Positions 1 through 64,000 of a stretch of DNA of 64,000 nucleotides are shown in pieces. Each line of letters opens with the position of its first letter. The first letter of the stretch is position 1. The DNA comes from Rubeoparvulum massiliense (GTDB taxonomy: Bacteria > Bacillota > Bacilli > Rubeoparvulales > Rubeoparvulaceae): assembly GCF_001049895.1 (NCBI RefSeq), contig NZ_CVPE01000006.1, forward strand, positions 704,503 to 768,502, written 5' to 3'. The translations under genes were made by a program, and so were the position numbers. Below the pieces are notes generated by a model. The model had not been told where the DNA came from, ran no database searches, and was given only the letters and a program-made list of their open reading frames with translations.

Positions 1-1404
1 CACCACCGTACTATGGGGAGCTTCACGAACCATATCAGGGTTCTCTTCTGCTTCTTTCGCAATTTGGATCAATGTATCAACGAAGCGATCCAAGGTCTCT
101 TTATCCTCAGTATCTGTGGGCTCAATCATCAAGGCCTCTTCCACAATAAGTGGGAAATAGACTGTTGGTGGATGATAGCCAAAATCAAGGAGACGCTTCG
201 CAATATCCAATGTACGTACTCCTAGTTTCTTCTGCTGATGACCAGAGATAACAAACTCATGCTTACATGGACGATCATAAGGAAGATCGTAATAGCCTTG
301 AAGTCTTCTCATCATATAGTTGGCATTGAGGATGGCATCCTCAGAAACCTGACGTAAACCCTTCGGTCCCATGGTCCGAATATAGGCGTAGGCACGAACG
401 AGAATCCCAAAGTTCCCGTAGTAGGCTTTCACCCGTCCAATGGATAAGGGTAGATCCTCTTCTAAACCATAGGTACCATCTTCACGCTGGATAATTCTTG
501 GTTTTGGTAAGAAAGGTACAAGAAACTCCTTTACACCAACGGGACCTGCACCAGGACCGCCACCACCATGAGGTGTACTAAAGGTCTTATGTAAATTCAA
601 ATGGACCACATCAAAGCCCATATCGCCTGGACGTGTAAGACCTAAAATGGCATTGGCATTGGCTCCATCATAGTAAACCAAGCCACCTGCTTCATGAATC
701 ACCTGGGCGATCTCCACAATATCCTCTTCAAATAGTCCTAGGGTATTAGGATTGGTGAGCATAAGGGCGGCAGTCTCCGGACCTACGACACCGCGTAAAG
801 CCTCGACGTCAACAAGTCCACGTTCATCCGATGGAACCGTAACGATCTCATAGCCTGCCACATTGGCTGAAGCAGGGTTGGTTCCATGGGCGGAGTCCGG
901 AACGATCACCTTCGTTCGTTGTGCCCCTTCTCCGCGATGCTCATGATAAGCACGGATCAGCATCAAGCCCGTCCATTCACCTTGAGCACCTGCAGCAGGC
1001 TGTAATGTAACCTGATCCATGCCTGTAATCTCCGCTAAATCCTCTTGCAATTGATGAAGAAGAGCAAGGGCACCCTGTACACTTTCCTCTGGTTGATAGG
1101 GATGGATCTGCGCAAAGCCAGCGAGACGAGCGACATCTTCATTCACCTTGGGATTATATTTCATCGTACAGGAACCGAGGGGATAGAAACCAGAATCCAC
1201 GCCATGATTCCGTTGAGATAGTTCAGTATAATGGCGAATCAGCTGTAATTCGGAGACTTCTGGGAGCTCTGCAGGCTCTTCCCGCAATGTTGCAGCAGGA
1301 ATTACCTCCGTCACACAAACCTCTGGAACATCACACTCAGGTAAGCTATAGGCAACACGACCTGTTTTACTCATTTCAAAAATGAGGGCTTTCTCCTTAC
1401 GCAT
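1..1404 (-). CDS. gcvPB: Glycine dehydrogenase (decarboxylating) subunit 2, 3' end cut by window edge
   Basis: PLP-dependent half of the P-protein of the glycine cleavage system: it decarboxylates glycine and passes the aminomethyl group to the lipoyl H-protein. The frame is open from an ATG at 1404 to the first base of the window (468 codons). The last roughly 20 residues expected for this ~490-residue family lie outside. The PLP lysine is K273 in [17 protein letters not shown], followed by the glycine-rich loop typical of the subunit. The ATG overlaps the end of gcvPA by 8 bases, so the two subunits are probably translationally coupled. In Bacillales the P-protein is split into PA and PB, as here. 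Confidence 0.95.
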
Positions 1405-2749
1405 CTTCTAATCCCCCCAATACTTGAACTAGTTGGTCGATCTCTGCTTTCGTCCGTTTCTCCGTAACACAGATCAGCATATGCTGTTCCAATTCAGGAT
1501 AGGTTCTTCCTAAATCATAGCCACCGATGATTCCAGCTTCTAAGAGGCGCTGATTCACCGTGCGCACTGGTACATTGAGTCGGATAACAAACTCATTAAA
1601 GAATGGAGATGAAAAGACTAATTGAATCCCTGGTACCTGCTTTAGCTGTTCCGATGCATAATGGGATTTATGAAGATTCAGGAGGGCCATCTCCTGTGCT
1701 CCCTGCTTACCCAATGCTGTCATGGCCACAGCAGCAGCCAACGCATTAAGCGCCTGATTGGAGCAAATGTTGGATGTTGCCTTCTCCCGACGAATATGCT
1801 GTTCTCTTGCTTGCAAGGTTAGAACAAACCCACGATTGCCAGCATCATCAGTGGTCTGCCCTACGATCCGACCCGGCATTTTCCGCATTAACTTGCTGGT
1901 GGTAGCGAAATAACCACAGCTAGGTCCACCGAAAGCAGGAGCGATTCCAAAGGGCTGAGCATCGCCAATAACCACATCGGCACCAAGTTTACCTGGTGCT
2001 TCTAATAAAGCAAGAGCAAGGGGATTGGCACTTACGATCAAATTGGCCTGATGAGCATGAACAAGCTCGGCAATCTGCGCCAAATCTTCAATGGATCCGA
2101 AGAAGTTGGGATATTGAATGATTACACCAGCTGTCTCTTCATCGAGAGCAGCTTCTAGTGCTGCTAAGTCGGTGATTCCTTCCTTCCAGCCGATCTCCGC
2201 AATCTCCAAGTTTTGCCCCTTTCCATAGGTAGCGAGCACTTCCCTTGATTCAGGATGGACAGCGCGGGAGACTAGGATACGACTCCGCTTAGAATGATGA
2301 GCTACCATCACCGCTGCTTCTGCTAGCGCAGTTGCTCCATCATACATGGAGGAGTTGGCCACTTCCATACCTGTAAGTTCACAGATCATGGATTGGTATT
2401 CAAAAATAGCCTGCAGTTCACCCTGACTAATCTCCGGTTGATAAGGAGTATAAGCAGTAGCAAACTCAGAGCGACCTGTAATATGAGAAACCACACTGGG
2501 TATGTAATGATCATAAATACCTGCTCCTAGGAAGGAACTCATCTCGTCTAAAGAACGATTGGTAGTAGATAGCTTACTCATATGACGAATAAGCTCCACT
2601 TCTGACATGGCAGGCTCCAACGCTAACTCCCGTTGAAGACGTACATCAGCTGGAATATCGGCCAATAAAGGCTCAATGGAATCTAATCCTAGTACCGCTA
2701 GCATCTCTTTCCGATCTTGACCGGTCATGGGTAGATAACGGAATTGCAT
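1397..2749 (-). CDS. gcvPA: Glycine dehydrogenase (decarboxylating) subunit 1
   Basis: Second half of the split P-protein; it pairs with GcvPB to form the active decarboxylase. The 450-residue product begins [17 protein letters not shown] and carries the family pattern [22 protein letters not shown] and the segment [15 protein letters not shown]. Length matches the usual ~448 residues. It is the middle gene of gcvT-gcvPA-gcvPB, starting 25 bases after gcvT and overlapping gcvPB by 8 bases. An AAAGGAG-like ribosome site lies just upstream of the ATG. One-carbon units made here go to tetrahydrofolate through GcvT. Confidence 0.96.
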
Positions 2750-2774
2750 GGTATCACTCCTTTTTCATAGTTCC

Positions 2775-3878
2775 TTAGTCTCGAGGGCGACGATAGAATG
2801 GCGTAGCAACAACCTTAGCAGCAACGCGCTTGTTCCGAATCTCTACATCCACAGAGGTATCCAACTCCGTATATGCTGTTTCGATGAGAGCTAAGCCCAC
2901 ATTTTTACCTAATGTAGGTGATTGTGTACCTGTGGTCACAACACCGATCTCTTGATCTCCACGAAAGACAGGATAGCCATGGCGAGGAATACCACGTCCT
3001 ATCATCTCGATTCCTACCACTTTGCGTTTCAAGCCTTCTTCTTTAGTGCGCTTTAATGTGTCCTGACCGATGAAGGGAATCTCTTTATTCAGTTTGACTG
3101 CGAAGCCGAGGCCTGCCTCCAATGGGTTGATCTCCTCGCTTAATTCCTGCCCATAAAGGGGGAGCTTTGCTTCGAAGCGAAGTGTATCGCGTGCGCCTAA
3201 GCCGCAGGGGATCACATTTTCTGCTTTACCAGCTTCAAGAATGTCATTCCATAGCTGTATAGCATCCTCAGGCTTACAGTAAATTTCCATTCCATCCTCG
3301 CCTGTATAGCCTGTACGTGATAGCATCACTTCGGCACCAGCTAGCTGAAGATGATTACGGAAGGAGAAGGGTGCGATTTCTTCTAGGGTTTCAGCTGTCA
3401 AATTCTGCAATACTTGTAGAGCCTTTGGCCCTTGCAAGGCAAGGAGTGCATATTGAGATGAGAGATTTTCTAGTTTTACATCCCCTTCTACATGTTCCTC
3501 GAGCCATGCGTAGTCTTTCGCAGTATTGGAGGCATTCACCACGAGTAAATATTCATTTTCCTCCAATTGATAGACCAATAGATCATCTACAGTTCCACCA
3601 TGGGGATAGCAGAGTAAAGCATACATGGTGTGTTCTTTTTTAAGACGAGCTAAATCATTGGTTAACATCTTTTGTAAAAATTGATAGGCATCTGATCCGG
3701 AGACAAGAATCTCTCCCATGTGCGAAACATCAAACAGTCCTGCGCGGGTACGCACTGCTTCATGCTCCTCTTTAATCCCTGAAAACTGCACAGGTAACTC
3801 CCAACCACCAAAGTCTGTTAGCTTGGCACCCCAGTCTGCGTAAACGGGAAAGAGTGGGGTTCGCTTTAGCTCATCCAT
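2775..3878 (-). CDS. gcvT: Aminomethyltransferase (glycine cleavage T-protein)
   Basis: Transfers the aminomethyl carbon from the lipoyl H-protein to tetrahydrofolate, releasing ammonia and 5,10-methylene-THF. The protein reads [29 protein letters not shown] and contains FDVSHMGEI near residue 50 and the folate-site [12 protein letters not shown] chose the ATG at 3878 (367 residues, close to the family norm) because an AAAGGA site precedes it. A longer frame to 3902 would start inside the T-tract of a terminator-like hairpin; an ATG at 3890 is also possible. First gene of the gcv operon. Its leader carries a possible glycine-riboswitch remnant, described separately. Confidence 0.95.
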
Positions 3879-3902
3879 TGCTCCACGCATCCTTTCTTCC
3901 AT

Positions 3903-3932
3903 AAAAAATCAGAGATAAGGATCACTTATCTC
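3903..3932 (-). terminator. Terminator-like hairpin just upstream of gcvT
   Basis: On the minus strand GAGATAAG and CTTATCTC (8 bp) surround a 5-base loop and are followed by TGATTTTTT. The U-tract ends about 25 bases before the gcvT ATG, so the hairpin can only stop transcripts on their way into gcvT. No minus-strand gene lies upstream that it could serve as an ordinary terminator. This is the position of a leader attenuator. The plus strand lacks a T-tract here. Confidence 0.6.
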
Positions 3933-3938
3933 ATTGAG

Positions 3939-4019
3939 GCATGGATAGTCTCTCCAGCCATCTTCATTCGCACCATGCATTTATAAAAGTGTTCCATATC
4001 GTTCATACTATGCATGAAC
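3939..4019 (-). promoter_or_regulatory. gcvT leader with glycine-riboswitch-like 5' fragment
   Basis: Read on the minus strand, the leader has a hairpin GTTCAT/ATGAAC (4001-4019), then GCGAATGA, eight bases, and GGAGAGAC (3948-3971), enclosed by GCATGG/CCATGC (3939-3978). From memory, the GCGAATGA-N8-GGAGAGAC pattern is how the B. subtilis gcvT glycine riboswitch begins. The rest of the aptamer (the conserved GCGCCGAAGGAGCAA block and the closing CTCTCAGG) is absent. I read this as a shortened or decayed riboswitch in front of the terminator at 3903-3932. The similarity is visible but short, and function is unproven. Confidence 0.35.
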
Positions 4020-4099
4020 TGTTCTATATCATCCTATCATGTTTTGGTAATATTGAAAACAATTTTCGCCACATTCATTTTGCTGGAAAGGAGGCTATT

Positions 4100-5773
4100 A
4101 TGGATCTTCCTATTACTATCTCCCACGAGCTTATTCGTTCCTTCAAACGTCGTCTACAAACAGATGGACCCTGGGATTCCTGGGAGCGGATGCAGCTTAG
4201 TCATCAGGTGGCACTCCATACGCTGATCGATGATTTTGATCAGCTCCAATCCCTTAAGTACCTTAGTAAGGTTGAACCACTTCCTCATCAAGTAGAAGCA
4301 GCCTATCGTGTAGTTCACGAAATGAACGGACGGGCCATCCTAGCCGATGAAGTAGGATTGGGTAAAACCATCGAAGCTGCCTTGATTATGAAGGAATATC
4401 TCATTCGTGGTCTTGCCAAGAAGATTCTAATCTTAACTCCATCCTCTCTGGTTACACAATGGACAGCTGAATTAAATCAAAAGTTTGATATTCCTGCCGT
4501 TGCCCAGAAGAAAGCGTATATGTGGAAGCAATATGATATCCTCGTCGCCTCTTTAGATACAGCAAAGCGAGAGCCTCATCGCTCCCATGTATTAGAGCAA
4601 GAGTATGATCTCATCATCATTGATGAAGCTCACAAGCTGAAGAATAAAAAGACGAATAATTGGCAGTTCGCCAATCAACTGAAGAAGAAGTATTGTCTGC
4701 TGCTCACGGCCACACCTATTCAGAACGAGCTCCATGAGATTTATAATCTCGTTACACTCCTAAAGCCTGGGCATTTGGGAGGAGAACGTTCCTTTCAGGC
4801 TCAATATAAGGATGGTAAAAGAAAGGCGAAAAACACTAGCATCCTACAACATGAGGTGGGCAAGGTGATGATCCGCAATCGTCGCAAAGAAGAACAGAAT
4901 AATGAGGTACAACGAATCGTGACCAATATTCCTTGCAAGTTTAGCCCCATTGAACAAGCAGTATATGAACGACTTGAGGATCTTCTTCAGCACTATCGTG
5001 AGCTGACAGAAACTCAGGTGCCAAGTCTACCGCTCCTGATTCTACAGCGGGAGTTTTGTTCCAGTAAGGAAGCTGCATTTTCTACCTTGATCAACTATTA
5101 CAATCAAGCACCAGCTTCTTCAACATTTCGTAGCGAACTGGAGCAAGTTGCCCAAGAGTTGCAACAGATCACCATGCATGCAAAAGCAATGAAGATGGTC
5201 GAGCTGGTTCGTGAGATGAATGATAAGGTGATTATCTTTACTGAATATCGCGCCACTCAGAATATGCTCCAAAAGATCCTATATGACCACGGAATTCGCT
5301 CCGTCCCCTTCCGTGGCGGCTTTCGGCGAAACAAGAAGGATTGGATGCGTCAGCTCTTCGAGAATCATGCACAGGTCCTCATCGCAACAGAAGCAGGTGG
5401 CGAAGGGATCAATCTGCAATTCTGCAATCAGATGATCAATTATGACCTCCCTTGGAACCCGATGCGGGTAGAACAGCGAATCGGGCGGATCCATCGCGTG
5501 GGGCAAACCCGAGATGTCCAAATCTACAATTTATATATGGAACAAACTGTAGAGGAAGATATTTTACAATTACTATATGAAAAAATACACCTTTTCGAAA
5601 GCGTCATTGGACAGCTCGATGATATTTTAGAGCGTCTCAAGCTAAACCATTCACTAGAGGAGGAGATTGAGGCGATCTTCCATCAGTCAGATCAGGCTGG
5701 TGAACGGCGCTTAAAGCTCTTTAATCTACAAGAGGCGATTCGTGTTACATCACAATTAATCAGCAATCCCTAA
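4100..5773 (+). CDS. yqhH: SNF2-family DEAD/DEAH-box helicase
   Basis: Swi2/Snf2 ATPase of 557 residues from ATG 4100, which has a strong AAAGGAGG site 7 bases upstream; the frame is open further upstream but without a ribosome site. Helicase motifs run in order: ADEVGLGKTIEA near residue 83, IIIDEAHKLKN near 173, LLLTATPIQNE near 198, ATEAGGEGINLQ near 433 and QRIGRIHRVGQ near 461. These proteins translocate on double-stranded DNA rather than separate strands; the exact role in Bacillus is unknown. It is divergent from gcvT and followed by yqhG, the same arrangement as in B. subtilis. The last 80 residues are probably a coiled coil. Confidence 0.9.
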   Translation: MDLPITISHELIRSFKRRLQTDGPWDSWERMQLSHQVALHTLIDDFDQLQSLKYLSKVEPLPHQVEAAYRVVHEMNGRAILADEVGLGKTIEAALIMKEYLIRGLAKKILILTPSSLVTQWTAELNQKFDIPAVAQKKAYMWKQYDILVASLDTAKREPHRSHVLEQEYDLIIIDEAHKLKNKKTNNWQFANQLKKKYCLLLTATPIQNELHEIYNLVTLLKPGHLGGERSFQAQYKDGKRKAKNTSILQHEVGKVMIRNRRKEEQNNEVQRIVTNIPCKFSPIEQAVYERLEDLLQHYRELTETQVPSLPLLILQREFCSSKEAAFSTLINYYNQAPASSTFRSELEQVAQELQQITMHAKAMKMVELVREMNDKVIIFTEYRATQNMLQKILYDHGIRSVPFRGGFRRNKKDWMRQLFENHAQVLIATEAGGEGINLQFCNQMINYDLPWNPMRVEQRIGRIHRVGQTRDVQIYNLYMEQTVEEDILQLLYEKIHLFESVIGQLDDILERLKLNHSLEEEIEAIFHQSDQAGERRLKLFNLQEAIRVTSQLISNP

Positions 5774-5834
5774 TAAGCAAGGTAGTTCTCGGAAGGTTGG
5801 ACTCAGAATATTGCAGAGAAAAAGGAAGGGTACT

Positions 5835-6677
5835 ATGACCAAGCAGGAGCTCCATCAGTTTTTATCACGTTACTTTTCCTTATTCCAATGCCAGCTTCAA
5901 TCTCAATCTTCTGGCCATGTGGAGGTTCAATTATGTGAAGAGATCGATAAGGATCTCTTTCATCGTCCCTTTTACTGGAGCTATATTGAATCTATTCAAG
6001 GAACACCGCAGACACATCGCTTGACACTTGTCACCGATGAGGAGCAAACACCAGCAGGTGTAGAGGGCGACCGAATCTCCATCGGTTCTCCCCTGCTGTA
6101 TCGAATCTTTCGTTCATGTCAGCGACGTGGACAGATGACACGTCTGTATGAGGAATGGGTACCTGAACAACCTTCACCGCTTACACCATGGTTAGGGATT
6201 AATGGAAAGGTTCTCTACAAGTGTGATCGCACGAAAGAAACGTATTTCTCTCTTGGCTGTAATGGTTTAACTGGCGAAGTGATGGACTCATTCTGCTCAC
6301 TGCTACAAAAGCGTGCGCTCCAAATGAGTATGCCACCTTTTCACTATCTGCTCCGTCCCATCTTCGGGTTCGAGTCCAGCCTCCTCCGCATGCAGGAGCT
6401 GCTCCTTCATCAGATTAAAACAGAACCAAAAGAGTGGGCAGATCGAGCCTTACAACGATTTCACCACGAAAAAGAACAGCTAGAAGCCTATTACGAGGAT
6501 TTGATTACCATGGCTGAGGATGAGGAGGAAGAAAAGAACCTCGTCATGGAATGGGAGCAACGTATCAATGAATTGCACTGGCAATACCAGCCGGAGATTC
6601 AGATCATCCCCATGCAGATTGGGATTTACTATCTTCAAGATTATCCAAGAAATATCGAGAATTCCCGTCAAAACTAG
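5835..6677 (+). CDS. yqhG: YqhG family protein
   Basis: Conserved Bacillales protein of unknown function; 280 residues from the ATG at 5835, which has AAGGAAGGG five bases upstream. A longer frame to a TTG at 5811 starts inside that ribosome site and is not used. The sequence carries DRISIGSPLLYRIFRSCQRRG and ends with a charged, probably coiled-coil segment rich in Glu and Gln. No signal peptide or membrane span is evident, so it is likely cytoplasmic. It follows yqhH by about 60 bases on the same strand. Identification rests on this position plus the sequence pattern. Confidence 0.8.
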   Translation: MTKQELHQFLSRYFSLFQCQLQSQSSGHVEVQLCEEIDKDLFHRPFYWSYIESIQGTPQTHRLTLVTDEEQTPAGVEGDRISIGSPLLYRIFRSCQRRGQMTRLYEEWVPEQPSPLTPWLGINGKVLYKCDRTKETYFSLGCNGLTGEVMDSFCSLLQKRALQMSMPPFHYLLRPIFGFESSLLRMQELLLHQIKTEPKEWADRALQRFHHEKEQLEAYYEDLITMAEDEEEEKNLVMEWEQRINELHWQYQPEIQIIPMQIGIYYLQDYPRNIENSRQN

Positions 6678-6759
6678 CTATGACTAGTTGACAGAAAAGA
6701 ACAGACATTGCAACGAAGGCTAGATAAAATGGAAGCAGCATTTGGAAAGGAGTATGCCA

Positions 6760-7725
6760 ATGGATAGTAAGTGGACCCATCAGTTCTGGAACAGAGTACT
6801 CCAAGGATTTATCGTTGGCACGATGCTACTCATGTTGATGGTCACCTCTCTTTATACGGAAGCAGGTGGAGAGCGATTAGTTGAAGAGATTGAGCGCTGG
6901 CGCACCGAAATCCAAAGAGATCCGGCATTTACCAGCTGGGAGCATGCCAAGTGGGAAAAGGTAGCCATGGGCCCCAATACCCACCAGTGGCTCATCACAT
7001 TATCGCTAGACAACAAGATCGTGGGATATATGGTCATCGGGATAAAACAGAGTGTTCTCCTGAAAGAGGAAGACCACCCTTGGGTCCTATTAGAATATGG
7101 ATTGGGAGAATATCCTCTCTTCTCACATCAGCTCCTTCCAAAAGGGTTACAGCGTAAAGATGGACAGATCACTTATGCATACCATGGTTTAGAATCCCTC
7201 TTCCTACTTCAGCTTAGTGATCAGAAAAAAGGGAAAAAGGAACGAGGTACTGATAAGAAACAAGCAACCATCTACTATCTCAATGGAAAAAGTGGTGAGG
7301 AGTACCCTGTAGAATGGTTCAAGCGTAGTAGTTCTTTCCGTTATACGCAGCCCACTTCACAATTGACTTCCACCACACATCTTCAGGAGTGGTATGCCAT
7401 ACAAGGAACAGAGAGTGACCCCTTCTTCACAGATCCTTACTATTCCATCTACTGGTCTGTGGAAAGTGATCGGGTTGCACTAAATAGTGCCGATCAGATT
7501 AAAGCTCTTCTACAAGAAGCGGGTACACCACGGATAACCTACGTAACACAGCTCTTTAATAAAAAACTCCTAGCACCCTATCGCGTGAGTGGTTATCATC
7601 ATTGGTCCACCGGCGAGACCTTTATTGCCTTAGAAGATGAAGGCAAACGCTATCTTTCATACGCTTACCTTCTACAATTAGGGGGCTCCTTCTATATGGA
7701 AAGAGACCAGCCTGATCTCCAATGA
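6760..7725 (+). CDS. Membrane-anchored protein of unknown function
   Basis: Not recognised. The 321-residue product starts at ATG 6760, with GGAAAGGAG seven bases upstream; an ATG at 6754 lies too close to that site. Residues about 13-33 form one hydrophobic segment (GFIVGTMLLMLMVTSLY) after a short basic/polar N-terminus, so the remainder is probably outside the membrane. That part is polar and aromatic, with a Lys-rich patch (KKGKKERGTDKK). It sits where B. subtilis has sinI-sinR and the tapA-sipW-tasA matrix genes, between yqhG and the comG operon, but shares no motif with those proteins. It probably shares a transcript with yqhH-yqhG and ends at the hairpin at 7702. Confidence 0.6.
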   Translation: MDSKWTHQFWNRVLQGFIVGTMLLMLMVTSLYTEAGGERLVEEIERWRTEIQRDPAFTSWEHAKWEKVAMGPNTHQWLITLSLDNKIVGYMVIGIKQSVLLKEEDHPWVLLEYGLGEYPLFSHQLLPKGLQRKDGQITYAYHGLESLFLLQLSDQKKGKKERGTDKKQATIYYLNGKSGEEYPVEWFKRSSSFRYTQPTSQLTSTTHLQEWYAIQGTESDPFFTDPYYSIYWSVESDRVALNSADQIKALLQEAGTPRITYVTQLFNKKLLAPYRVSGYHHWSTGETFIALEDEGKRYLSYAYLLQLGGSFYMERDQPDLQ

Positions 7726-7741
7726 AATCTTGCTGGTCTCT
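7702..7741. terminator. Inverted repeat between convergent genes
   Basis: AGAGACCAGC and GCTGGTCTCT form a perfect 10-bp stem with a 20-base loop. It spans the end of the unknown plus-strand gene and lies just past yqzE on the minus strand. Neither side has a good T-tract (TATTC on plus, TTTCC on minus), so termination may be weak or factor-assisted. Confidence 0.45.
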
Positions 7742-7743
7742 AT

Positions 7744-7959
7744 TCAGCCTTCTTCAGGCTCTTGCTCATCGATGATGGGTGCTTTTTGTTTCTTTACGCG
7801 AATTAGATATAGGCTGGTAGGAATCTGACCAAACCAACGGAGTTGCCAAGGTTCCTTTGCTGCTTTTACTTCTTTCCGTAGCTTCTTCGGGTTCTCCATG
7901 TAGCGAACCAATTGTTCTGTTACGTAGCGTAATAAATCTTGAGAAGCGATGAGCATCAT
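7744..7959 (-). CDS. yqzE: YqzE family protein
   Basis: Small conserved Bacillales protein of unknown function, 71 residues. The diagnostic N-terminal half is DLLRYVTEQLVRYMENPKKLRKEVKAAKE, a soluble helix, followed by a short aromatic/hydrophobic stretch (WFGQIPTSLYLI) and a charged tail. The gene stands after comGG-aroK, as yqzE does in related genomes. Two adjacent ATGs (7959 and 7956) follow a GAGGGGGG site; the second has slightly better spacing. No competence function is established. The family call rests on the YVTxQxVRYM pattern and on location. Confidence 0.75.
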   Translation of the reverse strand: MMLIASQDLLRYVTEQLVRYMENPKKLRKEVKAAKEPWQLRWFGQIPTSLYLIRVKKQKAPIIDEQEPEEG

Positions 7960-8016
7960 CCCCCCTCTTCAGGATCATCTACCCTCTAGGATGGCTCAAT
8001 CACCCTCAACCTATAC

Positions 8017-8586
8017 CTAGCCTTCTTCTGTTGTGGAGGAGTCGAAAACGACATTCAGGCGAATCAACTGTACGATTTCCTCGACCACTTCTTCCTTAGA
8101 TCGTCCTTCATTCACAATCTGCCATGGTGCCCAGCGATAATAAGGTTGCCGTTCTCTCCATATTGCTTCAACACGCTCATAGGAGACTTGTCCTGTTGCA
8201 TCGAGGAGGAGGGGGCGACTTCGATCCTTACACAGTCGCTGGAAGATGGCTGCTGGGGAAGTGATAAGATTGAAGACCCAGCTAGTTCGCTGGAGCAGCA
8301 GACGATTAGCTTCTTGGAGAACCACACCCCCACCGGTAGCAATGATTGTATCTGCTTGCTCTAAGGATTTTTGGAGGATGGAGCGTTCCAGTTGACGAAA
8401 GTAGGGCTCCCCCTGCTCGGCGAAAATCTGAGGAATACTCATGCTCGTTTCCAGGACAATGCGCTGATCCAGATCGATAAACTCTCTCCCACAGAGCAGC
8501 GCTACCTGTTTGCCAATGCTGCTTTTCCCACTACCCATAAAACCAATGAGAACAACTGGCTTCTTCATTAGCTGCTTCGCCTCCAT
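8017..8586 (-). CDS. aroK: Shikimate kinase
   Basis: Phosphorylates the 3-hydroxyl of shikimate with ATP in the chorismate pathway, which here feeds aromatic amino acids and also MqnA. The P-loop is GFMGSGKSS, followed by FIDLDQRI (metal/shikimate Asp), ATGGGVVL (shikimate-binding glycines) and KDRSRPLL (lid arginines). From ATG 8586 the protein has 189 residues; that ATG is one base after the comGG stop. ATG 8568 (MKKPVVLIGF) has GGAGG 11 bases upstream and is an equally plausible start. aroK at the end of the comG operon is a known Bacillus arrangement. Confidence 0.93.
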   Translation of the reverse strand: MEAKQLMKKPVVLIGFMGSGKSSIGKQVALLCGREFIDLDQRIVLETSMSIPQIFAEQGEPYFRQLERSILQKSLEQADTIIATGGGVVLQEANRLLLQRTSWVFNLITSPAAIFQRLCKDRSRPLLLDATGQVSYERVEAIWRERQPYYRWAPWQIVNEGRSKEEVVEEIVQLIRLNVVFDSSTTEEG

Positions 8587-8587
8587 C

Positions 8588-9022
8588 TTATCTATTCCCT
8601 TCGAACATGCCCGTCTCATACTCCCTCCATATTATCATATCCTTCGTAGGGAGCGTAAAACAGCTTTCCACCAATTGCCGTCTACTTCCACCTCCACTGG
8701 CTACTGCACGAAAACAGATCATCTCCTCATCAGAATAGAACATCACCAATTTGGCTTCTCGGCCATTGATCTCTTGAATGATAGGCTGCTCAATGGCTTC
8801 TTCAAAAAAGATGTGCTGCTCAGCCCAGGCGATCATCCCTTCTGTTGCATAGCGATCACGTATGCCCTCCCATTGAAGCTGTAGCATCCCTTGGTACTCA
8901 CCGAGCATCGTCAGCGTATGCAAGGCAAGGATGGATAAAAAGAGGAGAATGAAAAGAAAAAGTGGAAAGGCAACGCCAGCTTCATTGGATAGGTAATATT
9001 TAATCCCACAACTTCGCTTCAA
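8588..9022 (-). CDS. comGG: Competence pseudopilin ComGG-like
   Basis: Last minor pseudopilin of the DNA-uptake pseudopilus; 144 residues. After a short basic N-terminus it has EAGVAFPLFLFILLFLSILALH, a pilin-like hydrophobic helix lacking the strict G/FTLIE processing motif, which is usual for ComGG. Its start overlaps the comGF stop by four bases (ATGA) and its stop is one base before aroK. The C-terminal domain has no recognised motif. Assignment is by position as seventh com gene and by the helix. Confidence 0.75.
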   Translation of the reverse strand: MKRSCGIKYYLSNEAGVAFPLFLFILLFLSILALHTLTMLGEYQGMLQLQWEGIRDRYATEGMIAWAEQHIFFEEAIEQPIIQEINGREAKLVMFYSDEEMICFRAVASGGGSRRQLVESCFTLPTKDMIIWREYETGMFEGNR

Positions 9023-9549
9023 TACTTAGCCATCTCCCCCTTCACCTTACGTAATTCCACCGTGAAGTAATGTGAAACCGTCACCCCTCCACGTTCAAGA
9101 AGCAGGTGAATTTGCACAAGCTCTCCTTCGATGCTGACATGCATATTCGAGGTGTAATAAGAAAGTACCGAGTGACCTTGCCAATTGATACGCTTACGTA
9201 GCATTTTTAGTAAGCCACTCCCACCATAATGATTGGTATACCTCTCCACTTGAACACAACGTTCTTCACTCTCACATACCTGAAATCCATTAGTAATTAA
9301 CGAGACTGAATCTGCTCTACGGATTAGTTCACCAAGGTACCAGGAAAGATAGACAGCGTCCCGTTGTAGATAATGATGGATCTCCATCTCCTGAAGCTGG
9401 TGATGCCAGCTCATTACATAGGGGAATATATAAAGCATCAGCATGCTAAGGAATAGCATGGCGAAGACCAGCTGTAGCAAGATGGAGCCCCGCTCCCCCA
9501 TCATGCTCTTCCAACGGTGGTGGGAGAAAAATGAATGTCTGCAAATCAT
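9019..9549 (-). CDS. comGF: Competence pseudopilin ComGF-like
   Basis: Minor pseudopilin needed for transformation pseudopilus assembly; 176 residues. Residues about 19-45 read ERGSILLQLVFAMLFLSML, the membrane/assembly helix with Glu before it. The two cysteines in FQVCESEERCVQVE may form an intramolecular disulfide. The start at 9549 has GGAGAG 11 bases upstream and lies 104 bases inside comGE in another frame, an unusually long overlap. It ends in a 4-base overlap with comGG. The assignment comes from operon position and the ComGF-like length. Confidence 0.78.
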   Translation of the reverse strand: MICRHSFFSHHRWKSMMGERGSILLQLVFAMLFLSMLMLYIFPYVMSWHHQLQEMEIHHYLQRDAVYLSWYLGELIRRADSVSLITNGFQVCESEERCVQVERYTNHYGGSGLLKMLRKRINWQGHSVLSYYTSNMHVSIEGELVQIHLLLERGGVTVSHYFTVELRKVKGEMAKY

Positions 9550-9892
9550 AAGCTTCTCGCTCTCCTTCGATTGCCACTTCTAGGCGATAGAGACCGTTAC
9601 CTACTGAATAAACCTTCCGTTTATGGTACCAACGTTCACTGGTTCCAAACTCCTCAAACCACCCTTCTTCTTCTCCATCCCAGACATCAGTATGAAAATC
9701 ATGGCGAGCCTCTTCTAGCAGACTATTTATCCTCGCTAGCAGCAGCGATTCTTCTCGCTGGCGATAATGAATCTGTGCAACCTCTTGATAGATCATGCTA
9801 TACTCCACCACAATCCAGCTAAGAAGCCAGATGACCATCAGCACTTCCAAAGTAAAAAATCCTCCCTCGCGATGAGTACTAAGCCCTCTCAT
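9446..9892 (-). CDS. comGE: Competence pseudopilin ComGE-like
   Basis: Type IV-pilin-like minor pseudopilin, 148 residues from ATG 9892. The motif REGGFFTLEVLMVIWLL gives a prepilin peptidase site (G/F) with the conserved Glu at position 5 of the mature protein, so ComC should process it. An ATG at 9916 would add eight residues but has only a weak ribosome site; the chosen ATG has AGAAGG. Its 3' end overlaps comGF by about 100 bases in a different frame. The protein beyond the helix is acidic and rich in Trp, Glu and Tyr. Confidence 0.78.
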   Translation of the reverse strand: MRGLSTHREGGFFTLEVLMVIWLLSWIVVEYSMIYQEVAQIHYRQREESLLLARINSLLEEARHDFHTDVWDGEEEGWFEEFGTSERWYHKRKVYSVGNGLYRLEVAIEGEREAYDLQTFIFLPPPLEEHDGGAGLHLATAGLRHAIP

Positions 9893-9968
9893 GATCCTTC
9901 TCGTTTTCCATCTCATGACCTGTCTAACTCCCTACTTAGTTACCTGCCTTATTATCTGTACCATCACC

Positions 9969-10451
9969 CTAGACACAACCTTTTTTATAGCGAGCTTTGC
10001 CTGTATCCAGTGTAAAGACAAAGCTATGATGAATTCCCTTCTTCGTTGCGATACATATGGTCCCTCCACGGGAAGCAGTCCCCCTCTGGGAAAAGCGGAT
10101 GATATTATTTCCTGGATAGGAATCTAGACGAACAAAACGGATCAGTTTCGGGTAGGTAACTGAACGGATCACCCCATCCTTCCAGCTATAAATGAAGTAG
10201 CGTTCCTCTAGAAAAGCAATATCAAAGAATCCTCGTTCACTCAAGGCAATTAGGGGCAAGGTCTGGAGATCCTCTTCCAGTTCCGCTAAAAAGCGCTTGA
10301 GTAGCCAATCCTCATAGGGTTCCTTCACCCATGGAATCAAGACCATGAGTAACACAGCAAGAATCTGCATAGCAACAAGAACCTCTAGTAACGAAGAGCC
10401 TTGTTCAGCTTGGGCTTCTTCATGGAACCAGCGATTACGGTGTTCCACCAC
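9969..10451 (-). CDS. comGD: Competence pseudopilin ComGD-like
   Basis: Minor pseudopilin, 160 residues from a GTG at 10451 that overlaps the end of comGC and follows GAGGTGG. An ATG at 10490 in the same frame would overlap comGC more deeply. The prepilin-like segment is EQGSSLLEVLVAMQILAVLLM, with the Glu of the mature N-terminus retained but SSLLE instead of FTLIE. The C-terminal half is beta-rich, with single cysteines near the end. Fourth gene of the operon; a 76-base gap separates it from the chosen comGE start. Confidence 0.75.
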   Translation of the reverse strand: MVEHRNRWFHEEAQAEQGSSLLEVLVAMQILAVLLMVLIPWVKEPYEDWLLKRFLAELEEDLQTLPLIALSERGFFDIAFLEERYFIYSWKDGVIRSVTYPKLIRFVRLDSYPGNNIIRFSQRGTASRGGTICIATKKGIHHSFVFTLDTGKARYKKGCV

Positions 10452-10866
10452 CAGCCCCACCCACCTCAGGGCAACGCACTGTGGCTTCACCTTTATCTGG
10501 TGTCAATTCAATGATGAAAGCAAATTGATCACCTGTGAAGCTTCCATCATCGCGAAGGTAACCATTTGCTAAGAGCCATTGGATGAGTTCTACCACCTTC
10601 TCCGGTACCAACACCCCACTCTCTAGCTTAATAGGCTCTGGAAATTCTCCATGTTCAAAATGGTACTGCAACAATTGCATCTCTAATGTTTTTGCACTAG
10701 CCTGACATACCTTTTCCTTCGCCCCTGCTGTTGCCTTTTGAAAATCAGGCAAAGCTACTGCCACAATAATCCCAATGATAAGTAATACGATCAGCATCTC
10801 AATCAATGTAAAGCCACGTTGAGCATCCTTCAGTTTTTTAGACCATTTAATCGGATTAAAACTCAT
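10435..10866 (-). CDS. comGC: Major competence pseudopilin ComGC
   Basis: Principal subunit of the pseudopilus that brings DNA through the wall. 143 residues with the classic prepilin signal QRGFTLIEMLIVLLIIGIIV: cleavage between G18 and F19, with E23 as Glu5 of the mature pilin. Mature cysteines in KEKVCQAS and TVRCPEVG can form the known ComGC disulfide. Longer than B. subtilis ComGC (98 residues), with an extra C-terminal part ending in a Gly-rich tail. Lies 51 bases after comGB and overlaps comGD. Confidence 0.92.
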   Translation of the reverse strand: MSFNPIKWSKKLKDAQRGFTLIEMLIVLLIIGIIVAVALPDFQKATAGAKEKVCQASAKTLEMQLLQYHFEHGEFPEPIKLESGVLVPEKVVELIQWLLANGYLRDDGSFTGDQFAFIIELTPDKGEATVRCPEVGGAGGGTP

Positions 10867-10917
10867 TGCTTAAACATCCTTTCCATTTGATTTTTTAATT
10901 CCTTGCATATGCTTCTT

Positions 10918-11985
10918 TTACAAGCGTTGAAGAAAGCCAAACATTGGTTGAAAAAGCAGCGAAAACATGATGAGAATGACGGCTCCCAATAAGAGGAAGA
11001 GCACAGGCTGCAGCCACTGCAATCTTCTTTCCCAGTTTTTTCGTTGTTGTACTTGGAGCAAGTGACCATAGCGATGCAATTGATCTCCTACACCACCTCC
11101 CTCCTCAGCAATAGCCACAACAACTGCACACTCATCTGTGATAAAAGCACAGTGCTCTAAAGTTTCCGTCAAACGCTTCCCCTGCAAAAGCTGCTCCTCG
11201 ATCTGTTGAAGGATCGGGATTGTCCAACGATTCGGGGTGCTCAAGATCATTTCGCGAATCGCTTGTAAAATCGGAATACCTGCTTGTAAGAGGATGGAGA
11301 GAGCGCGAGTAAAGAAGAGGGTAAATCGACTTTGAAAGAAGGAATGAAGGGGAAACCAAGAGGAGTTCATCCAGCGCGTAAACCAGAGCTGGTCTCGTCG
11401 TATAAGCCAACCAAAGAGGAGAACGAACAGGAATGAGGATAGTAGTAGATAAATCCAACCGTTTGAGGATAGCCACTCTGTCCATTGCAGAATCGACTGA
11501 ACGAGGGGAGGAAGTGGAACATGAAATGAAGCATAAAAAGAGGAAAGCCGGGGAAGTAGAATTAGAAGAAAGAAGAGAAAAGTAAGGAGAATAAATGTCA
11601 ATAGAATGAGAGGATAACGCAGTAATTGGCGCCTTTCCTCCTTCATTTGGATCCGTTCCTGATAGTATTTTTCGATGGTCTGAAAAGCTTGGGCATAATC
11701 ACCATGCATCTCGGCCATCCGCAAGCAGAAGAGGAAAAAGGAAGGTAAACCTAGCTGTTGAAAGGCCTCAGATAGACTATGTCCTTGCTGAAGGTGATGG
11801 CGCAAACTGGTGAGACGTTTCTTCATACTTCTACTTTCCCGCTTGAGCATCGAATCCAAAGCCGTTAATAGTGGAAGACCTGCAGTTAAAAGAAATGAAA
11901 AATGACTTGCGATTCGAAGTAGCTGCTCATCCTGCCATTTTATGCTTGAACGAGGTATAAGTAATGAAAATCGCCTTATTTTCAT
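10918..11985 (-). CDS. comGB: Competence pseudopilus inner-membrane protein ComGB
   Basis: Polytopic platform protein of the GspF/PilC family that links the ComGA ATPase to pseudopilin assembly; 355 residues. It has the two GspF repeats: an N-terminal cytoplasmic domain with LTAGLPLLTALDSML and a C-terminal one with LLQAGIPILQAIREM. Three membrane segments lie at roughly 130-155, 180-200 and 325-350. It begins two bases after the comGA stop, so the two are tightly coupled. Its length is a little above the B. subtilis protein. Confidence 0.92.
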   Translation of the reverse strand: MKIRRFSLLIPRSSIKWQDEQLLRIASHFSFLLTAGLPLLTALDSMLKRESRSMKKRLTSLRHHLQQGHSLSEAFQQLGLPSFFLFCLRMAEMHGDYAQAFQTIEKYYQERIQMKEERRQLLRYPLILLTFILLTFLFFLLILLPRLSSFYASFHVPLPPLVQSILQWTEWLSSNGWIYLLLSSFLFVLLFGWLIRRDQLWFTRWMNSSWFPLHSFFQSRFTLFFTRALSILLQAGIPILQAIREMILSTPNRWTIPILQQIEEQLLQGKRLTETLEHCAFITDECAVVVAIAEEGGGVGDQLHRYGHLLQVQQRKNWERRLQWLQPVLFLLLGAVILIMFSLLFQPMFGFLQRL

Positions 11986-11987
11986 CC

Positions 11988-13079
11988 CTATTCTCCAGCC
12001 AGCTGAAGTGGTAAGACTAACTGCTCAACAGCATCACTGTGATCCGGAAGAAGATTGGCAACATCATCAAGACTGAGAAAATCAGAATTTTGTCCTAACC
12101 ATTGATGTAGTCGGTGATATAAGGCATCATTCACCATATAATCAAATAGCTCAGGTTTCACTTCTAAGACTTCGAAGATGGCCCTTCTTCCATTGACACC
12201 TGTTCCTTTACAGTGGGGACATTCTGGTGAAGTGTGATGACGACAGGGGATGGGCTGTAAGCGTTGCGCAATGATCCCAATACATGCATTACTGATTAAA
12301 GCAGGCGATATGCCTAATTCACGTAAGCGCATCAATGCACCAATGGTACTAGAGGTATGCATCGTTGATAATACAAGGTGACCTGTTAACGAAGCACGGA
12401 TGACCATATGTGCTGTGGCTTCATCTCGGATCTCTCCCACTACAATTACATCAGGATCTTGTCGTAACAGAGCACGCAGTCCTTCTGCATAGGAAAAACC
12501 ATGTCGTGTTTCCATCACTACTTGGTGAATACCCGCCACAGGATATTCAACAGGGTCTTCTAGGGAGATGATATTCTTTCGTTCTTGTAATAAAGGTTGA
12601 AGTAAAGTATAAATGGTGGTGGTCTTACCACTGCCAGTGGGTCCAGTAATAAGAATTAATCCGTGAGAGGCATGGAGAAACCGTTCTACCATCTGTTCCT
12701 GCACTGGTAACATGCCCAGTTGCTGAAGAGAATCAAACTGTTTCTGTGTACCATGAAGGCGTAGAACAAGACGTTCTCCGTGTAAAGTAGGTAATGAGGA
12801 GGTACGGCACTCGATGGTACCTAGTGCGTTAACTGTACTCGTAAAGCGACCATCCTGGGGTCTTCGGCGTTCACCAATATCCATATCTGATTGAAGTTTC
12901 AGATAGGTGATCAGCTTATCCTTATATTCTAAAGGTAATTCCTGATACATCATCAATTGCCCTGCGATCCGAAAACGAATATCCAGCGATGTTGGCGTGG
13001 GGTCAAAATGAATATCACTGGCAAACCATGCAGCTGCTTCTTGGATGCACCGCTCCACTACATGCTCCATGGACCACAT
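11988..13079 (-). CDS. comGA: Competence pseudopilus assembly ATPase ComGA
   Basis: Traffic ATPase of the GspE/PilB family that powers pseudopilus assembly at the cell pole; 363 residues. Walker A is LITGPTGSGKTTT near residue 146, the Asp box is LEDPVEYP, Walker B is DPDVIVVGEIRD, followed by the His box LVLSTMHTSS. A Cys cluster (CRHHTSPECPHCKGTG) gives the zinc-binding element. ATG 13079 has GAGGGGAG nine bases upstream. First gene of comGA-GB-GC-GD-GE-GF-GG-aroK-yqzE. A 17-codon ORF with a stronger ribosome site overlaps its start (see entry). Confidence 0.95.
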   Translation of the reverse strand: MWSMEHVVERCIQEAAAWFASDIHFDPTPTSLDIRFRIAGQLMMYQELPLEYKDKLITYLKLQSDMDIGERRRPQDGRFTSTVNALGTIECRTSSLPTLHGERLVLRLHGTQKQFDSLQQLGMLPVQEQMVERFLHASHGLILITGPTGSGKTTTIYTLLQPLLQERKNIISLEDPVEYPVAGIHQVVMETRHGFSYAEGLRALLRQDPDVIVVGEIRDEATAHMVIRASLTGHLVLSTMHTSSTIGALMRLRELGISPALISNACIGIIAQRLQPIPCRHHTSPECPHCKGTGVNGRRAIFEVLEVKPELFDYMVNDALYHRLHQWLGQNSDFLSLDDVANLLPDHSDAVEQLVLPLQLAGE

Positions 13080-13111
13080 CGTCGTTTACTCCCCTCTCTT
13101 TGAACTATCAT
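13058..13111 (-). CDS. Possible 17-codon leader ORF overlapping comGA start
   Basis: Minus-strand ATG 13111 is preceded by GGAGGTGAAGGTG, a better ribosome site than that of comGA. It runs 17 codons (MIVQREGSKRRCGPWSM) before a TAG 21 bases inside comGA, in another frame. Ribosomes ending here could re-initiate at comGA, or the ORF may be chance. Coding potential cannot be judged at this length. Confidence 0.25.
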   Translation of the reverse strand: MIVQREGSKRRCGPWSM

Positions 13112-13214
13112 CACCTTCACCTCCAAAATATTTGTTTTTTTATATGAGCCTAGTGATGTACAATTTCTATTCGTCACATTGTATCTTTTTCCTCCATAAT
13201 TTACTTATTTTACT

Positions 13215-13226
13215 AAAATTATTTTT
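13215..13226 (-). promoter_or_regulatory. AT-box resembling half a ComK site upstream of comGA
   Basis: The minus strand reads AAAAATAATTTT, close to one AAAA-N5-TTTT AT-box of the competence regulator ComK. It lies about 135 bases upstream of comGA. A second A-rich block (GTAAAATAAGTAAATT) follows, then a possible -10 TACAAT. A full ComK site needs two boxes at set spacing; only one is convincing, so this is a weak call. Confidence 0.25.
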
Positions 13227-13245
13227 CGACATGAGTTTTATTATA

Positions 13246-13292
13246 AAAGTCGAGATGAGGAATCTACAGCTTCCTCATCTCGACTTTGTTTT
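13246..13292. terminator. Strong hairpin between comGA and yugP
   Basis: A perfect 17-bp stem (AAAGTCGAGATGAGGAA with its complement) has an 8-base loop. On the plus strand it is followed by GTTTTTG; on the minus strand the stem itself ends in CTTTTAT. It lies just past the 3' end of yugP on the minus strand and most likely ends that transcript before the comG promoter region. Confidence 0.75.
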
Positions 13293-13322
13293 TGTGAGTT
13301 AATGAACCATCCCATTGAAAAT

Positions 13323-14003
13323 TTACTCTTCACGATTAGTAAAAATCAGGATTAATCTGAGCAATTCTAGAACAGCGGTTAATGCGGCAGCTACATAGGT
13401 TAAAGCAGCAGCAGTTAAGACGTTGCGTGCACCATCCTGTTCGCGACCTCCAGTTACAATGCCGAGCTGTTGAATCTGCGTAAGGGCACGAGAGCTTGCA
13501 TTAAATTCTACCGGTAGAGTAACCGCTTGAAAGATAACAGTCACCAGAAAGAAAATGATTCCCAACAAAAGAAAAGTGTTGCTAAAGAAGAAACCGAGGA
13601 GAATCAAAGGGAACGCTGCCTGTGAGGCAATATTCACCACTGGGAAAATCGCATGACGGAAACGGAGAAATGCATAGCCTTGTGCATCTTGCATAGCATG
13701 ACCACATTCATGGGCAGATACGGCGATGGCTGCCAATGAATTCCCGTAGTAATTCTCTTCTGATAAACGCACTTTCTTCGCAATGGGATCATAGTGGTCG
13801 GTTAACCGTCCCTGGGTCACTTCCACATCTACATTATAGACACCATTGGATTGCAGAATCTGCCGGGCTACATCTACACCGCGCATGCCACTGGTGCTAC
13901 CGATTTTTGAATACTTCCCATAGGCACTCTGTACTTTAAACTGGGCATAGAGTGACAGAAGAATGGCTGGAATAATTAAGATCATGGTTGCGTCGAAAAT
14001 CAT
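13323..14003 (-). CDS. yugP: YugP-type membrane zinc metallopeptidase
   Basis: Predicted neutral zinc metalloprotease of the membrane-bound Zn_peptidase_2 family, 226 residues. The catalytic motif SAHECGHAMQ (HExxH form) is near residues 92-101. Membrane segments are at the N-terminus (IFDATMILIIPAILLSLYAQF), around 120-165 (two helices) and at 193-220. The segment GVDVARQILQSNGV before the catalytic site is typical. The substrate is unknown. It appears monocistronic, with the hairpin at 13246 downstream. Confidence 0.88.
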   Translation of the reverse strand: MIFDATMILIIPAILLSLYAQFKVQSAYGKYSKIGSTSGMRGVDVARQILQSNGVYNVDVEVTQGRLTDHYDPIAKKVRLSEENYYGNSLAAIAVSAHECGHAMQDAQGYAFLRFRHAIFPVVNIASQAAFPLILLGFFFSNTFLLLGIIFFLVTVIFQAVTLPVEFNASSRALTQIQQLGIVTGGREQDGARNVLTAAALTYVAAALTAVLELLRLILIFTNREE

Positions 14004-14061
14004 TAATGCTTCACCTTATCCTTTCAATCATGTTAGATTAATTCCTACATATTCCTAAATA

Positions 14062-15441
14062 TTATAAACCCATGGTTCGTAAACCTTTGGGATAATGGTT
14101 TTTTACTTGCTGCTGGCTTTCCTTCCCCCAACCGATGGGATATCCATCCACTGTGATGAGAATCCATCCACGATTTCCTTCCCCAGCTAGGGTTTCACCT
14201 CGCAGATACTGTCTAAGCTCCAGAGCATCCTGAGGATAATGAAGACAATGACCTCCTTCACTAGTACTTGATGCAAGGGCAAGGGCATGTGCAGGCTGAA
14301 AATATTTTTCCTTCTGCTGTCCCAAGTAGAGCCCTGCGCGTAAAACATGTAAGCCAGAAAAATTAGGCATCTCCTTTGGTAACCAATAAAGATGCTCCTT
14401 TAATTGAAAATAGTCACCAGCATTCTCTGACCAAGGATGGTGAAATACCTCCTGGTAAAAGCGACGAAATTGCTCTACATTTTGTTTTCCCACCTTTTTC
14501 TTTGAGCATTCAAAGCGGGCCTCTTCATCTTCTATCTTTTGCATCTTCGCCACAAAATGACCTTCACCACGAAGACGGTGGGGCCAAAGATGAAGCGTTT
14601 TTTCAATCTCAGACCAGCCTGATTCGGTCCACGCTGTTCTTCCACCCTCCATACCATGTACGTGCTGAAGTTGAAGAAGTTTCATCTGAGAATATCCTTG
14701 TAGAAAGGCTTCAATCTGCCGCTCATTCTCCTCTGGTGCAAAGGTACAGGTGGAGTAAACAAGAATCCCCCCTGGTCGTAGCATTGTATAGGCTTGACGA
14801 AGAAGGTCAGCTTGGATAGGAACAAGCTGCCTGATCTTATCCTCGCTCCAGGTGGTAATCGCCTCTTCATCCTTACGAAACATCCCCTCACCAGAACAAG
14901 GTGCGTCGATGAGAATCCGATCGAAATACGCAGGAAAATGCTGAGCTAAACGTTCTGCTGTTTCGTTGGTAATCAGTACATTACGTAAGCCGAAACGCTC
15001 CACATTTTCCACCAAGGCTTTAGCTCGCTTTGCATTATATTCATTGGAGACGAGAACACCTTGATTGCTCATTATGGATGCCAGGTGGGTGCTCTTTCCT
15101 CCAGGAGCTGCACATAAATCTAGCACTTTCTCCCCTGGCTGAGGATCCACAAGCTCTGCCACAGCCATCGCACTGGGCTCTTGGATATAGTATAGTCCAG
15201 CATGGTGAAAAGGATGTTTGCCAGGCTGGAGGCTAGGCCCGTAATAATAACCTAGAGATGTCCAAGGAACCGGTGTAATTAAATCACCAAAATACTCCTC
15301 TAGCTGCCTGCCTGTCATTTTCAACGGATTGATCCGTAAACCCGTTACCGGGGACTCCTGAAGAGCATTCAATAGCTCCTCCCTCTCCATAGAGCCGTAC
15401 AGCTTGTCTAATCGTTTATGATAGTCCTGAGGTAATTGCAT
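14062..15441 (-). CDS. RsmF-like 16S rRNA m5C methyltransferase
   Basis: SAM-dependent RNA cytosine-C5 methyltransferase of the RsmB/RsmF (NOP2/Sun) family; 459 residues from ATG 15441. The SAM site is VLDLCAAPGGKS near residue 109; the two catalytic cysteines are in LIDAPCSGEGMF and VYSTCTFAPEENE. The C-terminal ~150 residues resemble the RsmF accessory domain (WLPKEMP...LRAGLYLGQ). Upstream in-frame ATGs at 15453 and 15450 sit on the ribosome site; MQLPQDY is the usual family N-terminus. It overlaps ypjA by 26 bases. The exact rRNA position is not deducible. Confidence 0.88.
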   Translation of the reverse strand: MQLPQDYHKRLDKLYGSMEREELLNALQESPVTGLRINPLKMTGRQLEEYFGDLITPVPWTSLGYYYGPSLQPGKHPFHHAGLYYIQEPSAMAVAELVDPQPGEKVLDLCAAPGGKSTHLASIMSNQGVLVSNEYNAKRAKALVENVERFGLRNVLITNETAERLAQHFPAYFDRILIDAPCSGEGMFRKDEEAITTWSEDKIRQLVPIQADLLRQAYTMLRPGGILVYSTCTFAPEENERQIEAFLQGYSQMKLLQLQHVHGMEGGRTAWTESGWSEIEKTLHLWPHRLRGEGHFVAKMQKIEDEEARFECSKKKVGKQNVEQFRRFYQEVFHHPWSENAGDYFQLKEHLYWLPKEMPNFSGLHVLRAGLYLGQQKEKYFQPAHALALASSTSEGGHCLHYPQDALELRQYLRGETLAGEGNRGWILITVDGYPIGWGKESQQQVKNHYPKGLRTMGL

Positions 15442-16057
15442 TCTCGCCATCATTCCTTCGCTTCATCAAGTACCAAAATAAGATAAGACTTACTAAACTT
15501 AAACAGACGGTAAAGATCCCTAGCAGGTGATCATATACCTCTAATTCCTTCACCACTGCTGGATGGATATTCAGAAGATAATCTAACAGATCATTGGAAA
15601 GCGTCCAAATCGCTACAGCCACTAAATGATGTGATTTAAAGATATAGTAACGGGCATAGAGCACCGCTTCTAAGGCCATTCCAGCATGAGAGAACATGAG
15701 CATATATTGCACAGGGACAATGGTGGAACCTAGTTGTCCACCCCAAAGAATGGCGGCAATTGCCCAGATTCCATATTTAAAGGATGTAACTGCAGCAAAG
15801 GCCTCAACATAACCATTACGCTTACCCACTAAAAAACTAAAAAGCACGAGAGTAAAGGCGGTACTGGCTGTTGGTGAATCAGGGACAAAGATTCTTAACC
15901 AGGTAGGTTCCGTAGACTGTAGCTGACCGTCATACCAAATGAAGCCGTAGATACTACCTAGAAAATTAATGATAAACAATAAGATAAGAATGGGTCGGCT
16001 CACAAGGATAATCTGAAACCATTCCCATAGTCCTGTTAAGGGTGCTTCCCTTTTCAC
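15416..16057 (-). CDS. ypjA: DUF1405 membrane protein YpjA
   Basis: Integral membrane protein of unknown function, 213 residues, with about six hydrophobic segments. The family pattern is visible in FIINFLGSIYGFIWYDGQL near residue 35, the FVPDSPTAST stretch, YGIWA and the C-terminal LSNDLLDYLLNIHP. In B. subtilis ypjA lies near the qcr genes, and here it directly follows qcrC on the same strand, separated by a terminator. A role alongside the bc complex is only suggested by location. Confidence 0.82.
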   Translation of the reverse strand: MKREAPLTGLWEWFQIILVSRPILILLFIINFLGSIYGFIWYDGQLQSTEPTWLRIFVPDSPTASTAFTLVLFSFLVGKRNGYVEAFAAVTSFKYGIWAIAAILWGGQLGSTIVPVQYMLMFSHAGMALEAVLYARYYIFKSHHLVAVAIWTLSNDLLDYLLNIHPAVVKELEVYDHLLGIFTVCLSLVSLILFWYLMKRRNDGENAITSGLS

Positions 16058-16117
16058 ATAATCTCCTCCGTTTAAGCGTCTCTGATATATAAGAATTATT
16101 ATAACGAAAAGATTCCA

Positions 16118-16150
16118 TAAAAAAAAGCTGACCTTTATCGATCAGCTTTT
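16118..16150 (-). terminator. Rho-independent terminator after qcrC
   Basis: On the minus strand AAAAGCTGA, a 10-base loop and TCAGCTTTT are followed by four more T. It lies just past the qcrC stop at 16179 and separates qcrABC from ypjA. Confidence 0.8.
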
Positions 16151-16178
16151 AACTTGATTTTCATATAAGAATGTTTCT

Positions 16179-16994
16179 TTACTTTTGCTCGGAAAGCCAC
16201 TGGGCAACGGCCTTGAGCTCATCATCGCTACCGTTGAAAAGGCCACCGGACATGATGGTGTCTGCGCGACCATTCTTGATCACATCATAGATCTCATCCT
16301 GTGAAAGACGTGAACCTACATCATTTAATGCTGGAGCCATCTGTGTACCACTCAAGTCATTACCATGACAGCTCAAACAACTTGCTTGCCCTAGGAGGAT
16401 CTGCTCCCCATCTAGTGCCGTTGCAGAAGGCTGTTCACTATCATCAGCAGGAATGGCAACATTCTCCTCCACAGGTGGTGGTGTAGCTGTTTCATCACCT
16501 GTAGCATGGGAGGTGGCACCTTGATAGGTAAGATAGAAGATAGCTACAATGGCAAATAACATGACCCCTGTGGCAATGGGTCGTTGTGAAGGACGACGGT
16601 AGGGACTACGATCCAACCATGGAGCCAATAGCAACGAACCAAAAGCTAGACCTGGGATTACGAGAATGCCGATTAAGACAAAATCACCAGATGCCCAAGG
16701 ATATTTCAATAGTTGATAGAGAAATAGAAAATACCAATCTGGTAATGGGATATAACTTGTATCCGTTGGGTTAGCTGGAGGCTCAAGTGGTGAGGGAGCC
16801 ACGACAGTCAACACTAGAATTCCCATCAAAACAACAACTGCTACCATCCATTCTTTGAGTAAGAAATTGGGCCAGAATGGTTCTGTCTTCCCTGGGTACT
16901 CAGAATAGGAAGGCGAGATGTTGGGACGGCGGCCGTTCGCCCTAACCCGCGAATCACCTACGTATTTAATTTCATCCTTTGGATTACTCATCAT
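16179..16994 (-). CDS. qcrC: Menaquinol:cytochrome c reductase cytochrome b/c subunit
   Basis: Fusion of the C-terminal part of cytochrome b (subunit IV) with a c-type cytochrome; 271 residues. The N-terminal part has the LPDWYFLFLYQLLKYP quinol-site segment and three membrane helices. After an acidic/Pro linker comes a heme c domain with CLSCH near residue 202 and a Met in TIMSGG as probable sixth ligand. Third gene of qcrABC, 27 bases after qcrB. The subunit takes electrons from the Rieske centre to cytochrome c on the outer membrane face. Confidence 0.95.
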   Translation of the reverse strand: MMSNPKDEIKYVGDSRVRANGRRPNISPSYSEYPGKTEPFWPNFLLKEWMVAVVVLMGILVLTVVAPSPLEPPANPTDTSYIPLPDWYFLFLYQLLKYPWASGDFVLIGILVIPGLAFGSLLLAPWLDRSPYRRPSQRPIATGVMLFAIVAIFYLTYQGATSHATGDETATPPPVEENVAIPADDSEQPSATALDGEQILLGQASCLSCHGNDLSGTQMAPALNDVGSRLSQDEIYDVIKNGRADTIMSGGLFNGSDDELKAVAQWLSEQK

Positions 16995-17021
16995 TCTTCC
17001 TCCCTTTGTTCAGTCCGAATT

Positions 17022-17693
17022 TTATAGCGGACCTGAGATTCCTTGACGGCGTATCATGATAAAGTGGGCTGCTAAGAGACCCAGCAAGGCAGCCGGTAGG
17101 AAGAAGACGTGGATTGCAAAGAAACGCGTTAATGTTACCGCACCTACGATTGGTCCGCCTAATAGAAGGCTTTGAAGATAGGTACCAATGAGCGGCACCT
17201 GACCTGCAATCTCCACACCAACCTTCGTTGCAAAGTACGCCTTCTGATCAAAGGGTAATAGATAGCCAGTAAAGCCTAACCCTAACATGACAAAAAAGAT
17301 AAGTACGCCAACAACCCAGTTTAACTCCCGTGGCTTCTTATATGCGCCCTGGAAGAAAACGCGTAACGTATGTAAAAACATCATTACAATGACAAGACTT
17401 GCTCCCCAATGGTGCATGCCTCGAACAATATCACCAAATGGCACTTGGTACTGGATATATTTGGTAGATTCATAGGCATTCTTAATATCAGGAACAAAGT
17501 ACATCGATAAAAACATGCCGGATAAAATTTGGATGACGACGATGAAGAAGGTTAATCCACCAAAGCAGTAGACAAATGCAGAAAAGTGATGAGCTGGGTT
17601 CACATGTTCAGGAACCTCATGGTCAGCAAAATCACGCCATAATGGAGTAACATCAAGACGTTCATCGATCCAATCGTATAGTTTTCTAAGCAT
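17022..17693 (-). CDS. qcrB: Menaquinol:cytochrome c reductase cytochrome b subunit
   Basis: N-terminal cytochrome b with four membrane helices that carries the two b hemes; 223 residues, the usual size. Heme ligands are in MHHWGASLVIVMMFLHTLRVF and in FFAIHVFFLPAAL...AAHFIMIRRQG. Cys43 (FVYCFGG) is present; in B. subtilis this residue binds the extra covalent heme c(i). GDIVRGMHHWGA marks the Qo side. It lies 7 bases after qcrA and 27 before qcrC. Confidence 0.96.
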   Translation of the reverse strand: MLRKLYDWIDERLDVTPLWRDFADHEVPEHVNPAHHFSAFVYCFGGLTFFIVVIQILSGMFLSMYFVPDIKNAYESTKYIQYQVPFGDIVRGMHHWGASLVIVMMFLHTLRVFFQGAYKKPRELNWVVGVLIFFVMLGLGFTGYLLPFDQKAYFATKVGVEIAGQVPLIGTYLQSLLLGGPIVGAVTLTRFFAIHVFFLPAALLGLLAAHFIMIRRQGISGPL

Positions 17694-17699
17694 CGGTTC

Positions 17700-18227
17700 C
17701 TACGCCCCCCTCTCCTTCGACCACGCACTAACATACAATACCTTTTCACCATTCAGTTCGCGAACTTCGTAGCTATGGGTATTAAGTGGCTTCTTAGGTG
17801 GTGTATTGGGTACGTTCACACCATCCTTGTAGTAGCGCCCATCATGACATGGACAATAATACTGTCCCGCATAGTTCGGATTGGTGTCCCATTGAATTAA
17901 ACATCCCAAATGCTTACATGTTGGGTCTAGGACCAAAAACTCATCCTTTTCTGCGTCATAAGTAACCCATGCAGTGGTATCTTTCTCGTAGGGATACCAG
18001 CCATCCTGGATCTTTACAGTAAAGTGCACTTCCCTGGGTTCTGGACCAAACTCGGATATTGGCAAAGTTGGAATCATATCAGCGCCTGCTGCATCTACAC
18101 GCAACATGGGATCAATGGCAAAGCGAACCATTGGGGTGAGCATGGCAGCTGCCATGAATCCACCAACGCCAGTTAAGGTATAATTCAAAAATTGTCGCCG
18201 TGAAAGGTCCTGATGCTTCTCACTCAT
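17700..18227 (-). CDS. qcrA: Menaquinol:cytochrome c reductase Rieske iron-sulfur subunit
   Basis: Carries the Rieske [2Fe-2S] cluster that accepts the first electron from menaquinol; 175 residues from MSEKHQDLSRRQFL. Cluster ligands are in CKHLGC and CPCHDG. The twin arginines before the hydrophobic anchor (SRRQFLNYTLTGVGGFMAAAML) suggest Tat export. The start has GGGGGGAAGAG upstream; the longer open frame to 18326 reaches back into the promoter. First gene of qcrABC. Confidence 0.96.
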   Translation of the reverse strand: MSEKHQDLSRRQFLNYTLTGVGGFMAAAMLTPMVRFAIDPMLRVDAAGADMIPTLPISEFGPEPREVHFTVKIQDGWYPYEKDTTAWVTYDAEKDEFLVLDPTCKHLGCLIQWDTNPNYAGQYYCPCHDGRYYKDGVNVPNTPPKKPLNTHSYEVRELNGEKVLYVSAWSKERGA

Positions 18228-18272
18228 GATCTCTTCCCCCCTACTCTTCACAATCTCTCTACTTATAAATAA

Positions 18273-18289
18273 TAACGTTGCACACGTTA
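18273..18289. promoter_or_regulatory. Inverted repeat in qcrA leader
   Basis: TAACGT and ACGTTA flank five bases, placing a small perfect inverted repeat about 15-30 bases downstream of the expected qcrA transcription start. It could be a repressor operator. It does not match a cre or Rex site that I can recall. Confidence 0.25.
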
Positions 18290-18308
18290 CCACTATTTGC
18301 ACATTTCC

Positions 18309-18337
18309 ATCATAGTTTACCTCCATATATCTGTCAA
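18309..18337 (-). promoter_or_regulatory. Sigma-A promoter of qcrABC
   Basis: Minus strand: a perfect TTGACA -35 (18332-18337), a 17-base spacer and TATGAT as -10 (18309-18314). The expected start is near 18302, giving a leader of about 75 bases before qcrA. Confidence 0.8.
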
Positions 18338-18420
18338 GTAGATTAAGGGAGGAAGTGATTTCCCCTATCTAAATTTTACAAACTAGTGAGTAAGCGATCA
18401 GTAGAGTTGGTTTTGATGAT

Positions 18421-18452
18421 AAAAAGGGGACAGCTTCATCCAATACCGTCCC
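18421..18452 (-). terminator. Terminator after ypiB
   Basis: Minus strand: GGGACGG and CTGTCCC pair (one G-U) around a 12-base loop, followed by CTTTTTATC. It lies just downstream of the ypiB stop at 18462 and upstream of the qcrA promoter. Confidence 0.65.
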
Positions 18453-18461
18453 TACTAAAAA

Positions 18462-19034
18462 TTATTGAAAAATTGAAATCTCTTGAGCCTCTAGAAGGGC
18501 CAAACGCTTTGAAAGCTCATGGAAGCGTTGACCATCTCGATGATCAAGGGCTTCATCGATGGCCTCCTTCAGCCAAATCATTTGCTTTTCATAGTACGCC
18601 TTCTCTAATACCATCTCTGCAAACACTTCAATGACAGGGTGATCCTCAATATGGTGAACTGAACCCCAATGATTCTCTAATACAGCGGAGTACTCCTTCG
18701 AATGCTCTTTATCCTTAAAGAATAAGCCGATAAAGATCTCCTCATGAGGATTGGAACGAATATCATGAAATGCTTTCTCTACACTAGGTGTAACTCGGTT
18801 ATTCTTATAGAACTTGAAAGGGGTAGTATGAACACAGTTGGTGGAAATAATGATCAGCTTAGGTAGATTGGCAAAGTAATCCGTAAAATGCACCTTCTCT
18901 AATAGCTTATGATGAGTCATGACATAATGGAGCAACCATGCAGCTTCTTTTTTCTTCAATGTATAATGATTAAGAAAATATTGTAGAAACTCCTTTTTTT
19001 CATGCAGGCTGACAGCCTGTTTCACAATCATCAC
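18462..19034 (-). CDS. ypiB: UPF0302 protein YpiB
   Basis: Conserved Bacillales cytoplasmic protein of 190 residues and unknown function. Family traits are the helical N-terminus (VSLHEKKEFLQYFLNHYTLKKKEAAWLL), the VHFTDYFANLPK segment, and the C-terminal IDEALDHRDGQRFHELSKRL. It is followed by its own terminator and lies between ypiA and qcrA, the conserved order. In B. subtilis the protein interacts with other ypi products, but no activity is known. Confidence 0.88.
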   Translation of the reverse strand: MMIVKQAVSLHEKKEFLQYFLNHYTLKKKEAAWLLHYVMTHHKLLEKVHFTDYFANLPKLIIISTNCVHTTPFKFYKNNRVTPSVEKAFHDIRSNPHEEIFIGLFFKDKEHSKEYSAVLENHWGSVHHIEDHPVIEVFAEMVLEKAYYEKQMIWLKEAIDEALDHRDGQRFHELSKRLALLEAQEISIFQ

Positions 19035-19220
19035 TCCACTTCTCTACTCGGTCATATTTTTAGCCAAGCCTTTAGCTGAATCCAGCCAATAAGCAGTAAT
19101 TCCATTGTCAAGCCCTAATTATGTTATTTATATCCATTACTATTCGTTTCCTTTCTTTTTTTTCCTTTTTTTATTTTCATTACTTTTAACTTCACTCCGA
19201 AAGCAGAATTTATTACGATC

Positions 19221-19247
19221 AAAAAAGACAGGGTTAGAATCCCTGTC
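19221..19247 (-). terminator. Terminator after ypiA
   Basis: Minus strand: GACAGGG, a 7-base loop, CCCTGTC and then TTTTTT. It sits 17 bases past the ypiA stop. Confidence 0.85.
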
Positions 19248-19263
19248 CATCTACACAATCATT

Positions 19264-20526
19264 CTATTCTTCTTGATAGCGTTGAATAATCTCAAGTATC
19301 TCTTCTTGATACGGGTCGATATGGAGAGAGTGTTCCCAGCACACAATAGCTTCGCTTACTTCACCGTTTTCCAATAATAAATATCCCATATCCTTCCATG
19401 CTACCTTGTCTTCTGGATTGAGAGATAAATGGTGACGCATTGCTTGAATTGCCTCAGGAATTTGCTCTAGCTCCTGTAGCACGCGAGCATAAGCCCAATG
19501 TACATCCTGATAATCACTACTGCGCTGAATACATGCTTGATAGGCTGTGGCAGCTTCTTCCCACTTATCTTGACCCCGATAGAGTTCTCCAACTAAGTAC
19601 CAGTATGGCGGATACTCTTCAAGATCGGCCTGTAAGCGATGGATTAATGATTCAGCCTCTCCATAGCGATGCTGTTGAACATAGAGGGTAAGTAACTGTA
19701 TAGCAATCTCCGCATCTTCTGGATTATAGGTGAGATAGCGATTCCACATCGTTTGAGCTTGCTCTAGATCCTGTTGATGATAATAGGCCTCCCCCAATAA
19801 ACGGTACGCTTGGATGTACTCAGGATCTTGACGAATTACCTCTTTTAAATAGCTCTCAGCAAGAAGATAATCCTTTAACTGACTAGCTATAAAGCCTGCT
19901 TTATAGAGGATGGTAACCGATTTTGCATCCCGTTGAAGCAACTCCTGATAACAGGCTAACGCTTCTTCGAAATGACCACTGTAGGCTGCATCATCACCTT
20001 CTAATTCAAGGCGCTGATCAGAGAGTAATTCAGGCTCTTCTGTTTCCATGTCCGTATGTATTTCTAGTCCTGCAGCTGTACGAACGTAGTGCCATGCATC
20101 CTGAATAGAAGTATCATGGGGTGCTAGTTGACGAGCATGATCGATGTACTCGTAAGCGACTTCTGGCATATCTAATAGCATCGAGGTATCTGCTAGCAGG
20201 ACTAAGAGACGAAGGTGATTAGGATACTCCTCCTTACACAAGAGCAGTTCAGCCCACGCATCTTCAATCTCTCCTTCATCCAATTGAATCTCTGCCATTA
20301 ATAGCTGCCCATCAATATCAGCAACAGCGATGAGTGGCTCTAATAGCTTTTTTGCCTTCTCCATATGTCCCAATTCATAGTAGAGCTCTGCTAAAGTTAG
20401 CATTTGATCATGGTTTAGCTCAGTCTCTTCTAATAATGCGAGTTGTTGAAGCCCTGCTTCTATTTCTCCAGCAATTAACAGATTTTCAGCCTGATCCAGC
20501 TGTTCTTCAAACGAATGTCCCATCAT
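19264..20526 (-). CDS. ypiA: TPR-repeat protein YpiA
   Basis: 420-residue protein made almost wholly of tetratricopeptide repeats, seen as repeated AxxLLxxGExxxAxxxWxxxLxxxP patterns (for example YLLLENGEVSEAIVCWEHSL near the C-terminus and LAELYYELGHMEKAKKLLEPL near the N-terminus). It is strongly acidic with no signal peptide, so probably a cytoplasmic scaffold. The order ypiA-ypiB-qcrABC matches B. subtilis. Partner proteins are unknown. Confidence 0.88.
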   Translation of the reverse strand: MMGHSFEEQLDQAENLLIAGEIEAGLQQLALLEETELNHDQMLTLAELYYELGHMEKAKKLLEPLIAVADIDGQLLMAEIQLDEGEIEDAWAELLLCKEEYPNHLRLLVLLADTSMLLDMPEVAYEYIDHARQLAPHDTSIQDAWHYVRTAAGLEIHTDMETEEPELLSDQRLELEGDDAAYSGHFEEALACYQELLQRDAKSVTILYKAGFIASQLKDYLLAESYLKEVIRQDPEYIQAYRLLGEAYYHQQDLEQAQTMWNRYLTYNPEDAEIAIQLLTLYVQQHRYGEAESLIHRLQADLEEYPPYWYLVGELYRGQDKWEEAATAYQACIQRSSDYQDVHWAYARVLQELEQIPEAIQAMRHHLSLNPEDKVAWKDMGYLLLENGEVSEAIVCWEHSLHIDPYQEEILEIIQRYQEE

Positions 20527-20634
20527 CTCTCAACCTTTCTATGGAAAACAAGCTGTTTCTCTTTTTCAAAGCTTGGCAGTACACTACTCTAACTGCATAG
20601 GCTAGCCTTATTAGTTACAGTGCTGGGATAAAGC

Positions 20635-20664
20635 AGAAAAAACCGTTCATTCAAACGGTTTTTA
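20635..20664 (-). terminator. Terminator after anti-sigma gene
   Basis: Minus strand: AAACCGTT, a 6-base loop, AACGGTTTTTT. The stem overlaps the last codon region of the anti-sigma gene and ends the sigma/anti-sigma transcript. Confidence 0.8.
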
Positions 20665-21255
20665 ACTAACTCTAGTGAGCCAACACATTCCTAAGACAAT
20701 GATTGTGGTTCCAAATAGAGTTCCAATAATCCAGTAATCGATGGGTGAAGTGAATTGATCTACAGTATAAACCACGGGTTCACTAATACTAGCAACGACA
20801 GAATTCTCTTCCACCAACGCTGAAGAGTCTGCCTGTGATTCAGCCCAAGAAAGTTGAACCCAGCTTTTGTCAATATCGGTCACGCGTGAGTCTTGTACTG
20901 TGATAAACATGAAAGATAAGGAGAGTGTAACCAGCAAGAGAACTGCGATTAAGGAGCCAACTCTTCTAAGTTGCTCAGAGAGTTGAAACTTTCTTTTAGT
21001 GATGGGAACTGCCCACTTATTCTCTTCACGGATCCGATCCATGATATTGCCCATCATAAAGTTATCCGTAGAGAACTGGGATGAGTGCACTTGGTGCTCT
21101 GGCTCTACCCACTCCATACTACGCTTAATAACTTGGTGCTCCTCAGCACAATCCAAACAGCCCTTCAAGTGATGCATGATATAACGGCATTCTATCTCGC
21201 TAAGTCTTCCTGCTTCCATATCAAGAAGTTTGGCCTGTACTTCTTCACACTTCAT
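20662..21255 (-). CDS. Zinc-finger (zf-HC2) membrane anti-sigma factor
   Basis: Probable anti-sigma partner of the ECF sigma factor encoded directly upstream; 197 residues. The N-terminal domain has the zinc-type motif H29-x3-C33-x2-C36 (HLKGCLDC), usual in ZAS anti-sigma proteins. A first membrane helix lies near residues 100-120 and a second near 173-193, giving a roughly 50-residue loop outside and a C-terminus back inside; most such proteins have only one helix. It follows the sigma gene by 21 bases. PrsW, which cuts RsiW in B. subtilis, is encoded at 45.8-46.5 kb. Confidence 0.75.
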   Translation of the reverse strand: MKCEEVQAKLLDMEAGRLSEIECRYIMHHLKGCLDCAEEHQVIKRSMEWVEPEHQVHSSQFSTDNFMMGNIMDRIREENKWAVPITKRKFQLSEQLRRVGSLIAVLLLVTLSLSFMFITVQDSRVTDIDKSWVQLSWAESQADSSALVEENSVVASISEPVVYTVDQFTSPIDYWIIGTLFGTTIIVLGMCWLTRVS

Positions 21256-21276
21256 GGCTTCCGCCCTTCCTTACGA

Positions 21277-21855
21277 TCATTTCACCGCCTTTATCTGTTT
21301 ATCATCAAAATAGTATTCTAACTGATCCTTTATACTATTTCGAGCACGAAATAGTAACGACTTGACCGAACTAACAGTGGCATTTAATAAGATAGCAATC
21401 TCCTTATAATCCAACTGTTCGTACTCTCGGAGGATAATAGCTGCTCGTTGTTTTTCAGGTAGATTATTGATAGCCTGTCGCACTAAATCCTCACGCTCAA
21501 ATCGTAGAACCTCTTGTTCAGGTAGGCGGTCGGTAGATTCCTTTGGTAGTATGTAGTTATCTTCTAAGTAAACCTCTGTATTCTTACTTTTACGAAGTTC
21601 ACTAAGTACAGTATTTCTCGCAATGGTGTATAGCCAAGTTGAAAAGGAGGCTTCAACGTCTCGGAATGAATGAATATTTTTAAATGCCTTATAGAAAGTC
21701 TCCTGCGTTAAATCTTCTGCAAGGGCTTCCACATGGCTATTACGCAGCATATGAAGAATAAACATGAGAATCTTTTTTTCATATCTGCGAATTAATTCAG
21801 CGTATAGCTCAATATTACCATCTTTTATCTCACGAACAATTTGTGAATCGGTCAT
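21277..21855 (-). CDS. ECF-type RNA polymerase sigma factor
   Basis: Group IV sigma-70 factor, 192 residues. Region 2 contains LTQETFYKAFKNIHSFRD and FSTWLYTIARNTVLSELRKSK (core binding and -10 recognition). Region 4 is LPEKQRAAIILREYEQLDYKEIAILLNATVSSVKSLLFRARNS in two pieces, the -35-reading helix-turn-helix. ATG 21855 has ACAGGAGG upstream. It forms a two-gene unit with the zinc-finger anti-sigma gene. I cannot assign it to SigW, SigX or SigM by eye, so no symbol is given. Confidence 0.88.
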   Translation of the reverse strand: MTDSQIVREIKDGNIELYAELIRRYEKKILMFILHMLRNSHVEALAEDLTQETFYKAFKNIHSFRDVEASFSTWLYTIARNTVLSELRKSKNTEVYLEDNYILPKESTDRLPEQEVLRFEREDLVRQAINNLPEKQRAAIILREYEQLDYKEIAILLNATVSSVKSLLFRARNSIKDQLEYYFDDKQIKAVK

Positions 21856-21937
21856 GTGAGGAACCTCCTGTTCCTGCGCTGTCCGTCTCTTTCACTGTTC
21901 TACTAATATAGACACGTGAACGCGCAGTTTGTTGCGA

Positions 21938-23050
21938 TCAATGGCTACCAAATGAATAACTACATAGCAGATTTCCCTGTCCCCGCGGCCAATGGGGGGC
22001 AGGCATTGTAATCAATTGCCCACGAAGCATTATAAATTGTGGAAAATAAAGCTCCTCATATAGTAAATTATCGGAAGAAATGCCTTTCGTCAATAGGGCT
22101 GGGCGCTGAAAAAAGAGAAGATCTGCATCTGCTCCATGGCGGATGGTTCCCTTTCTTCCATGCCAGCCATAATACTGGGCAATTCGATAGGAAGATGCGG
22201 TTAGCCAACTCTCTACATGGGGTATACGATTAAGTGTTGTAAAAGGTTTTGGGTTTCCAACTTTTTTCATTAATAATCTTGTTTGATTATAGTTTAACAA
22301 TTCTTCTGGTGAGGTATAAAAAAAGTATGGTACTTGGTGACGGGTAAGCTTGTCAATCAAAGCGGACTGATATTTGTCGAGATATGGGAGCAGCCCTACA
22401 AGTTGATGGGTCTGAAGACGTGCGAACCACGCATAAGGAAGGCTCAAATACTTAACACCATATGCGAATTGCTCTCTCATCGGGATTCTCTTGATACCTC
22501 TAGGGTTAGAGACCAATTGGTGATTGATAGAGGGATAAATGCTAAAGAACATCTCATATTGTAGCCTATATCGCCTGAGCTGAGCAAGCCCCTGTTGAAC
22601 TTGATCTTCCGTTGCCAATAAGTAGATATGGGTAAATTTTACTTTTTTCCACAAAGCAATGAGCTCTGGTTGGAGATCGCTTAAGGGAAAGATAGGCAAA
22701 AGATAGTAGTCGAAGGGTAGATTAAGATGCTTAGATGTCTCTCTCGCTAACCAACGCTGCGGCGCATCATAATCTGGCTGTGTCACAAGACGAGGGATCA
22801 ATAATGTTGTAATACCAGCACGGACATAATACTCCCAGTTCTCTGGAGCAGAAATACTTCGGTAAGAGTCTATGCTATGACTGATTCGACCAGGCATGAT
22901 GAGATAGTCCGAAGCGTCAAGGTGAGTACATTCATTGAATGGAGTGATATGACGATCAATTTTTACGATTTTACCATTCTCAATGAGAATGTCATAGATT
23001 CCCCAATAATTACGACTCCAGATCATTGCACGATGAATCAACCAACGCAT
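21938..23050 (-). CDS. Amidohydrolase-like protein lacking metal ligands
   Basis: Resembles the dihydroorotase/hydantoinase branch of the amidohydrolases; 370 residues. The N-terminal small domain (YDILIENGKIVKID...LDASDYLIMPG) and the C-terminal return strand (GTIRHGADADLLFF) are clear. The canonical PG-h-h-D-x-H-x-H metal motif is replaced by PGRISHSID (residues 53-61): the first His is Ser59 and the second is Asp61. No lysine or HxH replacement is evident later. It may therefore be non-catalytic, binding or scaffolding instead. It lies between cheR and the ECF sigma gene with about 80 bases on either side. Not known to me as a named Bacillus gene. Confidence 0.65.
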   Translation of the reverse strand: MRWLIHRAMIWSRNYWGIYDILIENGKIVKIDRHITPFNECTHLDASDYLIMPGRISHSIDSYRSISAPENWEYYVRAGITTLLIPRLVTQPDYDAPQRWLARETSKHLNLPFDYYLLPIFPLSDLQPELIALWKKVKFTHIYLLATEDQVQQGLAQLRRYRLQYEMFFSIYPSINHQLVSNPRGIKRIPMREQFAYGVKYLSLPYAWFARLQTHQLVGLLPYLDKYQSALIDKLTRHQVPYFFYTSPEELLNYNQTRLLMKKVGNPKPFTTLNRIPHVESWLTASSYRIAQYYGWHGRKGTIRHGADADLLFFQRPALLTKGISSDNLLYEELYFPQFIMLRGQLITMPAPHWPRGQGNLLCSYSFGSH

Positions 23051-23112
23051 CCGCTTCCCTTCCTTCCCCCACCTCTCCTTCTATCTATTGTATAAGCTAC
23101 TCGTAAAATTAT

Positions 23113-23146
23113 GAAAAAAAGATGGCGGAAGAGAATCATCGCCATC
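23113..23146 (-). terminator. Terminator after cheR
   Basis: Minus strand: GATGGCG, a 12-base loop, CGCCATC and then seven T. It lies about 10 bases past the cheR stop. Confidence 0.85.
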
Positions 23147-23155
23147 TCCTATCCA

Positions 23156-23935
23156 CTATTCCATTTTACGATAAAAGAACGTGTCTTCGGTTACAAACTG
23201 GTAACGTTGAGGTTGGAAGATTTGTTCTGTGCTTCCAACGAAAAGAATTCCACCCGGTCGTAATGCTTGACTAAATTTAGCATAGATCTGATCCTTCGCC
23301 TCTTCTGTAAAGTAGATCATCACATTACGACAGATGATGAGGTCATAACCGCTTCCATAGGGATCTGCTAAGAGATTATGCCGTTTAAACTGAATGCGAT
23401 TTTTAATCTCATCAGAAATGGCGTAGAACTCTCCTTCCTTACGAAAATAACGCTGTAGTAAGGGAGTAGGAATACCTTGGATCGCTCGTTCATTGTAGAG
23501 GCCGATTTTGGCCCGAGCGATGGCATTTTCGTCGATATCGGTGGCCAAGATGGAAGCATTTCGATCATAGCCCAACTGTTTTAAGATGAGAAGTAATGTA
23601 TAAGGCTCCTCGCCAGTAGAGCACGCTGCACTCCAGCATTGAAGCCGTCCTGTTTTTTGAACTAACTTGGGAAGTATTTTATTCTGAAGCACTTGCCAGC
23701 GCCCATCATTCCGATAAAACTCTGAGACATTGATCGTCATCTTATCAAGGAACTCATAATATAATGTTGCATCACGATCTAGAGCATGAAAAAATTGGAC
23801 AAACGTCGGGAACTCTCGTTTATTGCGTAAAGAGGTGAGGCGCCGCTTCATTTGTGCCTCTTTGTATTGACTCAAATCGATCCCCGATTTACGGTAAATT
23901 AGACGAATAAACTCCTGGTAGTCTTTATCCTCCAT
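23156..23935 (-). CDS. cheR: Chemotaxis protein methyltransferase CheR
   Basis: Methylates glutamate side chains of chemoreceptors using SAM; 259 residues. The N-terminal helical domain (YRKSGIDLSQYKEAQMKRRL) precedes the methyltransferase core with LQCWSAACSTGEEPYTL near residue 95, ILATDIDENAIARA near 130 and LIICRNVMIYF near 200. No receptor or other che gene is nearby; cheR next to ndk and the hep/men genes is the normal Bacillus location. It has its own terminator and is separated from ndk by another. Confidence 0.95.
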   Translation of the reverse strand: MEDKDYQEFIRLIYRKSGIDLSQYKEAQMKRRLTSLRNKREFPTFVQFFHALDRDATLYYEFLDKMTINVSEFYRNDGRWQVLQNKILPKLVQKTGRLQCWSAACSTGEEPYTLLLILKQLGYDRNASILATDIDENAIARAKIGLYNERAIQGIPTPLLQRYFRKEGEFYAISDEIKNRIQFKRHNLLADPYGSGYDLIICRNVMIYFTEEAKDQIYAKFSQALRPGGILFVGSTEQIFQPQRYQFVTEDTFFYRKME

Positions 23936-23991
23936 ACCCTTCTTCCCCCATTGCCATATCCTCTTCTATCTCAATGCGATATCTTTATTAT

Positions 23992-24026
23992 AAGAAAAGA
24001 AGGGCAGTACGTGCCTTACCCTTCTT
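23992..24026 (-). terminator. Terminator after ndk
   Basis: Minus strand: AAGAAGGG and CCCTTCTT enclose a 14-base loop, followed by TTCTTAT. It is 20 bases past the ndk stop, before cheR. Confidence 0.7.
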
Positions 24027-24045
24027 CCATAATGCTAATTGATTC

Positions 24046-24489
24046 TTACGACCACTTTTCAATATCCTTTTCGTATGCTAATACTTCATCTGCTGTAAAC
24101 CAGAGATTGATTTCACGTTCAGCATTAGCTGGTGAATCAGAGCCATGAATCACATTCATACCGATGCTGGTAGCGAAGTCGCCACGAATAGTGCCTGGTG
24201 CAGCATCCTTTGGATTGGTGGTGCCCATCATTTTCCGAGCTTCAGCAATCACGCCTTCGCCAGCCCAAACCATGGCGAAAACGGGACTAGATGTGATGAA
24301 TTGAACCAGCTCGCCGAAGAAAGGCTTGTCAGATAACTCAGCATAGTGTTTTTCTGCAAGGGCACGATCCACTTGCATTAATTTAGCACCGACTAAACGG
24401 TAGCCTTTCTTTTCAAAGCGGGCAACAATTTCACCAACTAAGCCACGTTGTACGCCATCAGGCTTTACCATTAAAAATGTTTTTTCCAT
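24046..24489 (-). CDS. ndk: Nucleoside diphosphate kinase
   Basis: Equilibrates nucleoside di- and triphosphates through a phospho-histidine; 147 residues from [21 protein letters not shown]. The active-site His is in [21 protein letters not shown] 24489 has GAGGAGG seven bases upstream; the longer frame to 24561 has no ribosome site. It follows hepT by about 110 bases, as in B. subtilis, and has its own terminator. Length is typical of the family. Confidence 0.97.
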
Positions 24490-24598
24490 TATGGAACCTC
24501 CTCGATATGTATCTTTAGTTGTAACCGAAGAAATTGTAGCAAAAAGGGAGAGGTAAAGCAAGAACTCCTCATCTTACCTACCTCTCCACCTGCTGAGG

Positions 24599-25561
24599 CT
24601 AAAAGTTACGTTTTTCAATAAACTGTGTAATATTGTATAGTGTATCCCTCGTACGAATCGCCGGCAATTGCTCCAGCGCCTTGCGTGATTTATTCAAATA
24701 TTTCATGGTGATTTCACGAGAAAATTGAATTCCGCCATGGTTCGTGATATATTGGATGATCTCTTCATCCGCGATTCCATTTCGTTCCTCTAACATCTGG
24801 CGTAGCTTCTCACCATGCTCGGGATGATTATAAGTATAAAGGGCAGGAAGCGTAATATTACCTTGTAAAAGATCACTGCCAGCTGGTTTTCCCATCTTCT
24901 TAGCATCTCCAGTATAGTCCAAAATATCATCAGTTATTTGGAAAGCCATACCGAGATTATAGCCGTATCGATAGAGATGATGAGCATCCTTCATCCCTAC
25001 TTCAGATGATAATGCCCCTAATTGACAGCTAACAGCAATGAGTAAAGCGGTCTTTCTTTTAATTCTCCGTAGATAATTACGGAAGGTTTGATCCCAGCTA
25101 TGGAGATCGCGTAATTGTTCAATCTCGCCGATGCTCATTTCTACTAGAGCGCGGGAGAATTGCTGATGAATCTTGGGATTGGACAAGGTGGTTACCTGCT
25201 CTAGTGCCTTCGCCAAAATAAAATCCCCTGTATACATAGCAACTCGATTATCCCACTTTGCTTTGACCGTAGGTTGTCCACGACGTGTATCTGAATCATC
25301 GATGACATCATCATGGACCAACGTTGCCATATGAATCAGTTCAAGAGAGATAGCGAGACGGTACAAAGCATCATTCTTTGGTTGGCCAAACCTACCGCAA
25401 AGCAGTGCCAGCGCAGGGCGTAAACGTTTCCCCCCAGCTTGGAGAAGATGCTGAGAGCTCGATTCTAATTCAGCCACATCACATTGAACTGCTTCTGCTA
25501 TCCCCTTTTCAACATAGCCTATATCTCCACGTAATTCAAAATACAGATCAGTTAATTTCAT
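24599..25561 (-). CDS. hepT: Heptaprenyl diphosphate synthase component II
   Basis: Catalytic subunit that condenses isopentenyl diphosphate units to make the C35 side chain of menaquinone; 320 residues. The two aspartate-rich motifs are LVHDDVIDDSDTRRG near residue 85 and FQITDDILDYTGD near 213. The chain-length-regulating HepS subunit is encoded at the other end of the block. It starts four bases after the mqnA stop, so it is in one operon with the menaquinone head-group genes. Confidence 0.93.
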   Translation of the reverse strand: MKLTDLYFELRGDIGYVEKGIAEAVQCDVAELESSSQHLLQAGGKRLRPALALLCGRFGQPKNDALYRLAISLELIHMATLVHDDVIDDSDTRRGQPTVKAKWDNRVAMYTGDFILAKALEQVTTLSNPKIHQQFSRALVEMSIGEIEQLRDLHSWDQTFRNYLRRIKRKTALLIAVSCQLGALSSEVGMKDAHHLYRYGYNLGMAFQITDDILDYTGDAKKMGKPAGSDLLQGNITLPALYTYNHPEHGEKLRQMLEERNGIADEEIIQYITNHGGIQFSREITMKYLNKSRKALEQLPAIRTRDTLYNITQFIEKRNF

Positions 25562-25565
25562 GGAA

Positions 25566-26429
25566 TCACCCGTTTATTCGCATGGTAGGTGCCTCGGTAA
25601 AGCAGAACTTTAATTGCACAGCCTGCTTTAATAGCCCCATTTCCGTTGCAAGATCATAATAATGTTGAAGACCAGCACGATGCTCCTCGTTAAAGTCATA
25701 GGAGAGGATAGAGAAATAGGTCTGCCAGTGAATTTCTGAACCACCAAAATGGTTCATGGCATATTGGATCACTTCACCTATCTGGGCACGACCTCGTTGT
25801 TTACTCTGAATAAAGCCTTGATAGACCGCATACAACTGATCACTATACTGTTGAACCACTTCATCACGGACAGCCCAAACTGCAAATGTCATGGGATAGC
25901 CGGTATAGTGGTACCAGAGATCGCCTAAATCATAAACGAGATAGCCTGGATTGTTCCAATTGGATAATGTAGCATCATCACCGATGAGAATACAGGCATC
26001 ATGCTGTTTCATCATGCGTTGAAGGCTAGACTCCATCACGGTATAGCTTGGTTTTCCACCAATGAACTTCTCCATAATGATCTTAAACAGATTAATGGAA
26101 GTAGCTGATTGATTGGTAAGAGCAATGGATGATTCCTTTAATAGATGTAAAGGTTTCTTTGAAAAAAGTAAGACCGTCATCACTTTACCTGTGGAGCTAA
26201 TGGAAAGATTGGGTAATAATGAATAATGATGAGCATTCTCTCCATATGCAAAGGCGGAGATAGGTCCAAGATCAATGCTGCCTTCTTTCATCTTTTTATT
26301 CAGCTCTGCAGGAACCTGCGGAATAAATTCCACATATTTTCCAAGGGATGCTTCATCAAAAAAGTGATACACCGGTAAGATGTTCGTAAAAGTAATTTTC
26401 CCCACCTGTAATTTTCTCTGTTGATTCAC
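25566..26429 (-). CDS. mqnA: Chorismate dehydratase MqnA (futalosine pathway)
   Basis: First step of the futalosine route to menaquinone: dehydrates chorismate to 3-enolpyruvylbenzoate. 287 residues with the periplasmic-binding-protein-like fold, seen as VGKITFTNILPVYHFF, GSIDLGPISAFAYGEN and the later DLGDLWYHYTGYPMTFAVWAV. The start is a GTG (VNQQRKL) four bases after the UbiX-type gene. B. subtilis lacks this gene and uses the MenFDHCEB route, so the block differs from the model strain. Other futalosine genes (mqnB-E) are not in the window. Confidence 0.85.
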   Translation of the reverse strand: MNQQRKLQVGKITFTNILPVYHFFDEASLGKYVEFIPQVPAELNKKMKEGSIDLGPISAFAYGENAHHYSLLPNLSISSTGKVMTVLLFSKKPLHLLKESSIALTNQSATSINLFKIIMEKFIGGKPSYTVMESSLQRMMKQHDACILIGDDATLSNWNNPGYLVYDLGDLWYHYTGYPMTFAVWAVRDEVVQQYSDQLYAVYQGFIQSKQRGRAQIGEVIQYAMNHFGGSEIHWQTYFSILSYDFNEEHRAGLQHYYDLATEMGLLKQAVQLKFCFTEAPTMRING

Positions 26430-26433
26430 CTAG

Positions 26434-27021
26434 TTATTCCCCCCATCTACGAAAGAGGTGATGTTCAACTCCTAAATTATCTAAGACTTTCCCTACTACA
26501 AAATCAATGAGATCCTCCATGGTTTGAGGATGATGGTAGAAGCCAGGCATGGCAGGAATAATCTTGGCTCCCACTTGTGCAAGCTTCAACATATTCTCAA
26601 GGTGAATCTGATTTAGTGGCGTTTCACGTGGTACAAGAATTAAAGTCCGCCCTTCCTTCAACATCACATCTGCTGCACGCTCAAGTAAGTTTCGTGATGC
26701 ACCATGGGCAATACTTGAGAGTGTGCCCATGGAACATGGAACCACGACCATGCCATCGGCAGGATAGGAGCCGCTAGCGATAGGAGCCTTGAAATCCCGC
26801 ATCGTATGATACTCTAAGTCCCCCGACCTCATCCAGTCTTGGAGAATCACCTCGCGATTAGAGGTATCCCAGCCCAATTCTTCGTAAAATACTTGCCAGG
26901 CTGCTTCACTGATCATCAGATGGACATGATGACCTTCCTGAAGTAATACCTGAGTCAAGCGGACCCCATATTGAGCGCCACTGGCACCTGTAATGGCTAC
27001 TGCGATACGTTTTTGAACCAA
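26434..27021 (-). CDS. UbiX-family flavin prenyltransferase (MqnM-like)
   Basis: Makes prenylated FMN, the cofactor of UbiD-type decarboxylases; 195 residues. Motifs: IAVAITGASGAQYGVRL at the N-terminus, VVPCSMGTLSSIAHGASRNLLERAADV near residue 95 in two pieces, and LVPRETPLNQIHLENML near 130. In a futalosine cluster it would serve the UbiD-like MqnL that decarboxylates the naphthoate ring. It lies between the UbiA-type gene and mqnA, with four to thirty bases between genes. The family is certain; the MqnM role is inferred from neighbours. Confidence 0.88.
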   Translation of the reverse strand: MVQKRIAVAITGASGAQYGVRLTQVLLQEGHHVHLMISEAAWQVFYEELGWDTSNREVILQDWMRSGDLEYHTMRDFKAPIASGSYPADGMVVVPCSMGTLSSIAHGASRNLLERAADVMLKEGRTLILVPRETPLNQIHLENMLKLAQVGAKIIPAMPGFYHHPQTMEDLIDFVVGKVLDNLGVEHHLFRRWGE

Positions 27022-27049
27022 AGGAACTCCCTACCTTCTATTTTACAAC

Positions 27050-27916
27050 TTAACCAAATAGAAAATTAAGCAATGTAAATGTGAAAATTACCACACTTAA
27101 AACTCCATTCATAGTAAAGAAAGCTGTATTCAACTTGGATAAATCATTGGGTGAAACTAAGGAGTGCTCATAGATTAAAATGAAGATGGCTAAAAGAACG
27201 CCAAGTAAGTATGTGTAGCCCACTGGTGTTAAGTAATAAAGGGCGACTAAGCCAATCACTGCTAGAATATGAAGAAGCTTAGAGATTCGAAGACCCCCAG
27301 CAATACCGAAGCGTACAGGAATAGAATGGAGTCCTTCTTTACGATCAAAGTCTACATCCTGACAAGCATAGATCACATCAAAGCCTGCAGTCCAGGCAGC
27401 CACCAATAAAAAGAGAACGATCCCATGCCAATCCACCTGAGCTGTGGTACCAACCCAGCCACCGAGAGGGGCTAGTCCAATGGCAACACCTAACACAAGA
27501 TGGCAAGCCCATGTAAAACGTTTAGTATAAGAGTATAAGACAAGAATAAAGACCGCTAAAGGAAGTAAGTAAACAGCAAGACGATTCAATTGATATGCTG
27601 CAAGAAATAATACCGCAAAAGAAACAATAATAAAAATCGTAACTGCTTGAGCTGAAATTTGACCTGCTGGAATCGCACGTGTTGCTGTTCGAGGATTGCT
27701 TGCATCAATGAATCGGTCGATTAACCGATTGAGGGCCATCGCAGCACTTCGCGCCCCTACCATGGCCACCGTGATCCACCCAATCTGTGCCCATGTAGGC
27801 CATGTACCGTTCACATCGAAGCTACCCAAAATCGCCCCCATATAGGCAAATGGTAATGCGAAGATTGTATGCTCAAACTTGATCATTTCTAGAATAACTT
27901 TTATCTTTTTAATCAT
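27050..27916 (-). CDS. UbiA-family prenyltransferase (MqnP-like)
   Basis: Integral membrane enzyme that attaches the heptaprenyl chain to the aromatic head group; 288 residues with about eight helices. The two Asp-rich motifs are NRLIDRFIDASNPRT near residue 64 and YACQDVDFDRKEGLHSIP near 184. It is closer to the 4-hydroxybenzoate octaprenyltransferase type than to MenA, which fits the futalosine pathway (MqnP). ATG overlaps the menG stop by one base (TAATG). Confidence 0.87.
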   Translation of the reverse strand: MIKKIKVILEMIKFEHTIFALPFAYMGAILGSFDVNGTWPTWAQIGWITVAMVGARSAAMALNRLIDRFIDASNPRTATRAIPAGQISAQAVTIFIIVSFAVLFLAAYQLNRLAVYLLPLAVFILVLYSYTKRFTWACHLVLGVAIGLAPLGGWVGTTAQVDWHGIVLFLLVAAWTAGFDVIYACQDVDFDRKEGLHSIPVRFGIAGGLRISKLLHILAVIGLVALYYLTPVGYTYLLGVLLAIFILIYEHSLVSPNDLSKLNTAFFTMNGVLSVVIFTFTLLNFLFG

Positions 27917-28662
27917 TATTGCTCACTTCCCATCGCTGGATCAGCTGGCTTCGTTCCAAGATGCATTGCTGCTACACCACCGGAAAACAGCTTCACTTCA
28001 ACCTTCTTCATCCCAGCATCTTCGAACATCTTGCGTAATTGAACGCTATCTGGAAAATTAGTTAGCGAGGTGGGAAGCCACTTATATTCATCATACTTCT
28101 TTACGAACAGTTTCCCCATTAAGGGTAAAATGTTATAAAAATAAAAATAGAATAAAGAACGGAACCATGCTTTGGGGGGCTTGGACACTTCAAGGGAGAC
28201 GATCTGTCCGCCAGGACGAACAACACGAACCATCTCTGATAAAACCTGCTGAATGTCAGGAACATTACGGAGGGCAAAACCGATGGTGGCATAATCAAAA
28301 GTATTGTCTGGGAAAGGAAGTTTCATCGCATCTCCCAAGACTAATTCAACATGTTGATCAAGATGTTCTTGCTTCACCTTCTCTTTCGCAATGGTAAGCA
28401 TCTGTTCACTAAAATCAAGACCTACTACATGACCGGTGGGACCTACTTCTTTACCTAGCTCAATGGCCCAATCGGCAGTTCCACATGCTATATCAATAGC
28501 ACGCTCTCCAGCTTTAACGCCCATCTTCTTCATCGTATATTTACGCCAAGCACGATGACGACCAAAGCTGATAATCGAATTCATTCGATCATAATCTTTC
28601 GCAATACTTTCAAAGACTTGATGTACAAAAGCTCGCTTCTCTTCTTGTTGCACTTTTTCCAT
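27916..28662 (-). CDS. menG: Demethylmenaquinone methyltransferase
   Basis: Last step of menaquinone synthesis, C-methylation by SAM; 248 residues. UbiE/MenG signatures are YDRMNSIISFGRHRAWRKYT near residue 24, IDIACGTADWAIEL near 58 and DYATIGFALRNVPD near 121, followed by EVSKPPKAWFRSLFYFYFYNILP. It is flanked by hepS upstream and the UbiA-type gene downstream, in the hepS-menG-...-hepT order of Bacillus with three futalosine genes inserted. Confidence 0.95.
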   Translation of the reverse strand: MEKVQQEEKRAFVHQVFESIAKDYDRMNSIISFGRHRAWRKYTMKKMGVKAGERAIDIACGTADWAIELGKEVGPTGHVVGLDFSEQMLTIAKEKVKQEHLDQHVELVLGDAMKLPFPDNTFDYATIGFALRNVPDIQQVLSEMVRVVRPGGQIVSLEVSKPPKAWFRSLFYFYFYNILPLMGKLFVKKYDEYKWLPTSLTNFPDSVQLRKMFEDAGMKKVEVKLFSGGVAAMHLGTKPADPAMGSEQ

Positions 28663-28721
28663 CTCTCCCCATCAACATGGTTATCCTTTATAACGAACAG
28701 TAGATTAGTCTGTGAGTGTTG

Positions 28722-29480
28722 CTAAAGTACGGAGACGGGACCCTCTGATATATCCACACCCATTTTCTCATTGATATATTGGAGTGTACTTTGGATAAAT
28801 TGGGTTATCGCTGTTTCTGTATCCCCATGAGGATCGCTTATATCATCCCAATGTATAATCGCTTCTTGTTGAAGAAGCTGCAATTGTTCTTCAATCTGAA
28901 CCATCTCATTCGCTGGATCCCATCGTACTTGTGCTAATCGTTCTAAAAGTATCAGAGCATGCTTGATCGCCTGGGCTGTGGGTAAGCATTCCTTAAAAAT
29001 CACTTGGAAAAGAGAGAGATCACGTTTCCACAAGAGCGCATGGCGCTGATCTGGCGTCCATGAGTCCTTAAGGTAGAGTTCCATCTTCGCTTCATTGATT
29101 GAACCGATGGCTTGGGCAAAGTGATGAATCAAAGAGATTCGCCCTCGTATTGCCAATTGTTCATAATAACGACTACTGAAGAAATCACCAGCTAAAACAG
29201 TGAGCTGACGCTTCCTGTATAACCAAGCATCATGCTCTTCTCCTACGCTCACCTGTTCATGATGATTGAGTGCCATCTGAATCAGTAATGCAGGCAAGAC
29301 TAACTCTTCTCTATCCTTAGGTTTTATCAGTGCTTGTCGGAGTAATTGTATAACCAGAATCCAGCTGGTCTGATCCAATGGAGGATAGGTGACATAGTTT
29401 GACAGGTATGAATGGTTTGTTAGTTGTACCGCTCTCTGCGACAAGATGTTATATTCCTCGATTGCATTCAGTTCTTTCAT
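28722..29480 (-). CDS. hepS: Heptaprenyl diphosphate synthase component I
   Basis: Non-catalytic subunit that pairs with HepT and sets the C35 product length; 252 residues. The family pattern TVLAGDFFSSRYYEQLA is near residue 107, with helical stretches on both sides. ATG 29480 has GGAGG seven bases upstream; an ATG 24 bases earlier starts within the leader. It is the first gene of the hepS-menG-UbiA-UbiX-mqnA-hepT block. Sequence is poorly conserved in this family, so position supports the call. Confidence 0.85.
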   Translation of the reverse strand: MKELNAIEEYNILSQRAVQLTNHSYLSNYVTYPPLDQTSWILVIQLLRQALIKPKDREELVLPALLIQMALNHHEQVSVGEEHDAWLYRKRQLTVLAGDFFSSRYYEQLAIRGRISLIHHFAQAIGSINEAKMELYLKDSWTPDQRHALLWKRDLSLFQVIFKECLPTAQAIKHALILLERLAQVRWDPANEMVQIEEQLQLLQQEAIIHWDDISDPHGDTETAITQFIQSTLQYINEKMGVDISEGPVSVL

Positions 29481-29608
29481 CCTCGTTCCTCCATTATTTC
29501 GCATTCATAACAGAACTCACAAGACGCCCATTATTATCCATTCGTCAAGGATACGTAAATTCTTGACCAATCATTAAAAAGTATATCATAAAAGCATGGG
29601 GGGAACAC

Positions 29609-30148
29609 CTATTGGATCGATTCCTTTGATCCTTTTGTATTATACCAACTTTCCCATACAGTTGTCTCATGCAAATCACCGATCTGCTTCAAATATTCTT
29701 TGAGTGAGAGCAGTTCAGTAGGCTGATGTGCTTGCAGATCCTCTCGAAGCGTTGTATGCGTAAGCATTAAGATCTTATTCTGTGAATCATGGATAAAAAT
29801 ACGTGTAACCATCTGCTCCACATTGGAGGTTTGTGCATAGATTAACTCCGTAGTCTCCTTCACAAGCTTGTACGTCTTCTCTGCTGATTGTAGCGCTGTT
29901 AAATGATAATCGATCTCTAGACCACCATTGAGCCAACGAACCTGCCCTACCTGTTCCACAGCGGGAAGGCGGATGATCAAATCCGGGATACCTTCTTCAG
30001 TTAGTGTGACACTCTTGTTGAGACGTAATACAGGAACTTCTCCAGTTTGATGTTGTTTAAAGCCATCCACAATAGGTAATAGAGTCAAAAGCATTGCAAG
30101 GATGATCCCAAGAATAAGGGAGAAGCCAAGCCCTCTACTCAATTTCAT
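29609..30148 (-). CDS. Membrane-anchored protein of unknown function
   Basis: Not recognised. 179 residues from ATG 30148, which has GAGGAGG seven bases upstream. A basic N-terminus and one hydrophobic segment (GFSLILGIILAMLLTLLPIV, residues 7-26) suggest a signal anchor with the remainder outside. No lipobox Cys and no clear signal-peptidase site. The external part is polar and probably alpha/beta. It sits between mtrB and hepS, where B. subtilis has nothing; the gap to the chosen hepS start is about 130 bases. Confidence 0.6.
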   Translation of the reverse strand: MKLSRGLGFSLILGIILAMLLTLLPIVDGFKQHQTGEVPVLRLNKSVTLTEEGIPDLIIRLPAVEQVGQVRWLNGGLEIDYHLTALQSAEKTYKLVKETTELIYAQTSNVEQMVTRIFIHDSQNKILMLTHTTLREDLQAHQPTELLSLKEYLKQIGDLHETTVWESWYNTKGSKESIQ

Positions 30149-30179
30149 GGCAATTCCTCCTCTTATTCTATTCATACAA

Positions 30180-30212
30180 CAAAAAAAGCAGGCTATGACT
30201 AACGCCTGCTTT
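30180..30212 (-). terminator. Terminator at the end of mtrB
   Basis: Minus strand: AAAGCAGGC, a 10-base loop, GCCTGCTTTTTTT. The stem overlaps the mtrB stop codon region and separates mtrB from the unknown gene downstream. Confidence 0.85.
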
Positions 30213-30432
30213 ACGCTTTTGAATCTGATTCCATTTGGGCAAAACTGGAGATCACGGAAGCTTTTCCACGGATTTTCATAGCAGAAGTGGTATCTGTAAA
30301 TTGAACGATGAGCACCTCACCCTTATCCAACTTCTCAGTGTGATGAAATTTAGTCGTCTGCCCCCGTGTCAAACCCATGACTTGAACGCCATTCTCTTCT
30401 GCTTTAATCATTATGAATGCTTGTTCGGCCAC
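30211..30432 (-). CDS. mtrB: trp RNA-binding attenuation protein (TRAP)
   Basis: Forms an 11-subunit ring that binds tryptophan and GAG/UAG repeats in trp leader RNA to cause termination. The protein carries [28 protein letters not shown] and the RNA-contacting KIRGKA near its C-terminus. A GTG at 30432 gives 73 residues, close to the 75 of B. subtilis, and has AAGGAG seven bases upstream; ATGs at 30450 and 30438 are not well placed relative to a ribosome site. A terminator-like hairpin lies just 30 bases upstream, between mtrB and tRNA-Pro. Confidence 0.93.
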
Positions 30433-30460
30433 GTCCATGCTCCTTTTCATCTCTTTTCAT

Positions 30461-30495
30461 GAAAAAACCATGATTTCTAAGAAGAACCCATGGTT
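30461..30495 (-). terminator. Terminator between tRNA-Pro and mtrB
   Basis: Minus strand: AACCATG, a 16-base loop, CATGGTTTTTT. It ends the tRNA transcript, but the T-tract is only about 30 bases upstream of the mtrB start, leaving little room for a separate promoter. Confidence 0.7.
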
Positions 30496-30533
30496 ACTTA
30501 CCGTTACTAATGAAATTACGATAGATACATAGA

Positions 30534-30610
30534 TGGTCGGGATGGCCGGATTTGAACCGACGACCTCCACACCCCCAGTGTGGCGCGCTACCAAGCTACG
30601 CTACATCCCG
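30534..30610 (-). tRNA. tRNA-Pro (anticodon GGG)
   Basis: 77-nt tRNA on the minus strand. Acceptor stem CGGGATG/CATCCCG, D-arm GCG...CGC with GG in the loop, anticodon stem CCACA/TGTGG with loop CTGGGGG giving anticodon GGG (proline), T-arm with TTCGAAT, and an encoded CCA at 30534-30536. All stems pair. It lies between folE and mtrB, which are adjacent in B. subtilis. Confidence 0.95.
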
Positions 30611-30683
30611 TTTTGCTGACAAGACTTATTGTATTCAATATTACATGCCTTGTCAACGTTCATTTTTTCCTATCCTCATGCGT

Positions 30684-31241
30684 CTATCCGCGGATCAGCT
30701 GTATAACCTCTTCACGAGCATGTGTATCCGTTTCAAAGATTCCACGGGCGGCGATGGTTACTGTTTTGGAACCAGGTTTCTTTACACCGCGCATGGTCAT
30801 GCACATATGCTCGGCTTCAACCACCACAATGGCACCATGGGGCTCTAACGTCTCCATAATGGAATTGGCAACGGTAGAGGTGATCCGCTCTTGCAATTGA
30901 GGACGGCGTGCCACAGCCTCTACAGCGCGAGCTAGCTTAGATAAGCCTGTCACACGACCACCCTTCGGGATATAGCCAACATGTGCTACACCAAAAAAAG
31001 GTACTAAATGATGCTCACACATGGAATAGAAGGGAATATCCTTCACTAAGACCAGTTCCTCATGCTCCTCTGAAAAAACGACTTGAAAATATTCGCGGGG
31101 ATCCTGCTGGAGACCACTAAACACCTCTTCGTACATCTTTGCAACTCGTTTTGGTGTATCGAGTAAGCCTTCACGATTTGGATCTTCACCGATGGCCTCT
31201 ATGATCATTCGAACTGCTTGCTCGAGCTTTTCTTGATCCAT
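30684..31241 (-). CDS. folE: GTP cyclohydrolase I
   Basis: Converts GTP to 7,8-dihydroneopterin triphosphate, the first step of folate synthesis; 185 residues. Signatures: [18 protein letters not shown] near residue 25, the zinc site [18 protein letters not shown] near 75, and [16 protein letters not shown] near 147 with the third zinc-ligand Cys. Also called mtrA in B. subtilis because it precedes mtrB. The GAGGAGG ribosome site is 13 bases from the ATG, a long spacing; no other in-frame start is available. Confidence 0.96.
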
Positions 31242-31375
31242 CGTTAATGTTCATCCTCCTCTATTTTCTATCCAGGTCGATTGATATCTCCCTATGAATT
31301 AGCCCTTTTATTTAGTACTTCCTTTATAGATATAACACAAGAGTGGATGAAAGGTAAATACTACATGCTCATGTG

Positions 31376-31402
31376 AAAAAACCCACACCGAAGTGTGGGT
31401 TT
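31376..31402 (-). terminator. Terminator after hbs
   Basis: Minus strand: ACCCACAC, a 4-base TTCG loop, GTGTGGGT and TTTTT. The stable tetraloop makes this a strong terminator 18 bases past the hbs stop. Confidence 0.9.
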
Positions 31403-31419
31403 ATGTATTCAGCGAATAA

Positions 31420-31692
31420 TTACTGAATCTCTTCTTTTAAGCCTTTACCAGGTTTAAAAGCAGGAACTTTACTAGCAGCAATTGTGATTTCTTCACCAGT
31501 TTGAGGATTGCGACCTTTACGGGCAGCACGTTCACGTACCTCAAATGTTCCAAAACCAATCAATTGAACTTTTTCCCCGTCTTTTAATGCTCCGCTAATG
31601 GATGCGAAGACTGCTTCAACTGCTTTTGTTGCATCTTTTTTAGTCAATTCTGTTACTTCTGCAACTTTTGCAATCAATTCTGTTTTGTTCAT
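31420..31692 (-). CDS. hbs: HU DNA-binding protein
   Basis: Histone-like protein that bends and compacts DNA; 90 residues beginning [16 protein letters not shown]. The beta-arm motif [21 protein letters not shown] (residues about 46-66) and the ending [15 protein letters not shown] are characteristic. ATG 31692 follows GGAGGAGG; the longer frame to 31728 is leader. It lies between spoIVA and folE, as in B. subtilis, with its own strong terminator. Confidence 0.97.
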
Positions 31693-31920
31693 TTCTTCAC
31701 CTCCTCCCAAGGTCTTATGAATGTTCACTATCTTTGTAACCCATTTTGCAGGATTTTATACTGAAAATCAAGCAAAAAATAGTGAAAAAACCAGTTTTAT
31801 CAACGTTTTTTAATAAAATGGGTCTAAAGTACTTTTAAAAAGGTCTTCCTAATTCTAGAAAACTAACTAATACCATGGCTATCTTAAATCATCTACTCGC
31901 CATCTTGCAAGTAGTTTTGC

Positions 31921-31970
31921 AAAAAAAAAAGAAGAAATCGCGTGATTACACACAATTTCCTCTTTTTTTC
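31921..31970 (-). terminator. Terminator after spoIVA
   Basis: Minus strand: AGAGGAAAT and ATTTCTTCT pair (one G-U) with further pairing inside, followed by a run of ten T. It lies just past the spoIVA stop at 31982. Confidence 0.75.
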
Positions 31971-31981
31971 GGAATATGAAC

Positions 31982-33460
31982 CTAGAGTATAATCGCAATC
32001 AAGCCTCCAGATCCCTCGTTAACAATCCGCTCCAATGTCTCTTGCAATTTATAACGAGCATTCTCTGGCATCATCGACAGTTTTCCAGAAATACCTTCTT
32101 TTACAATGGAATTGAGTGAGCGTCCGAATATTTCTGAATTCCAAATAGCTTGGGGATCCTCTTCAAAATCCTGCATCAAATAACGAACCAATTCCTCACT
32201 CTGCTTCTCTGTACCAATAATGGGTGCGAACTCATAATCCACATCCACCTTGACCAGATGAAGGGAGGGCGCTTTTGCACGAAGGCGTACGCCATAGCGT
32301 GCTCCCTGTCGGATCAGCTCTGGCTCATCCAATACCATTTCTTCTAAAGTGGGTGGAGCGATACCATAGCCTGTTGCTCGTACTGATTCCAAGGCATCTG
32401 CTACCTGATCATACTCTTTTTTTGCTTTACTAAATTGCTGCATCAGCTGTAAGAGATGAGCCTTATCCTTGATCTCCACGCCGACGGTTTCCATTAGGAT
32501 CTGATCATAGAGTGCCTCTGGTGCATGCAAATCAATCTCAGCAATCCCTTGCCCCATATTGATGGATGAAAGATTAGCCTGTTCGATATATTCATACTGG
32601 TCGAAATTGCCCATCACCCGATCCACATCGCGCAGACGGCGAATATCCTGAATCGTCTCGCGAACTGCTTCTTCGTAATGATTGCGAAGCCAATGTCCAT
32701 CCTCCAATACCATCACCCAGGAGGGAAGGTTCACATTCACTTCGTGGACGGGGAATTCGAAGAGTACCTCTTTCATAATCTGGAGAATATCTGTCTCCCG
32801 CATGGTCTCCACACTGACAGCAACCACCGGGATATCATATTTCTCAACCAATTCCATGCGGAGGCTCTCCGTCTCTTCACGCTCCGGATTGAGCGTATTA
32901 AGAACAACAATAAAGGGTTTTCCCACCTCTTTCAACTCTTGTATAACCCGTTCTTCTGCTTCCACGTAGGCGCCACGAGGTAGATCCGTCACTGTTCCAT
33001 CGGTGGTCACCACAATTCCTAAGGTGGAGTGATCTTGAATCACCTTTTTCGTTCCTAATTCAGCTGCTTCATGAAAGGGAACAGGCTGGTCGTACCAAGG
33101 TGTACTAATCATACGAGGGCCATTCTCATCTTCATACCCTTGTGCTCCTTCTACAGCATACCCTACGCAATCAACAACGCGTACATTCACATCGAGACCT
33201 TCGTCTACATGGATGCCAATCGCTTGATTAGGAACAAATTTTGGTTCTGTTGTCATGATGGTTTTTCCTGCTGCACTCTGGGGTAGCTCGTCAATGGCCC
33301 GTTCTCGGTCTGCTTCATTCATGATGTTAGGAATAACGATTGCATCCATAAAACGCTTGATAAACGTGGATTTTCCTGTACGAACAGGACCAACAATGCC
33401 TAAATAGATATCGCCCCCCGTACGCTCTGCAATATCCTGAAAAATATCGACGCGTTCCAT
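31982..33460 (-). CDS. spoIVA: Spore coat assembly ATPase SpoIVA
   Basis: Polymerises with ATP hydrolysis on the forespore surface to form the basement layer on which the coat is built; 492 residues, the usual length. The P-loop is GPVRTGKSTFIKRF near residue 25, followed by VVDCVGYAVEGAQGYEDENG near 95 and the conserved C-terminus VNEGSGGLIAIIL. In B. subtilis it is transcribed by sigma E in the mother cell. Its presence shows this is an endospore former. It stands alone between hbs and yphF. Confidence 0.98.
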   Translation of the reverse strand: MERVDIFQDIAERTGGDIYLGIVGPVRTGKSTFIKRFMDAIVIPNIMNEADRERAIDELPQSAAGKTIMTTEPKFVPNQAIGIHVDEGLDVNVRVVDCVGYAVEGAQGYEDENGPRMISTPWYDQPVPFHEAAELGTKKVIQDHSTLGIVVTTDGTVTDLPRGAYVEAEERVIQELKEVGKPFIVVLNTLNPEREETESLRMELVEKYDIPVVAVSVETMRETDILQIMKEVLFEFPVHEVNVNLPSWVMVLEDGHWLRNHYEEAVRETIQDIRRLRDVDRVMGNFDQYEYIEQANLSSINMGQGIAEIDLHAPEALYDQILMETVGVEIKDKAHLLQLMQQFSKAKKEYDQVADALESVRATGYGIAPPTLEEMVLDEPELIRQGARYGVRLRAKAPSLHLVKVDVDYEFAPIIGTEKQSEELVRYLMQDFEEDPQAIWNSEIFGRSLNSIVKEGISGKLSMMPENARYKLQETLERIVNEGSGGLIAIIL

Positions 33461-33552
33461 CCCTTTTCCTCCTTATCACCTGGACTCCCGTCATCTTCCT
33501 GACATGGACAACCCGTTAAGAGTAATGGGTTATGCAAAAGGAAGAATGAACA

Positions 33553-33604
33553 CAAAAATCCTGTCCGCTTTTCTATGATTCTATTAAGCGGACAGGATTT
33601 TTAT
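33553..33604. terminator. Strong bidirectional-type hairpin between spoIVA and yphF
   Basis: A perfect 15-bp stem (AAATCCTGTCCGCTT and complement) with a 15-base loop has T-tracts on both strands. On the minus strand it ends yphF transcription 16 bases past the stop. Confidence 0.88.
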
Positions 33605-33619
33605 GACTGTATACCTGAA

Positions 33620-34339
33620 TTAATATGGTTGATTCGGGTCCAACTTCAGCTTGCCTTCTTCCCAATATATCGGAGCACCACAATTGGGGACAAAGGGAGT
33701 GTTCTCCACAATTAACCAACGTAAATCTCGGTCTTGCTCCTCCCCTTCTACTAGCATGGTTTGGATTTCTGGACGAAAATCAACAATTAATCGTCCAGAA
33801 CGGTGGAGTAATAGTGGTAACTGCCGATCAGAAAATGGACTTTTAATCCACGCCTTCTGTCTTCCCAACTTATCCTCGTTTAATGTATAGTAGCCTGGCT
33901 CAACCTCCTCTAAAGTCGGATATTGTCCCTGCTTTTTCACATATTCAATCAACCAGCGTTGTAGATCGTTCACCTGCTGGATCAGATGAAGATCCATGGC
34001 TCGAACTGCTTGCTCACCTTCTGGATCAAGGATCACAAAGCGGTAAATTCCGCCCTCCTCATAGGCTGGTTCTGGAATATGTGTAAGGTAGTGAGGATAG
34101 AGCTTGGCCAGTTCAATTTCATATTTTTCAAAAATTGGCGTGTCTCGATCCTTAGTAACGATAGGAAGAATTGCCTTCTCCTTATAATATTGATGCACTG
34201 CATCCTCGATTTGCTGAACCGCTACTGGAAGCATTGTATTATTTTTTTGCAGAACATCTTGAGGAACAGCACATCCGCTGCTTAGGGCTAGTATGATTGT
34301 CACAAGACCTATTCGTAAGAATGTAGGTAACTTCCGCAT
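33620..34339 (-). CDS. yphF: Lipoprotein YphF-like
   Basis: Predicted lipoprotein of 239 residues. The signal peptide MRKLPTFLRIGLVTIILALSSGC ends in the lipobox LSSGC, with lipidated Cys23. The remainder is extracellular, with no known catalytic motif; it contains PTLEEVEPGYYTLNEDKLG and ends with a conserved FVPNCGAPIYWEEGK stretch. Location next to spoIVA and before yphE-gpsA corresponds to B. subtilis yphF, of unknown function. Identity is from position, lipobox and length. Confidence 0.75.
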   Translation of the reverse strand: MRKLPTFLRIGLVTIILALSSGCAVPQDVLQKNNTMLPVAVQQIEDAVHQYYKEKAILPIVTKDRDTPIFEKYEIELAKLYPHYLTHIPEPAYEEGGIYRFVILDPEGEQAVRAMDLHLIQQVNDLQRWLIEYVKKQGQYPTLEEVEPGYYTLNEDKLGRQKAWIKSPFSDRQLPLLLHRSGRLIVDFRPEIQTMLVEGEEQDRDLRWLIVENTPFVPNCGAPIYWEEGKLKLDPNQPY

Positions 34340-34398
34340 TCTCCTTCTCCTTTTCTACATGGTTGCCACGATTGAACAATGGCGATGTCAGAGGACGA

Positions 34399-34701
34399 TC
34401 AGCGATATGGAGTGTACTGAATTATAATATCTTCCTCCACATCCTTCACAATTGCTTGGCATGCTAAGCGAAATCCCTCTGCAAGCTCTTTTTTACGCAG
34501 ACGAAGTTCCTCTGCTTCTGTAGGAGGCTGTAATCCATCTTGACCACTAAGCACCTGACAACGGCAGCGTGCACATGTACCACGTAGGCAATTAAAACCC
34601 CAAGGGACGGATTCCGTCTGAATTAAATGCAGTAATGTTGCTCCAGATTTAAGTGGAATCGAAACAGTTTCCTGTGCTGTAACTACTTGTAAATTCGCCA
34701 T
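34399..34701 (-). CDS. 2Fe-2S ferredoxin
   Basis: Small plant-type [2Fe-2S] electron carrier, 100 residues. Cluster cysteines are C38-x4-C43-x2-C46 (NCLRGTCARC) and C81 (LACQAIV). No signal peptide, so cytoplasmic. It is inserted between yphE and yphF; I do not know it from the B. subtilis locus. The redox partner cannot be told from the neighbours. GGAGGGATC precedes the ATG. Confidence 0.88.
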   Translation of the reverse strand: MANLQVVTAQETVSIPLKSGATLLHLIQTESVPWGFNCLRGTCARCRCQVLSGQDGLQPPTEAEELRLRKKELAEGFRLACQAIVKDVEEDIIIQYTPYR

Positions 34702-34754
34702 TGATCATGATCCCTCCAGCTTATTCTCTTCGGTTGTTTAAATTCTTTCAATCC

Positions 34755-34925
34755 TCATGAAAAGAGGACAATAAAGATCAAGAGAGCAATTGGTAATAGT
34801 AAAAGATAGGCTATTAAAGATACAGCATTCCTTAGCCATCCCTGTTTCTGACGTGCAAATAATATTAGAAAGTTGGCAAAAACCATCATAAAAATTGCCA
34901 TGATGGCAATCATCATCGTTCCCAT
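34755..34925 (-). CDS. yphE: DUF2768 small membrane protein YphE-like
   Basis: Small protein with two membrane helices, 56 residues from ATG 34925 (a longer frame begins at 34958 without a ribosome site; ATG 34916 is also possible). The family pattern FLILFARQKQGWLRNAVSLIAYLLL joins the helices with a basic loop. Function unknown. It is near gpsA, as yphE is in B. subtilis, though a divergent gene lies between them here. Confidence 0.65.
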   Translation of the reverse strand: MGTMMIAIMAIFMMVFANFLILFARQKQGWLRNAVSLIAYLLLLPIALLIFIVLFS

Positions 34926-35041
34926 ATCCTTCAGCCATCCTTTTTTATGAATAATCATGATTTATTCACTATTATAGCATAATGTTAATATAATGACTGT
35001 AAAAATAGTACTTATTCATAGAGAGAAAGGAACGATCAGTG

Positions 35042-35353
35042 ATGGTACAGCAATACTATCGCCCGCCTACCCGCGGTTTTTATCAGCTCCCCAATTATCA
35101 GCCACCCAGTTGGTATCCATACGCCAATGATTACGCTTATTCGCCCTATGGTAGAGCCACACTTCCGCCACAGAGAAGAGAAGTAGCCAATCCACCTCAA
35201 GAGGATCGTCTTCGAACGCTTCAGAAAAAAGTTCAATCCTTCCAGCATGGCTTAGAACAGATGAATAAGATGGTTCAGCTCTACCGATTGATCCGTACCT
35301 TTGGTCCACTATTCCTAACCACCACCAAATCATCCAATACCACTGGAAGATAA
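35042..35353 (+). CDS. Tyr/Pro/Gln-rich small protein
   Basis: 103-residue protein from ATG 35042 (AAAGGAACG upstream). The first 45 residues are rich in Tyr, Pro and Gln without charge clusters (YYRPPTRGFYQLPNYQPP), then a helical, charged region (EDRLRTLQKKVQSFQHGLEQMNKM) and a short hydrophobic end. The composition recalls small coat-associated proteins and YppG-type proteins, but I cannot assign it. It is the only plus-strand gene in this part and ends before a shared terminator. Confidence 0.5.
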   Translation: MVQQYYRPPTRGFYQLPNYQPPSWYPYANDYAYSPYGRATLPPQRREVANPPQEDRLRTLQKKVQSFQHGLEQMNKMVQLYRLIRTFGPLFLTTTKSSNTTGR

Positions 35354-35384
35354 AAAAAGCGGCTACCTATACGGTGCCGCTCTT
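35352..35384. terminator. Terminator between plus-strand small gene and gpsA
   Basis: AGCGGC/GCCGCT stem with a 12-base partly paired loop. The minus strand has seven T after it, the plus strand CTTTCT. It probably ends gpsA and may serve the convergent small gene. Confidence 0.7.
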
Positions 35385-35460
35385 TCTCTGTGCTTGATGA
35401 GCCTTTTTGATCTAATGTATGTCTGTTTTATCCTCTTCGATATGACATAATCGCCTATTT

Positions 35461-36504
35461 CTAACTTTTTTTTAAATCGAGACGGATATTTAATTCTTCT
35501 CGTTCGTTACGACGAACGCGTCCCATTAGATCTAAAACAGCTTGGCGTGGCGCTTTTCCTTCGAAAAGAACGAGGTATAACTCCTTCGTAATGGGCATCT
35601 CAATCTGAAGCTGCTGGGATAGGGCATACGCAGCTTTCGTTGTTTTTATACCCTCAACGACCATCCCCATCTGTTCTAACACTTGTTCCAGATTATACCC
35701 TTCTGCGAGCATATGACCCGCACGCCAATTACGACTATGCTTACTGGTACAGGTTACAATTAGATCGCCAACCCCTGCTAATCCTGCAAAGGTAAGAGGT
35801 TGTGCCCCCATGGCAATCCCTACACGAGAGATTTCGGCTAAACCACGAGTCATCAAAGCAGCTCGGGCATTATCTCCAAAATTCAAGCCATCGTTGAGAC
35901 CTGCACCAAGGGCAATAATATTCTTTAATGCGCCCCCCAGCTCAACACCAATGACATCATGATTGGTATAAACACGAAAATATGTATCATTGCTAAAGAT
36001 ATCTTGAACCTGCTCTGCAAGGGCTAAATCCTCCGATGCTACCACAACTGTCGTTGGATCACGACGGCTTACCTCCTCTGCATGACTAGGTCCAGACAAA
36101 ACAGCAATCCGATCATGGAGAGACGTAGGCAGTTCAGCGCGAATCACTTCGCTCATTCGCTGAAGAGTAGAAGTTTCGAGCCCCTTCGTAACATGAACGA
36201 CAATCTGCTCCTGCTTGAGATAAGGACGTAGTTGAACAACCACCTCCCGCATCGCATGGGAAGGTACTGCAATGACGATAAGTTGAGCGTTCACCACTGC
36301 ATTTTCAAGATTACTTGTGGCAACGATCTGTGAGGATAGTGTGGCTTCAGGTAAATAGTGACGATTGGTATGCATGCTGTTGATCTCAGCCACCTGATCC
36401 TCACTACGAGTCCAAAGTGATACAGGATAGCCATTATCCGTTAATACCATGGATAGTGCAGTTCCCCAACTGCCTGCACCAATCACAGCCGTTCTGGTTA
36501 TCAT
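35461..36504 (-). CDS. gpsA: Glycerol-3-phosphate dehydrogenase [NAD(P)+]
   Basis: Reduces dihydroxyacetone phosphate to sn-glycerol 3-phosphate, the backbone for phospholipids; 347 residues. The Rossmann motif is AVIGAGSWGTALS at the N-terminus, with HVTKGLE near residue 107, and the catalytic region GVELGGALKNIIALGAGLNDG near 188. ATG 36504 has AGAGGTG six bases upstream; a GTG three codons earlier overlaps that site. It follows plsY by 11 bases, so two phospholipid-precursor genes are coupled. Confidence 0.97.
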   Translation of the reverse strand: MITRTAVIGAGSWGTALSMVLTDNGYPVSLWTRSEDQVAEINSMHTNRHYLPEATLSSQIVATSNLENAVVNAQLIVIAVPSHAMREVVVQLRPYLKQEQIVVHVTKGLETSTLQRMSEVIRAELPTSLHDRIAVLSGPSHAEEVSRRDPTTVVVASEDLALAEQVQDIFSNDTYFRVYTNHDVIGVELGGALKNIIALGAGLNDGLNFGDNARAALMTRGLAEISRVGIAMGAQPLTFAGLAGVGDLIVTCTSKHSRNWRAGHMLAEGYNLEQVLEQMGMVVEGIKTTKAAYALSQQLQIEMPITKELYLVLFEGKAPRQAVLDLMGRVRRNEREELNIRLDLKKS

Positions 36505-36515
36505 TTTTTTCACCT

Positions 36516-37130
36516 CTATCGTGATCGTATACTACCATACGATTTTTCTCCCAGCCTCCGCTCATTTCCAGTTCTTAACCGTTGAATATTGCCGCGATGG
36601 CGCCACATCACAAAGAGTGCAATGAGAAGACCCACGGACCATTCTTGCCAGGATACGTCTAAAAATGCCATCATGATAGGTGTCAATATAGCAAATAGTA
36701 AGGAGCCTAGGGAGACATAGCGGGTAATCACGATGGCGAGAATCGCCAGTGCACCAGCAATTAAACTAGGAATCAAAGCCAATGTAGCAAAAACACCAAT
36801 GGTTGTGGCTACGCCTTTGCCTCCACGAAAGCCGAAATAGATGGGATAATTATGACCCAGTATGGTAAAGAAGCCTACCCACATAGATACCACATCAGAA
36901 AGCTGGAAAAGGTAGCGTGACATGAAGATGGTCACAATTCCCTTCAATACATCGAGAAGAAGTACTAGGATAGCAGGTCCGATCCCCATCACACGAAGGG
37001 TATTGGTGGCTCCTGCATTCCCACTTCCATATTGTCGAATATCAATCTTCTTAAATGCTTTTCCAATGATGTAACTGGAACTGATAGAGCCAATTAAGTA
37101 AGCAAGTATTATCATGAAAAGAATGTTCAC
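36516..37130 (-). CDS. plsY: Acyl-phosphate glycerol-3-phosphate acyltransferase
   Basis: Membrane enzyme that adds the first acyl group to glycerol 3-phosphate from acyl-phosphate; 204 residues with five to seven helices. Signatures: YLIGSISSSYIIGK near residue 10, QYGSGNAGATNTLRVMG near 34 and GFRGGKGVATTIGVF near 98. It lies between der and gpsA. Together with PlsC at 42 kb it accounts for the two acylations leading to phosphatidic acid. Confidence 0.96.
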   Translation of the reverse strand: MNILFMIILAYLIGSISSSYIIGKAFKKIDIRQYGSGNAGATNTLRVMGIGPAILVLLLDVLKGIVTIFMSRYLFQLSDVVSMWVGFFTILGHNYPIYFGFRGGKGVATTIGVFATLALIPSLIAGALAILAIVITRYVSLGSLLFAILTPIMMAFLDVSWQEWSVGLLIALFVMWRHRGNIQRLRTGNERRLGEKSYGSIRSR

Positions 37131-37173
37131 ATCGCATTTCCCCTTTTACACAGAAATTCGCCCTCGATGGTTT

Positions 37174-38490
37174 CTATTCCTTTTTTCGAACTAGTAAACG
37201 TAAAGGGGTACCATCAAATGAAAAGGTTTGACGAATTTGATTCTCTAAATAACGTAAATAGGAAAAATGCATCAATTCAGGTTCATTCACAAAAAAGAGA
37301 ATCGTTGGCGGCTTCACTGAGACCTGTGTAACATAATTGATCCGTAGACGTTTCCCCTTATCTGATGGCGTAGGTGTACTGATCACTGCGTCAGCCACGA
37401 GATCATTCAACATGGATGTAGATATGCGCATGGCATGATTTTCGGACACATGCTGTACCACTGGGAGAATTTTTAGGACACGGGCACCTGTCTTTGCAGA
37501 GGCAAATAGGATGGGCGCATAATCCATAAAGAGGAACTGATTACGGATCTTCTGTTCAAAGAGTTGCATGGTCCGATCATCTTTTTCAATGGCATCCCAT
37601 TTATTCACCACAAAGATGGCAGCCTTCCCTGCTTCATGTGCATAGCCAGCAATCTTCTTATCCTGTTCAATAATTCCTTCTTCTGCATTGAGAACAATGA
37701 GGGCCACATCACTGCGCTCCAATGCTTTTAATGCCCGGAGAACGCTATATTTCTCCGTCGATTCATAGACCTTGCCACGTTTACGAATCCCTGCAGTATC
37801 AATCAACACATATTCCTGTCCATCCACTGTAAATGGCGTATCGATGGCATCCCGTGTCGTACCTGCAATATCGCTTACAATAACTCGTTCTTCCCCGAGA
37901 ATTGCATTGATCAACGAGGACTTACCTACATTGGGGCGACCAATAACAGTTACCCGGATCACATCTTCCTCATACTCTGTCTCGATTTCATCATCAGGTA
38001 GTTGCTCAATTACACGATCCAGTAGGTCACCTACACCAATACCATGTTCGCTAGAGATAGGAATCACATGCTCATAGCCTAAGGCATAGAATTCGAATGC
38101 TGCAGCTTCCCGTTCCAAATTATCTGTTTTATTTACAGCGACAATGACCGGTTTATTGGAGCGAAAGAGCAGCTGTGCTACTTCCTGGTCTGATTGACTC
38201 ACCCCTGTGGTGACATCGGTTAAAAAGATGATGACATCCGCTTCATCAATGGCCAATTCAGCTTGTGCACGGATCTCATGGAGAAAATGATCATCTCCTG
38301 TCAATTCTATACCACCTGTATCAATAAGATAAAAGGTCCGACCAGACCATTCTCCTTCTCCATATAAGCGATCACGGGTCACACCGGGAACATTTTCAAC
38401 AATTGCTTTACGTTCACCAATAATCCGATTAAAAAGGGTTGACTTTCCAACATTGGGTCGACCCACGATAGCTACCACTGGTTTACTCAT
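37174..38490 (-). CDS. der: GTPase Der (EngA)
   Basis: Essential ribosome-assembly GTPase with two G domains and a KH-like C-terminal domain; 438 residues. First G domain: [12 protein letters not shown] near residue 8, DTGGIE, and NKTDN; second: [12 protein letters not shown] near residue 183, [11 protein letters not shown] and NKWDAIEK. The C-terminal part ends LRLLVRKKE. It is between the YIEGIA genes and plsY, the usual order. It acts in 50S subunit maturation. Confidence 0.98.
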
Positions 38491-38529
38491 TGTTCCACCT
38501 CTCTTTTATTTTGATGTGAACCCTTACTA

Positions 38530-38572
38530 TTGTAAGTTGAAATCCCCTCACAATCAAGAAATGCGAGGGGAA
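38530..38572 (-). terminator. Hairpin between YIEGIA-capping gene and der
   Basis: Minus strand: CCCCTCGC and GTGAGGGG pair (one G-U) around an 11-base loop, followed by the weak T-tract ATTTC. It may end or attenuate the upstream sporulation genes before der. Confidence 0.45.
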
Positions 38573-38611
38573 CATCTTCCAATCTACATCACGAAGTTCA
38601 TAGTAAGGCCA

Positions 38612-38797
38612 TTAGTGTCTTACAATAATCATGATCTTCTCTGTGATTGCATGGGCGATGCCATCTAAAATCTTTTCTAATGAAAATGCAACCTGCTGTA
38701 ATTCTACTTCATTCTCAACAATAAAGATAGGGGAACCTCCACTTACCTGTTGAGAATCCATGGAGACGATGGCCAAGATCATCTTTTCAATCTGCAT
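38612..38797 (-). CDS. Capping complex subunit for YIEGIA
   Basis: Small sporulation-linked protein, 61 residues. It matches the short family found beside YIEGIA proteins: MQIEKMILAIVSMD at the start, a VSGGSPIFIVENEVELQQVA middle and the closing LEKILDGIAHAI...IIVRH. No membrane span. ATG 38797 has GGAGAAGAG upstream and is 14 bases after the YIEGIA gene. It is thought to work with that membrane protein in the forespore; mechanism not settled. Confidence 0.8.
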   Translation of the reverse strand: MQIEKMILAIVSMDSQQVSGGSPIFIVENEVELQQVAFSLEKILDGIAHAITEKIMIIVRH

Positions 38798-38811
38798 GTC
38801 GCTCTTCTCCT

Positions 38812-39699
38812 TTATGCTCGCTTGGCTTGGCGAACTGCATTCTCAAGGAGTGGAACACGCTTAATCGCCTCCATTGCTCGCTTCATATCTTTACTTTGGG
38901 GTAGCAAAAAAATAGCAAGGCGACCATCATCCAGATTCCGTTTACTTAATGGAACAAAGGAAGGAGTTCCTGAATCACGGTATACACCTAAAATGGTCGA
39001 TAAATCATGGAGAATGGCCTGACGTTGGCCGAGGTTGGCTAAGGTGACAATACTGTTATCATTGATGGGTGTCAGGATAAAGCCTAAGCCCTGTTGGAGA
39101 ATAAGCTCCTGACTTTCCTTCAAACCGATATTCATAATATGGATATCATCAACAAACAGATTGGCTCCTTTAAAATGAAGGGTTCCTTCTGAGACCTGGA
39201 GAATGGTGCTAATATTCTTTCCAGACATGAGAAGCTTATCGATTCCTAAGGCAAGTATACCTGCTGCCAGACCCCAGAAGAAGCCCGCCACTACCGCCAC
39301 AATCGTGGTAACAAAAGCGGTTAGTATAACAAGATAATTGCGCCCTTCAAAGACCATGGCAATACCTTCAATGTATGTATTCCCACGGGGTACCAGTTCC
39401 ATTCCATCAAGATTCTTTAAGGTGTTGCGCTCCATATTACGAACCTCACGAAATTGTTGAGCTGCCAAGCTTAAAAATGTAATCGCAGTCCAATCACGAG
39501 CGATTAAGGCTGGTACAGCTACCGCACCTAGTCCAGCAGCAATTAAGCCGAGGGAGAGATGAATGATATAGCCATGGGGCTGAGTAGGGTATTGCCGATA
39601 GTCGAGCCGAAGCATCATGATACGGGCACAGAAGCCTACGAGAATCCCTAATACGACCTGACTCTCTGTATGGTTGAAGATATGAACCCAATCTTTCAT
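38812..39699 (-). CDS. seaA: YIEGIA-family sporulation membrane protein
   Basis: 295-residue integral membrane protein named for its motif, here NTYIEGIAMVFEGRNYLVIL near residue 106. Hydrophobic segments lie near 15-35, 45-70 and 120-155; the rest is a cytoplasmic domain with DIHIMNIGLKESQELILQQG and a basic C-terminus. It corresponds by place to B. subtilis yphB/seaA, between yphA and der. It overlaps the yphA stop by four bases, forming yphA-YIEGIA-capping subunit. Confidence 0.85.
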   Translation of the reverse strand: MKDWVHIFNHTESQVVLGILVGFCARIMMLRLDYRQYPTQPHGYIIHLSLGLIAAGLGAVAVPALIARDWTAITFLSLAAQQFREVRNMERNTLKNLDGMELVPRGNTYIEGIAMVFEGRNYLVILTAFVTTIVAVVAGFFWGLAAGILALGIDKLLMSGKNISTILQVSEGTLHFKGANLFVDDIHIMNIGLKESQELILQQGLGFILTPINDNSIVTLANLGQRQAILHDLSTILGVYRDSGTPSFVPLSKRNLDDGRLAIFLLPQSKDMKRAMEAIKRVPLLENAVRQAKRA

Positions 39700-40331
39700 C
39701 CTTGTCGAACTCCTCCGCTCACCTGTCCTGCTTTCTTACGACTACGGATGCGACCTTGAAGTGGATAGAGAAGAATATAGATTGCGAAAGCAAAGGTAAG
39801 GGTCATCCAAACAAGATCGGTAAAATAAGCGTCACCCATAGGAATAGAGGAAGCTAATTGACGAATGGAGTACTTATATAGGATTTCTGCCAAATAGCTG
39901 CCCAGCAAGACACTAAGCAATAATTCTCGATAGTGCAGGGCAAGAAAAACAGCTGGTACTCCACCAACCAACATGAGTAAAACTTTCTCATCGATGAATA
40001 GTAGGATGGGGTCGTATTGGATCACCTTTCGAACCAAGAAGGTCAGGAGAGCGATCAACCAGCTTAATGCAATGAGATGAATGCGAAGGCTGGATTCTTG
40101 ACGAATCATAAAGAAGAGCAGTAAGAAAAAAGGCAAGAGAAATGCACCTAACAAAAGATCAAAATTAAAAAAAGGAATTGAAATGGACCAAAATGGCAAG
40201 GGAAGTAGCAGATAAACAAAAATCCAGCGTTTTGCAAGCTGCTCCTGTGCACATAAATAATCCAGCCAACCACTACTAAGGAGTAGGATCGTTGTCCATA
40301 ATGCAATTATCGTAATTGTCCCATCCACCAT
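39696..40331 (-). CDS. yphA: YphA-like polytopic membrane protein
   Basis: 211 residues, six to seven hydrophobic segments with few charges between them, ending in the basic tail GRIRSRKKAGQVSGGVRQG. No catalytic motif. ATG 40331 has GAGGAG eight bases upstream; a GTG three codons earlier is too close to it. Position before the YIEGIA gene is that of B. subtilis yphA, function unknown. The assignment depends on location and membrane topology. Confidence 0.72.
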   Translation of the reverse strand: MVDGTITIIALWTTILLLSSGWLDYLCAQEQLAKRWIFVYLLLPLPFWSISIPFFNFDLLLGAFLLPFFLLLFFMIRQESSLRIHLIALSWLIALLTFLVRKVIQYDPILLFIDEKVLLMLVGGVPAVFLALHYRELLLSVLLGSYLAEILYKYSIRQLASSIPMGDAYFTDLVWMTLTFAFAIYILLYPLQGRIRSRKKAGQVSGGVRQG

Positions 40332-40414
40332 GGTATCCACTCCTCACTTCTTGTAAAAATCACCTGAAATACATCTACAGTATCTCCACCTTGCTAGCTT
40401 TTTAAAAGTAAAAT

Positions 40415-40447
40415 CAAAAGAGGAAGGGAGAGATCCCTTCCTCTTTT
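40415..40447 (-). terminator. Terminator after the S1-domain gene
   Basis: Minus strand: AAAGAGGAAGGG, a 6-base loop, CCCTTCCTCTTTT. A 12-bp stem, 25 bases past the stop of the S1 protein. Confidence 0.88.
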
Positions 40448-40471
40448 TCGAGCTTAACAGCTACAATTTAG

Positions 40472-41635
40472 TTATTTTAATTTGTTCTTTAGAGCCTCTA
40501 AACCAGCAAAACGTTCGCCTAATGTGTAGTTCATGCCCTCTTCATTTACAGTGGGTACTACAGGCGCAGCTTTTGGTTCGGGCTTTGGTTCTTCTTGAAG
40601 GAGTTCACGAATGGAAAGGCTGATGCGTTTTTCAGCAATGTTCACATCTAAAACCTTCACATCAACTACTTCTTCTTCTTTTAATACTTCAGATGGAGTA
40701 CCGATATGCTTGTGAGAGATTTGCGAAATATGAACGAGGCCTTCAACGCCAGGAAGCAATTCCACAAAAGCACCGAATGGAACAAGGCGTTTAACAGTTC
40801 CTTGAACCACATCTCCTACATGAAACTTTTCACCAGCTTGATCCCAAGGGCTAGCTTGTGCAGCCTTCATACTGAGGCTAATCCGTTCCTCAGTCTTATC
40901 AACTTTAAGAACCTTCACTTGAACCTTGTCGCCTTCCTTCACCATGTCAGATGGTTTCTCAACATGATGCCAAGCCATTTCGGAGATATGAACAAGTCCA
41001 TCAACGCCGCCTACATCAACGAATGCACCAAAGTCAGTTAAGCGTTGAACGGTTCCTTCAACAATACTACCTTCTTTTAGGGTGTCATACACCTTCAATT
41101 TCTCTTGCTCGTATTCTTCATCGAGAACCGCTTTCTGGGATAGAATCACCTTATTATTCTCTTTATCTAACTCAACGACCTTAACACGGAGAGTGCGACC
41201 TTTGTAATCGCCAAAATCCTCAACGAAGTGACGTTCAACAAGGGATGCTGGGATAAAGCCACGAAGACCTACATCAACAACAAGTCCACCCTTGACAACA
41301 TCTGCTACAACCACTTCAAACACTTCATCGGCTGTAAGCTTGGACTGTAACTCGTCCCAGGCCTTCTCACTATCATACATCCGTTTGGAGATCACCAATT
41401 CTTCATCGGTCACCTTCTTTACCACAAACATGGCCTCGTCGCCTTCATGGAGTATATCGCCAATCGTCTCGATATGTAGGTTAGAGACTTCGCTAATTGG
41501 TAGGATCGCATCTACCTTGTATCCCACATCGACCAAAGCTTGTTTTTCTTCAATCTTTGTAACAGTACCTTTAATTTCATCTCCCACTTCCAAGATTTTT
41601 ACCTCTGTGTGCTCTTGATTCATTTCTTCGACCAT
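40472..41635 (-). CDS. ypfD: S1-domain RNA-binding protein (ribosomal protein S1 homolog)
   Basis: 387 residues with four S1 repeats, at about 17-85, 103-169, 187-257 and 272-342. The last two have the clear motif GAFVDVGGVDGLVHISE and GAFVELLPGVEGLVHIS; the tail is Pro/Lys-rich. Shorter than the six-repeat E. coli S1, as in Bacillales where YpfD is not essential for translation in general. AAGGAGG precedes ATG 41635. It follows cmk and plsC, the conserved neighbourhood. Confidence 0.93.
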   Translation of the reverse strand: MVEEMNQEHTEVKILEVGDEIKGTVTKIEEKQALVDVGYKVDAILPISEVSNLHIETIGDILHEGDEAMFVVKKVTDEELVISKRMYDSEKAWDELQSKLTADEVFEVVVADVVKGGLVVDVGLRGFIPASLVERHFVEDFGDYKGRTLRVKVVELDKENNKVILSQKAVLDEEYEQEKLKVYDTLKEGSIVEGTVQRLTDFGAFVDVGGVDGLVHISEMAWHHVEKPSDMVKEGDKVQVKVLKVDKTEERISLSMKAAQASPWDQAGEKFHVGDVVQGTVKRLVPFGAFVELLPGVEGLVHISQISHKHIGTPSEVLKEEEVVDVKVLDVNIAEKRISLSIRELLQEEPKPEPKAAPVVPTVNEEGMNYTLGERFAGLEALKNKLK

Positions 41636-41722
41636 GTGACAACCTCCTTGAATCCCACTACACGTGGACCAACCATAGTAATATTTTATACCATAACTCC
41701 CGCTTCTATAAGCGTTAGAGAG

Positions 41723-41914
41723 TTAACGAATAAGAATAAGAACTAGGATCATAGTTAAAGCGAAGATTAAACCAGTCAACCATTGCCATATACGGCGTTT
41801 AAGAGGGATTAACGAATACCCTCGCTTTATATAATAATACGTGAATGGGCGGCTTAATGCCAGTATGGTAAAAAGAAAGATGAAGTACACGAGAATAATG
41901 ACTGGTTTGGTCAT
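41723..41914 (-). CDS. Small two-helix membrane protein
   Basis: 63 residues with two hydrophobic helices (VIILVYFIFLFTILALS and LTGLIFALTMILVLIL) joined by an aromatic/basic loop (RPFTYYYIKRGYSLIPLKRRIW). Its ATG overlaps the plsC stop by four bases (ATGA), so it is translated with plsC. I do not recognise the family. A role near the acyltransferase at the membrane is only a guess from coupling. Confidence 0.6.
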   Translation of the reverse strand: MTKPVIILVYFIFLFTILALSRPFTYYYIKRGYSLIPLKRRIWQWLTGLIFALTMILVLILIR

Positions 41915-42528
41915 TCTTTATCGACACCCACTCCACCATGAATAAGTGCATCGATGCGTTGACTTAATAGTTCAGTAAGGAGATGTAATTGTTCCTTTCC
42001 ATCTAAATCTTCATGTTCTGTAATAAAGGCATCTACATCGATGGCTGGCCCAAAGTGGACATAGACAGGCTTAAATAAGCGATAAGGTCCGATGATCCCT
42101 ACGGGAACTAGCATTGATCTAGATTTTAATGCAAAAAAGGCAGCTCCTGCCTTCATCTCTTGGAGATCCTCTGTCTTACTGCGATGACCTTCTGGAAAGA
42201 TCCCGATCACATGTCCTGATTTCAATAGTTTTAATGTGGTCTTGATCGTTGAAGCTCCCACTGCGTCGCGGTTAACCGGGAAGGCACCTACATGGGGAAG
42301 GAGTTGCTTAATAATCGGGAGGCGGAACAGTTCTTGCTTGGCCATGAAATGAACCTTTCGAGATGAGGTTACACCAACCAAGAGTGGATCACGATTGCTG
42401 ATATGATTCGCACAGAGCAAAGCAGAGCCTTCTTGAGGGATATTTTCAATCCCCCTCACTTTATATCGAAAAAAAAGCAAGAAGTATCCTTGGACGATCC
42501 GTTTTGCAAAATCGTAAAAGCTCATCAT
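41911..42528 (-). CDS. plsC: 1-acyl-sn-glycerol-3-phosphate acyltransferase
   Basis: Second acylation in phosphatidic acid synthesis; 205 residues. The acyltransferase boxes are LCANHISNRDP (H-x4-D, near residue 39), GAFPVNRDAVGAS and IFPEGHRSK near 105. A short hydrophobic N-terminus anchors it. Four-base overlaps with cmk upstream and with the small membrane gene downstream make a tightly coupled cmk-plsC-orf63 unit. The pair cmk-plsC is common in Firmicutes. Confidence 0.92.
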   Translation of the reverse strand: MMSFYDFAKRIVQGYFLLFFRYKVRGIENIPQEGSALLCANHISNRDPLLVGVTSSRKVHFMAKQELFRLPIIKQLLPHVGAFPVNRDAVGASTIKTTLKLLKSGHVIGIFPEGHRSKTEDLQEMKAGAAFFALKSRSMLVPVGIIGPYRLFKPVYVHFGPAIDVDAFITEHEDLDGKEQLHLLTELLSQRIDALIHGGVGVDKE

Positions 42529-43202
42529 TCTTGCCCTACTTTCTGCTGATAGTGAGCGATAATTTGCGATACCACTTCCTCCAAGGTGAAAGCGGTGGTA
42601 TCAATGAGGATGGCATCATCCGCTTGAATTAATGGGGAGGCTGCTCGCTCTCGATCCCTCTGGTCACGGACCTGAATCTCCTGATAGATCTCTTGATAAG
42701 ATGGCTTCTCACCTTTTGCAAGCAATTGTTCATAGCGGCGACGTGCTCGCTCTTCTACAGAAGCAGTAAGGAAAATTTTGCAGCAAGCATTAGGTAGAAC
42801 ACGGGTACCAATATCACGACCATCCATTACTACGTGTCCATCTCTAGCCATCTCGCGTTGCTTTTCTACCATCAATTGGCGAACACGCGGATGCTTAGCG
42901 ACTGTAGATGCATGACGTGATACAAGCTGGCTACGAATCTCTTCGGTGACATCTTTTCCATTTGCAATGACCCGTTGTCCATGCTCATCGTGCTTCAGCG
43001 TGATGGTTGATGCAGTAAGCAACTGAACTAACTGCTCCTCTGACTCTAAATCACACTGGATCTCCAGTGCAAGTAAGGCTAAGGCACGATACATCGCGCC
43101 CGTATCTACGTAAGTCATATGTAAGGATTTTGCAACCTGTTGAGCAACTGAACTTTTTCCAGCCCCAGCAGGGCCATCAATGGCAATATTATAATCTCCC
43201 AT
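42525..43202 (-). CDS. cmk: Cytidylate kinase
   Basis: Phosphorylates CMP and dCMP; 225 residues from MGDYNIAIDGPAGAGKSSVA. P-loop near residue 9, YVDTGAMYRALALLAL near 31, VMDGRDIGTRVLPNA near 100 and the lid region RDQRDRERAASPL near 174. ATG 43202 has AAGAGGTG five bases upstream; the frame is open to 43229, which lies in a terminator-like hairpin. Its leader from the promoter at 43331-43360 runs through that hairpin. Confidence 0.96.
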   Translation of the reverse strand: MGDYNIAIDGPAGAGKSSVAQQVAKSLHMTYVDTGAMYRALALLALEIQCDLESEEQLVQLLTASTITLKHDEHGQRVIANGKDVTEEIRSQLVSRHASTVAKHPRVRQLMVEKQREMARDGHVVMDGRDIGTRVLPNACCKIFLTASVEERARRRYEQLLAKGEKPSYQEIYQEIQVRDQRDRERAASPLIQADDAILIDTTAFTLEEVVSQIIAHYQQKVGQE

Positions 43203-43225
43203 AGCACACCTCTTGAAGGAAAAAT

Positions 43226-43251
43226 ACAAAAAAGCAGGGGATTCCTGCTTT
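43226..43251 (-). terminator. Terminator-like hairpin in the cmk leader
   Basis: Minus strand: AAAGCAGG, a 5-base loop, CCTGCTTT and further T. It is downstream of a good promoter (43331-43360) but only about 25 bases upstream of the cmk ATG, so it is placed as an attenuator, or else it ends the PilZ-gene transcript with read-through into cmk. Confidence 0.65.
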
Positions 43252-43330
43252 ACACCAAGATTATGATCTATTTATTTTAGTATAAAGAAAGAAAACCGTG
43301 CGGCCAACATCCAACTATTTAATTACTAAC

Positions 43331-43360
43331 ATCTTACCATAATTTTTCATGCCATTGCAA
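43331..43360 (-). promoter_or_regulatory. Candidate sigma-A promoter for cmk
   Basis: Minus strand: TTGCAA (-35), 18-base spacer, TAAGAT (-10). Predicted start near 43324, giving a leader of about 120 bases that contains the hairpin at 43226-43251. Confidence 0.5.
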
Positions 43361-43405
43361 TGTTTATTCCCTTTTCTCTATCTGTGCCATCATTAATGTA
43401 TCCCT

Positions 43406-44080
43406 TTAGCGTTCCAATTCCCGCATTTCTAGCTGTCTCTCGAAACAGTACCGTACGATAAAGGTTTGGTCCTTTTCAGACACCTTGGTAATTTTTACAG
43501 ATATTTTTCGCTTGAGCCCCTTCTCTGCTGGAGGGATAATCCGAACCACCTCTCCTGTAAAATGGGCATGCTGAACCTGGCCATGGAGGGGTAAAAGCAA
43601 CCACCCATCGATGAGGTCATGCTCACGAATCGGCATTTTCTCATCACACCAGCAGGCGAATCCTCCACCACTCACATCTAAGGTATGAGTAAGGCATTCT
43701 ACTTCTGATCGTTGAACAAGATGGAATGCAACCTCTGTTTCTGCAGGAACACGGACAAAATTGCGCCGTTGCACACGGGAAATCGTATCAAGAGCAGGTA
43801 AAGCCAATACCATTAATGCAATATTTTCATTACGACGACCGATGACCCGTGTATGAAAAATATATTTGGAGCCATCATGGCCAAAATACCAAACAATCAA
43901 CGGAGTCCCATTAGGGAACCACTTCATTTTGCCCGTGCGCTCAGCGATGGGCATTTCGATCAATAATTGGTCCTCCGTACAATCTGCTACCCGCGTCTTA
44001 TGTAGCAGATTCTCTGATTGCTTAGCACCATTCTCTTCCATTGGCTGAAGGAATAATATCTGATTTATCTCAGGATACAT
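43406..44080 (-). CDS. ypfA: PilZ-domain c-di-GMP binding protein YpfA
   Basis: 224-residue YcgR-like protein: N-terminal beta domain, then PilZ with the c-di-GMP-binding RRNFVRVP (RxxxR, near residue 112) and DVSGGGFA (D/N-x-S-x-x-G, near 147). In B. subtilis YpfA (DgrA/MotI) slows flagellar rotation when bound to c-di-GMP. Both binding motifs are intact. It is the receptor half of a c-di-GMP circuit; a GGDEF domain is encoded at the right end of the window. Confidence 0.9.
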   Translation of the reverse strand: MYPEINQILFLQPMEENGAKQSENLLHKTRVADCTEDQLLIEMPIAERTGKMKWFPNGTPLIVWYFGHDGSKYIFHTRVIGRRNENIALMVLALPALDTISRVQRRNFVRVPAETEVAFHLVQRSEVECLTHTLDVSGGGFACWCDEKMPIREHDLIDGWLLLPLHGQVQHAHFTGEVVRIIPPAEKGLKRKISVKITKVSEKDQTFIVRYCFERQLEMRELER

Positions 44081-44156
44081 ACCCCATCTCCCCCTATGTC
44101 TGGCTGTATATCCCTATCCTACATTGAATATTGGTACTATTATACCACGTAACCTC

Positions 44157-45521
44157 CTATAAAAGATCATCCCAATTCTTCAGTTCAATAACCTCTTCTT
44201 CATCTCCATTATGGGCATTGATGTAGATTTGATAAGTAACTTGGTTCATCGATCCCGTAAATTCATAGCAGAGAACCTCTTTCCCAAGCTCATTTTCGAT
44301 GACAACCAAGCGAGATTCCTCAATGGAAAGACGTGGATTTACTTCTTTCTTAGCTTGGGTAAGGGTTAGCTTTGCTGGAGGTAGCTGACGTGAATGGTGA
44401 GAGATCGCGTAGGGTTCACCCTGATAACCGATGATGGATCCATCATCTAATGCAACTTTTACAGTTACTTCATCTGGATAGATCAAAACATCATTGATGG
44501 TCTCAATAAAGATAAATTGTGCTACATTGCCATACTGATGACTCTTAATGACTTGCATCTCAGAAAATCCACGGGCGGCTAGGAACTGCAAGGCTTTCTG
44601 ATGTGCTTGCTCTAAATTAAGCCGTGGCTCTCCAATCTGGCGATGATTCATCATCCAGAGAATTTGTCCGCCTCGCTTTGCAACATCCAATTGGAGCAGT
44701 GAACCATTCGCTCCATTCTTCGGCTCTATGCGAACATGATAACTAGGAACCAGTTTTCCTTCTCCATTTTCTGTGGTTGTCACTTGATATTGATCTTTCT
44801 TCTTAATGGCCATAAATTGTAATGCTCGTTCCTCTACTTTTGTTTTATCCATCGTGGGACCTTTCATATTCCGTTCCATCTTTTTCTGCAAACGTTCTTT
44901 GCTATTGTCACCATTGGGACCCCAATCGATTTTATCTCCATCTGCTACATGCTTCTCAATGGTATTAAAGCCATCAATAATGGTATTGTCCTTTGGCTCC
45001 TTGTTGGAGATCAACAATTTTTCGGTATCTAACCAACGAATATTGTCACTCAAAACCTTTCCTTGAACCTTTTGTAATTCATTTTTAATCTTGGTTGCTG
45101 ACCCATAGAGCTTTTGTAATGTTTCATATTCTTTTTTCGTTAAAGGCTCTTTACTTAGGTCTCGTACTGCTACCTGATAGGTAAAATTGGATGTTCGGGT
45201 CAAAAAGTCTTCTGTCTTCTGAAGTGGTAATAGGCCAAGGGGTAATGCCCCCACATCATTATGAGCTGTATGAGAAATTCGCCAAATATCCAACATGGAT
45301 TTTGATAATTTCCGTTCGGAGTTGACAGCAAGTGAGCGACCAATTTCACTCTGGATCTTATCGACACGATTACTCAATGAATGGAAGGCACTTTGGTATT
45401 GGTTTTCTGCCTGTACGAGAATCTTATCTTTTTCTTGCTTCTCCCCATAACCCCAGTATGACATGATTAGAAAGCCAATCACAAACACAGGGAAAAAGAT
45501 GCTAGCTACATTACGATACAT
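44157..45521 (-). CDS. ypeB: Germination protein YpeB
   Basis: Spore protein needed for SleB localisation and stability; 454 residues. One N-terminal membrane anchor (VASIFFPVFVIGFLIMSYWGYG), a helical N-terminal domain, and C-terminal PepSY-type repeats (for example EQAHQKALQFLAARGFSEMQ and LTLTQAKKEVNPRL). In B. subtilis sleB and ypeB form one operon; here sleB is 2.2 kb away on the other strand, with prsW and ansA between. The ATG has GAGGAGG upstream. Confidence 0.95.
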   Translation of the reverse strand: MYRNVASIFFPVFVIGFLIMSYWGYGEKQEKDKILVQAENQYQSAFHSLSNRVDKIQSEIGRSLAVNSERKLSKSMLDIWRISHTAHNDVGALPLGLLPLQKTEDFLTRTSNFTYQVAVRDLSKEPLTKKEYETLQKLYGSATKIKNELQKVQGKVLSDNIRWLDTEKLLISNKEPKDNTIIDGFNTIEKHVADGDKIDWGPNGDNSKERLQKKMERNMKGPTMDKTKVEERALQFMAIKKKDQYQVTTTENGEGKLVPSYHVRIEPKNGANGSLLQLDVAKRGGQILWMMNHRQIGEPRLNLEQAHQKALQFLAARGFSEMQVIKSHQYGNVAQFIFIETINDVLIYPDEVTVKVALDDGSIIGYQGEPYAISHHSRQLPPAKLTLTQAKKEVNPRLSIEESRLVVIENELGKEVLCYEFTGSMNQVTYQIYINAHNGDEEEVIELKNWDDLL

Positions 45522-45597
45522 GAATTTACCTCCTCAAATACCCATTTGAGATGGGAGCTCATTGATCGTTAGTCTGCGCAGGCTCTCTGCTTTTATA

Positions 45598-45626
45598 CAA
45601 AAAAAGGGGCTACCTCATAGCCCCTT
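45598..45626 (-). terminator. Terminator after the Cys-rich small gene
   Basis: Minus strand: AAGGGGCTA, a 5-base loop, TAGCCCCTT and five or more T. It lies 11 bases past the stop and separates the small gene from ypeB. Confidence 0.88.
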
Positions 45627-45637
45627 CTTTATCAGAA

Positions 45638-45799
45638 TTACATCTCTTCAATTTTCACCTGAAGATCTTGGTCGTTATTGCATAGGCATCTTTTGAAGCC
45701 TGTTTCCACTCGTCCGGCTTTACTCTTTTTGCCTCGCAAAAAATAAGTTTCACCACAAACATTACAATGAATGGTCACCTTATAGCGTTGACTCCTCAT
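45638..45799 (-). CDS. 53-residue zinc-ribbon-like small protein
   Basis: ATG 45799 follows GAAGGAGGCAGAAA, a strong ribosome site; the ORF has 53 codons and ends just before a good terminator. The peptide has C12-x2-C15 (HCNVCGETY) and C38-x-C40 (KRCLCNN), a four-cysteine set that could bind zinc, in a Lys/Arg-rich sequence (KKSKAGRVETGFKR). It is 31 bases past the prsW stop. The family is not known to me. The ribosome site, terminator and Cys pattern argue that it is real. Confidence 0.7.
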   Translation of the reverse strand: MRSQRYKVTIHCNVCGETYFLRGKKSKAGRVETGFKRCLCNNDQDLQVKIEEM

Positions 45800-45830
45800 T
45801 TTCTGCCTCCTTCGTCAGGTTCCTGTTCCC

Positions 45831-46523
45831 TTAGTTTGATCCGAATTCATTGGTCTTAACAATGGGAGGTTCCAGAAATTGACGTTGGTTGGCTTGCTCA
45901 ACACGATGTAAACCTAACCACCAAAGAGCGATCATGAAAGGAATAATCGGTAACATCCAATTGGAGCTACTGGATAGAATAATGAAATCAAAGGTTCCAT
46001 GAAGTAACACAGGGAGCAGGAGAGCAATTAATAAGTAGTAACGTCTGTATTTAGGATTTTGATGGAATTTACTCTTCCCTAAATAGTAACCCATAAGAAC
46101 GCCAAACAGAGCATGTCCAGAAACAGGAAGCAGTGCACGAAGAAACGCCAAGGAAACCCCATTTAATACGAGATAGAGAAAATTCTCCAATGTAGCAAAT
46201 CCTAAAGAGACTGCAACCGAATAAACCACCCCATCATATGGATGGTCAAATTCAACATGGGAGAATACAGTGATATAAATGATAAAAAACTTAAAGAATT
46301 CTTCAATCAATCCGGTGATGACATAAGTATGAACCCAAATTGGAATCCCTTCTAGCTGCAATAATTCATGCTGGAGAGCCATCACTGGAAACACCAGGAA
46401 TATACCAAAAATAAATTGGCGTATGACCAATGAAATGGGCTCTGGCTCATACTTATCTCGAAGATAAAAGTAGCTCAGTAGTGCCACTCCTGGTGCAATG
46501 GCAGCAGAGATAATTCCAAGCAT
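45831..46523 (-). CDS. prsW: Intramembrane glutamic protease PrsW
   Basis: Polytopic membrane protease of 230 residues that in B. subtilis makes the first cut in the anti-sigma factor RsiW. Motifs: GLIEEFFKFF (the EExxK active site, near residue 75), ENFLYL, SGHALFGVLMGYYLG near 135 and HGTFDFI near 178. ATG 46523 has GGGG eight bases upstream; 24 more bases are open upstream. An ECF sigma/anti-sigma pair at 20.7-21.9 kb could be its client, but that is inference. Confidence 0.92.
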   Translation of the reverse strand: MLGIISAAIAPGVALLSYFYLRDKYEPEPISLVIRQFIFGIFLVFPVMALQHELLQLEGIPIWVHTYVITGLIEEFFKFFIIYITVFSHVEFDHPYDGVVYSVAVSLGFATLENFLYLVLNGVSLAFLRALLPVSGHALFGVLMGYYLGKSKFHQNPKYRRYYLLIALLLPVLLHGTFDFIILSSSSNWMLPIIPFMIALWWLGLHRVEQANQRQFLEPPIVKTNEFGSN

Positions 46524-46605
46524 TTTCGTTTCCCCTTTTTTTCTCAATAAAATAATCGTATCATGGAGATGGTCATTGCGAAAGAAATCGAGGTGTTAGT
46601 GATTA

Positions 46606-47580
46606 ATGAAGAGAATAATAATTATCAATACAGGCGGAACCATCGCCATGTTAGAAGACCAAGTTACACGCTCTGTTCGTCCCGTAGAACAGGCTACCTT
46701 TACATCGATCTTACCCTTGCTACAGCAGGTAGCTCAAGTTGAATTTATCTCCTTTGCCAATATGCCTAGTCCCCATATAACATTGGATCATATGTTCCAG
46801 CTACGCCAGCTCGTGCAGGAGCAGTTGAATCGTTCTGATGTAGATGGAGTGGTAGTAACACATGGGACCGACACATTGGAAGAGACGGCTTTTTTTCTGC
46901 ACTTAACAGTAGCCAGCTCCAAACCTGTGGTTGTAACCGGTGCCATGCGTTCAACCAATGAAATTGGGGCAGATGGTCCCATCAATTTATATCGTTCTGT
47001 ACAAGTAGCAAGCGCAGCAGCCAGTGAAGGAAAAGGTGTCTTGGTTGTGTTTAATGATGAAATTCACAGCGCTCAATATGTGACGAAAACCCATACAAGT
47101 AACATTGCAACCTTCCAGTCCCCTGAATTTGGTCCAATCGGTACTGTCACAAAGGGTGGCATCCATTATCTTCATGCCCCACTTCAACGTGAAACCTACA
47201 CTATTGAACAAATTCATGGTGATGTTCCACTGATCAAAGCGGTTGCAGGGATGCGTTGGGAATGGTATCAGTCCCTGCTCACCCAACCAATTAACGGCCT
47301 CGTGATAGAGGCATTAGGACAAGGTAACTTACCTCCTTCTATCTTACCATTAATTACACAATTGGTTAAAAAAAATATTCCCATTGTAATGGTTTCCCGT
47401 TGCTTCAATGGACATGTAGAACCAGTCTATGATTATATAGGTGGCGGTCGCCAATTGCAGAATCTAGGGCTTATCTTTTCCAATGGACTAAATGGTCCTA
47501 AAGCACGGATTAAGTTACTTATTCTCCTTCAGCAAATCCAGAATTTTTCTCAACTTCAAAAACTTTTTTCCCTCGAATGA
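46606..47580 (+). CDS. ansA: L-asparaginase
   Basis: Hydrolyses asparagine to aspartate and ammonia; 324 residues, cytoplasmic (no signal). The two catalytic threonine motifs are IINTGGTIAM at the N-terminus and VTHGTDTLEETAFFL near residue 85; VTGAMRSTNEIGADGPINL follows near 112. Divergent from prsW, followed by a terminator and then sleB. The type I form is typical of Bacillus housekeeping asparaginase. Confidence 0.93.
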   Translation: MKRIIIINTGGTIAMLEDQVTRSVRPVEQATFTSILPLLQQVAQVEFISFANMPSPHITLDHMFQLRQLVQEQLNRSDVDGVVVTHGTDTLEETAFFLHLTVASSKPVVVTGAMRSTNEIGADGPINLYRSVQVASAAASEGKGVLVVFNDEIHSAQYVTKTHTSNIATFQSPEFGPIGTVTKGGIHYLHAPLQRETYTIEQIHGDVPLIKAVAGMRWEWYQSLLTQPINGLVIEALGQGNLPPSILPLITQLVKKNIPIVMVSRCFNGHVEPVYDYIGGGRQLQNLGLIFSNGLNGPKARIKLLILLQQIQNFSQLQKLFSLE

Positions 47581-47614
47581 AGAAGGCGGCTTTGGCTCCG
47601 CTTTCTTTTTTTAA
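47580..47614 (+). terminator. Terminator after ansA
   Basis: GAAGGCGG and CCGCTTTC pair (one G-U) around an 8-base loop, followed by seven T. It begins at the ansA stop. Confidence 0.8.
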
Positions 47615-47681
47615 TTGGATAATTAATTGGTAATTGGAGAATCTACACTCTATAAGACATGCTGAAAAGGAGTGGGTATTA

Positions 47682-48386
47682 GTGAACAAGAGCAAACGTA
47701 TGCCATTGCGTTCCCTCTGTTCGCTTTTGTTGGCCTGTATTATCATCGCTCTTTCCATTACCACCGTATATGCTCAACCCACATTACGCTGGGGAAGTCA
47801 GGGTGGAGATGTCTATGATCTACAAGGAAGATTAAAAAAAATAGGATACTATCATGGGAAGATTGATGGGATCTTTGGTCGGCAAACCTATTGGGCGGTA
47901 CGAAACTTCCAGTATCGTTTCGGTATGAAGGTGGATGGAGTAGCAGGTAAGCAAACCTGGTCCATGTTAAAACGTGCGACCAGTAATTTGCCAAAAAAAT
48001 CTCAAAGTGCAGTCTCTACGAGTTACGGTCTTTCTGCCAATGATATTAATCTCCTAACACGAGCGGTTTATAGTGAAGCGAGAGGAGAACCCTATGAGGG
48101 TCAGGTGGCCATTGCAGCGGTGATCTTGAATCGTGTGGAGAGCTCCAAATTTCCCAATACGATTTCTGGTGTCATCTTTGAGCCACGAGCCTTTACAGCA
48201 ATTGCTGATGGGCAATTCTGGTTAACACCCAATCATACAGCAAAAAAAGCAGCCTACGATGCTATTAATGGCTGGGATCCCACAGGTGGAGCCATCTATT
48301 ACTTTAACCCGAATACTGCCACCTCTCCCTGGATCTGGTCACGACCACAAGTTCGACGCATTGGGAAGCATATTTTTTCCTATTAA
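47682..48386 (+). CDS. sleB: Spore cortex-lytic enzyme SleB
   Basis: Germination hydrolase of cortex peptidoglycan; 234 residues from a GTG at 47682 (AAAAGGAG nine bases upstream). Signal peptide with cleavage likely after TTVYA, then a peptidoglycan-binding domain (GGDVYDLQGRLKKIGYYHG...FGMKVDGVAGKQTW), a short linker and a hydrolase_2 domain with LLTRAVYSEARGEPYEGQVAIAAVILNRV and its catalytic Glu. Shorter than B. subtilis SleB (305) because of the short linker. It is alone, not in an operon with ypeB. Confidence 0.94.
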   Translation: MNKSKRMPLRSLCSLLLACIIIALSITTVYAQPTLRWGSQGGDVYDLQGRLKKIGYYHGKIDGIFGRQTYWAVRNFQYRFGMKVDGVAGKQTWSMLKRATSNLPKKSQSAVSTSYGLSANDINLLTRAVYSEARGEPYEGQVAIAAVILNRVESSKFPNTISGVIFEPRAFTAIADGQFWLTPNHTAKKAAYDAINGWDPTGGAIYYFNPNTATSPWIWSRPQVRRIGKHIFSY

Positions 48387-48387
48387 C

Positions 48388-48458
48388 AGAAAGAGACTGT
48401 AGCAAAAGGTGAATGAATCAACACCTTTCGTATACAGTCTCTTCTCTTTTTTATCATT
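48388..48458. terminator. Terminator between convergent sleB and gudB
   Basis: AGAGACTGTA/TACAGTCTCT outer stem with AAAGGTG/CACCTTT inner stem, then TCTCTTTTTTATC on the plus strand. It ends sleB and may stop gudB on the other strand. Confidence 0.82.
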
Positions 48459-48481
48459 TCATTTAATTAACAGAGGATTCT

Positions 48482-49768
48482 TTAGACCCAGCCTCTAAAG
48501 CGGCATGCTTCTGCCATCTTCCGTACACCTACCATATAGGCGGCCAAGCGCATATCTACTTGACGGGTCTGAGCTGTTTGATACACATTATTGAACGACT
48601 TCACCATCACTTGTTCTAGCTTTTCTTCTACTTCCTCAATACTCCAGTAATAACCTTGATTATTTTGAACCCATTCGAAGTAGGAGACTGTAACACCACC
48701 AGCACTTGCAAGCACATCAGGAACGATAAGTTTCCCGCGTTCTGTTAAGATCTTCGTCGCTTCCAATGTAGTTGGTCCATTAGCTGCTTCAACAATAATT
48801 TCTGCTTGAATACGGTGGGCATTCTCTTTGGTGATTTGGTTTTCAATGGCTGCAGGAACAAGGACATCACAATCTAACTCCAACATCTCTTTATTAGTAA
48901 GGGTATTGGTAAACTGTTTGGTCACCGTACCAAAGGAATCTCTTCGTTCTAGAAGATCATCAATATCGAGGCCATTCGGGTCATATAACGCTCCATACAC
49001 ATCACTAATAGCCACCACCTTAGCACCTGCATCATGCATAAACTTTGATAAGAAGCTACCTGCATTACCAAATCCCTGCACGATGACACGAGCACCTTCT
49101 AAATTAATACCTCGCCATTTGGCAGCTTCACGAATGCAGATGGTTACCCCTTTGGCAGTTGCAGATTCTCGACCATGTGATCCACCTAAAACCAATGGTT
49201 TACCGGTGATAAATCCTGGTGAATCATGTTCCTTAATGGAACTATATTCATCCATCATCCAGGCCATAATCTGTGAATTGGTAAAGACATCAGGTGCTGG
49301 TATATCCTTGGTCGGCCCCACAATCTGACTAATCGCTCTTACATAGCCACGACTAAGCCGCTCCAGCTCACGGAAAGACATCTCCCGCGGATCACAGATA
49401 ATTCCACCTTTACCACCACCATAAGGCAGATCCACAATACCAGATTTCAGGCTCATCCAAATGGAGAGCGCTTTTACTTCATCCTCCGTAACATCTGGAT
49501 GGAAGCGTATACCACCCTTGGTTGGTCCCACGGCATCATTGTGCTGAGCTCGATAACCTGTGAATATTTTTACAGAGTTATCATCCATTCTAACGGGGAT
49601 CCGCACTGTTAAGAAGCGAATGGGTTCCTTAAGAAGTTCAAACATCGATTGATGATAGCCTAGCTTATCCAGTGCTTCCTTAATCACAATCTGGGTTGAT
49701 TTGAGAAGATTCGTACTTTCATCAAGGGTTTCATTCCGAACTTCAGCTACACGTTCTTGTTCCACCAT
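48482..49768 (-). CDS. gudB: Glutamate dehydrogenase (GudB/RocG type)
   Basis: Catabolic NAD-dependent glutamate dehydrogenase, 428 residues from ATG 49768, which has GAGGTGG eight bases upstream. Substrate lysines are in KGGIRFHPDV and PYGGGKGGIICDP near residue 110; the dinucleotide fold has VIVQGFGNAGSF near 224. No extra repeat of the kind that inactivates gudB in the laboratory B. subtilis strain is visible in this part. Location beside mecA/ypbH is that of gudB. Confidence 0.94.
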   Translation of the reverse strand: MVEQERVAEVRNETLDESTNLLKSTQIVIKEALDKLGYHQSMFELLKEPIRFLTVRIPVRMDDNSVKIFTGYRAQHNDAVGPTKGGIRFHPDVTEDEVKALSIWMSLKSGIVDLPYGGGKGGIICDPREMSFRELERLSRGYVRAISQIVGPTKDIPAPDVFTNSQIMAWMMDEYSSIKEHDSPGFITGKPLVLGGSHGRESATAKGVTICIREAAKWRGINLEGARVIVQGFGNAGSFLSKFMHDAGAKVVAISDVYGALYDPNGLDIDDLLERRDSFGTVTKQFTNTLTNKEMLELDCDVLVPAAIENQITKENAHRIQAEIIVEAANGPTTLEATKILTERGKLIVPDVLASAGGVTVSYFEWVQNNQGYYWSIEEVEEKLEQVMVKSFNNVYQTAQTRQVDMRLAAYMVGVRKMAEACRFRGWV

Positions 49769-49949
49769 TCCTAATACCACCTCAACAGATTATTGTGCTT
49801 CCTCTGCTCAACACCGCCGCAGGAAAAAGCCATTTGCAAGTGAATTGCCAATATTCCAAAAGTATTGATAATATAATGGATACGCTTTCACTTGTTTTAA
49901 TTGTAGAATATATTGGAAATTAGTCAACCCCCTTCTTTGGAAGCCATAG

Positions 49950-49981
49950 AAAAAACGTGTACAAGCTTGTACACGTTTTTT
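49950..49981. terminator. Perfect 32-bp palindrome; terminator after ypbH
   Basis: Six A, the palindrome CGTGTACAAG/CTTGTACACG, and six T read identically on both strands. As RNA it folds to a stem with a 4-base AGCT loop and a T-tract. On the minus strand it lies 10 bases past ypbH. Symmetry makes it equally able to act on both strands. Confidence 0.88.
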
Positions 49982-49990
49982 CGATAATCA

Positions 49991-50602
49991 TTATGAAAAA
50001 TAACGACAAATCTGTTCTAATGCCTGGTTTTGCATGATCAGCTTACCGTATTCCTCCAACACATGTATCGTAATGCCACTCATCTCACCATACTCAGAAA
50101 GAATGGCGATCACATCTTGATAACCTTCATCTCCAAGGTCACTACGTAATAGAACCAAATAGTAATGATCCTGATAATGATACAATTGACCTCCTGAGAT
50201 AAACTGAGGATATAGGCGATGGGCAACGTGAATACAGTCCTCCAAAGTACGAAAACGGCAGATAATCGTAGCGTCACTCTCCATGTTTGACTCATACTCA
50301 TAGAACTCGTCTTCTAATTCCATGCTTTCGAGCTCCCATTCTCCACCTGCAGATTCCTGTTGATCACCACGTGTAACAATGACCACCATGCCTTGGGCAG
50401 GCAAAGCAAATACCTCGACTGCTACAGGGCCATGTACCTCGAACCCTAATTCTCGATATGCCTTTTCCATCATATCATTGAATAGATCATGAACCTTCGG
50501 AAGATCCTGCCACATATCATCACGCTCAATTCCCCGTTCCACTAGATCCTCAGATGATAGGAAAAAGCGTACTTTATCACCGCTCAATCGCTCGATTCGC
50601 AT
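49991..50602 (-). CDS. mecB: Adaptor protein MecA/YpbH
   Basis: Adaptor that delivers substrates to the ClpCP protease; 203 residues. N-terminal domain MRIERLSGDKVRFFLSSEDLVERGI (substrate binding) and C-terminal ClpC-binding domain with CRFRTLEDCIHVAHRLYP and LYHYQDHYYLVL, joined by an acidic linker rich in Glu. The position next to gudB matches ypbH (mecB) rather than mecA in B. subtilis; without comparison, the two paralogues cannot be distinguished for certain. Confidence 0.87.
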   Translation of the reverse strand: MRIERLSGDKVRFFLSSEDLVERGIERDDMWQDLPKVHDLFNDMMEKAYRELGFEVHGPVAVEVFALPAQGMVVIVTRGDQQESAGGEWELESMELEDEFYEYESNMESDATIICRFRTLEDCIHVAHRLYPQFISGGQLYHYQDHYYLVLLRSDLGDEGYQDVIAILSEYGEMSGITIHVLEEYGKLIMQNQALEQICRYFS

Positions 50603-50716
50603 GAAGGATTCCTCCTCATCTCAACTTCTATTACAACATATGTGAGAACATAAGCACTCGTGAAATCATTCATCCCTGTTTATTTCACCTATCAATATAT
50701 ACGATTATATGGACAA

Positions 50717-50729
50717 AAAGTGTCACTTT
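50717..50729. promoter_or_regulatory. AAAGTG-T-CACTTT inverted repeat upstream of RND operon
   Basis: A perfect 13-base inverted repeat with central T in the 288-base gap between ypbH and the efflux genes. A GGAGGTATTAATG with a 5-codon ORF (MLYSC) follows at about 50731-50758. It may be a repressor operator for the efflux genes; no regulator gene is adjacent. Confidence 0.25.
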
Positions 50730-50890
50730 CGGAGGTATTAATGTTGTATTCATGCTAACACAATTCATTCTATTCCTCAATTGCTAAAACACCATACATG
50801 CTCTGCCTCCATGCTGGCTAAACTAGTGTTGGAAGAATTGATTACACCGATATCCATAAGCATGCTCTTCCATGAAAAGGAGATGATGAA

Positions 50891-51961
50891 TTGAGAACGG
50901 TACTAATTCTGCTCGTCATGCTCCTGCTCCTCTCCGCCTGTCAACAGGATCTCCTGATCCAGGAGGCCCCCCGTTCACAAAAAGTTGTGGTAAAAGTGGA
51001 AAAGCCAAAATTCACAACCATCAATCAGCAATTTCGGCTACTGGGAAGCCTAATACCTGCCAAGCGAACCCCAGTCCTTATCCCACCCATGGCTTCCATC
51101 TCCAAGCAGCTTGTTGAGCCAGGTACGCTTGTGCAAGCGAAGCAGCCACTGCTCCAATTGGATGTACGTAATCTACAAGAGCAGCGAATCCATCTCATGC
51201 ATGCCATTGCAAAGATTGATCAGTGGAACAGTAACTCAGCAGACTTTACAAAAGCACAAGAAGCTGATGAAAATGGCCATTGGGTAGAGTTCCTAGCCAA
51301 GCTCGTGGATAAAACAATTCTTGAACCAACACAGCAAATGCAACGAGAGCAACAGCGCTGGCAGCTTGAAGAACAGCTAAAAACGATCGAACAGCAAATC
51401 AAAGTGTCTATCATTACTTCACCTGTAGCAGGTCAATATCTCCAAATCAGCCATCCCCAAATTCCTGACCAAACCATGCATTATATTGTAAGCAATGATC
51501 AAATAATCGGACGGCTCTGGGCATTTGACCATCAGATCCCCTATCTTCGACAGGGACAAGTGGTTCAGCTCTCTACCGATGGTAAAAAACAAATGACAGG
51601 TCATATCTCCAAGATTAGTAGTAATAAGGATCTACATACTCAGGCCTATGCTATTGAAATAACACCCACCCAGATTCCGTCCCATTGGAGATGGGATCAG
51701 CAGGTTGTTGGAGAGGTTTTCTATGCACACTATCAAGATCGGTTGACAATTCCCCGACACGCGATCTGGTATGAAGAGAATGACGCATATCTATTCCGTG
51801 TGGTTGATGATAAAGCAGTGAAAACCAAAGTGATTCTTGGTGCTGCAGATGAAAAAGTGGTTGAAGTTCAATCAGGTCTTCAAAAAGATGACCTTATTAT
51901 TGTAGATGGTGTTGAATTATGTTCCCATCTGATTCCGGTGCAAATTGTACCGCTAAGATAA
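50891..51961 (+). CDS. RND efflux membrane-fusion lipoprotein
   Basis: Adaptor (HlyD/AcrA family) of the RND pump encoded next; 356 residues from a TTG at 50891 with AAGGAG eight bases upstream. Lipoprotein signal MRTVLILLVMLLLLSAC with lipidated Cys17 anchors it outside the membrane. Then lipoyl halves (PMASISKQLVEPGTLVQAKQPLLQLD and SPVAGQYLQI), a coiled-coil hairpin between, beta-barrel and C-terminal domain (VEVQSGLQKDDLIIVDG). It is 18 bases before the pump. Confidence 0.85.
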   Translation: MRTVLILLVMLLLLSACQQDLLIQEAPRSQKVVVKVEKPKFTTINQQFRLLGSLIPAKRTPVLIPPMASISKQLVEPGTLVQAKQPLLQLDVRNLQEQRIHLMHAIAKIDQWNSNSADFTKAQEADENGHWVEFLAKLVDKTILEPTQQMQREQQRWQLEEQLKTIEQQIKVSIITSPVAGQYLQISHPQIPDQTMHYIVSNDQIIGRLWAFDHQIPYLRQGQVVQLSTDGKKQMTGHISKISSNKDLHTQAYAIEITPTQIPSHWRWDQQVVGEVFYAHYQDRLTIPRHAIWYEENDAYLFRVVDDKAVKTKVILGAADEKVVEVQSGLQKDDLIIVDGVELCSHLIPVQIVPLR

Positions 51962-51979
51962 CGGAGCTGTGATAAACCT

Positions 51980-54900
51980 ATGAAGCTTGTTAATTTAGCC
52001 ATCTATCGTCCAATTGCCACAACCATGCTTGTCCTCGTATTAACGATGATGGGGATCTTTGCGTGGATTCAAATGCCAGTGGATCTCTTCCCGCCCCTTT
52101 CCTTCCCAATTCTTGCCGTTCTAACTCCCATGGAAGGGGCCTCTCCCACAGAGGTAGAAAACTTCATCTCCATCCCTCTTGAAAAAATCTTGACCACCGT
52201 TCCTTATGTCAAGCGGATACAATCTCGCAGTACTATGGGATACTCTTTGCTTACACTGGAATTCGAGTGGAAAACCAATATGGATTTGGCTGCTTTGCAA
52301 GTACGTGAAACCATCGACTTGATTTTGGGAACTCTACCTCGAGAAATTAAAAAGCCCTCTGTATTTCGCTTTAATCCACAGATGTTACCTATTATGGAGC
52401 TTGCCATCACAAGCAAGGATTTGACGCTGGAGCAACTCAGCTATCTTGTGGTAGAAACGATCCAACCTTCCCTCGAAGCAATCCCAGGAATTGCCCAAGT
52501 TCAAACAGATGGTCGCTTCACTTCTCAAGTGATCCTCGGGATCAATGCATCAGACTTAGCAAGTACTGGCGTCTCTCCTCAAGAGTTGCTGCAATGGATC
52601 CAATTGCAGAATCAGATGATCCCTGCTGGAACCATCGAAGAGAATCATCGACAATATCCGTTACGCTATGAAGGGAACTTGCAATCCATCGATCATTTGC
52701 GAAAGCTGCTAATTCCCACACCAAAATCAGGGCCTCGTTTTCTTGAAGAATTGGTTTCTATCACCTATGAGCAACGCCCCAATCCGCCTTTAATTTTCCT
52801 GAATGGTAAGCCTTCCATTCAAATTGCTCTAACGAAAATGAGTGATACCAATACCCTATATGTCACCGAGCAGATCTTAAAGCGTCTTGCATCCTTACAG
52901 GAGAATGCTTCATTTCAAGCAATGCCTATCTACAGCCAAGCTAATTACATCGAAGAAGCGTTAGACAATGTGAAGCAGAATATCTATCTCGGCTCCACTC
53001 TGGCAATTGGTATTCTCTTTTTCTTTTTACGCCGTTGGCAGAGTATCCTTGTTATTTCGCTAGCTATCCCCTTTTCCATTATCGTCACTCTACTCTCCCT
53101 TTTTTTTCTAAAGCAATCGATCAATATTCTCACACTAGGTGGTCTAGCTTTAGGCGTAGGTCTGATGGTAGATAACTCCATTATTGTGTATGAAAATATC
53201 CATCGTTATCGTCAACTTGGTTTATCATCCCGTGATAGTGCACACAAAGGAACTATGGAGGTGGCTTATCCTGTACTAGCATCCACCCTTACAACCATCG
53301 CTGTTTTTGTACCCCTCCTATTTATTAAGGGAATTACAGCTCAGATCCTGCATCCCCTATCTTTTAGCATCATCTTTTCACTACTAGCATCTTTGCTTGG
53401 CGCTTACCTACTTGTTCCCATGATCGCTGCACATGAGCAGAATAAAAAACAGTGGCTAAAAAAGACTGAATCTTGGATTGAAAGCTGGAAAAAAACATAT
53501 CAAAGCTTGCTACGCTTCGCCTTGAAATACCCAAAGCTGACCATTAGTATCCTGGTCACTCTTATTCTAGCGAGCCTGCCTCTTTATTTTTTCTTAGGGA
53601 AAGAATTCCTACCACCTGAGAAGCAAAACCTTGCAAGGGTAGAGATTCGCCTTCCACCGGGGACAGACATTGAGAAAACAAAGGAAGTGACGCTAAATAT
53701 CGATCACCAATTAAGTTTATTTTCCCAAGAGATCAAATCCCGCCATATCCAAGTAGGAGAACGTCCGCTGCTTGGACAAGATCAGGTAATCACTCCCCAT
53801 CGCGGACGTATTACCATTACGCCCCATTCAGCATGGAGTTCATCACAGGAAGTGATGGAGTTAGTTGATACGCTGCGAATGAAGCTACAAGCACCACCTG
53901 GTGTTCGGCTTGAGGTAAAGCCCTTTAATCTTCAACAGGAAGGACGCGATCAGCAACTACAACTTCAAATATTAGGGAACGACATGGAGCAGCTACAAAG
54001 AATTGCAGTAAAGATAAATGAGAAGCTTGAAAAGATTAGTGGTATTAGTCATGTGCAATCAACAGCCGATGAAGAACATCCTGAATATGTTCTAAAGGCT
54101 GACCCGATCTCCACTAGCTTTCATGGTCTCCACCCAGGGCTTATCCTACAACAAATTCTTCAGCAAACAAAAAAAGAGCTGGTGACTCAGCTCCAAATTG
54201 GTGATCATTGGGTTCCTGTGATCATGCAACCCAAGTCTCATCCCTCTTTATATCATTTGAAGCAAACCGATATTCTCACGCCTCAAGGCGCCATGCAGCC
54301 ATTAAGTAACTTTGTTCAATCTAAAGAAGCTCGAGTACCTAACACGATTCAACGTATGCATCATCAGCGCCAACTTTTAATCACTATTCATCTTCATGAA
54401 ATCGATGTTGGCACTGCGATGAAGCAGCTGCGCCAAGAGTTGAAGCATTTTCCACTCCCTCCTGGCTACTCGATCTCCTTCACTGGTGAAGTGGAGCAGA
54501 TGGGTCAAGCCTTATCCAATCTAAGTATGGCACTGGTCATCTCCATCTTGCTGGTCTATATGCTTCTGGCTGCACAATTCGAATCACTCTATCTACCCTT
54601 TCTCATTATCTTAGCCATTCCCTCTACCTGTATCGGTGTCCTGGTTGGGCTCACCCTCTTTGACCAGCCCTTAGGCGTTCCAGCCTTTATTGGAATGCTG
54701 ATCTTAGCTGGATTGACAGTGAATAGTTCCATTATTATGATCACCTTCCTTGAACAACTACGAGAAGAAGGAATCCCTCTGGAAGAGGCTGTAATAAAAG
54801 CAGGGATAACACGCTTACGCCCCATTAGTATGACCGTGCTGACAACGATTCTTGGGCTCTTTCCAACCATGATGGGCTGGGGGGATGGCACACAATTGCT

Positions 54901-55030
54901 ACAGCCTATGGCGACTGTAGTGATCTTTGGGCTACTTACCTCTACACTACTCACACTTTTCGCCATTCCTACCACCTATTTTCTCATTGAATCAAAGAAA
55001 CTAAGACGCAAATCCCAGTCTAGCTTATGA
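51980..55030 (+). CDS. RND-family efflux pump (SwrC/AcrB type)
   Basis: Proton-driven multidrug or surfactant exporter; 1016 residues, with the duplicated RND plan. TM1 (TTMLVLVLTMMGIFAWI) is followed by PVDLFPPLSFPILAV. The TM4 motif is GVGLMVDNSIIVYENI, with Asp-Asn where AcrB has Asp-Asp. The second half shows TGEVEQMGQALSNL and GVPAFIGMLILAGLTVNSSIIMITFLEQ. No outer-membrane partner is needed in a Gram-positive. In B. subtilis SwrC gives surfactin resistance; the substrate here is unknown. The pair with its adaptor lies between ypbH and the ypbE block, not its B. subtilis place. Confidence 0.92.
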   Translation: MKLVNLAIYRPIATTMLVLVLTMMGIFAWIQMPVDLFPPLSFPILAVLTPMEGASPTEVENFISIPLEKILTTVPYVKRIQSRSTMGYSLLTLEFEWKTNMDLAALQVRETIDLILGTLPREIKKPSVFRFNPQMLPIMELAITSKDLTLEQLSYLVVETIQPSLEAIPGIAQVQTDGRFTSQVILGINASDLASTGVSPQELLQWIQLQNQMIPAGTIEENHRQYPLRYEGNLQSIDHLRKLLIPTPKSGPRFLEELVSITYEQRPNPPLIFLNGKPSIQIALTKMSDTNTLYVTEQILKRLASLQENASFQAMPIYSQANYIEEALDNVKQNIYLGSTLAIGILFFFLRRWQSILVISLAIPFSIIVTLLSLFFLKQSINILTLGGLALGVGLMVDNSIIVYENIHRYRQLGLSSRDSAHKGTMEVAYPVLASTLTTIAVFVPLLFIKGITAQILHPLSFSIIFSLLASLLGAYLLVPMIAAHEQNKKQWLKKTESWIESWKKTYQSLLRFALKYPKLTISILVTLILASLPLYFFLGKEFLPPEKQNLARVEIRLPPGTDIEKTKEVTLNIDHQLSLFSQEIKSRHIQVGERPLLGQDQVITPHRGRITITPHSAWSSSQEVMELVDTLRMKLQAPPGVRLEVKPFNLQQEGRDQQLQLQILGNDMEQLQRIAVKINEKLEKISGISHVQSTADEEHPEYVLKADPISTSFHGLHPGLILQQILQQTKKELVTQLQIGDHWVPVIMQPKSHPSLYHLKQTDILTPQGAMQPLSNFVQSKEARVPNTIQRMHHQRQLLITIHLHEIDVGTAMKQLRQELKHFPLPPGYSISFTGEVEQMGQALSNLSMALVISILLVYMLLAAQFESLYLPFLIILAIPSTCIGVLVGLTLFDQPLGVPAFIGMLILAGLTVNSSIIMITFLEQLREEGIPLEEAVIKAGITRLRPISMTVLTTILGLFPTMMGWGDGTQLLQPMATVVIFGLLTSTLLTLFAIPTTYFLIESKKLRRKSQSSL

Positions 55031-55066
55031 TATACTAAAAATAATGATGTAAAAGGCTGGGAGTGG

Positions 55067-56014
55067 ATGGCGTTGCACAGAGACAAATGGAAGTGGATCA
55101 TTACAAGTATCATCTTCATCTTGATGATCGTGCTGTTTCCTGGTTGTGCTAACAGTGAGCCGATGGGAGGAGAACCGCTTACAGAGAATATATCCCATTC
55201 AAGCGCATCACCGCTTGATCAAGGATCAACAGAGGAAAAGGAAGGGCTCGCTGATACCCCTGAAGATCCCATCATTGCTGAGGAAGAGATTGCTGCTGAG
55301 GATGGTCCCCAATTTGCTATCCATAATGGAATTGAGGATGTTATTCCAGCAGGTCAATGGTATAAAATCTACCCAGTCAATGGCGAGGATGAGCCTGAGG
55401 GAAAGTATGCCCTGCTTACCATTGATGATGCTCCCAAAGGCGAGACCACATTAAAGCTCCTTGATGCACTGGATCAATATGATGCCAAGGCGATCTTTTT
55501 CGTCAATGGAATCTATGCTGAACAGAATCCTGAGCTCCTAACTGAGATCATCAAACGTGGACACATCATCGGAAACCATACCTGGAGCCATCCTAGTGTA
55601 GAAGAACAGAACAGTATGTCCGAAGAGGAGCTTCAACTAGAAATCCTCCGACTTCAAGACTATGTGGAAGAAGTAACCGGGATACGTCCAAGCTATTTTC
55701 GTCCACCACATGGCTATCGTAATCCGATCTTTCTTCAGGTCTGTGAGGATGACGGCATGCAGGTGATGAACTGGACAACAAGCTTAGAGGATTGGAAGAG
55801 AACAACAGCTGATGAAATGATCGAAAGCTTGAATGCATACTTGTCTAAGCAGGGCGCTAATATCTTAACTCATGATTTCCCTGCAACTGCTGATAATTAT
55901 CTACAAATACTCCAATATTTACATGATGAAGGCTATCAGTTCATTCTTCCAACGGTTGTACAGACAGCAAGTGAAGAACGCCGCACCGTGGAAACAGCAG
56001 AAAATCCATCCTAA
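55067..56014 (+). CDS. Polysaccharide deacetylase lipoprotein
   Basis: Carbohydrate esterase 4 (NodB) protein, 315 residues. A lipoprotein-type signal ends at LFPGC with Cys27, followed by an acidic, Ser/Thr-rich linker to about residue 85. Motifs: LLTIDDAPKG (metal Asp pair, TFDDG variant), GNHTWSHPS (H-x3-H metal ligands), YFRPPHGYRN and ILTHDFP near the C-terminus. It would deacetylate a wall or envelope glycan. The ATG sits close to a GGGAG site; a TTG two codons in is possible. It is 36 bases after the pump, probably the same operon. Confidence 0.85.
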   Translation: MALHRDKWKWIITSIIFILMIVLFPGCANSEPMGGEPLTENISHSSASPLDQGSTEEKEGLADTPEDPIIAEEEIAAEDGPQFAIHNGIEDVIPAGQWYKIYPVNGEDEPEGKYALLTIDDAPKGETTLKLLDALDQYDAKAIFFVNGIYAEQNPELLTEIIKRGHIIGNHTWSHPSVEEQNSMSEEELQLEILRLQDYVEEVTGIRPSYFRPPHGYRNPIFLQVCEDDGMQVMNWTTSLEDWKRTTADEMIESLNAYLSKQGANILTHDFPATADNYLQILQYLHDEGYQFILPTVVQTASEERRTVETAENPS

Positions 56015-56033
56015 TCTTCAGCTTAAGCCTTCG

Positions 56034-56528
56034 TTATAACCATTCTCTCTCTTGTACAGGGTGCAGTTCATCATTGACTGCACCCTCTCTACGTTGCGAG
56101 GAGTCTTGAATAGGTGCCAGTAGACGGATCATCCGATTTCTACGGATTGAACCTTGAATTGATTGGATGAGCACCATTGATAGTACCAATAACATAAGAA
56201 TACTGGTTAGAATGGGAAAAAAGAAAAATCCTTCATAGAGACCCAGTAAGGTTAACGAGAAGATCCACAATGCAGACCATGAAAACTCTCCCCACTGCCA
56301 ACCCTTACGAATCATTCCTCCAACCTGATATAAGAGATACCCCATGGATAGATAGGCGATTAGAAGTGCCATAAAAATTACAAAATAGCGAAAAGGAAAG
56401 AAGAAAAACGCGACAAACCAATCACCTGCTTGAGAAAAATCAAAGATCTCTGTACTAGGAATTAGATAATGAGCAAGCCAGATTGAGAAATATATAACAG
56501 GAAGCATCAGATAAAAAATAAAAAGCAT
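56034..56528 (-). CDS. Four-helix membrane protein, unknown
   Basis: 164 residues with hydrophobic segments at about 1-22, 37-66, 84-106 and 108-128, and a charged cytoplasmic tail (RRNRMIRLLAPIQDSSQRREGA). Aromatic-rich (FFFFPFRYFVIF). No motif recognised; it does not look like YpbF, which occupies this area in B. subtilis. Tail-to-tail with the deacetylase gene, 19 bases apart. The preceding ypbE gene on this strand is separate, since it lies downstream of it in reading direction. Confidence 0.55.
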   Translation of the reverse strand: MLFIFYLMLPVIYFSIWLAHYLIPSTEIFDFSQAGDWFVAFFFFPFRYFVIFMALLIAYLSMGYLLYQVGGMIRKGWQWGEFSWSALWIFSLTLLGLYEGFFFFPILTSILMLLVLSMVLIQSIQGSIRRNRMIRLLAPIQDSSQRREGAVNDELHPVQEREWL

Positions 56529-56651
56529 GAATCTTCCTCCTCACATCCTTCAAGGTAGAGACAAGCATAAGGCTCCTCTAATCCTAAGGTATGTTATGGA
56601 AGATGATTCATGTCTTTAGAGCGAAAACAGAGATATGGACCTCATGCGTGA

Positions 56652-57497
56652 TTAGTGTAATGGTGGTGCAGGAGTTGGAATTTGAATCTTCATTCCTGCC
56701 TTCAGCTGCGTTGCTGGATCAGTAATATTATTATACTCTTGCAAGAAGTTCACATACTGCCCATTATTGTAGAACTTGACAGCAATACTCCACATCGTAT
56801 CGCCCTTTTGGACTTCGTAGTTCTTAATCTCCTTGTAAACAGCCTTATCCGTGCTGATGTTATTTGAGGAAGTACCGCCTGTTGTTCCCTCCTGTGATGG
56901 ATTTTTCGAGAAATTGCCTCCTCCTACATTGGCATCTATAGGATTGGTGACTGAAGGATTGGTCCCGGTCAAATTACCATCGGATGCTTCTCCTGTTTGT
57001 CCATGATTTGTTTCACCAGGTGTTGTGGTTGAACCATTCTCTACACCTGCATTGCTACTATTATCGGTAGTGCTCGAGTTTGTCCCCTCTACATTCTCTA
57101 TAGTTTTCGGTGGCACATTCGCTTCCTTCGTACTCTGATCATCCTTCAAAGCAGAGATTGCCCAGATCGTACCACTAATAAAAAGAATAGCAATAAGACC
57201 AGCATACAATGCTTTCTTCTTAATTCGGATGGTACGATTACTAAAACGTCGTGAATCTTCTTGTGATTCTCTTCGTTCCTTCCGCGTAGGAAGTTGATCA
57301 ATGACCGTATCCCGGTTATAAAGGGGATCAGCGTAGGCATAAGATGCTTCTTCCTCAGTGTACTGGGAGGGACGACGTTCGCGGTTAGCCTGTAACAGTT
57401 TTTCCCGTTCCACTCGTTCCCGCTCACGTAGCTGTTGCATGAGCTGATCCAGATCTAGAGATTTCTGTTCTTCTCTCGCCTGTTTTTCTTGTTCCAT
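56652..57497 (-). CDS. ypbE: LysM-domain membrane protein YpbE
   Basis: 281 residues: a Glu/Arg-rich helical N-terminus (cytoplasmic), a membrane segment (ALYAGLIAILFISGTIWAIS, about 100-120), a long Ser/Thr/Asn/Gly linker, and a C-terminal LysM domain (YEVQKGDTMWSIAVKFY...LKAGMKIQIP, about 229-277). The LysM part should bind peptidoglycan outside the cell. It precedes ypbD and recQ's downstream end in the conserved ypb order. Function unknown beyond wall binding. Confidence 0.87.
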   Translation of the reverse strand: MEQEKQAREEQKSLDLDQLMQQLRERERVEREKLLQANRERRPSQYTEEEASYAYADPLYNRDTVIDQLPTRKERRESQEDSRRFSNRTIRIKKKALYAGLIAILFISGTIWAISALKDDQSTKEANVPPKTIENVEGTNSSTTDNSSNAGVENGSTTTPGETNHGQTGEASDGNLTGTNPSVTNPIDANVGGGNFSKNPSQEGTTGGTSSNNISTDKAVYKEIKNYEVQKGDTMWSIAVKFYNNGQYVNFLQEYNNITDPATQLKAGMKIQIPTPAPPLH

Positions 57498-57582
57498 GCC
57501 TCATCTCTCCACCTAATATATTCTTCTCTGACTAAAAACGGTTATTTGTTGTTCTTCATTCGCCTTTTAAGTATAAAATCCT

Positions 57583-58197
57583 TCATATTTCGTCTTTTTG
57601 ATAAAAAGATTTGGGTAACCAACGAAAACGAAGCATTAAAGCCTGTACAAAATCGATTAAAAAGTGTGCAAGAATCGATGCATTGAGATTACCTGTCACT
57701 TCATAAAGGAGAGCTAATAGCAGACTTACACCGAAGACAAATAAAAGAGGAATCGGATGATGTAGGTAGCGAACATGTACCACGGTAAAGATGAGACTGC
57801 TCCACCATAGACCGATGGAGGCTTGGATAATTCCTCGAAATAATATTTCCTCACTAAATGCTACCAACAGACAGATGAGGATAATCTCCAGCACAGGCCG
57901 ATGGCGAAATAGCATCTCATTGATGCCACCATCATCGAACCACTCTTTCCTTCCATAGCGCATGAGCACCTGGTCAACGATGAGGACAAGTAGTCCTACG
58001 CTACTCCCCATCCATAGGGATCTCCACCAGTTTTCAGTGCAAAACCAGTTCTCTAGTATGGTACCAATCGGAGTTTGAATAAAAAGCAGCACAATGAAGG
58101 ATATCAGTAGGAGTAGTCCTTGGGATAGATAAAGATTGAGCCGAATCGCTTGCTCGCCAAGCATTCGCCAATCCTTTGGCTGTCTCATCTCTTTCAC
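57583..58197 (-). CDS. ypbD: CPBP-family intramembrane metalloprotease YpbD
   Basis: 204-residue polytopic membrane protein of the CAAX protease/bacteriocin-immunity (Abi) family. The active-site motif SEEILFRGIIQ (EExxxR) is near residue 117, the second motif FTVVHVRYLHHP near 140 and the third ASILAHFLIDF near 175. Six helices are likely. The substrate is unknown. It begins 6 bases after the recQ stop, so recQ-ypbD are cotranscribed, as in B. subtilis. Confidence 0.9.
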   Translation of the reverse strand: MKEMRQPKDWRMLGEQAIRLNLYLSQGLLLLISFIVLLFIQTPIGTILENWFCTENWWRSLWMGSSVGLLVLIVDQVLMRYGRKEWFDDGGINEMLFRHRPVLEIILICLLVAFSEEILFRGIIQASIGLWWSSLIFTVVHVRYLHHPIPLLFVFGVSLLLALLYEVTGNLNASILAHFLIDFVQALMLRFRWLPKSFYQKDEI

Positions 58198-58203
58198 ATT
58201 CCT

Positions 58204-59778
58204 TTATAAGGGTAGAATTGTTTGTAAATATTGCTCAAGATCCCACTCATCCTGCTGAGGGGAAAAAGCTGCTTGCTTCACTATCCTAGCATAGTGTTGA
58301 CGATCAATTCCACAGATTGCACAACAGTCTTGATGATAGACAGTTTCATCGTCATCAAAGTAACGATTAACCATCTGGCGCATACAGCTTGTTCCAGTTA
58401 GCAAAGAAAGCATGGACTGCCATTGGTCAATTCTCTCAGCACGACGAATGGCGAAACGCTTCATCAATTGCTCCCCATACTCCACGAAACGCTGTCTCAT
58501 CTCTTGTGAAGAGGATGATAGCTGCACCCACCCTTCCTCTCGTTCAAGATGAGCCTGCCACCAACCATATAGCATGCCATATCGAAGAATTAACTCCACC
58601 TTTGAGCTTGAAAGCCCTGAAATTAATGAGGAAGGAATGAACAGTCTTAAATCGCTACCCTCACGAATCAACGGGCCTTGCAAAAGCTGGGTAAAGAAAA
58701 CCTGTACCTCTTCCTGGGAAGGAAGTTCATGAAAAGTCCTCTCGCCATTCCGTTTTAGATCATGGGGTGTAAAGAGGATGGCGGTGTATGCTGGCTGCTG
58801 ATCACGACCTGCCCTACCAACCTCTTGAACATAGGCTTCCAACGAGGTTGGTGGCGAAAAATGTAGAACGAAACGAACATCACTCTTATTGATACCCATG
58901 CCAAATGCACTTGTTGCTACCACCACATCGAGATTACTTTGCTGAAACTGAATCTGAATAATCCGCCGTTCTTCACTAGACATACCCGCATGATAGCTGG
59001 CCACCCGTACTGAAGGCAGAGATACTTGGAGCTGTGAGGCAAGCTGGTCTGCATCCTGACGTGTTGTAGCATAGATAATACCAGGAGATTGAAGCTCCGT
59101 CACGATTTGCTCTACCATGGTTATTTTCTCTATGCCGTCCCTACAGTGAATACGATCGAAGGCAATGTTGGGACGATTTACACCATGTAGCACTTCCACC
59201 ATAGGTCCATCAGCAAACAGATAGGTTTTAATATCTTGTCGTACCCTTTTGGTGGCTGTCGCAGTAAAGGCTGCAACCGTAAGCTGCGGAAAAACCTTTA
59301 GAAATTGAACGATTCCAAGGTACTCAGGACGAAAGTCATGTCCCCATTGGGAAATACAGTGGGCTTCATCAACAATTAATCGTCTAAGATCACAGCGTTT
59401 ACAGAGCTCGATAAACTGTGGCTGTAATAAGCGCTCTGGTGATAGATAGACCAGACGATAAGCCCCTTGTAGCATCCTGCGCTCACGTACTTTTCGTTCA
59501 CTAGGATTAAGATGACTATTTAATGTAGTGACTTCTCGGATCCCCCGCTCCCGAAGCTGTAGGACCTGATCCTCCATGAGAGAGATCAACGGTGTGATAA
59601 CCAAGGTGATTCCCTCTTCCATCAATGCAGGCAACTGATAGCATAAGGATTTACCGCTTGCAGTAGGGAGCATGGCAAGGATTGATTTTCCTGCCAAGAT
59701 CCCCGCGATAATCTCTTCTTGACCTGTACGGAATTGAGGATATCCAAACCATCGATATAAAGCTTTCTCCATCCTCAT
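58204..59778 (-). CDS. recQ: RecQ-family ATP-dependent DNA helicase
   Basis: 3'-5' DNA helicase, 524 residues from ATG 59778, whose ATGA overlaps the ypbB stop. Motifs: [18 protein letters not shown] (Walker A, near 38), [20 protein letters not shown] near 135, [19 protein letters not shown] near 285 and [13 protein letters not shown] near 320. A C-terminal Cys set (CMRQ...CCAICGID) gives the zinc region. No HRDC domain is evident, which fits the shorter RecS form of B. subtilis (ypbC). Confidence 0.93.
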
Positions 59779-60956
59779 CGATCCATCCACCCCATCCGAC
59801 TTAAAACCAAGCGAATCTGAAAATAATTAGCCTGTCCACCGAGGTGTTCCTTGATGGGCGCTAGTCGCCTAGTCTGTAACTGTTGGGCTTGTTCTATAAT
59901 CGCCTGTTCCAATTGGGGGTTTACATATGGTTGAATCGTGAAGGCGGGGATCTTACAAGCAATCTCCACCAGATGATCCTCCACTGTTCCTAGCTTAAGT
60001 TGCCGCTTCTCTGCTAGCCAGGATAGAAGCTGAGTAGTAGGGCCCTGATATTGTTGAAGTAAACCATATGTTACTCGTGTGGAAGCGGTAAGTAGGCTCG
60101 TAGGATCAGTAAACCTTGGGCTAAGCAAGCGCTGTAGGATGGGAGAATCAGTTACCTCTATCTGCTTCCAAAAGGCTGCATTTAAAACCTGGAAGTAGAG
60201 CTGCGCTTCCATCCCATCTTCCAATTGCAGGTGATGAGCTATTTGGGTATAAGTACGTGCAGAAATTCCAAGACCACCGAGACGTAAGAGTAGCAGCTGC
60301 TGCTCATAGGGCTTCCATTTGTGTAAGATCTGTGCCAATTCCTGACGAAGCTGACTGCCAAGCTGCTGATACTCATCATGGCTCTGAATTCCCCTCAGGA
60401 AGATCTTCACACGCTGTTGAATCTCTGAATGCTCAATAACAGGAAGGAAAGTGGAGATTCCTTGCATTTTGTGAGAGCAGACCTGCGTCAAGAGCTGTAA
60501 GGTTTGCCACTGAACCTCAACTGTTTCTTGCAGAAACCCATTCCGTTCCTCGATTCGCTGAAAAAAAAGCATGGTTGTATCTGTTTTGAACCACTGGCGA
60601 TAGCATTCATCTCCTGCAGTGGTTAGCTGGAATGAAGAATGATTTTTCCGATGATTATCGTGCACGAGCCCTTCATTCAAAAACTGTTCATACCACATAT
60701 CGAGCTGTTCATCGCGAATAAAGGGGAGCAGCTGATAATAGGGAACTAGACCATAGTACCACGTATCCTGAATGGTCTGTTGTGTTTTCCTCCCTCTGAG
60801 CACTGCTTTTATCATGGCGAATGAACGTTCCTCTTTGATCTGCACCATACAATGTAAAAGTAGTCCCAACATTAAAGGTAAGGTTTTATTCATGATCCTT
60901 GCACCTTCATCCTCTTCTAAACAAGTTTCGCAATCGCTCAGCATTAAGCTCTCCAT
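59775..60956 (-). CDS. ypbB: Helix-turn-helix protein YpbB
   Basis: Conserved partner gene of the short RecQ helicase; 393 residues to ATG 60956. It is helical throughout, with a C-terminal HTH_40-type region ([26 protein letters not shown]). The N-terminal family start may be MNKTLPLML at 60893, where AAGGTG precedes the ATG; ATG 60944 also has GGAGAG. The short RecQ lacks an HRDC-like domain, so YpbB may supply DNA binding in trans. ypbB-recQ overlap by four bases. Confidence 0.85.
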
Positions 60957-61136
60957 TTACCCTTTATTGTAACAAATTATCCCTAGGTGTTGTTGAAAAT
61001 AGTATGAGATACCACTAATGGCCAACTCTTTCTACTACTTCTTTCCTATTAATTCATCATAGCATTTCTTTTTATCTAATAATTATCTATACTAAAGAAA
61101 GAAACTGCAGATACCGCCCTGTTTGGAGGATGCAAT

Positions 61137-62048
61137 ATGAATGGAAAATTAGGAAAAAAAGATTATCTACTCATCGTTATTATCGTTTCGTTTGTCCTTT
61201 TTTTTATGTTTGGATTTCTTTTGGGTGGAACTGTCATGAAGAGTCGCGTATCTGCCCACTATCAAGGGATCATCGATGAGATGAATGCAGAGAATATCAG
61301 AGGGGTAGCCACCTATCCTGAGACAGATTTCACTCAATTCTATCATGGCGTTCTTAGTCCATATCTAATTTTTGAAAAAGAATACATACAGTTCCGTTCC
61401 CATCTCCAAGTCTCTAGCACGGATATTGATCTATTGGCTGAAGCCTCTGAATTAAAAAAGCTAGCACAGAAAACACATGAAGAAATGAATGGCATCACCT
61501 TCGATGACCAATCGCCCCTACTCCAAGAAGCACAAAAGCAGTATCTAATTGCCATGGAATCTTATGAAGAAGCTCTTTCCACTTCCTTTAAGGGTAAACT
61601 ACAGGATGTAAAAAAACGGTTCACATCACTAGAAAGTAAGCAGCAGGCAGAAACTGCCTCCCTCCGTGGCCAAACTCTCTTCTATGAAGCCATCATGACT
61701 TGGGAGACACTACAGCGACCTTTTCTTGCTCAATTAACACAACAGGATTGGTCCAATGCCAACTTCACCACTTGGAAAACATGGAGTGTGAACCAAAAAA
61801 ACTATGCTATTGCAGCAATTCTTGAAAATAAAGGTCTGTTAAGTTCCTATCAACCAGAAGATCTCACATATCATCTAGACCATTATCTACGCTCCGCAAC
61901 AGAGCAGGAGCTTACCCAGTATCAACTTATTGATTTAATCCTGATGTATCATAAGGCAGATGCCATTGTACCTGGACAGTTTAAAGCGCAACGAAGTACT
62001 TATTATGCTGATGAGATTCTACCGCTCATCCCCATCTTCTGGAAATAG
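61137..62048 (+). CDS. Membrane-anchored coiled-coil protein, unknown
   Basis: Not recognised. 303 residues from ATG 61137 with GGAGGATGCAAT upstream. A basic N-terminus and one membrane helix (YLLIVIIVSFVLFFMFGFLLGG, residues 9-30) precede an all-alpha, polar region with Gln/Glu/Lys heptad-like stretches and no cysteines, probably outside. It lies divergent from ypbB, where B. subtilis has a ferredoxin gene. A terminator follows at once, so it is monocistronic. Confidence 0.6.
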   Translation: MNGKLGKKDYLLIVIIVSFVLFFMFGFLLGGTVMKSRVSAHYQGIIDEMNAENIRGVATYPETDFTQFYHGVLSPYLIFEKEYIQFRSHLQVSSTDIDLLAEASELKKLAQKTHEEMNGITFDDQSPLLQEAQKQYLIAMESYEEALSTSFKGKLQDVKKRFTSLESKQQAETASLRGQTLFYEAIMTWETLQRPFLAQLTQQDWSNANFTTWKTWSVNQKNYAIAAILENKGLLSSYQPEDLTYHLDHYLRSATEQELTQYQLIDLILMYHKADAIVPGQFKAQRSTYYADEILPLIPIFWK

Positions 62049-62061
62049 GTTAAACCTTGAT

Positions 62062-62098
62062 AGAGCAGGCATATAGATGCCTGCTCTTCTTCATTTCC
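62062..62098 (+). terminator. Terminator after the coiled-coil gene
   Basis: AGAGCAGGCA and TGCCTGCTCT form a 10-bp stem with a 6-base loop, followed by TCTTCATTT. It is 14 bases past the stop. Confidence 0.75.
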
Positions 62099-62148
62099 CA
62101 ACACCATTGGATGTTAAGGATCATAGAATAAAAACGAGGTGAGGAGGG

Positions 62149-62490
62149 ATGAAGCAAGGCAATAATGGAAATAGGAAGCGTAACAAGCAGGAAAACGAGA
62201 AGCAAAATGAGAGCGGACAGGGCAAGCAAAATTGTACCTCTGATCATCCTTTCAAGCAGCTCCTCACCGGTAAAAAGATAGAGCTAGTCACCGCTGCTCT
62301 TCTCATACAAGGGAAGCTGACCGTTGACCAAGTAGCACTGGATCGTAAAGGTGGCGTGACAGTGGCATTAGTAGGTCAATTTCAAAAGCAAGAGAGTAAG
62401 AATACAACAGATCTCTTTAATTTCTTTGATAGCCATGGCAATATGACCATGGATGAGGTATTTGATGCACTAAAAAAGAAAGTTACGTAA
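62149..62490 (+). CDS. Small basic protein of unknown function
   Basis: 113 residues from ATG 62149 (GAGGTGAGGAGG upstream). The first 34 are very polar (Asn, Lys, Gln, Glu) with one Cys; the rest looks like a compact alpha/beta domain: KKIELVTAALLIQGKLTVDQVALDRKGGVTVALVG, then a basic end (EVFDALKKKVT). No match known to me. It is followed after 12 bases by a 39-residue hydrophobic ORF. Spore-related small proteins can look like this, but nothing shows it here. Confidence 0.55.
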   Translation: MKQGNNGNRKRNKQENEKQNESGQGKQNCTSDHPFKQLLTGKKIELVTAALLIQGKLTVDQVALDRKGGVTVALVGQFQKQESKNTTDLFNFFDSHGNMTMDEVFDALKKKVT

Positions 62491-62502
62491 GGGGTGTAGG
62501 GT

Positions 62503-62622
62503 ATGTCATCAATTGAGCCTGAACAATTGGCAGATGCCTTTTTCATTGTCCTTTTCTTATTACTAGCCATTTTCGGCGAAACTTCTCCTCCTGCAGTGGG
62601 TGATGTAATTATTGAGCTATGA
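62503..62622 (+). CDS. 39-residue membrane peptide
   Basis: ATG 62503 has GGGGTG six bases upstream, 12 bases after the previous stop. The product has one central hydrophobic helix (LADAFFIVLFLLLAIFGE, residues about 9-26) with acidic ends and few other charges. Its last 6 bases overlap the end of the histidine kinase gene on the other strand. The short length leaves room for chance, but the spacing, ribosome site and clean helix suggest a real small protein. Confidence 0.5.
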   Translation: MSSIEPEQLADAFFIVLFLLLAIFGETSPPAVGDVIIEL

Positions 62623-63999
62623 GCCTTCCTCTTGAAGCATCCCGCGATCCTTCGTTTTGATCAGTGGTAAATAAAGACGAAATGTAGTTCCTACGCCTAA
62701 TTCACTTTCAACCTCAAGATCTCCATCATGATCTTGAATAATTTTATATGAAATCGGTAGTCCAAGACCTGTTCCCTCTTCCTTTGTTGTATAAAAAGGG
62801 TGAAAGATCTTCTCGGTCTCCTCCTTCGTCATCCCACGGCCTGTATCCGCGATTTCTACCATACCCTTTCCATTCTTCTCTCCTAAGCGGATCGTTAGGA
62901 TCCCATTGGCCTCCATGGCATCTAAGCCATTTTTCACCAAGTTTAAAATCACTTGGACGATTTTATCTTTATCTACACACACCTCTAAGGAGTGTAGGGC
63001 TGGTTGAATCACTAATTCATGTCCTAGGTAGACGGCTTGGGAGAGCGTGAGCTGATGGACACGGTCTACACATTCTTGGAGTGTACAAAGGCGAAAGTTT
63101 TTTGGTGCTGGCTTTGAAAACTGTAGAAATTCTGAGGTTAATTGATTGATACGATTAATCTCAGCCATGATTACCCCATACCAGGGCTCGATTTGATACG
63201 AATTGGATTTGGCAATTTGTACAAATCCCTTGATGGCTGTTAGTGGATTACGAATCTCATGAGCCATACCAGCAGCTAGTTCCCCTACAACACGTAACTT
63301 TTCAGAGCGCTGCATATCTTCCTCACGCTTCAACCAGTTCGCCCGTTTCATTAAGAAAAGCTTCTGTTCTGTAATGGTGATCAATTCTTGCTTGTTATCC
63401 GCCTCTTCTGGAAAAAGCGTATATCCATAGGTGATAGGCATCCCCATGATCATCGGCGTTTCACTTTCGAGAATCGGGGCCAGTCGTTCTTCAAGATCAT
63501 CTTCTTCCATCACACGTAAGACCACTGCAAATTCGTCGCCCCCATACCGCGCAATGCAATAGGCCTCAGGAAAAAGCTTCGTTAATTGATTAGAAAAGTC
63601 CTTCAGTAGATGATTCACACCCTCAAAACCTTGCTCCATATTCAATGACTTAAGATTGGTACAATCAATGAAAAGTAGTACAAACCGAGTGTCTCGCTCA
63701 ATGAGTCGATTTAAGCGCTGGTGTAAAGAAGCAAAATTAAGTAAGCCGGTGAGTGCATCATGGGTAAATAGATGATGATTCTCTTCCTTTACCTCAATAT
63801 TCTCTTTAATAATTCTCTTAAGATAGTGGTGAAAGCTAATATACCAGATAAATAGGATCAGCTGCATAAAAAGTGTAAGTGGATGAAAAAGATGAGAAGT
63901 ATCACTAATGAAGGTTATCAGTAAGTAGAGAAGTAGATGAAGGATGGCGAGCTTCCATAAGGGTATTTTTAACCTGAATTCCATCGTCAGCTTACTCAT
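62617..63999 (-). CDS. Sensor histidine kinase with N-terminal GGDEF domain
   Basis: 460 residues to ATG 63999, one base from the window edge; the true start could be further right. Two membrane helices (about 14-31, 38-55), then a GGDEF domain (about 78-222, motif YGGDEF 153-157), then HisKA (phospho-acceptor H247 in GMAHEIRNP) and HATPase (NLVKNGLDAM, DTGRGM, FYTTKEEGTGLGL). The kinase half resembles Bacillus sporulation kinases. In the GGDEF half the metal Asp (D112) and base-contacting Asn (N120) remain, but the usual Asp after Asn is Met and GH/GD are changed; no I-site RxxD. It may bind nucleotide rather than make c-di-GMP. No response regulator is in view. Confidence 0.9.
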   Translation of the reverse strand: MSKLTMEFRLKIPLWKLAILHLLLYLLITFISDTSHLFHPLTLFMQLILFIWYISFHHYLKRIIKENIEVKEENHHLFTHDALTGLLNFASLHQRLNRLIERDTRFVLLFIDCTNLKSLNMEQGFEGVNHLLKDFSNQLTKLFPEAYCIARYGGDEFAVVLRVMEEDDLEERLAPILESETPMIMGMPITYGYTLFPEEADNKQELITITEQKLFLMKRANWLKREEDMQRSEKLRVVGELAAGMAHEIRNPLTAIKGFVQIAKSNSYQIEPWYGVIMAEINRINQLTSEFLQFSKPAPKNFRLCTLQECVDRVHQLTLSQAVYLGHELVIQPALHSLEVCVDKDKIVQVILNLVKNGLDAMEANGILTIRLGEKNGKGMVEIADTGRGMTKEETEKIFHPFYTTKEEGTGLGLPISYKIIQDHDGDLEVESELGVGTTFRLYLPLIKTKDRGMLQEEGS

Positions 64000-64000
64000 C

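Follow-up and report, generated by a model that had tools for sequence, protein, structure and literature searches.

A metal-less hydantoinase-like protein family encoded upstream of the ypiA and qcr genes in Bacilli

The known inactive amidohydrolases include the CRMPs and the pseudo-dihydroorotases of ATCase and CAD-like proteins. The CRMPs are inactive neuronal homologues of dihydropyrimidinase (DHPase) that form tetramers and bind tubulin; they are 51–54% identical to DHPase, extend into a C-terminal tail beyond residue 490, and are reported there to have neither conserved Zn ligands (His69 and His248) nor DHPase activity (PMC7325199). In Pseudomonas, the pseudo-dihydroorotase (pDHO) of the class A2 aspartate transcarbamoylase (ATCase) is an inactive amidohydrolase that is needed for ATCase activity (PMC7053772).

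Here we analyse a gene, designated X, in a stretch of 64,000 nucleotides of the Rubeoparvulum massiliense genome (the window). A first-pass annotation had read its product as an amidohydrolase relative without catalysis, like the inactive scaffolds already known, and this reading is supported. X belongs to a bacterial family of pseudo-dihydropyrimidinases, as judged from the fold of a Brevibacillus orthologue, the loss of the metal site in all members read, a phylogenetic tree, selection and genomic position, and it is probably a non-enzymatic helper protein. Among the literature matches listed, in a search with most subscription journals outside its scope, no title or opening of an abstract indicated a paper on this gene.

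Kinship with hydantoinases and loss of the metal site

In the window, X (21938..23050; this and all window features given below lie on the reverse strand) starts with ATG and encodes 370 aa with zero internal stops, in an open frame of 380 aa, and was recognized from its frame, homology and alignment as a metal-less hydantoinase-like protein (pseudo-dihydropyrimidinase). At the place of the metal motif PG-h-h-D-x-H-x-H, sequence and alignment put PGRISHSID (codons 53–61, 22868..22894), with S and D at the two HxH places and a single His at another offset, which confirms the loss claimed for this protein. Alignment also located the C-terminal signature G-x(4)-K-G-x(4)-GADAD, common to hydantoinases (codons 295–310, 22121..22168). 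Residues 19–58 and the GADAD segment resemble hydantoinase and dihydroorotase models, in every case under the curated cut-off, with 16.3 bits for Pfam Amidohydro_1 (PF01979; cut-off 25), 31.2 bits for the D-hydantoinase model TIGR02033 (cut-off 393.25) and 28.4 bits for the best dihydroorotase model. The N- and C-terminal amidohydrolase signatures of the first-pass annotation are a real likeness, weak for the window protein alone.

For the family as a whole, 12 of 15 members match TIGR02033 at E ≤ 0.01, the strongest at 1.8e-27, and no dihydroorotase model was matched by as many members or as well; one of the 15 matches Pfam DUF6407 (E 0.0012). The likeness exceeds chance, since the family profile aligned with catalytic amidohydrolases at hhalign probabilities of 99.6–100% (E-values 2e-24 and 1e-37, with 345 and 357 columns aligned). 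An AlphaFold2 model of the B. porteri orthologue, built with 24 sequences (pLDDT 85.9, pTM 0.88), contains the hydantoinase fold, that is, the beta-sandwich and barrel of 1yny and 3sfw. Among the matches listed by the fold search, beside which other folds or families are possible, the best was the D-hydantoinase PDB 1yny (Z 27.6, rmsd 3.6, 337 aligned), CRMPs reached Z about 26, Foldseek gave E 2.8e-19 for 1k1d, and the neighbours in Foldseek and VIA-align were D-hydantoinases, dihydropyrimidinases and CRMPs; identity to hydantoinases and dihydropyrimidinases in the fold alignments was 16–22%. Window X itself modelled poorly, with a pLDDT of 49.5 and confidence limited to roughly the first 50 residues, and the kinship of the window protein hence rests on sequence, position and the tree. 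From the profile scores and the fold of the Brevibacillus orthologue, the closest kin of X is D-hydantoinase/dihydropyrimidinase rather than dihydroorotase, and the dihydroorotase-type assignment given earlier has to be replaced; dihydroorotase proper was rejected as a candidate on the same scores and fold.

When the X members were set against two HxH hydantoinases in a gapped alignment, the six metal ligands were found in 0 (H1), 0 (H2), 1 (K), 0 (H3), 20 (H4) and 5 (D) of 53 distinct proteins, the H4 and Asp counts being soft since the alignment is poor in mid-barrel. At most two of the six are kept in any one protein, window X has Y, a gap, E and E at the K, H3, H4 and D columns, and the strand-8 Asp segment has no counterpart in X in the profile alignment. 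In an ungapped count from PG, His occupies the first HxH place in one of the 53 and the second in six, four of these in the B. brevis group (L042, L057, L058, L059), and both places in none, so orthologues are also without HxH; in member L051 an HxH lies four residues later than the canonical one.

Two findings that could overturn the loss of the motif had been named with the first-pass annotation, namely histidines shifted to a conserved alternative position and a sequence error at 22.8–22.9 kb; both were looked for and the reading stands. No alternative His/Cys column is conserved at 85% of 63 rows (53 distinct members, 10 genomes being present twice and L170 and L183 left out), and the only His/Cys column found in half of the members is that of window H108 (38/53). 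A shifted His site was accordingly rejected, the exceptions being L051 and the six members with a second-place His. Since the whole X family is without the motif, an error in the sequence or a frame shift can for practical purposes be excluded.

Which residues are kept bears on whether X could be an enzyme whose active site is novel, works without metal and lies within the old barrel. Conserved in at least 85% of the 63 rows and not common to both catalytic references are N110, D114 and a pair of Trp columns, of which window X has only one, and these would suit such an enzyme. Against it, P53, G54, G79, T81, Y115, G295, K300, G301 and D310 are common to X and both catalytic references and so uninformative on a new function, and the shorter X forms (288–319 aa, about 300 aa) have given up about 70 further barrel residues, which makes a closed active site unlikely. 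A new enzyme is the least probable of the readings considered here.

Distribution, descent and selection

Homologues of X are present in 62 of 398 Bacilli genomes, under 17 family labels, and the idea that X is a lone oddity of one genome was dropped. A profile built from 15 members found 59 of the 398 class genomes at 76 bits or more, the window's included, and the best non-X frame among the matches listed, of 485 aa, scored 61.5 bits. The count rose to 62 with G087 (51.8 bits) and with G033 and G043, both found only at the locus; as these three fall under the score gap or outside it, X may occur in other families more often than counted here. In a draw of 139 genomes from the phylum, mostly outside the class, only the window scored above 60.8 bits. 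Used alone as the query, window X found weak pieces in 6 of 61 genomes (its own included) and in 42 of 398, and no match in a scan of contigs of close relatives; no second genome from the window's order is in the sample. Several f22 frames matched by the single-sequence search have 370–390 aa, too short for hydantoinases, and inspection revealed X homologues lacking HxH among them. From the 20 loci read first, L044, L048 and L052 were removed as true HxH enzymes. The named X loci number 25, 24 titled Brevibacillus and one, L068 (NZ_CP064048.1), titled Anoxybacillus sediminis; L068 has the same X as G041, whose label f22 is that of the Brevibacillus records, and the Anoxybacillus name therefore looks wrong.

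A qcrB match was obtained in 288 of the 398 class genomes. All 62 X genomes are among them, and none of the 110 genomes without a qcrB match reaches the 76 bits that mark an X-like score. Among 20 additional qcr loci, chosen from families and genera without a clear X, two contain X and 18 have no detectable X, indicating that X is optional or dispensable.

One branch parts X from the catalytic enzymes in a tree of 29 X and 11 HxH rows (support 99/98, and 100% of 200 bootstrap trees), the HxH rows having been chosen by their motif (11 of 35 such frames), the X rows by profile and position, and several rows being of unusual composition. The window row stands on a long branch (2.11), and its place inside X is for that reason unsure. 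The metal site may have been lost once, before these Bacilli families diverged.

X is maintained by purifying selection. Its dN/dS is 0.087–0.242 in seven Brevibacillus pairs, its neighbours (sigma, anti-sigma, ypiA, qcrB) have values of 0.00–0.14, and no internal stop occurs in the 63 X rows. The faster evolution of X relative to its neighbours, the truncation of the barrel in many families and the patchy presence of the gene are all what would be expected of a decaying relic carried along by neighbouring genes. This reading is quite unlikely given a dN/dS of 0.09–0.24, the absence of a stop in any of the 63 rows and the retention of the PG, GxT, DY and KG signatures in most rows across 17 family labels.

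Gene order at X loci

Gene order was read at 54 distinct loci (64 were fetched, 10 genomes twice, with L170 and L183 counted), which comprise a subset of the 62 X genomes together with some loci of the named collection that may lie outside the 398. The order is trpA-hisC-tyrA-aroA, X, the sigma and anti-sigma genes where present, ypiA, reoY where detected, qcrA and qcrB, with single genes absent here and there. Upstream, aroA is found at 51 of the 54 loci; ypiA is near X at 51; the sigma gene is directly downstream of X at 39 and absent from 15; and all 25 named loci have X-sigma-anti-sigma-ypiA. The distance from X to the downstream qcrB is 2.7–7.7 kb in 50 loci and 11–21 kb in three, and the stretch fetched for L074 ends before qcrB. 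The X family thus has a fixed position upstream of (sigma-anti-sigma-)ypiA/qcr, which is also its position in the window. The first-pass annotation had seen no obvious pathway in this placement; the place, between aroA (51/54) and the ypiA/qcr genes, is conserved. In L174, L186 and L206 (families f2 and f25), X and sigma precede qcr and no ypiA was detectable, and L174 has an unrelated 373-aa frame at the ypiA place.

The neighbours of X in the window are as first described. Directly downstream are an ECF sigma factor gene, SigM/SigW-like by homology (21277..21855), and a gene for a zf-HC2-like anti-sigma factor (20662..21255), which scores 19.3 bits, under the Pfam cut-off of 22.2, and is a conserved neighbour of X. 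These are followed by a gene for a TPR protein (19264..20526), identified by homology and conserved near X, which we take to be ypiA; by a ypiB/reoY homologue (18462..19034), with homologues at X loci, presumably ypiB from the B. subtilis gene order; and by genes for a Rieske protein (17700..18326), a cytochrome b (17022..17693) and a further subunit (16179..16994), to which we likewise give the assumed names qcrA, qcrB and qcrC. The first and last of these three were assigned from the sequence and the gene order of relatives, and the second is the qcrB with the 288 class matches.

Upstream, the window has a cheR gene, identified by homology (23156..23935). It adjoins X because the trp-his-tyr-aro block is absent between cheR (23935) and X (23050), and among the loci read cheR directly precedes X in the window only. 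A hairpin with a T-run follows cheR (23110..23152; −14.6 kcal/mol, z −4.1, equalled by none of 200 shuffled sequences); a consensus scan did not have it among its calls, and an Rfam scan of the window found one tRNA. The promoter-like match at 23115–23087 agrees at 9 of 12 positions only, in a scan with 13 matches against a shuffle mean of 19.7. As the hairpin and T-run close cheR, window X probably begins its own transcription unit.

Whether orthologues also sit beside sigma genes was a question raised with the first-pass annotation; this proved frequent (39/54) and not constant (15/54 without). X could be the third part of a sigma/anti-sigma switch, a cytoplasmic regulator that senses a ligand or a protein and frees or holds the ECF sigma. 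It directly precedes sigma in the window and at those 39 loci, and in the window its place after a terminator-like hairpin makes it the likely opening gene of the sigma's transcription unit. The two are nevertheless found apart, since X occurs without sigma at 15 of 54 loci and, of the 18 qcr loci where no X was detected, four (L188, L192, L193, L204) keep sigma, and we regard the switch as possible and rather doubtful. At the 15 sigma-less loci X lies directly before ypiA, at a distance of −55 to 151 bp in 14 of them (start codons taken mechanically); no spacing is given for L175, where X and the ypiA match overlap in different frames.

The neighbourhood also bears on whether X could be the inactive partner in a hetero-oligomer with a hydantoinase or dihydroorotase that is active and encoded at another locus. 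Known dihydropyrimidinases are mostly tetramers (PMC5832032), as are CRMPs (PMC7325199), and the window genome has a 436-aa frame with 184.9 bits to TIGR02033. This frame is presumably PyrC; no frame of the window genome, which is 97% complete, reaches the hydantoinase cut-off of TIGR02033, those 184.9 bits being the best score, and pyrimidine genes do not appear in the gene order as read at X loci, which renders such a partnership very unlikely.

Just upstream of X there is, at many loci, an ultraconserved small-RNA-like gene (L057:8803-8899(+) and 39 other stretches, 64–113 nt). Most copies have a TTGACA/TATAAT-like promoter and a C-rich stretch, TATGGTTTCTCTCCACTCCTATC, then a hairpin and T-run; the invariance in alignment A5 arises partly by selection, the copies having been picked by their core. 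With up to 2 mismatches allowed, its 23-mer was matched in 152 of the 398 Bacilli genomes, usually by a single copy and in at least 6 by two, and the backward control gave 0 matches. Copies are also present beside qcr loci that have no X, in L178 the gene is on the opposite strand, and its appearance after X at some loci is an artefact of choosing the longest-frame start. Rfam returned no family at gathering in 6 loci and, at E ≤ 1 on two stretches, a single weak opposite-strand match only; a text search with its letters found no paper in the literature collection covered. In the window genome the 23-mer had no match, the 17-mer core had one 2-mismatch match (as in the control), and model R1, run without a positive control, had none. 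The promoter spacer (L188:6350-6410; L057 about 8760-8800) contains sequences that we take to be cre-like, TGTAAACGTATACA in L188 and AAGCGCTTACA in many Brevibacillus, which suggests that the small-RNA-like gene may be under carbon catabolite control.

A candidate adaptor and its known counterparts

The best explanation of X, to which as a whole we assign a probability of roughly 0.55, is that of a relative of dihydropyrimidinase and hydantoinase which is dead as a catalyst and has been retained in the cytoplasm for a structural or regulatory role. By analogy with CRMPs and the Pseudomonas pDHO, it would act by binding another protein, possibly one encoded in the same gene cluster, and would be a scaffold or adaptor in the qcr-locus operon. 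The first candidate partner is the TPR protein YpiA, because X directly precedes ypiA without the sigma pair in 15 of 54 loci, and the second is the sigma/anti-sigma pair; YpiA was not found in 3 of 54 loci and sigma not in 15, and neither is therefore a constant partner. The process served might be the building or regulation of the menaquinol:cytochrome c reductase (Qcr) branch. The step from a conserved place to an action on Qcr is an inference, as a fixed position may be inherited order only. A link to the cell wall is possible as well as a respiratory one, since in Listeria and B. subtilis the degradation of MurA(A) is reported to depend on ReoY (YpiB), from the same cluster (PMC7286690).

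In a further reading, X would be a pseudo-hydantoinase sensor for a metabolite of the neighbouring chorismate/menaquinone pathway, or for a dihydropyrimidine, and would use the sigma/anti-sigma pair or YpiA to adjust how much the quinol-cytochrome c branch delivers. This is unlikely; if it were true, bacteria would have in X their own equivalent of the CRMPs, working as a switch of respiration. Tied by position to the cytochrome bc genes, X is a testable candidate for a factor in respiration or in a circuit around an ECF sigma.

Compared with the D-hydantoinases and dihydropyrimidinases (TIGR02033; 1yny, 3sfw, 1k1d), the Brevibacillus orthologue has the same fold end to end (Z about 27, 337–341 aligned), and both terminal signatures are shared, as is the DY that follows strand 2. 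X differs in being without the binuclear-metal ligands and, in the profile alignment, a counterpart of the strand-8 Asp, in its length of about 370 or 300 aa versus about 460, and in scoring far under the curated cut-off. It thus has neither the HxH, nor the Lys/His/His/Asp set, nor the curated family score of the catalytic cyclic amidohydrolases, and an automatic label of 'amidohydrolase' or 'dihydroorotase' would mislead.

The downstream genes at X loci are those of the Bacillus ypiA-ypiB(reoY)-ypiF-qcrABC locus, in which X and often sigma/anti-sigma are extra genes in other Bacilli; B. subtilis is not known to have X there. With the pDHO, X shares the state of an inactive amidohydrolase, in the case of pDHO one that its partner needs, but pDHO is related to dihydroorotase and forms an assembly with ATCase, whereas X is hydantoinase-like and has no pyrB among the neighbours read. 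With CRMP/DPYSL it shares the dihydropyrimidinase fold (structural match of the Brevibacillus orthologue, Z about 26) and the lost metal ligands. In contrast to the CRMPs, X is bacterial, shorter and tail-less, and about 20% identical to either CRMP or DHPase; its fold alignment to CRMP covers 373 residues and CRMP positions up to 481, with nothing beyond, so that it has neither the 51–54% identity to DHPase nor the long C-terminal tail that mark a CRMP. X is another lineage of inactive amidohydrolases, carried by many Bacilli, with part of the barrel given up in some members.

Follow-up and report, generated by a model that had tools for sequence, protein, structure and literature searches.

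A GGDEF domain placed before the kinase core of a probable sporulation-type orphan histidine kinase in Rubeoparvulum massiliense and of its relatives in other Bacilli

One end of a 64,000-nucleotide stretch of the Rubeoparvulum massiliense genome (contig NZ_CVPE01000006.1, positions 704,503 to 768,502; hereafter, the window) raises the question of what a GGDEF domain does when it stands between a membrane region and a histidine kinase core. The reading favoured here, tentatively, is that of an orphan polytopic kinase directed at Spo0F, in which the GGDEF domain would serve as an allosteric input, plausibly binding a guanine nucleotide, and not as a cyclase. The open reading frame proposed in the initial annotation of the window is present, on the minus strand, and comprises the following features:

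62617..63999, minus strand: visible part of the GGDEF-histidine kinase gene, 460 aa and a stop codon; the gene continues beyond the window end to about 64230 or 64251 (window-equivalent)
63820..63999, minus strand: residues 1-60 of the visible protein, which form the C-terminal portion of the membrane region; its N-terminal hydrophobic segments fall beyond the window edge
63340..63765, minus strand: GGDEF domain, residues 79-220 (PF00990, E-value 1e-17, 64.9 bits against a cut-off of 23.8, profile positions 2-157 of 161)
63529..63543, minus strand: GGDEF motif, residues 153-157
63112..63285, minus strand: HisKA domain, residues 239-296, with the phosphoacceptor H247 at 63259-63261 and the specificity residues T-A-G-F-Q-I
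62662..62973, minus strand: HATPase_c domain, residues 343-446 (PF02518, E-value 4e-26)

Followed into the genome sequence, the frame stays open over 550 codons and reaches 77-84 residues beyond the window end, with two candidate TTG starts, one at window-equivalent position 64251 (L009:10754), which gives 544 aa, and one at 64230 (L009:10733), which has GGAG 8 nt upstream and gives 537 aa. The full-length kinase is about 537-544 aa long, and its membrane region is longer than the window shows, comprising about 140 residues with several hydrophobic segments; four segments are clear in the hydropathy profile, and up to six can be read by eye. The membrane segments of its relatives, also judged by hydropathy, mostly number three to six. 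Because the window edge cuts the protein, the anchor of two membrane helices described in the initial annotation is an artefact of truncation and is ruled out.

The assignment of a GGDEF motif and of a HisKA-HATPase kinase with H247 to this protein was confirmed, all domains scoring above the Pfam cut-offs. Residues 79-220, which the profile search places in the GGDEF family, are GGDEF by sequence and not by chance, since this part alone matches diguanylate cyclases in a phmmer search against solved structures (4urs, 2e-14). HisKA (PF00512) and HATPase (PF02518) are both above cut-off, and the phosphoacceptor His and the N and G boxes required of a HisKA-type histidine kinase are all present (H247, NLVKN 353, DTGRG 385, GTGLGL 409). 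A Pfam scan of this kinase and of family proteins, in which ten of the ten family proteins scanned carry the domains above gathering cut-offs, gave no match to a PAS domain in the window kinase. In tDGC (4urs) and PleD, with which the window copy shares the GGDEF fold by sequence, the domain lies at the protein end, whereas here it precedes the kinase.

Relatives with the same domain order were recovered at 28-39% identity by a full-length search of 61 genomes (that of R. massiliense and 60 relatives). A survey profile of the GGDEF-to-H-box region, run on 400 sampled Bacilli genomes, found the order of multiple transmembrane segments, GGDEF, HisKA and HATPase in 58 of them, with one copy each, and in 31 of 145 genera, which rules out a unique chance fusion or an assembly artefact. 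On about 380 sampled genomes from the other classes of the phylum the profile gave no match, a result that leaves room for unrelated GGDEF-kinase fusions elsewhere. Distant matches in other phyla (L047-L119) were checked, and none has a GGDEF domain and such a kinase core in one frame. Those members that carry a name belong to Paenibacillus species and to one unclassified Bacillales genome; P. silviterrae is the nearest of these (49% over the best segment). Since the order recurs across Bacilli genomes with a conserved spacing from LTGL to HEI, 156-169 residues in every member measured, it is, on this sequence comparison, established and maintained in Bacilli. The initial annotation had allowed that this might be a common and already characterised Bacillus kinase; this applies in part, as Bacilli carry the architecture fairly often, whereas no account characterising it was found. 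A literature search for a GGDEF-bearing sporulation kinase or for this domain order, which reached a minority of subscription journals, returned no description, and no known Spo0F kinase with such a domain is reported in PMC6136694 and PMC12826061, where the term GGDEF occurs 0 times. The kinase type itself is known; its combination with a GGDEF domain, on a Spo0F-type orphan, is apparently undescribed within the literature searched.

The family splits into two clades, A (15 sequences, including that of the window) and B (33 sequences). Independent fusions in the two clades were rejected because a kinase-only tree groups them (95/55), a grouping that holds once two apparent outsiders are explained, namely L050, in which the domain is absent, and L015, in which the frame is split. 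A formal test performed without L050 and L015 rejected a single clade, as is expected when true members are omitted. One origin of clades A and B has moderate, not strong, phylogenetic support. In L015 (minus strand, G048:C1, about 2570262-2573975) a frameshift splits the member into a membrane-GGDEF part, with the motif EGDCF, and a kinase part; the split may be genuine or may reflect a sequencing error.

The function of the GGDEF domain was approached through its active site, which in the window copy includes the following positions:

63640..63666, minus strand: D112 (PleD D327, metal) to N120 (PleD N335, guanine), followed by Met in place of Asp
63613..63615, minus strand: N129 at the position of PleD D344 (guanine contact), Asp replaced by Asn

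Alignment bore out the initial description of this site, in which D112 and N120 are kept, ND has become NM and the I-site is lost (no RxxD); the Asn at the D344 position is a further change, absent from that description. The full GGDEF motif and K218 (PleD K442) are also kept, and the position of R446 is occupied, by residue count, by Trp. The window copy therefore has D327, N335 and the GGDEF motif in common with tDGC and PleD, and differs from them in the missing I-site, in NM for ND and in Asn for D344; in most of its relatives the catalytic residues themselves are replaced.

An alignment of 48 distinct members with tDGC showed the extent of this replacement. Six members, the window copy included, have E as the fourth motif residue, which is replaced in the other 42 (Q in 32, R in 7, K in 2, C in 1); the I-site arginine is absent in 48 of 48; and the Asp following N335 is lost in 47, being kept in a single member. 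Since these losses are family-wide, cyclase activity is unlikely as the selected function, and they support the earlier proposal that the domain is an input to the kinase and not an output or cyclase. The K442 position holds K in 11 members and Q in 37. Most members, on the other hand, retain D327 (42 of the 48), N335 (43) and the third motif Asp (47); the D344 position is occupied by D in 32 and by N in 11.

A guanine and metal site kept with catalysis lost is clear in clade B, where all sequences (100%) have D327, N335 and the third motif Asp and 94% have D344, whereas Gln occupies the fourth motif position in 94% and replaces K442 in 97%. This is the pattern predicted for a site that still binds and no longer catalyses. 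Clade A is variable: only 60% of its sequences have D327 and 67% have N335, and the sub-clade L045/L158-L161 has lost the pocket, so nucleotide binding cannot be the function of the whole family. The nucleotide-sensing role suggested in the initial annotation is possible: the metal and guanine residues are near-invariant in clade B, but they vary in clade A and are destroyed in one of its sub-clades. The window copy, a member of clade A, retains D112 and N120 and has Asn for D344. In Paenibacillus alkalitolerans (L050:5494-6676), the kinase of which nests within clade A on the kinase-only tree, the membrane region and kinase core are homologous to those of the window protein, but the GGDEF domain is absent and the membrane region is joined directly to the phosphoacceptor helix. 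The domain is therefore dispensable, as the membrane and kinase parts of this protein are intact without it. With the site kept in clade B, variable in clade A and gone from P. alkalitolerans, the GGDEF domain is best described as a modulatory module, which one clade conserves and another can do without.

These observations bear directly on the alternative that the kinase is of the same Spo0F type, while its GGDEF domain, now a ligand-free relic, serves only as a rigid element, for dimerisation or spacing, through which the membrane signal reaches the phosphoacceptor helix. The destroyed pocket of the sub-clade and the P. alkalitolerans protein agree with it, as does the faster evolution of the GGDEF part than of the kinase in clade A (median identity 0.34 versus 0.53). 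Against it, the GGDEF part of clade B shows strong conservation (median identity 0.60, versus 0.72 for the kinase), with the metal, guanine and third-Asp positions near 100%, and the window copy keeps its motif, for which a pure spacer would have no need. A relic is on balance somewhat unlikely.

The probable target of the kinase is suggested, indirectly, by its orphan status and its specificity residues. In this genome, which is 97% complete, 15 HisKA matches (PF00512 matches only) and 29 receiver domains were found; judged by coordinates, 12 of the kinases adjoin a receiver gene and a further one is a hybrid that contains receivers itself, which leaves two orphans. One orphan is the GGDEF kinase, with its nearest receiver gene 122 kb away, and the other (L199, G000:C5:464050) is a kinase with multiple transmembrane segments and a PAS domain read by eye from its sequence. 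Only these two among the 15 carry HEIRNPLT..GF.Q. Their specificity residues are TAGFQI in the window kinase and TVGFQL in L199, the latter identical to KinB; in B. subtilis the residues are TAGFQL in KinA, TVGFQL in KinB and TSGFQI in KinC, and those of the verified sporulation kinases are TAGFQL, TVGFQL, TSGFQI and TGGFQL (PMC6136694, Table 1). The 12 receiver-adjoining kinases differ from the B. subtilis sporulation kinases at these residues. Within the GGDEF kinase family, T[AST]GFQ[IL] is found in 43 of 48 members, with TSGFQI in 30.

All verified sporulation kinases are orphans (PMC6136694). The B. subtilis and Geobacillus (PDB 3d36) KinB proteins and KinA to KinE share orphan status, HEIRNPLT..GF.Q and specificity residues with the window kinase; KinB is likewise a polytopic membrane kinase, and 3d36 ranks with the nearest kinase cores of solved structure. 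The difference lies in front of the kinase, where KinA to KinE have PAS or other sensors, or none, and the window protein has GGDEF. An N-terminal PAS domain, which the window kinase lacks, is frequent but not obligatory in Spo0F-directed kinases, and it is not marked for KinB and KinD in Table 1 of PMC6136694. The genome encodes Spo0F (C5:415514, 58% identity to a B. subtilis query sequence), Spo0B, beside obgE and rpmA, and Spo0A. Orphan status, the specificity residues and the presence of these relay proteins make Spo0F the most likely partner of the GGDEF kinase, and the label of a sporulation-type kinase, given in the initial annotation, is upheld on the same grounds. Reading by eye revealed no clear sigma-H site or Spo0A box upstream of the kinase.

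The kinase might instead serve an unlinked regulator of motility or biofilm formation. As no partner gene lies beside the kinase, its partner is assigned indirectly, and other receiver genes without a kinase exist in the genome (for example C6:950105, 128 aa). The match of the specificity residues to KinA to KinC, from which the 12 receiver-adjoining kinases depart, argues for Spo0F, and a different regulator appears unlikely.

The residues of the window copy could also allow residual cyclase activity, since D112, N120, the GGDEF motif and K218 are present among those that a cyclase requires, with Asn at the D344 position and NM for ND. A bifunctional protein, combining a working or weak diguanylate cyclase with the kinase output, would be in keeping with these residues, with the E that the window copy shares with only five other members, and with an organism that possesses a full c-di-GMP network (14 GGDEF and 8 EAL matches), in which a cyclase-like GGDEF protein, L173, also has Asn at D344. 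The three substitutions (NM, Asn for D344 and, by residue count, Trp for R446), the variation of the closest relatives at catalytic sites and the loss of these sites in most of the family nevertheless render it decidedly unlikely. A second non-canonical GGDEF domain of this genome occurs in L178 (G000:C5:118247), a GGDEF-EAL protein with a 1126-aa open frame, where the motif has decayed to FGNRF.

The gene neighbourhood was also analysed. Upstream of the kinase on the same strand lie, outside the window, a gene for a LysM-bearing 5'-nucleotidase of secreted type (L009:10992-12812) and then a YheC/D ATP-grasp gene (L009:13038-14156). Downstream, the genes are convergent and belong to no recognised family. 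Clade B likewise has a YheC/D gene close to the kinase; across the kinase family no conserved partner gene was found. In clade B (L150-L157) the kinase is located between the YheC/D ATP-grasp gene and ywhD; a gene for a penicillin-binding protein often comes next, and WalR/WalK-type genes lie on the other strand at a distance of several genes. The window further contains the following genes:

42525-45521 of the window: ypeB, PilZ (YcgR-type) and cytidylate kinase (cmk) genes in a row

This is the usual order around B. subtilis ypfA/motI. The PilZ protein cited earlier as a possible tie to c-di-GMP signalling is real and of YcgR type, but nothing ties it to the kinase. It is very improbable that the GGDEF domain is a c-di-GMP receptor linking kinase output to the c-di-GMP network, and such a link is not supported: the genome does encode c-di-GMP enzymes and the PilZ protein, and the nearest solved kinases include the c-di-GMP-binding CckA, but that complex is of the CckA ATPase domain, the PilZ gene lies about 19 kb off in an unrelated gene order, and no RxxD occurs in any of the 48 members.

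Returning to the GGDEF domain as an allosteric input, a structural route to the kinase is suggested by an AF2 model of the protein:

63256..63393, minus strand: GGDEF-to-phosphoacceptor helix, residues 203-248, one continuous helix in the AF2 model

In this model (8 sequences, monomer, mean pLDDT 77, pTM 0.41) the last GGDEF helix and the first phosphoacceptor helix form one helix, with pLDDT of 80-93 to about residue 230, then 65 and 46, and low near H247. Because the helix is modelled as continuous, a ligand-induced change in the GGDEF dimer could reach H247 mechanically. In the proposed mechanism the kinase would autophosphorylate on H247 and the phosphate would pass to Spo0F, Spo0B and Spo0A, as orphan status, specificity residues and the presence of the relay suggest. 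The GGDEF domain, acting as an allosteric input and not as a cyclase, would most plausibly bind a guanine nucleotide (GTP), and the bound nucleotide may shift the helix by which the last alpha-helix of the domain continues into the phosphoacceptor helix, so that an internal nucleotide pool would modulate the membrane signal.

Precedents are available for an input of this kind. GTP binding to the inactive GGDEF domains of PdeB, CC3396, RbdA and RmcA controls the adjoining EAL domain, and in RmcA the control by the GTP-bound domain passes through the connecting helix (PMC9061725). These proteins likewise have a cyclase-inactive, regulatory GGDEF domain joined by a helix to its effector, and PdeB has also lost the I-site; their effector is an EAL phosphodiesterase and their GTP binding was measured, whereas the effector in the window protein is a histidine kinase and its GTP binding is putative. 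A decrease in GTP induces sporulation in B. subtilis (PMC5733473). A GTP input is the most attractive hypothesis in view of the inactive-GGDEF precedents, this induction and the continuous helix, but in the case of the window protein its support is only moderate, given the Asn at the D344 position and the variability of clade A.

In the broader and rather unlikely form of this proposal, Bacilli would possess a family of sporulation kinases with a built-in GTP sensor, in which an inactivated diguanylate cyclase domain reads the guanine pool and sets the output to Spo0F. If true, the sporulation-inducing drop in GTP would be tied directly to the phosphorelay. CodY senses GTP. Control of the kinB and kinA promoters by the levels of initiating nucleotides has also been discussed (PMC5733473). 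The explanations on hand for sporulation upon a GTP drop are transcriptional, and a domain of guanine-nucleotide type beside the phosphoacceptor helix would offer a direct post-translational route. Even without GTP sensing, a domain of a second-messenger enzyme would have been recruited as a kinase input, and the family, with a uniform Gln replacement in one clade, a degraded site in another and no domain in one species, offers a natural series on how enzymes become sensors.
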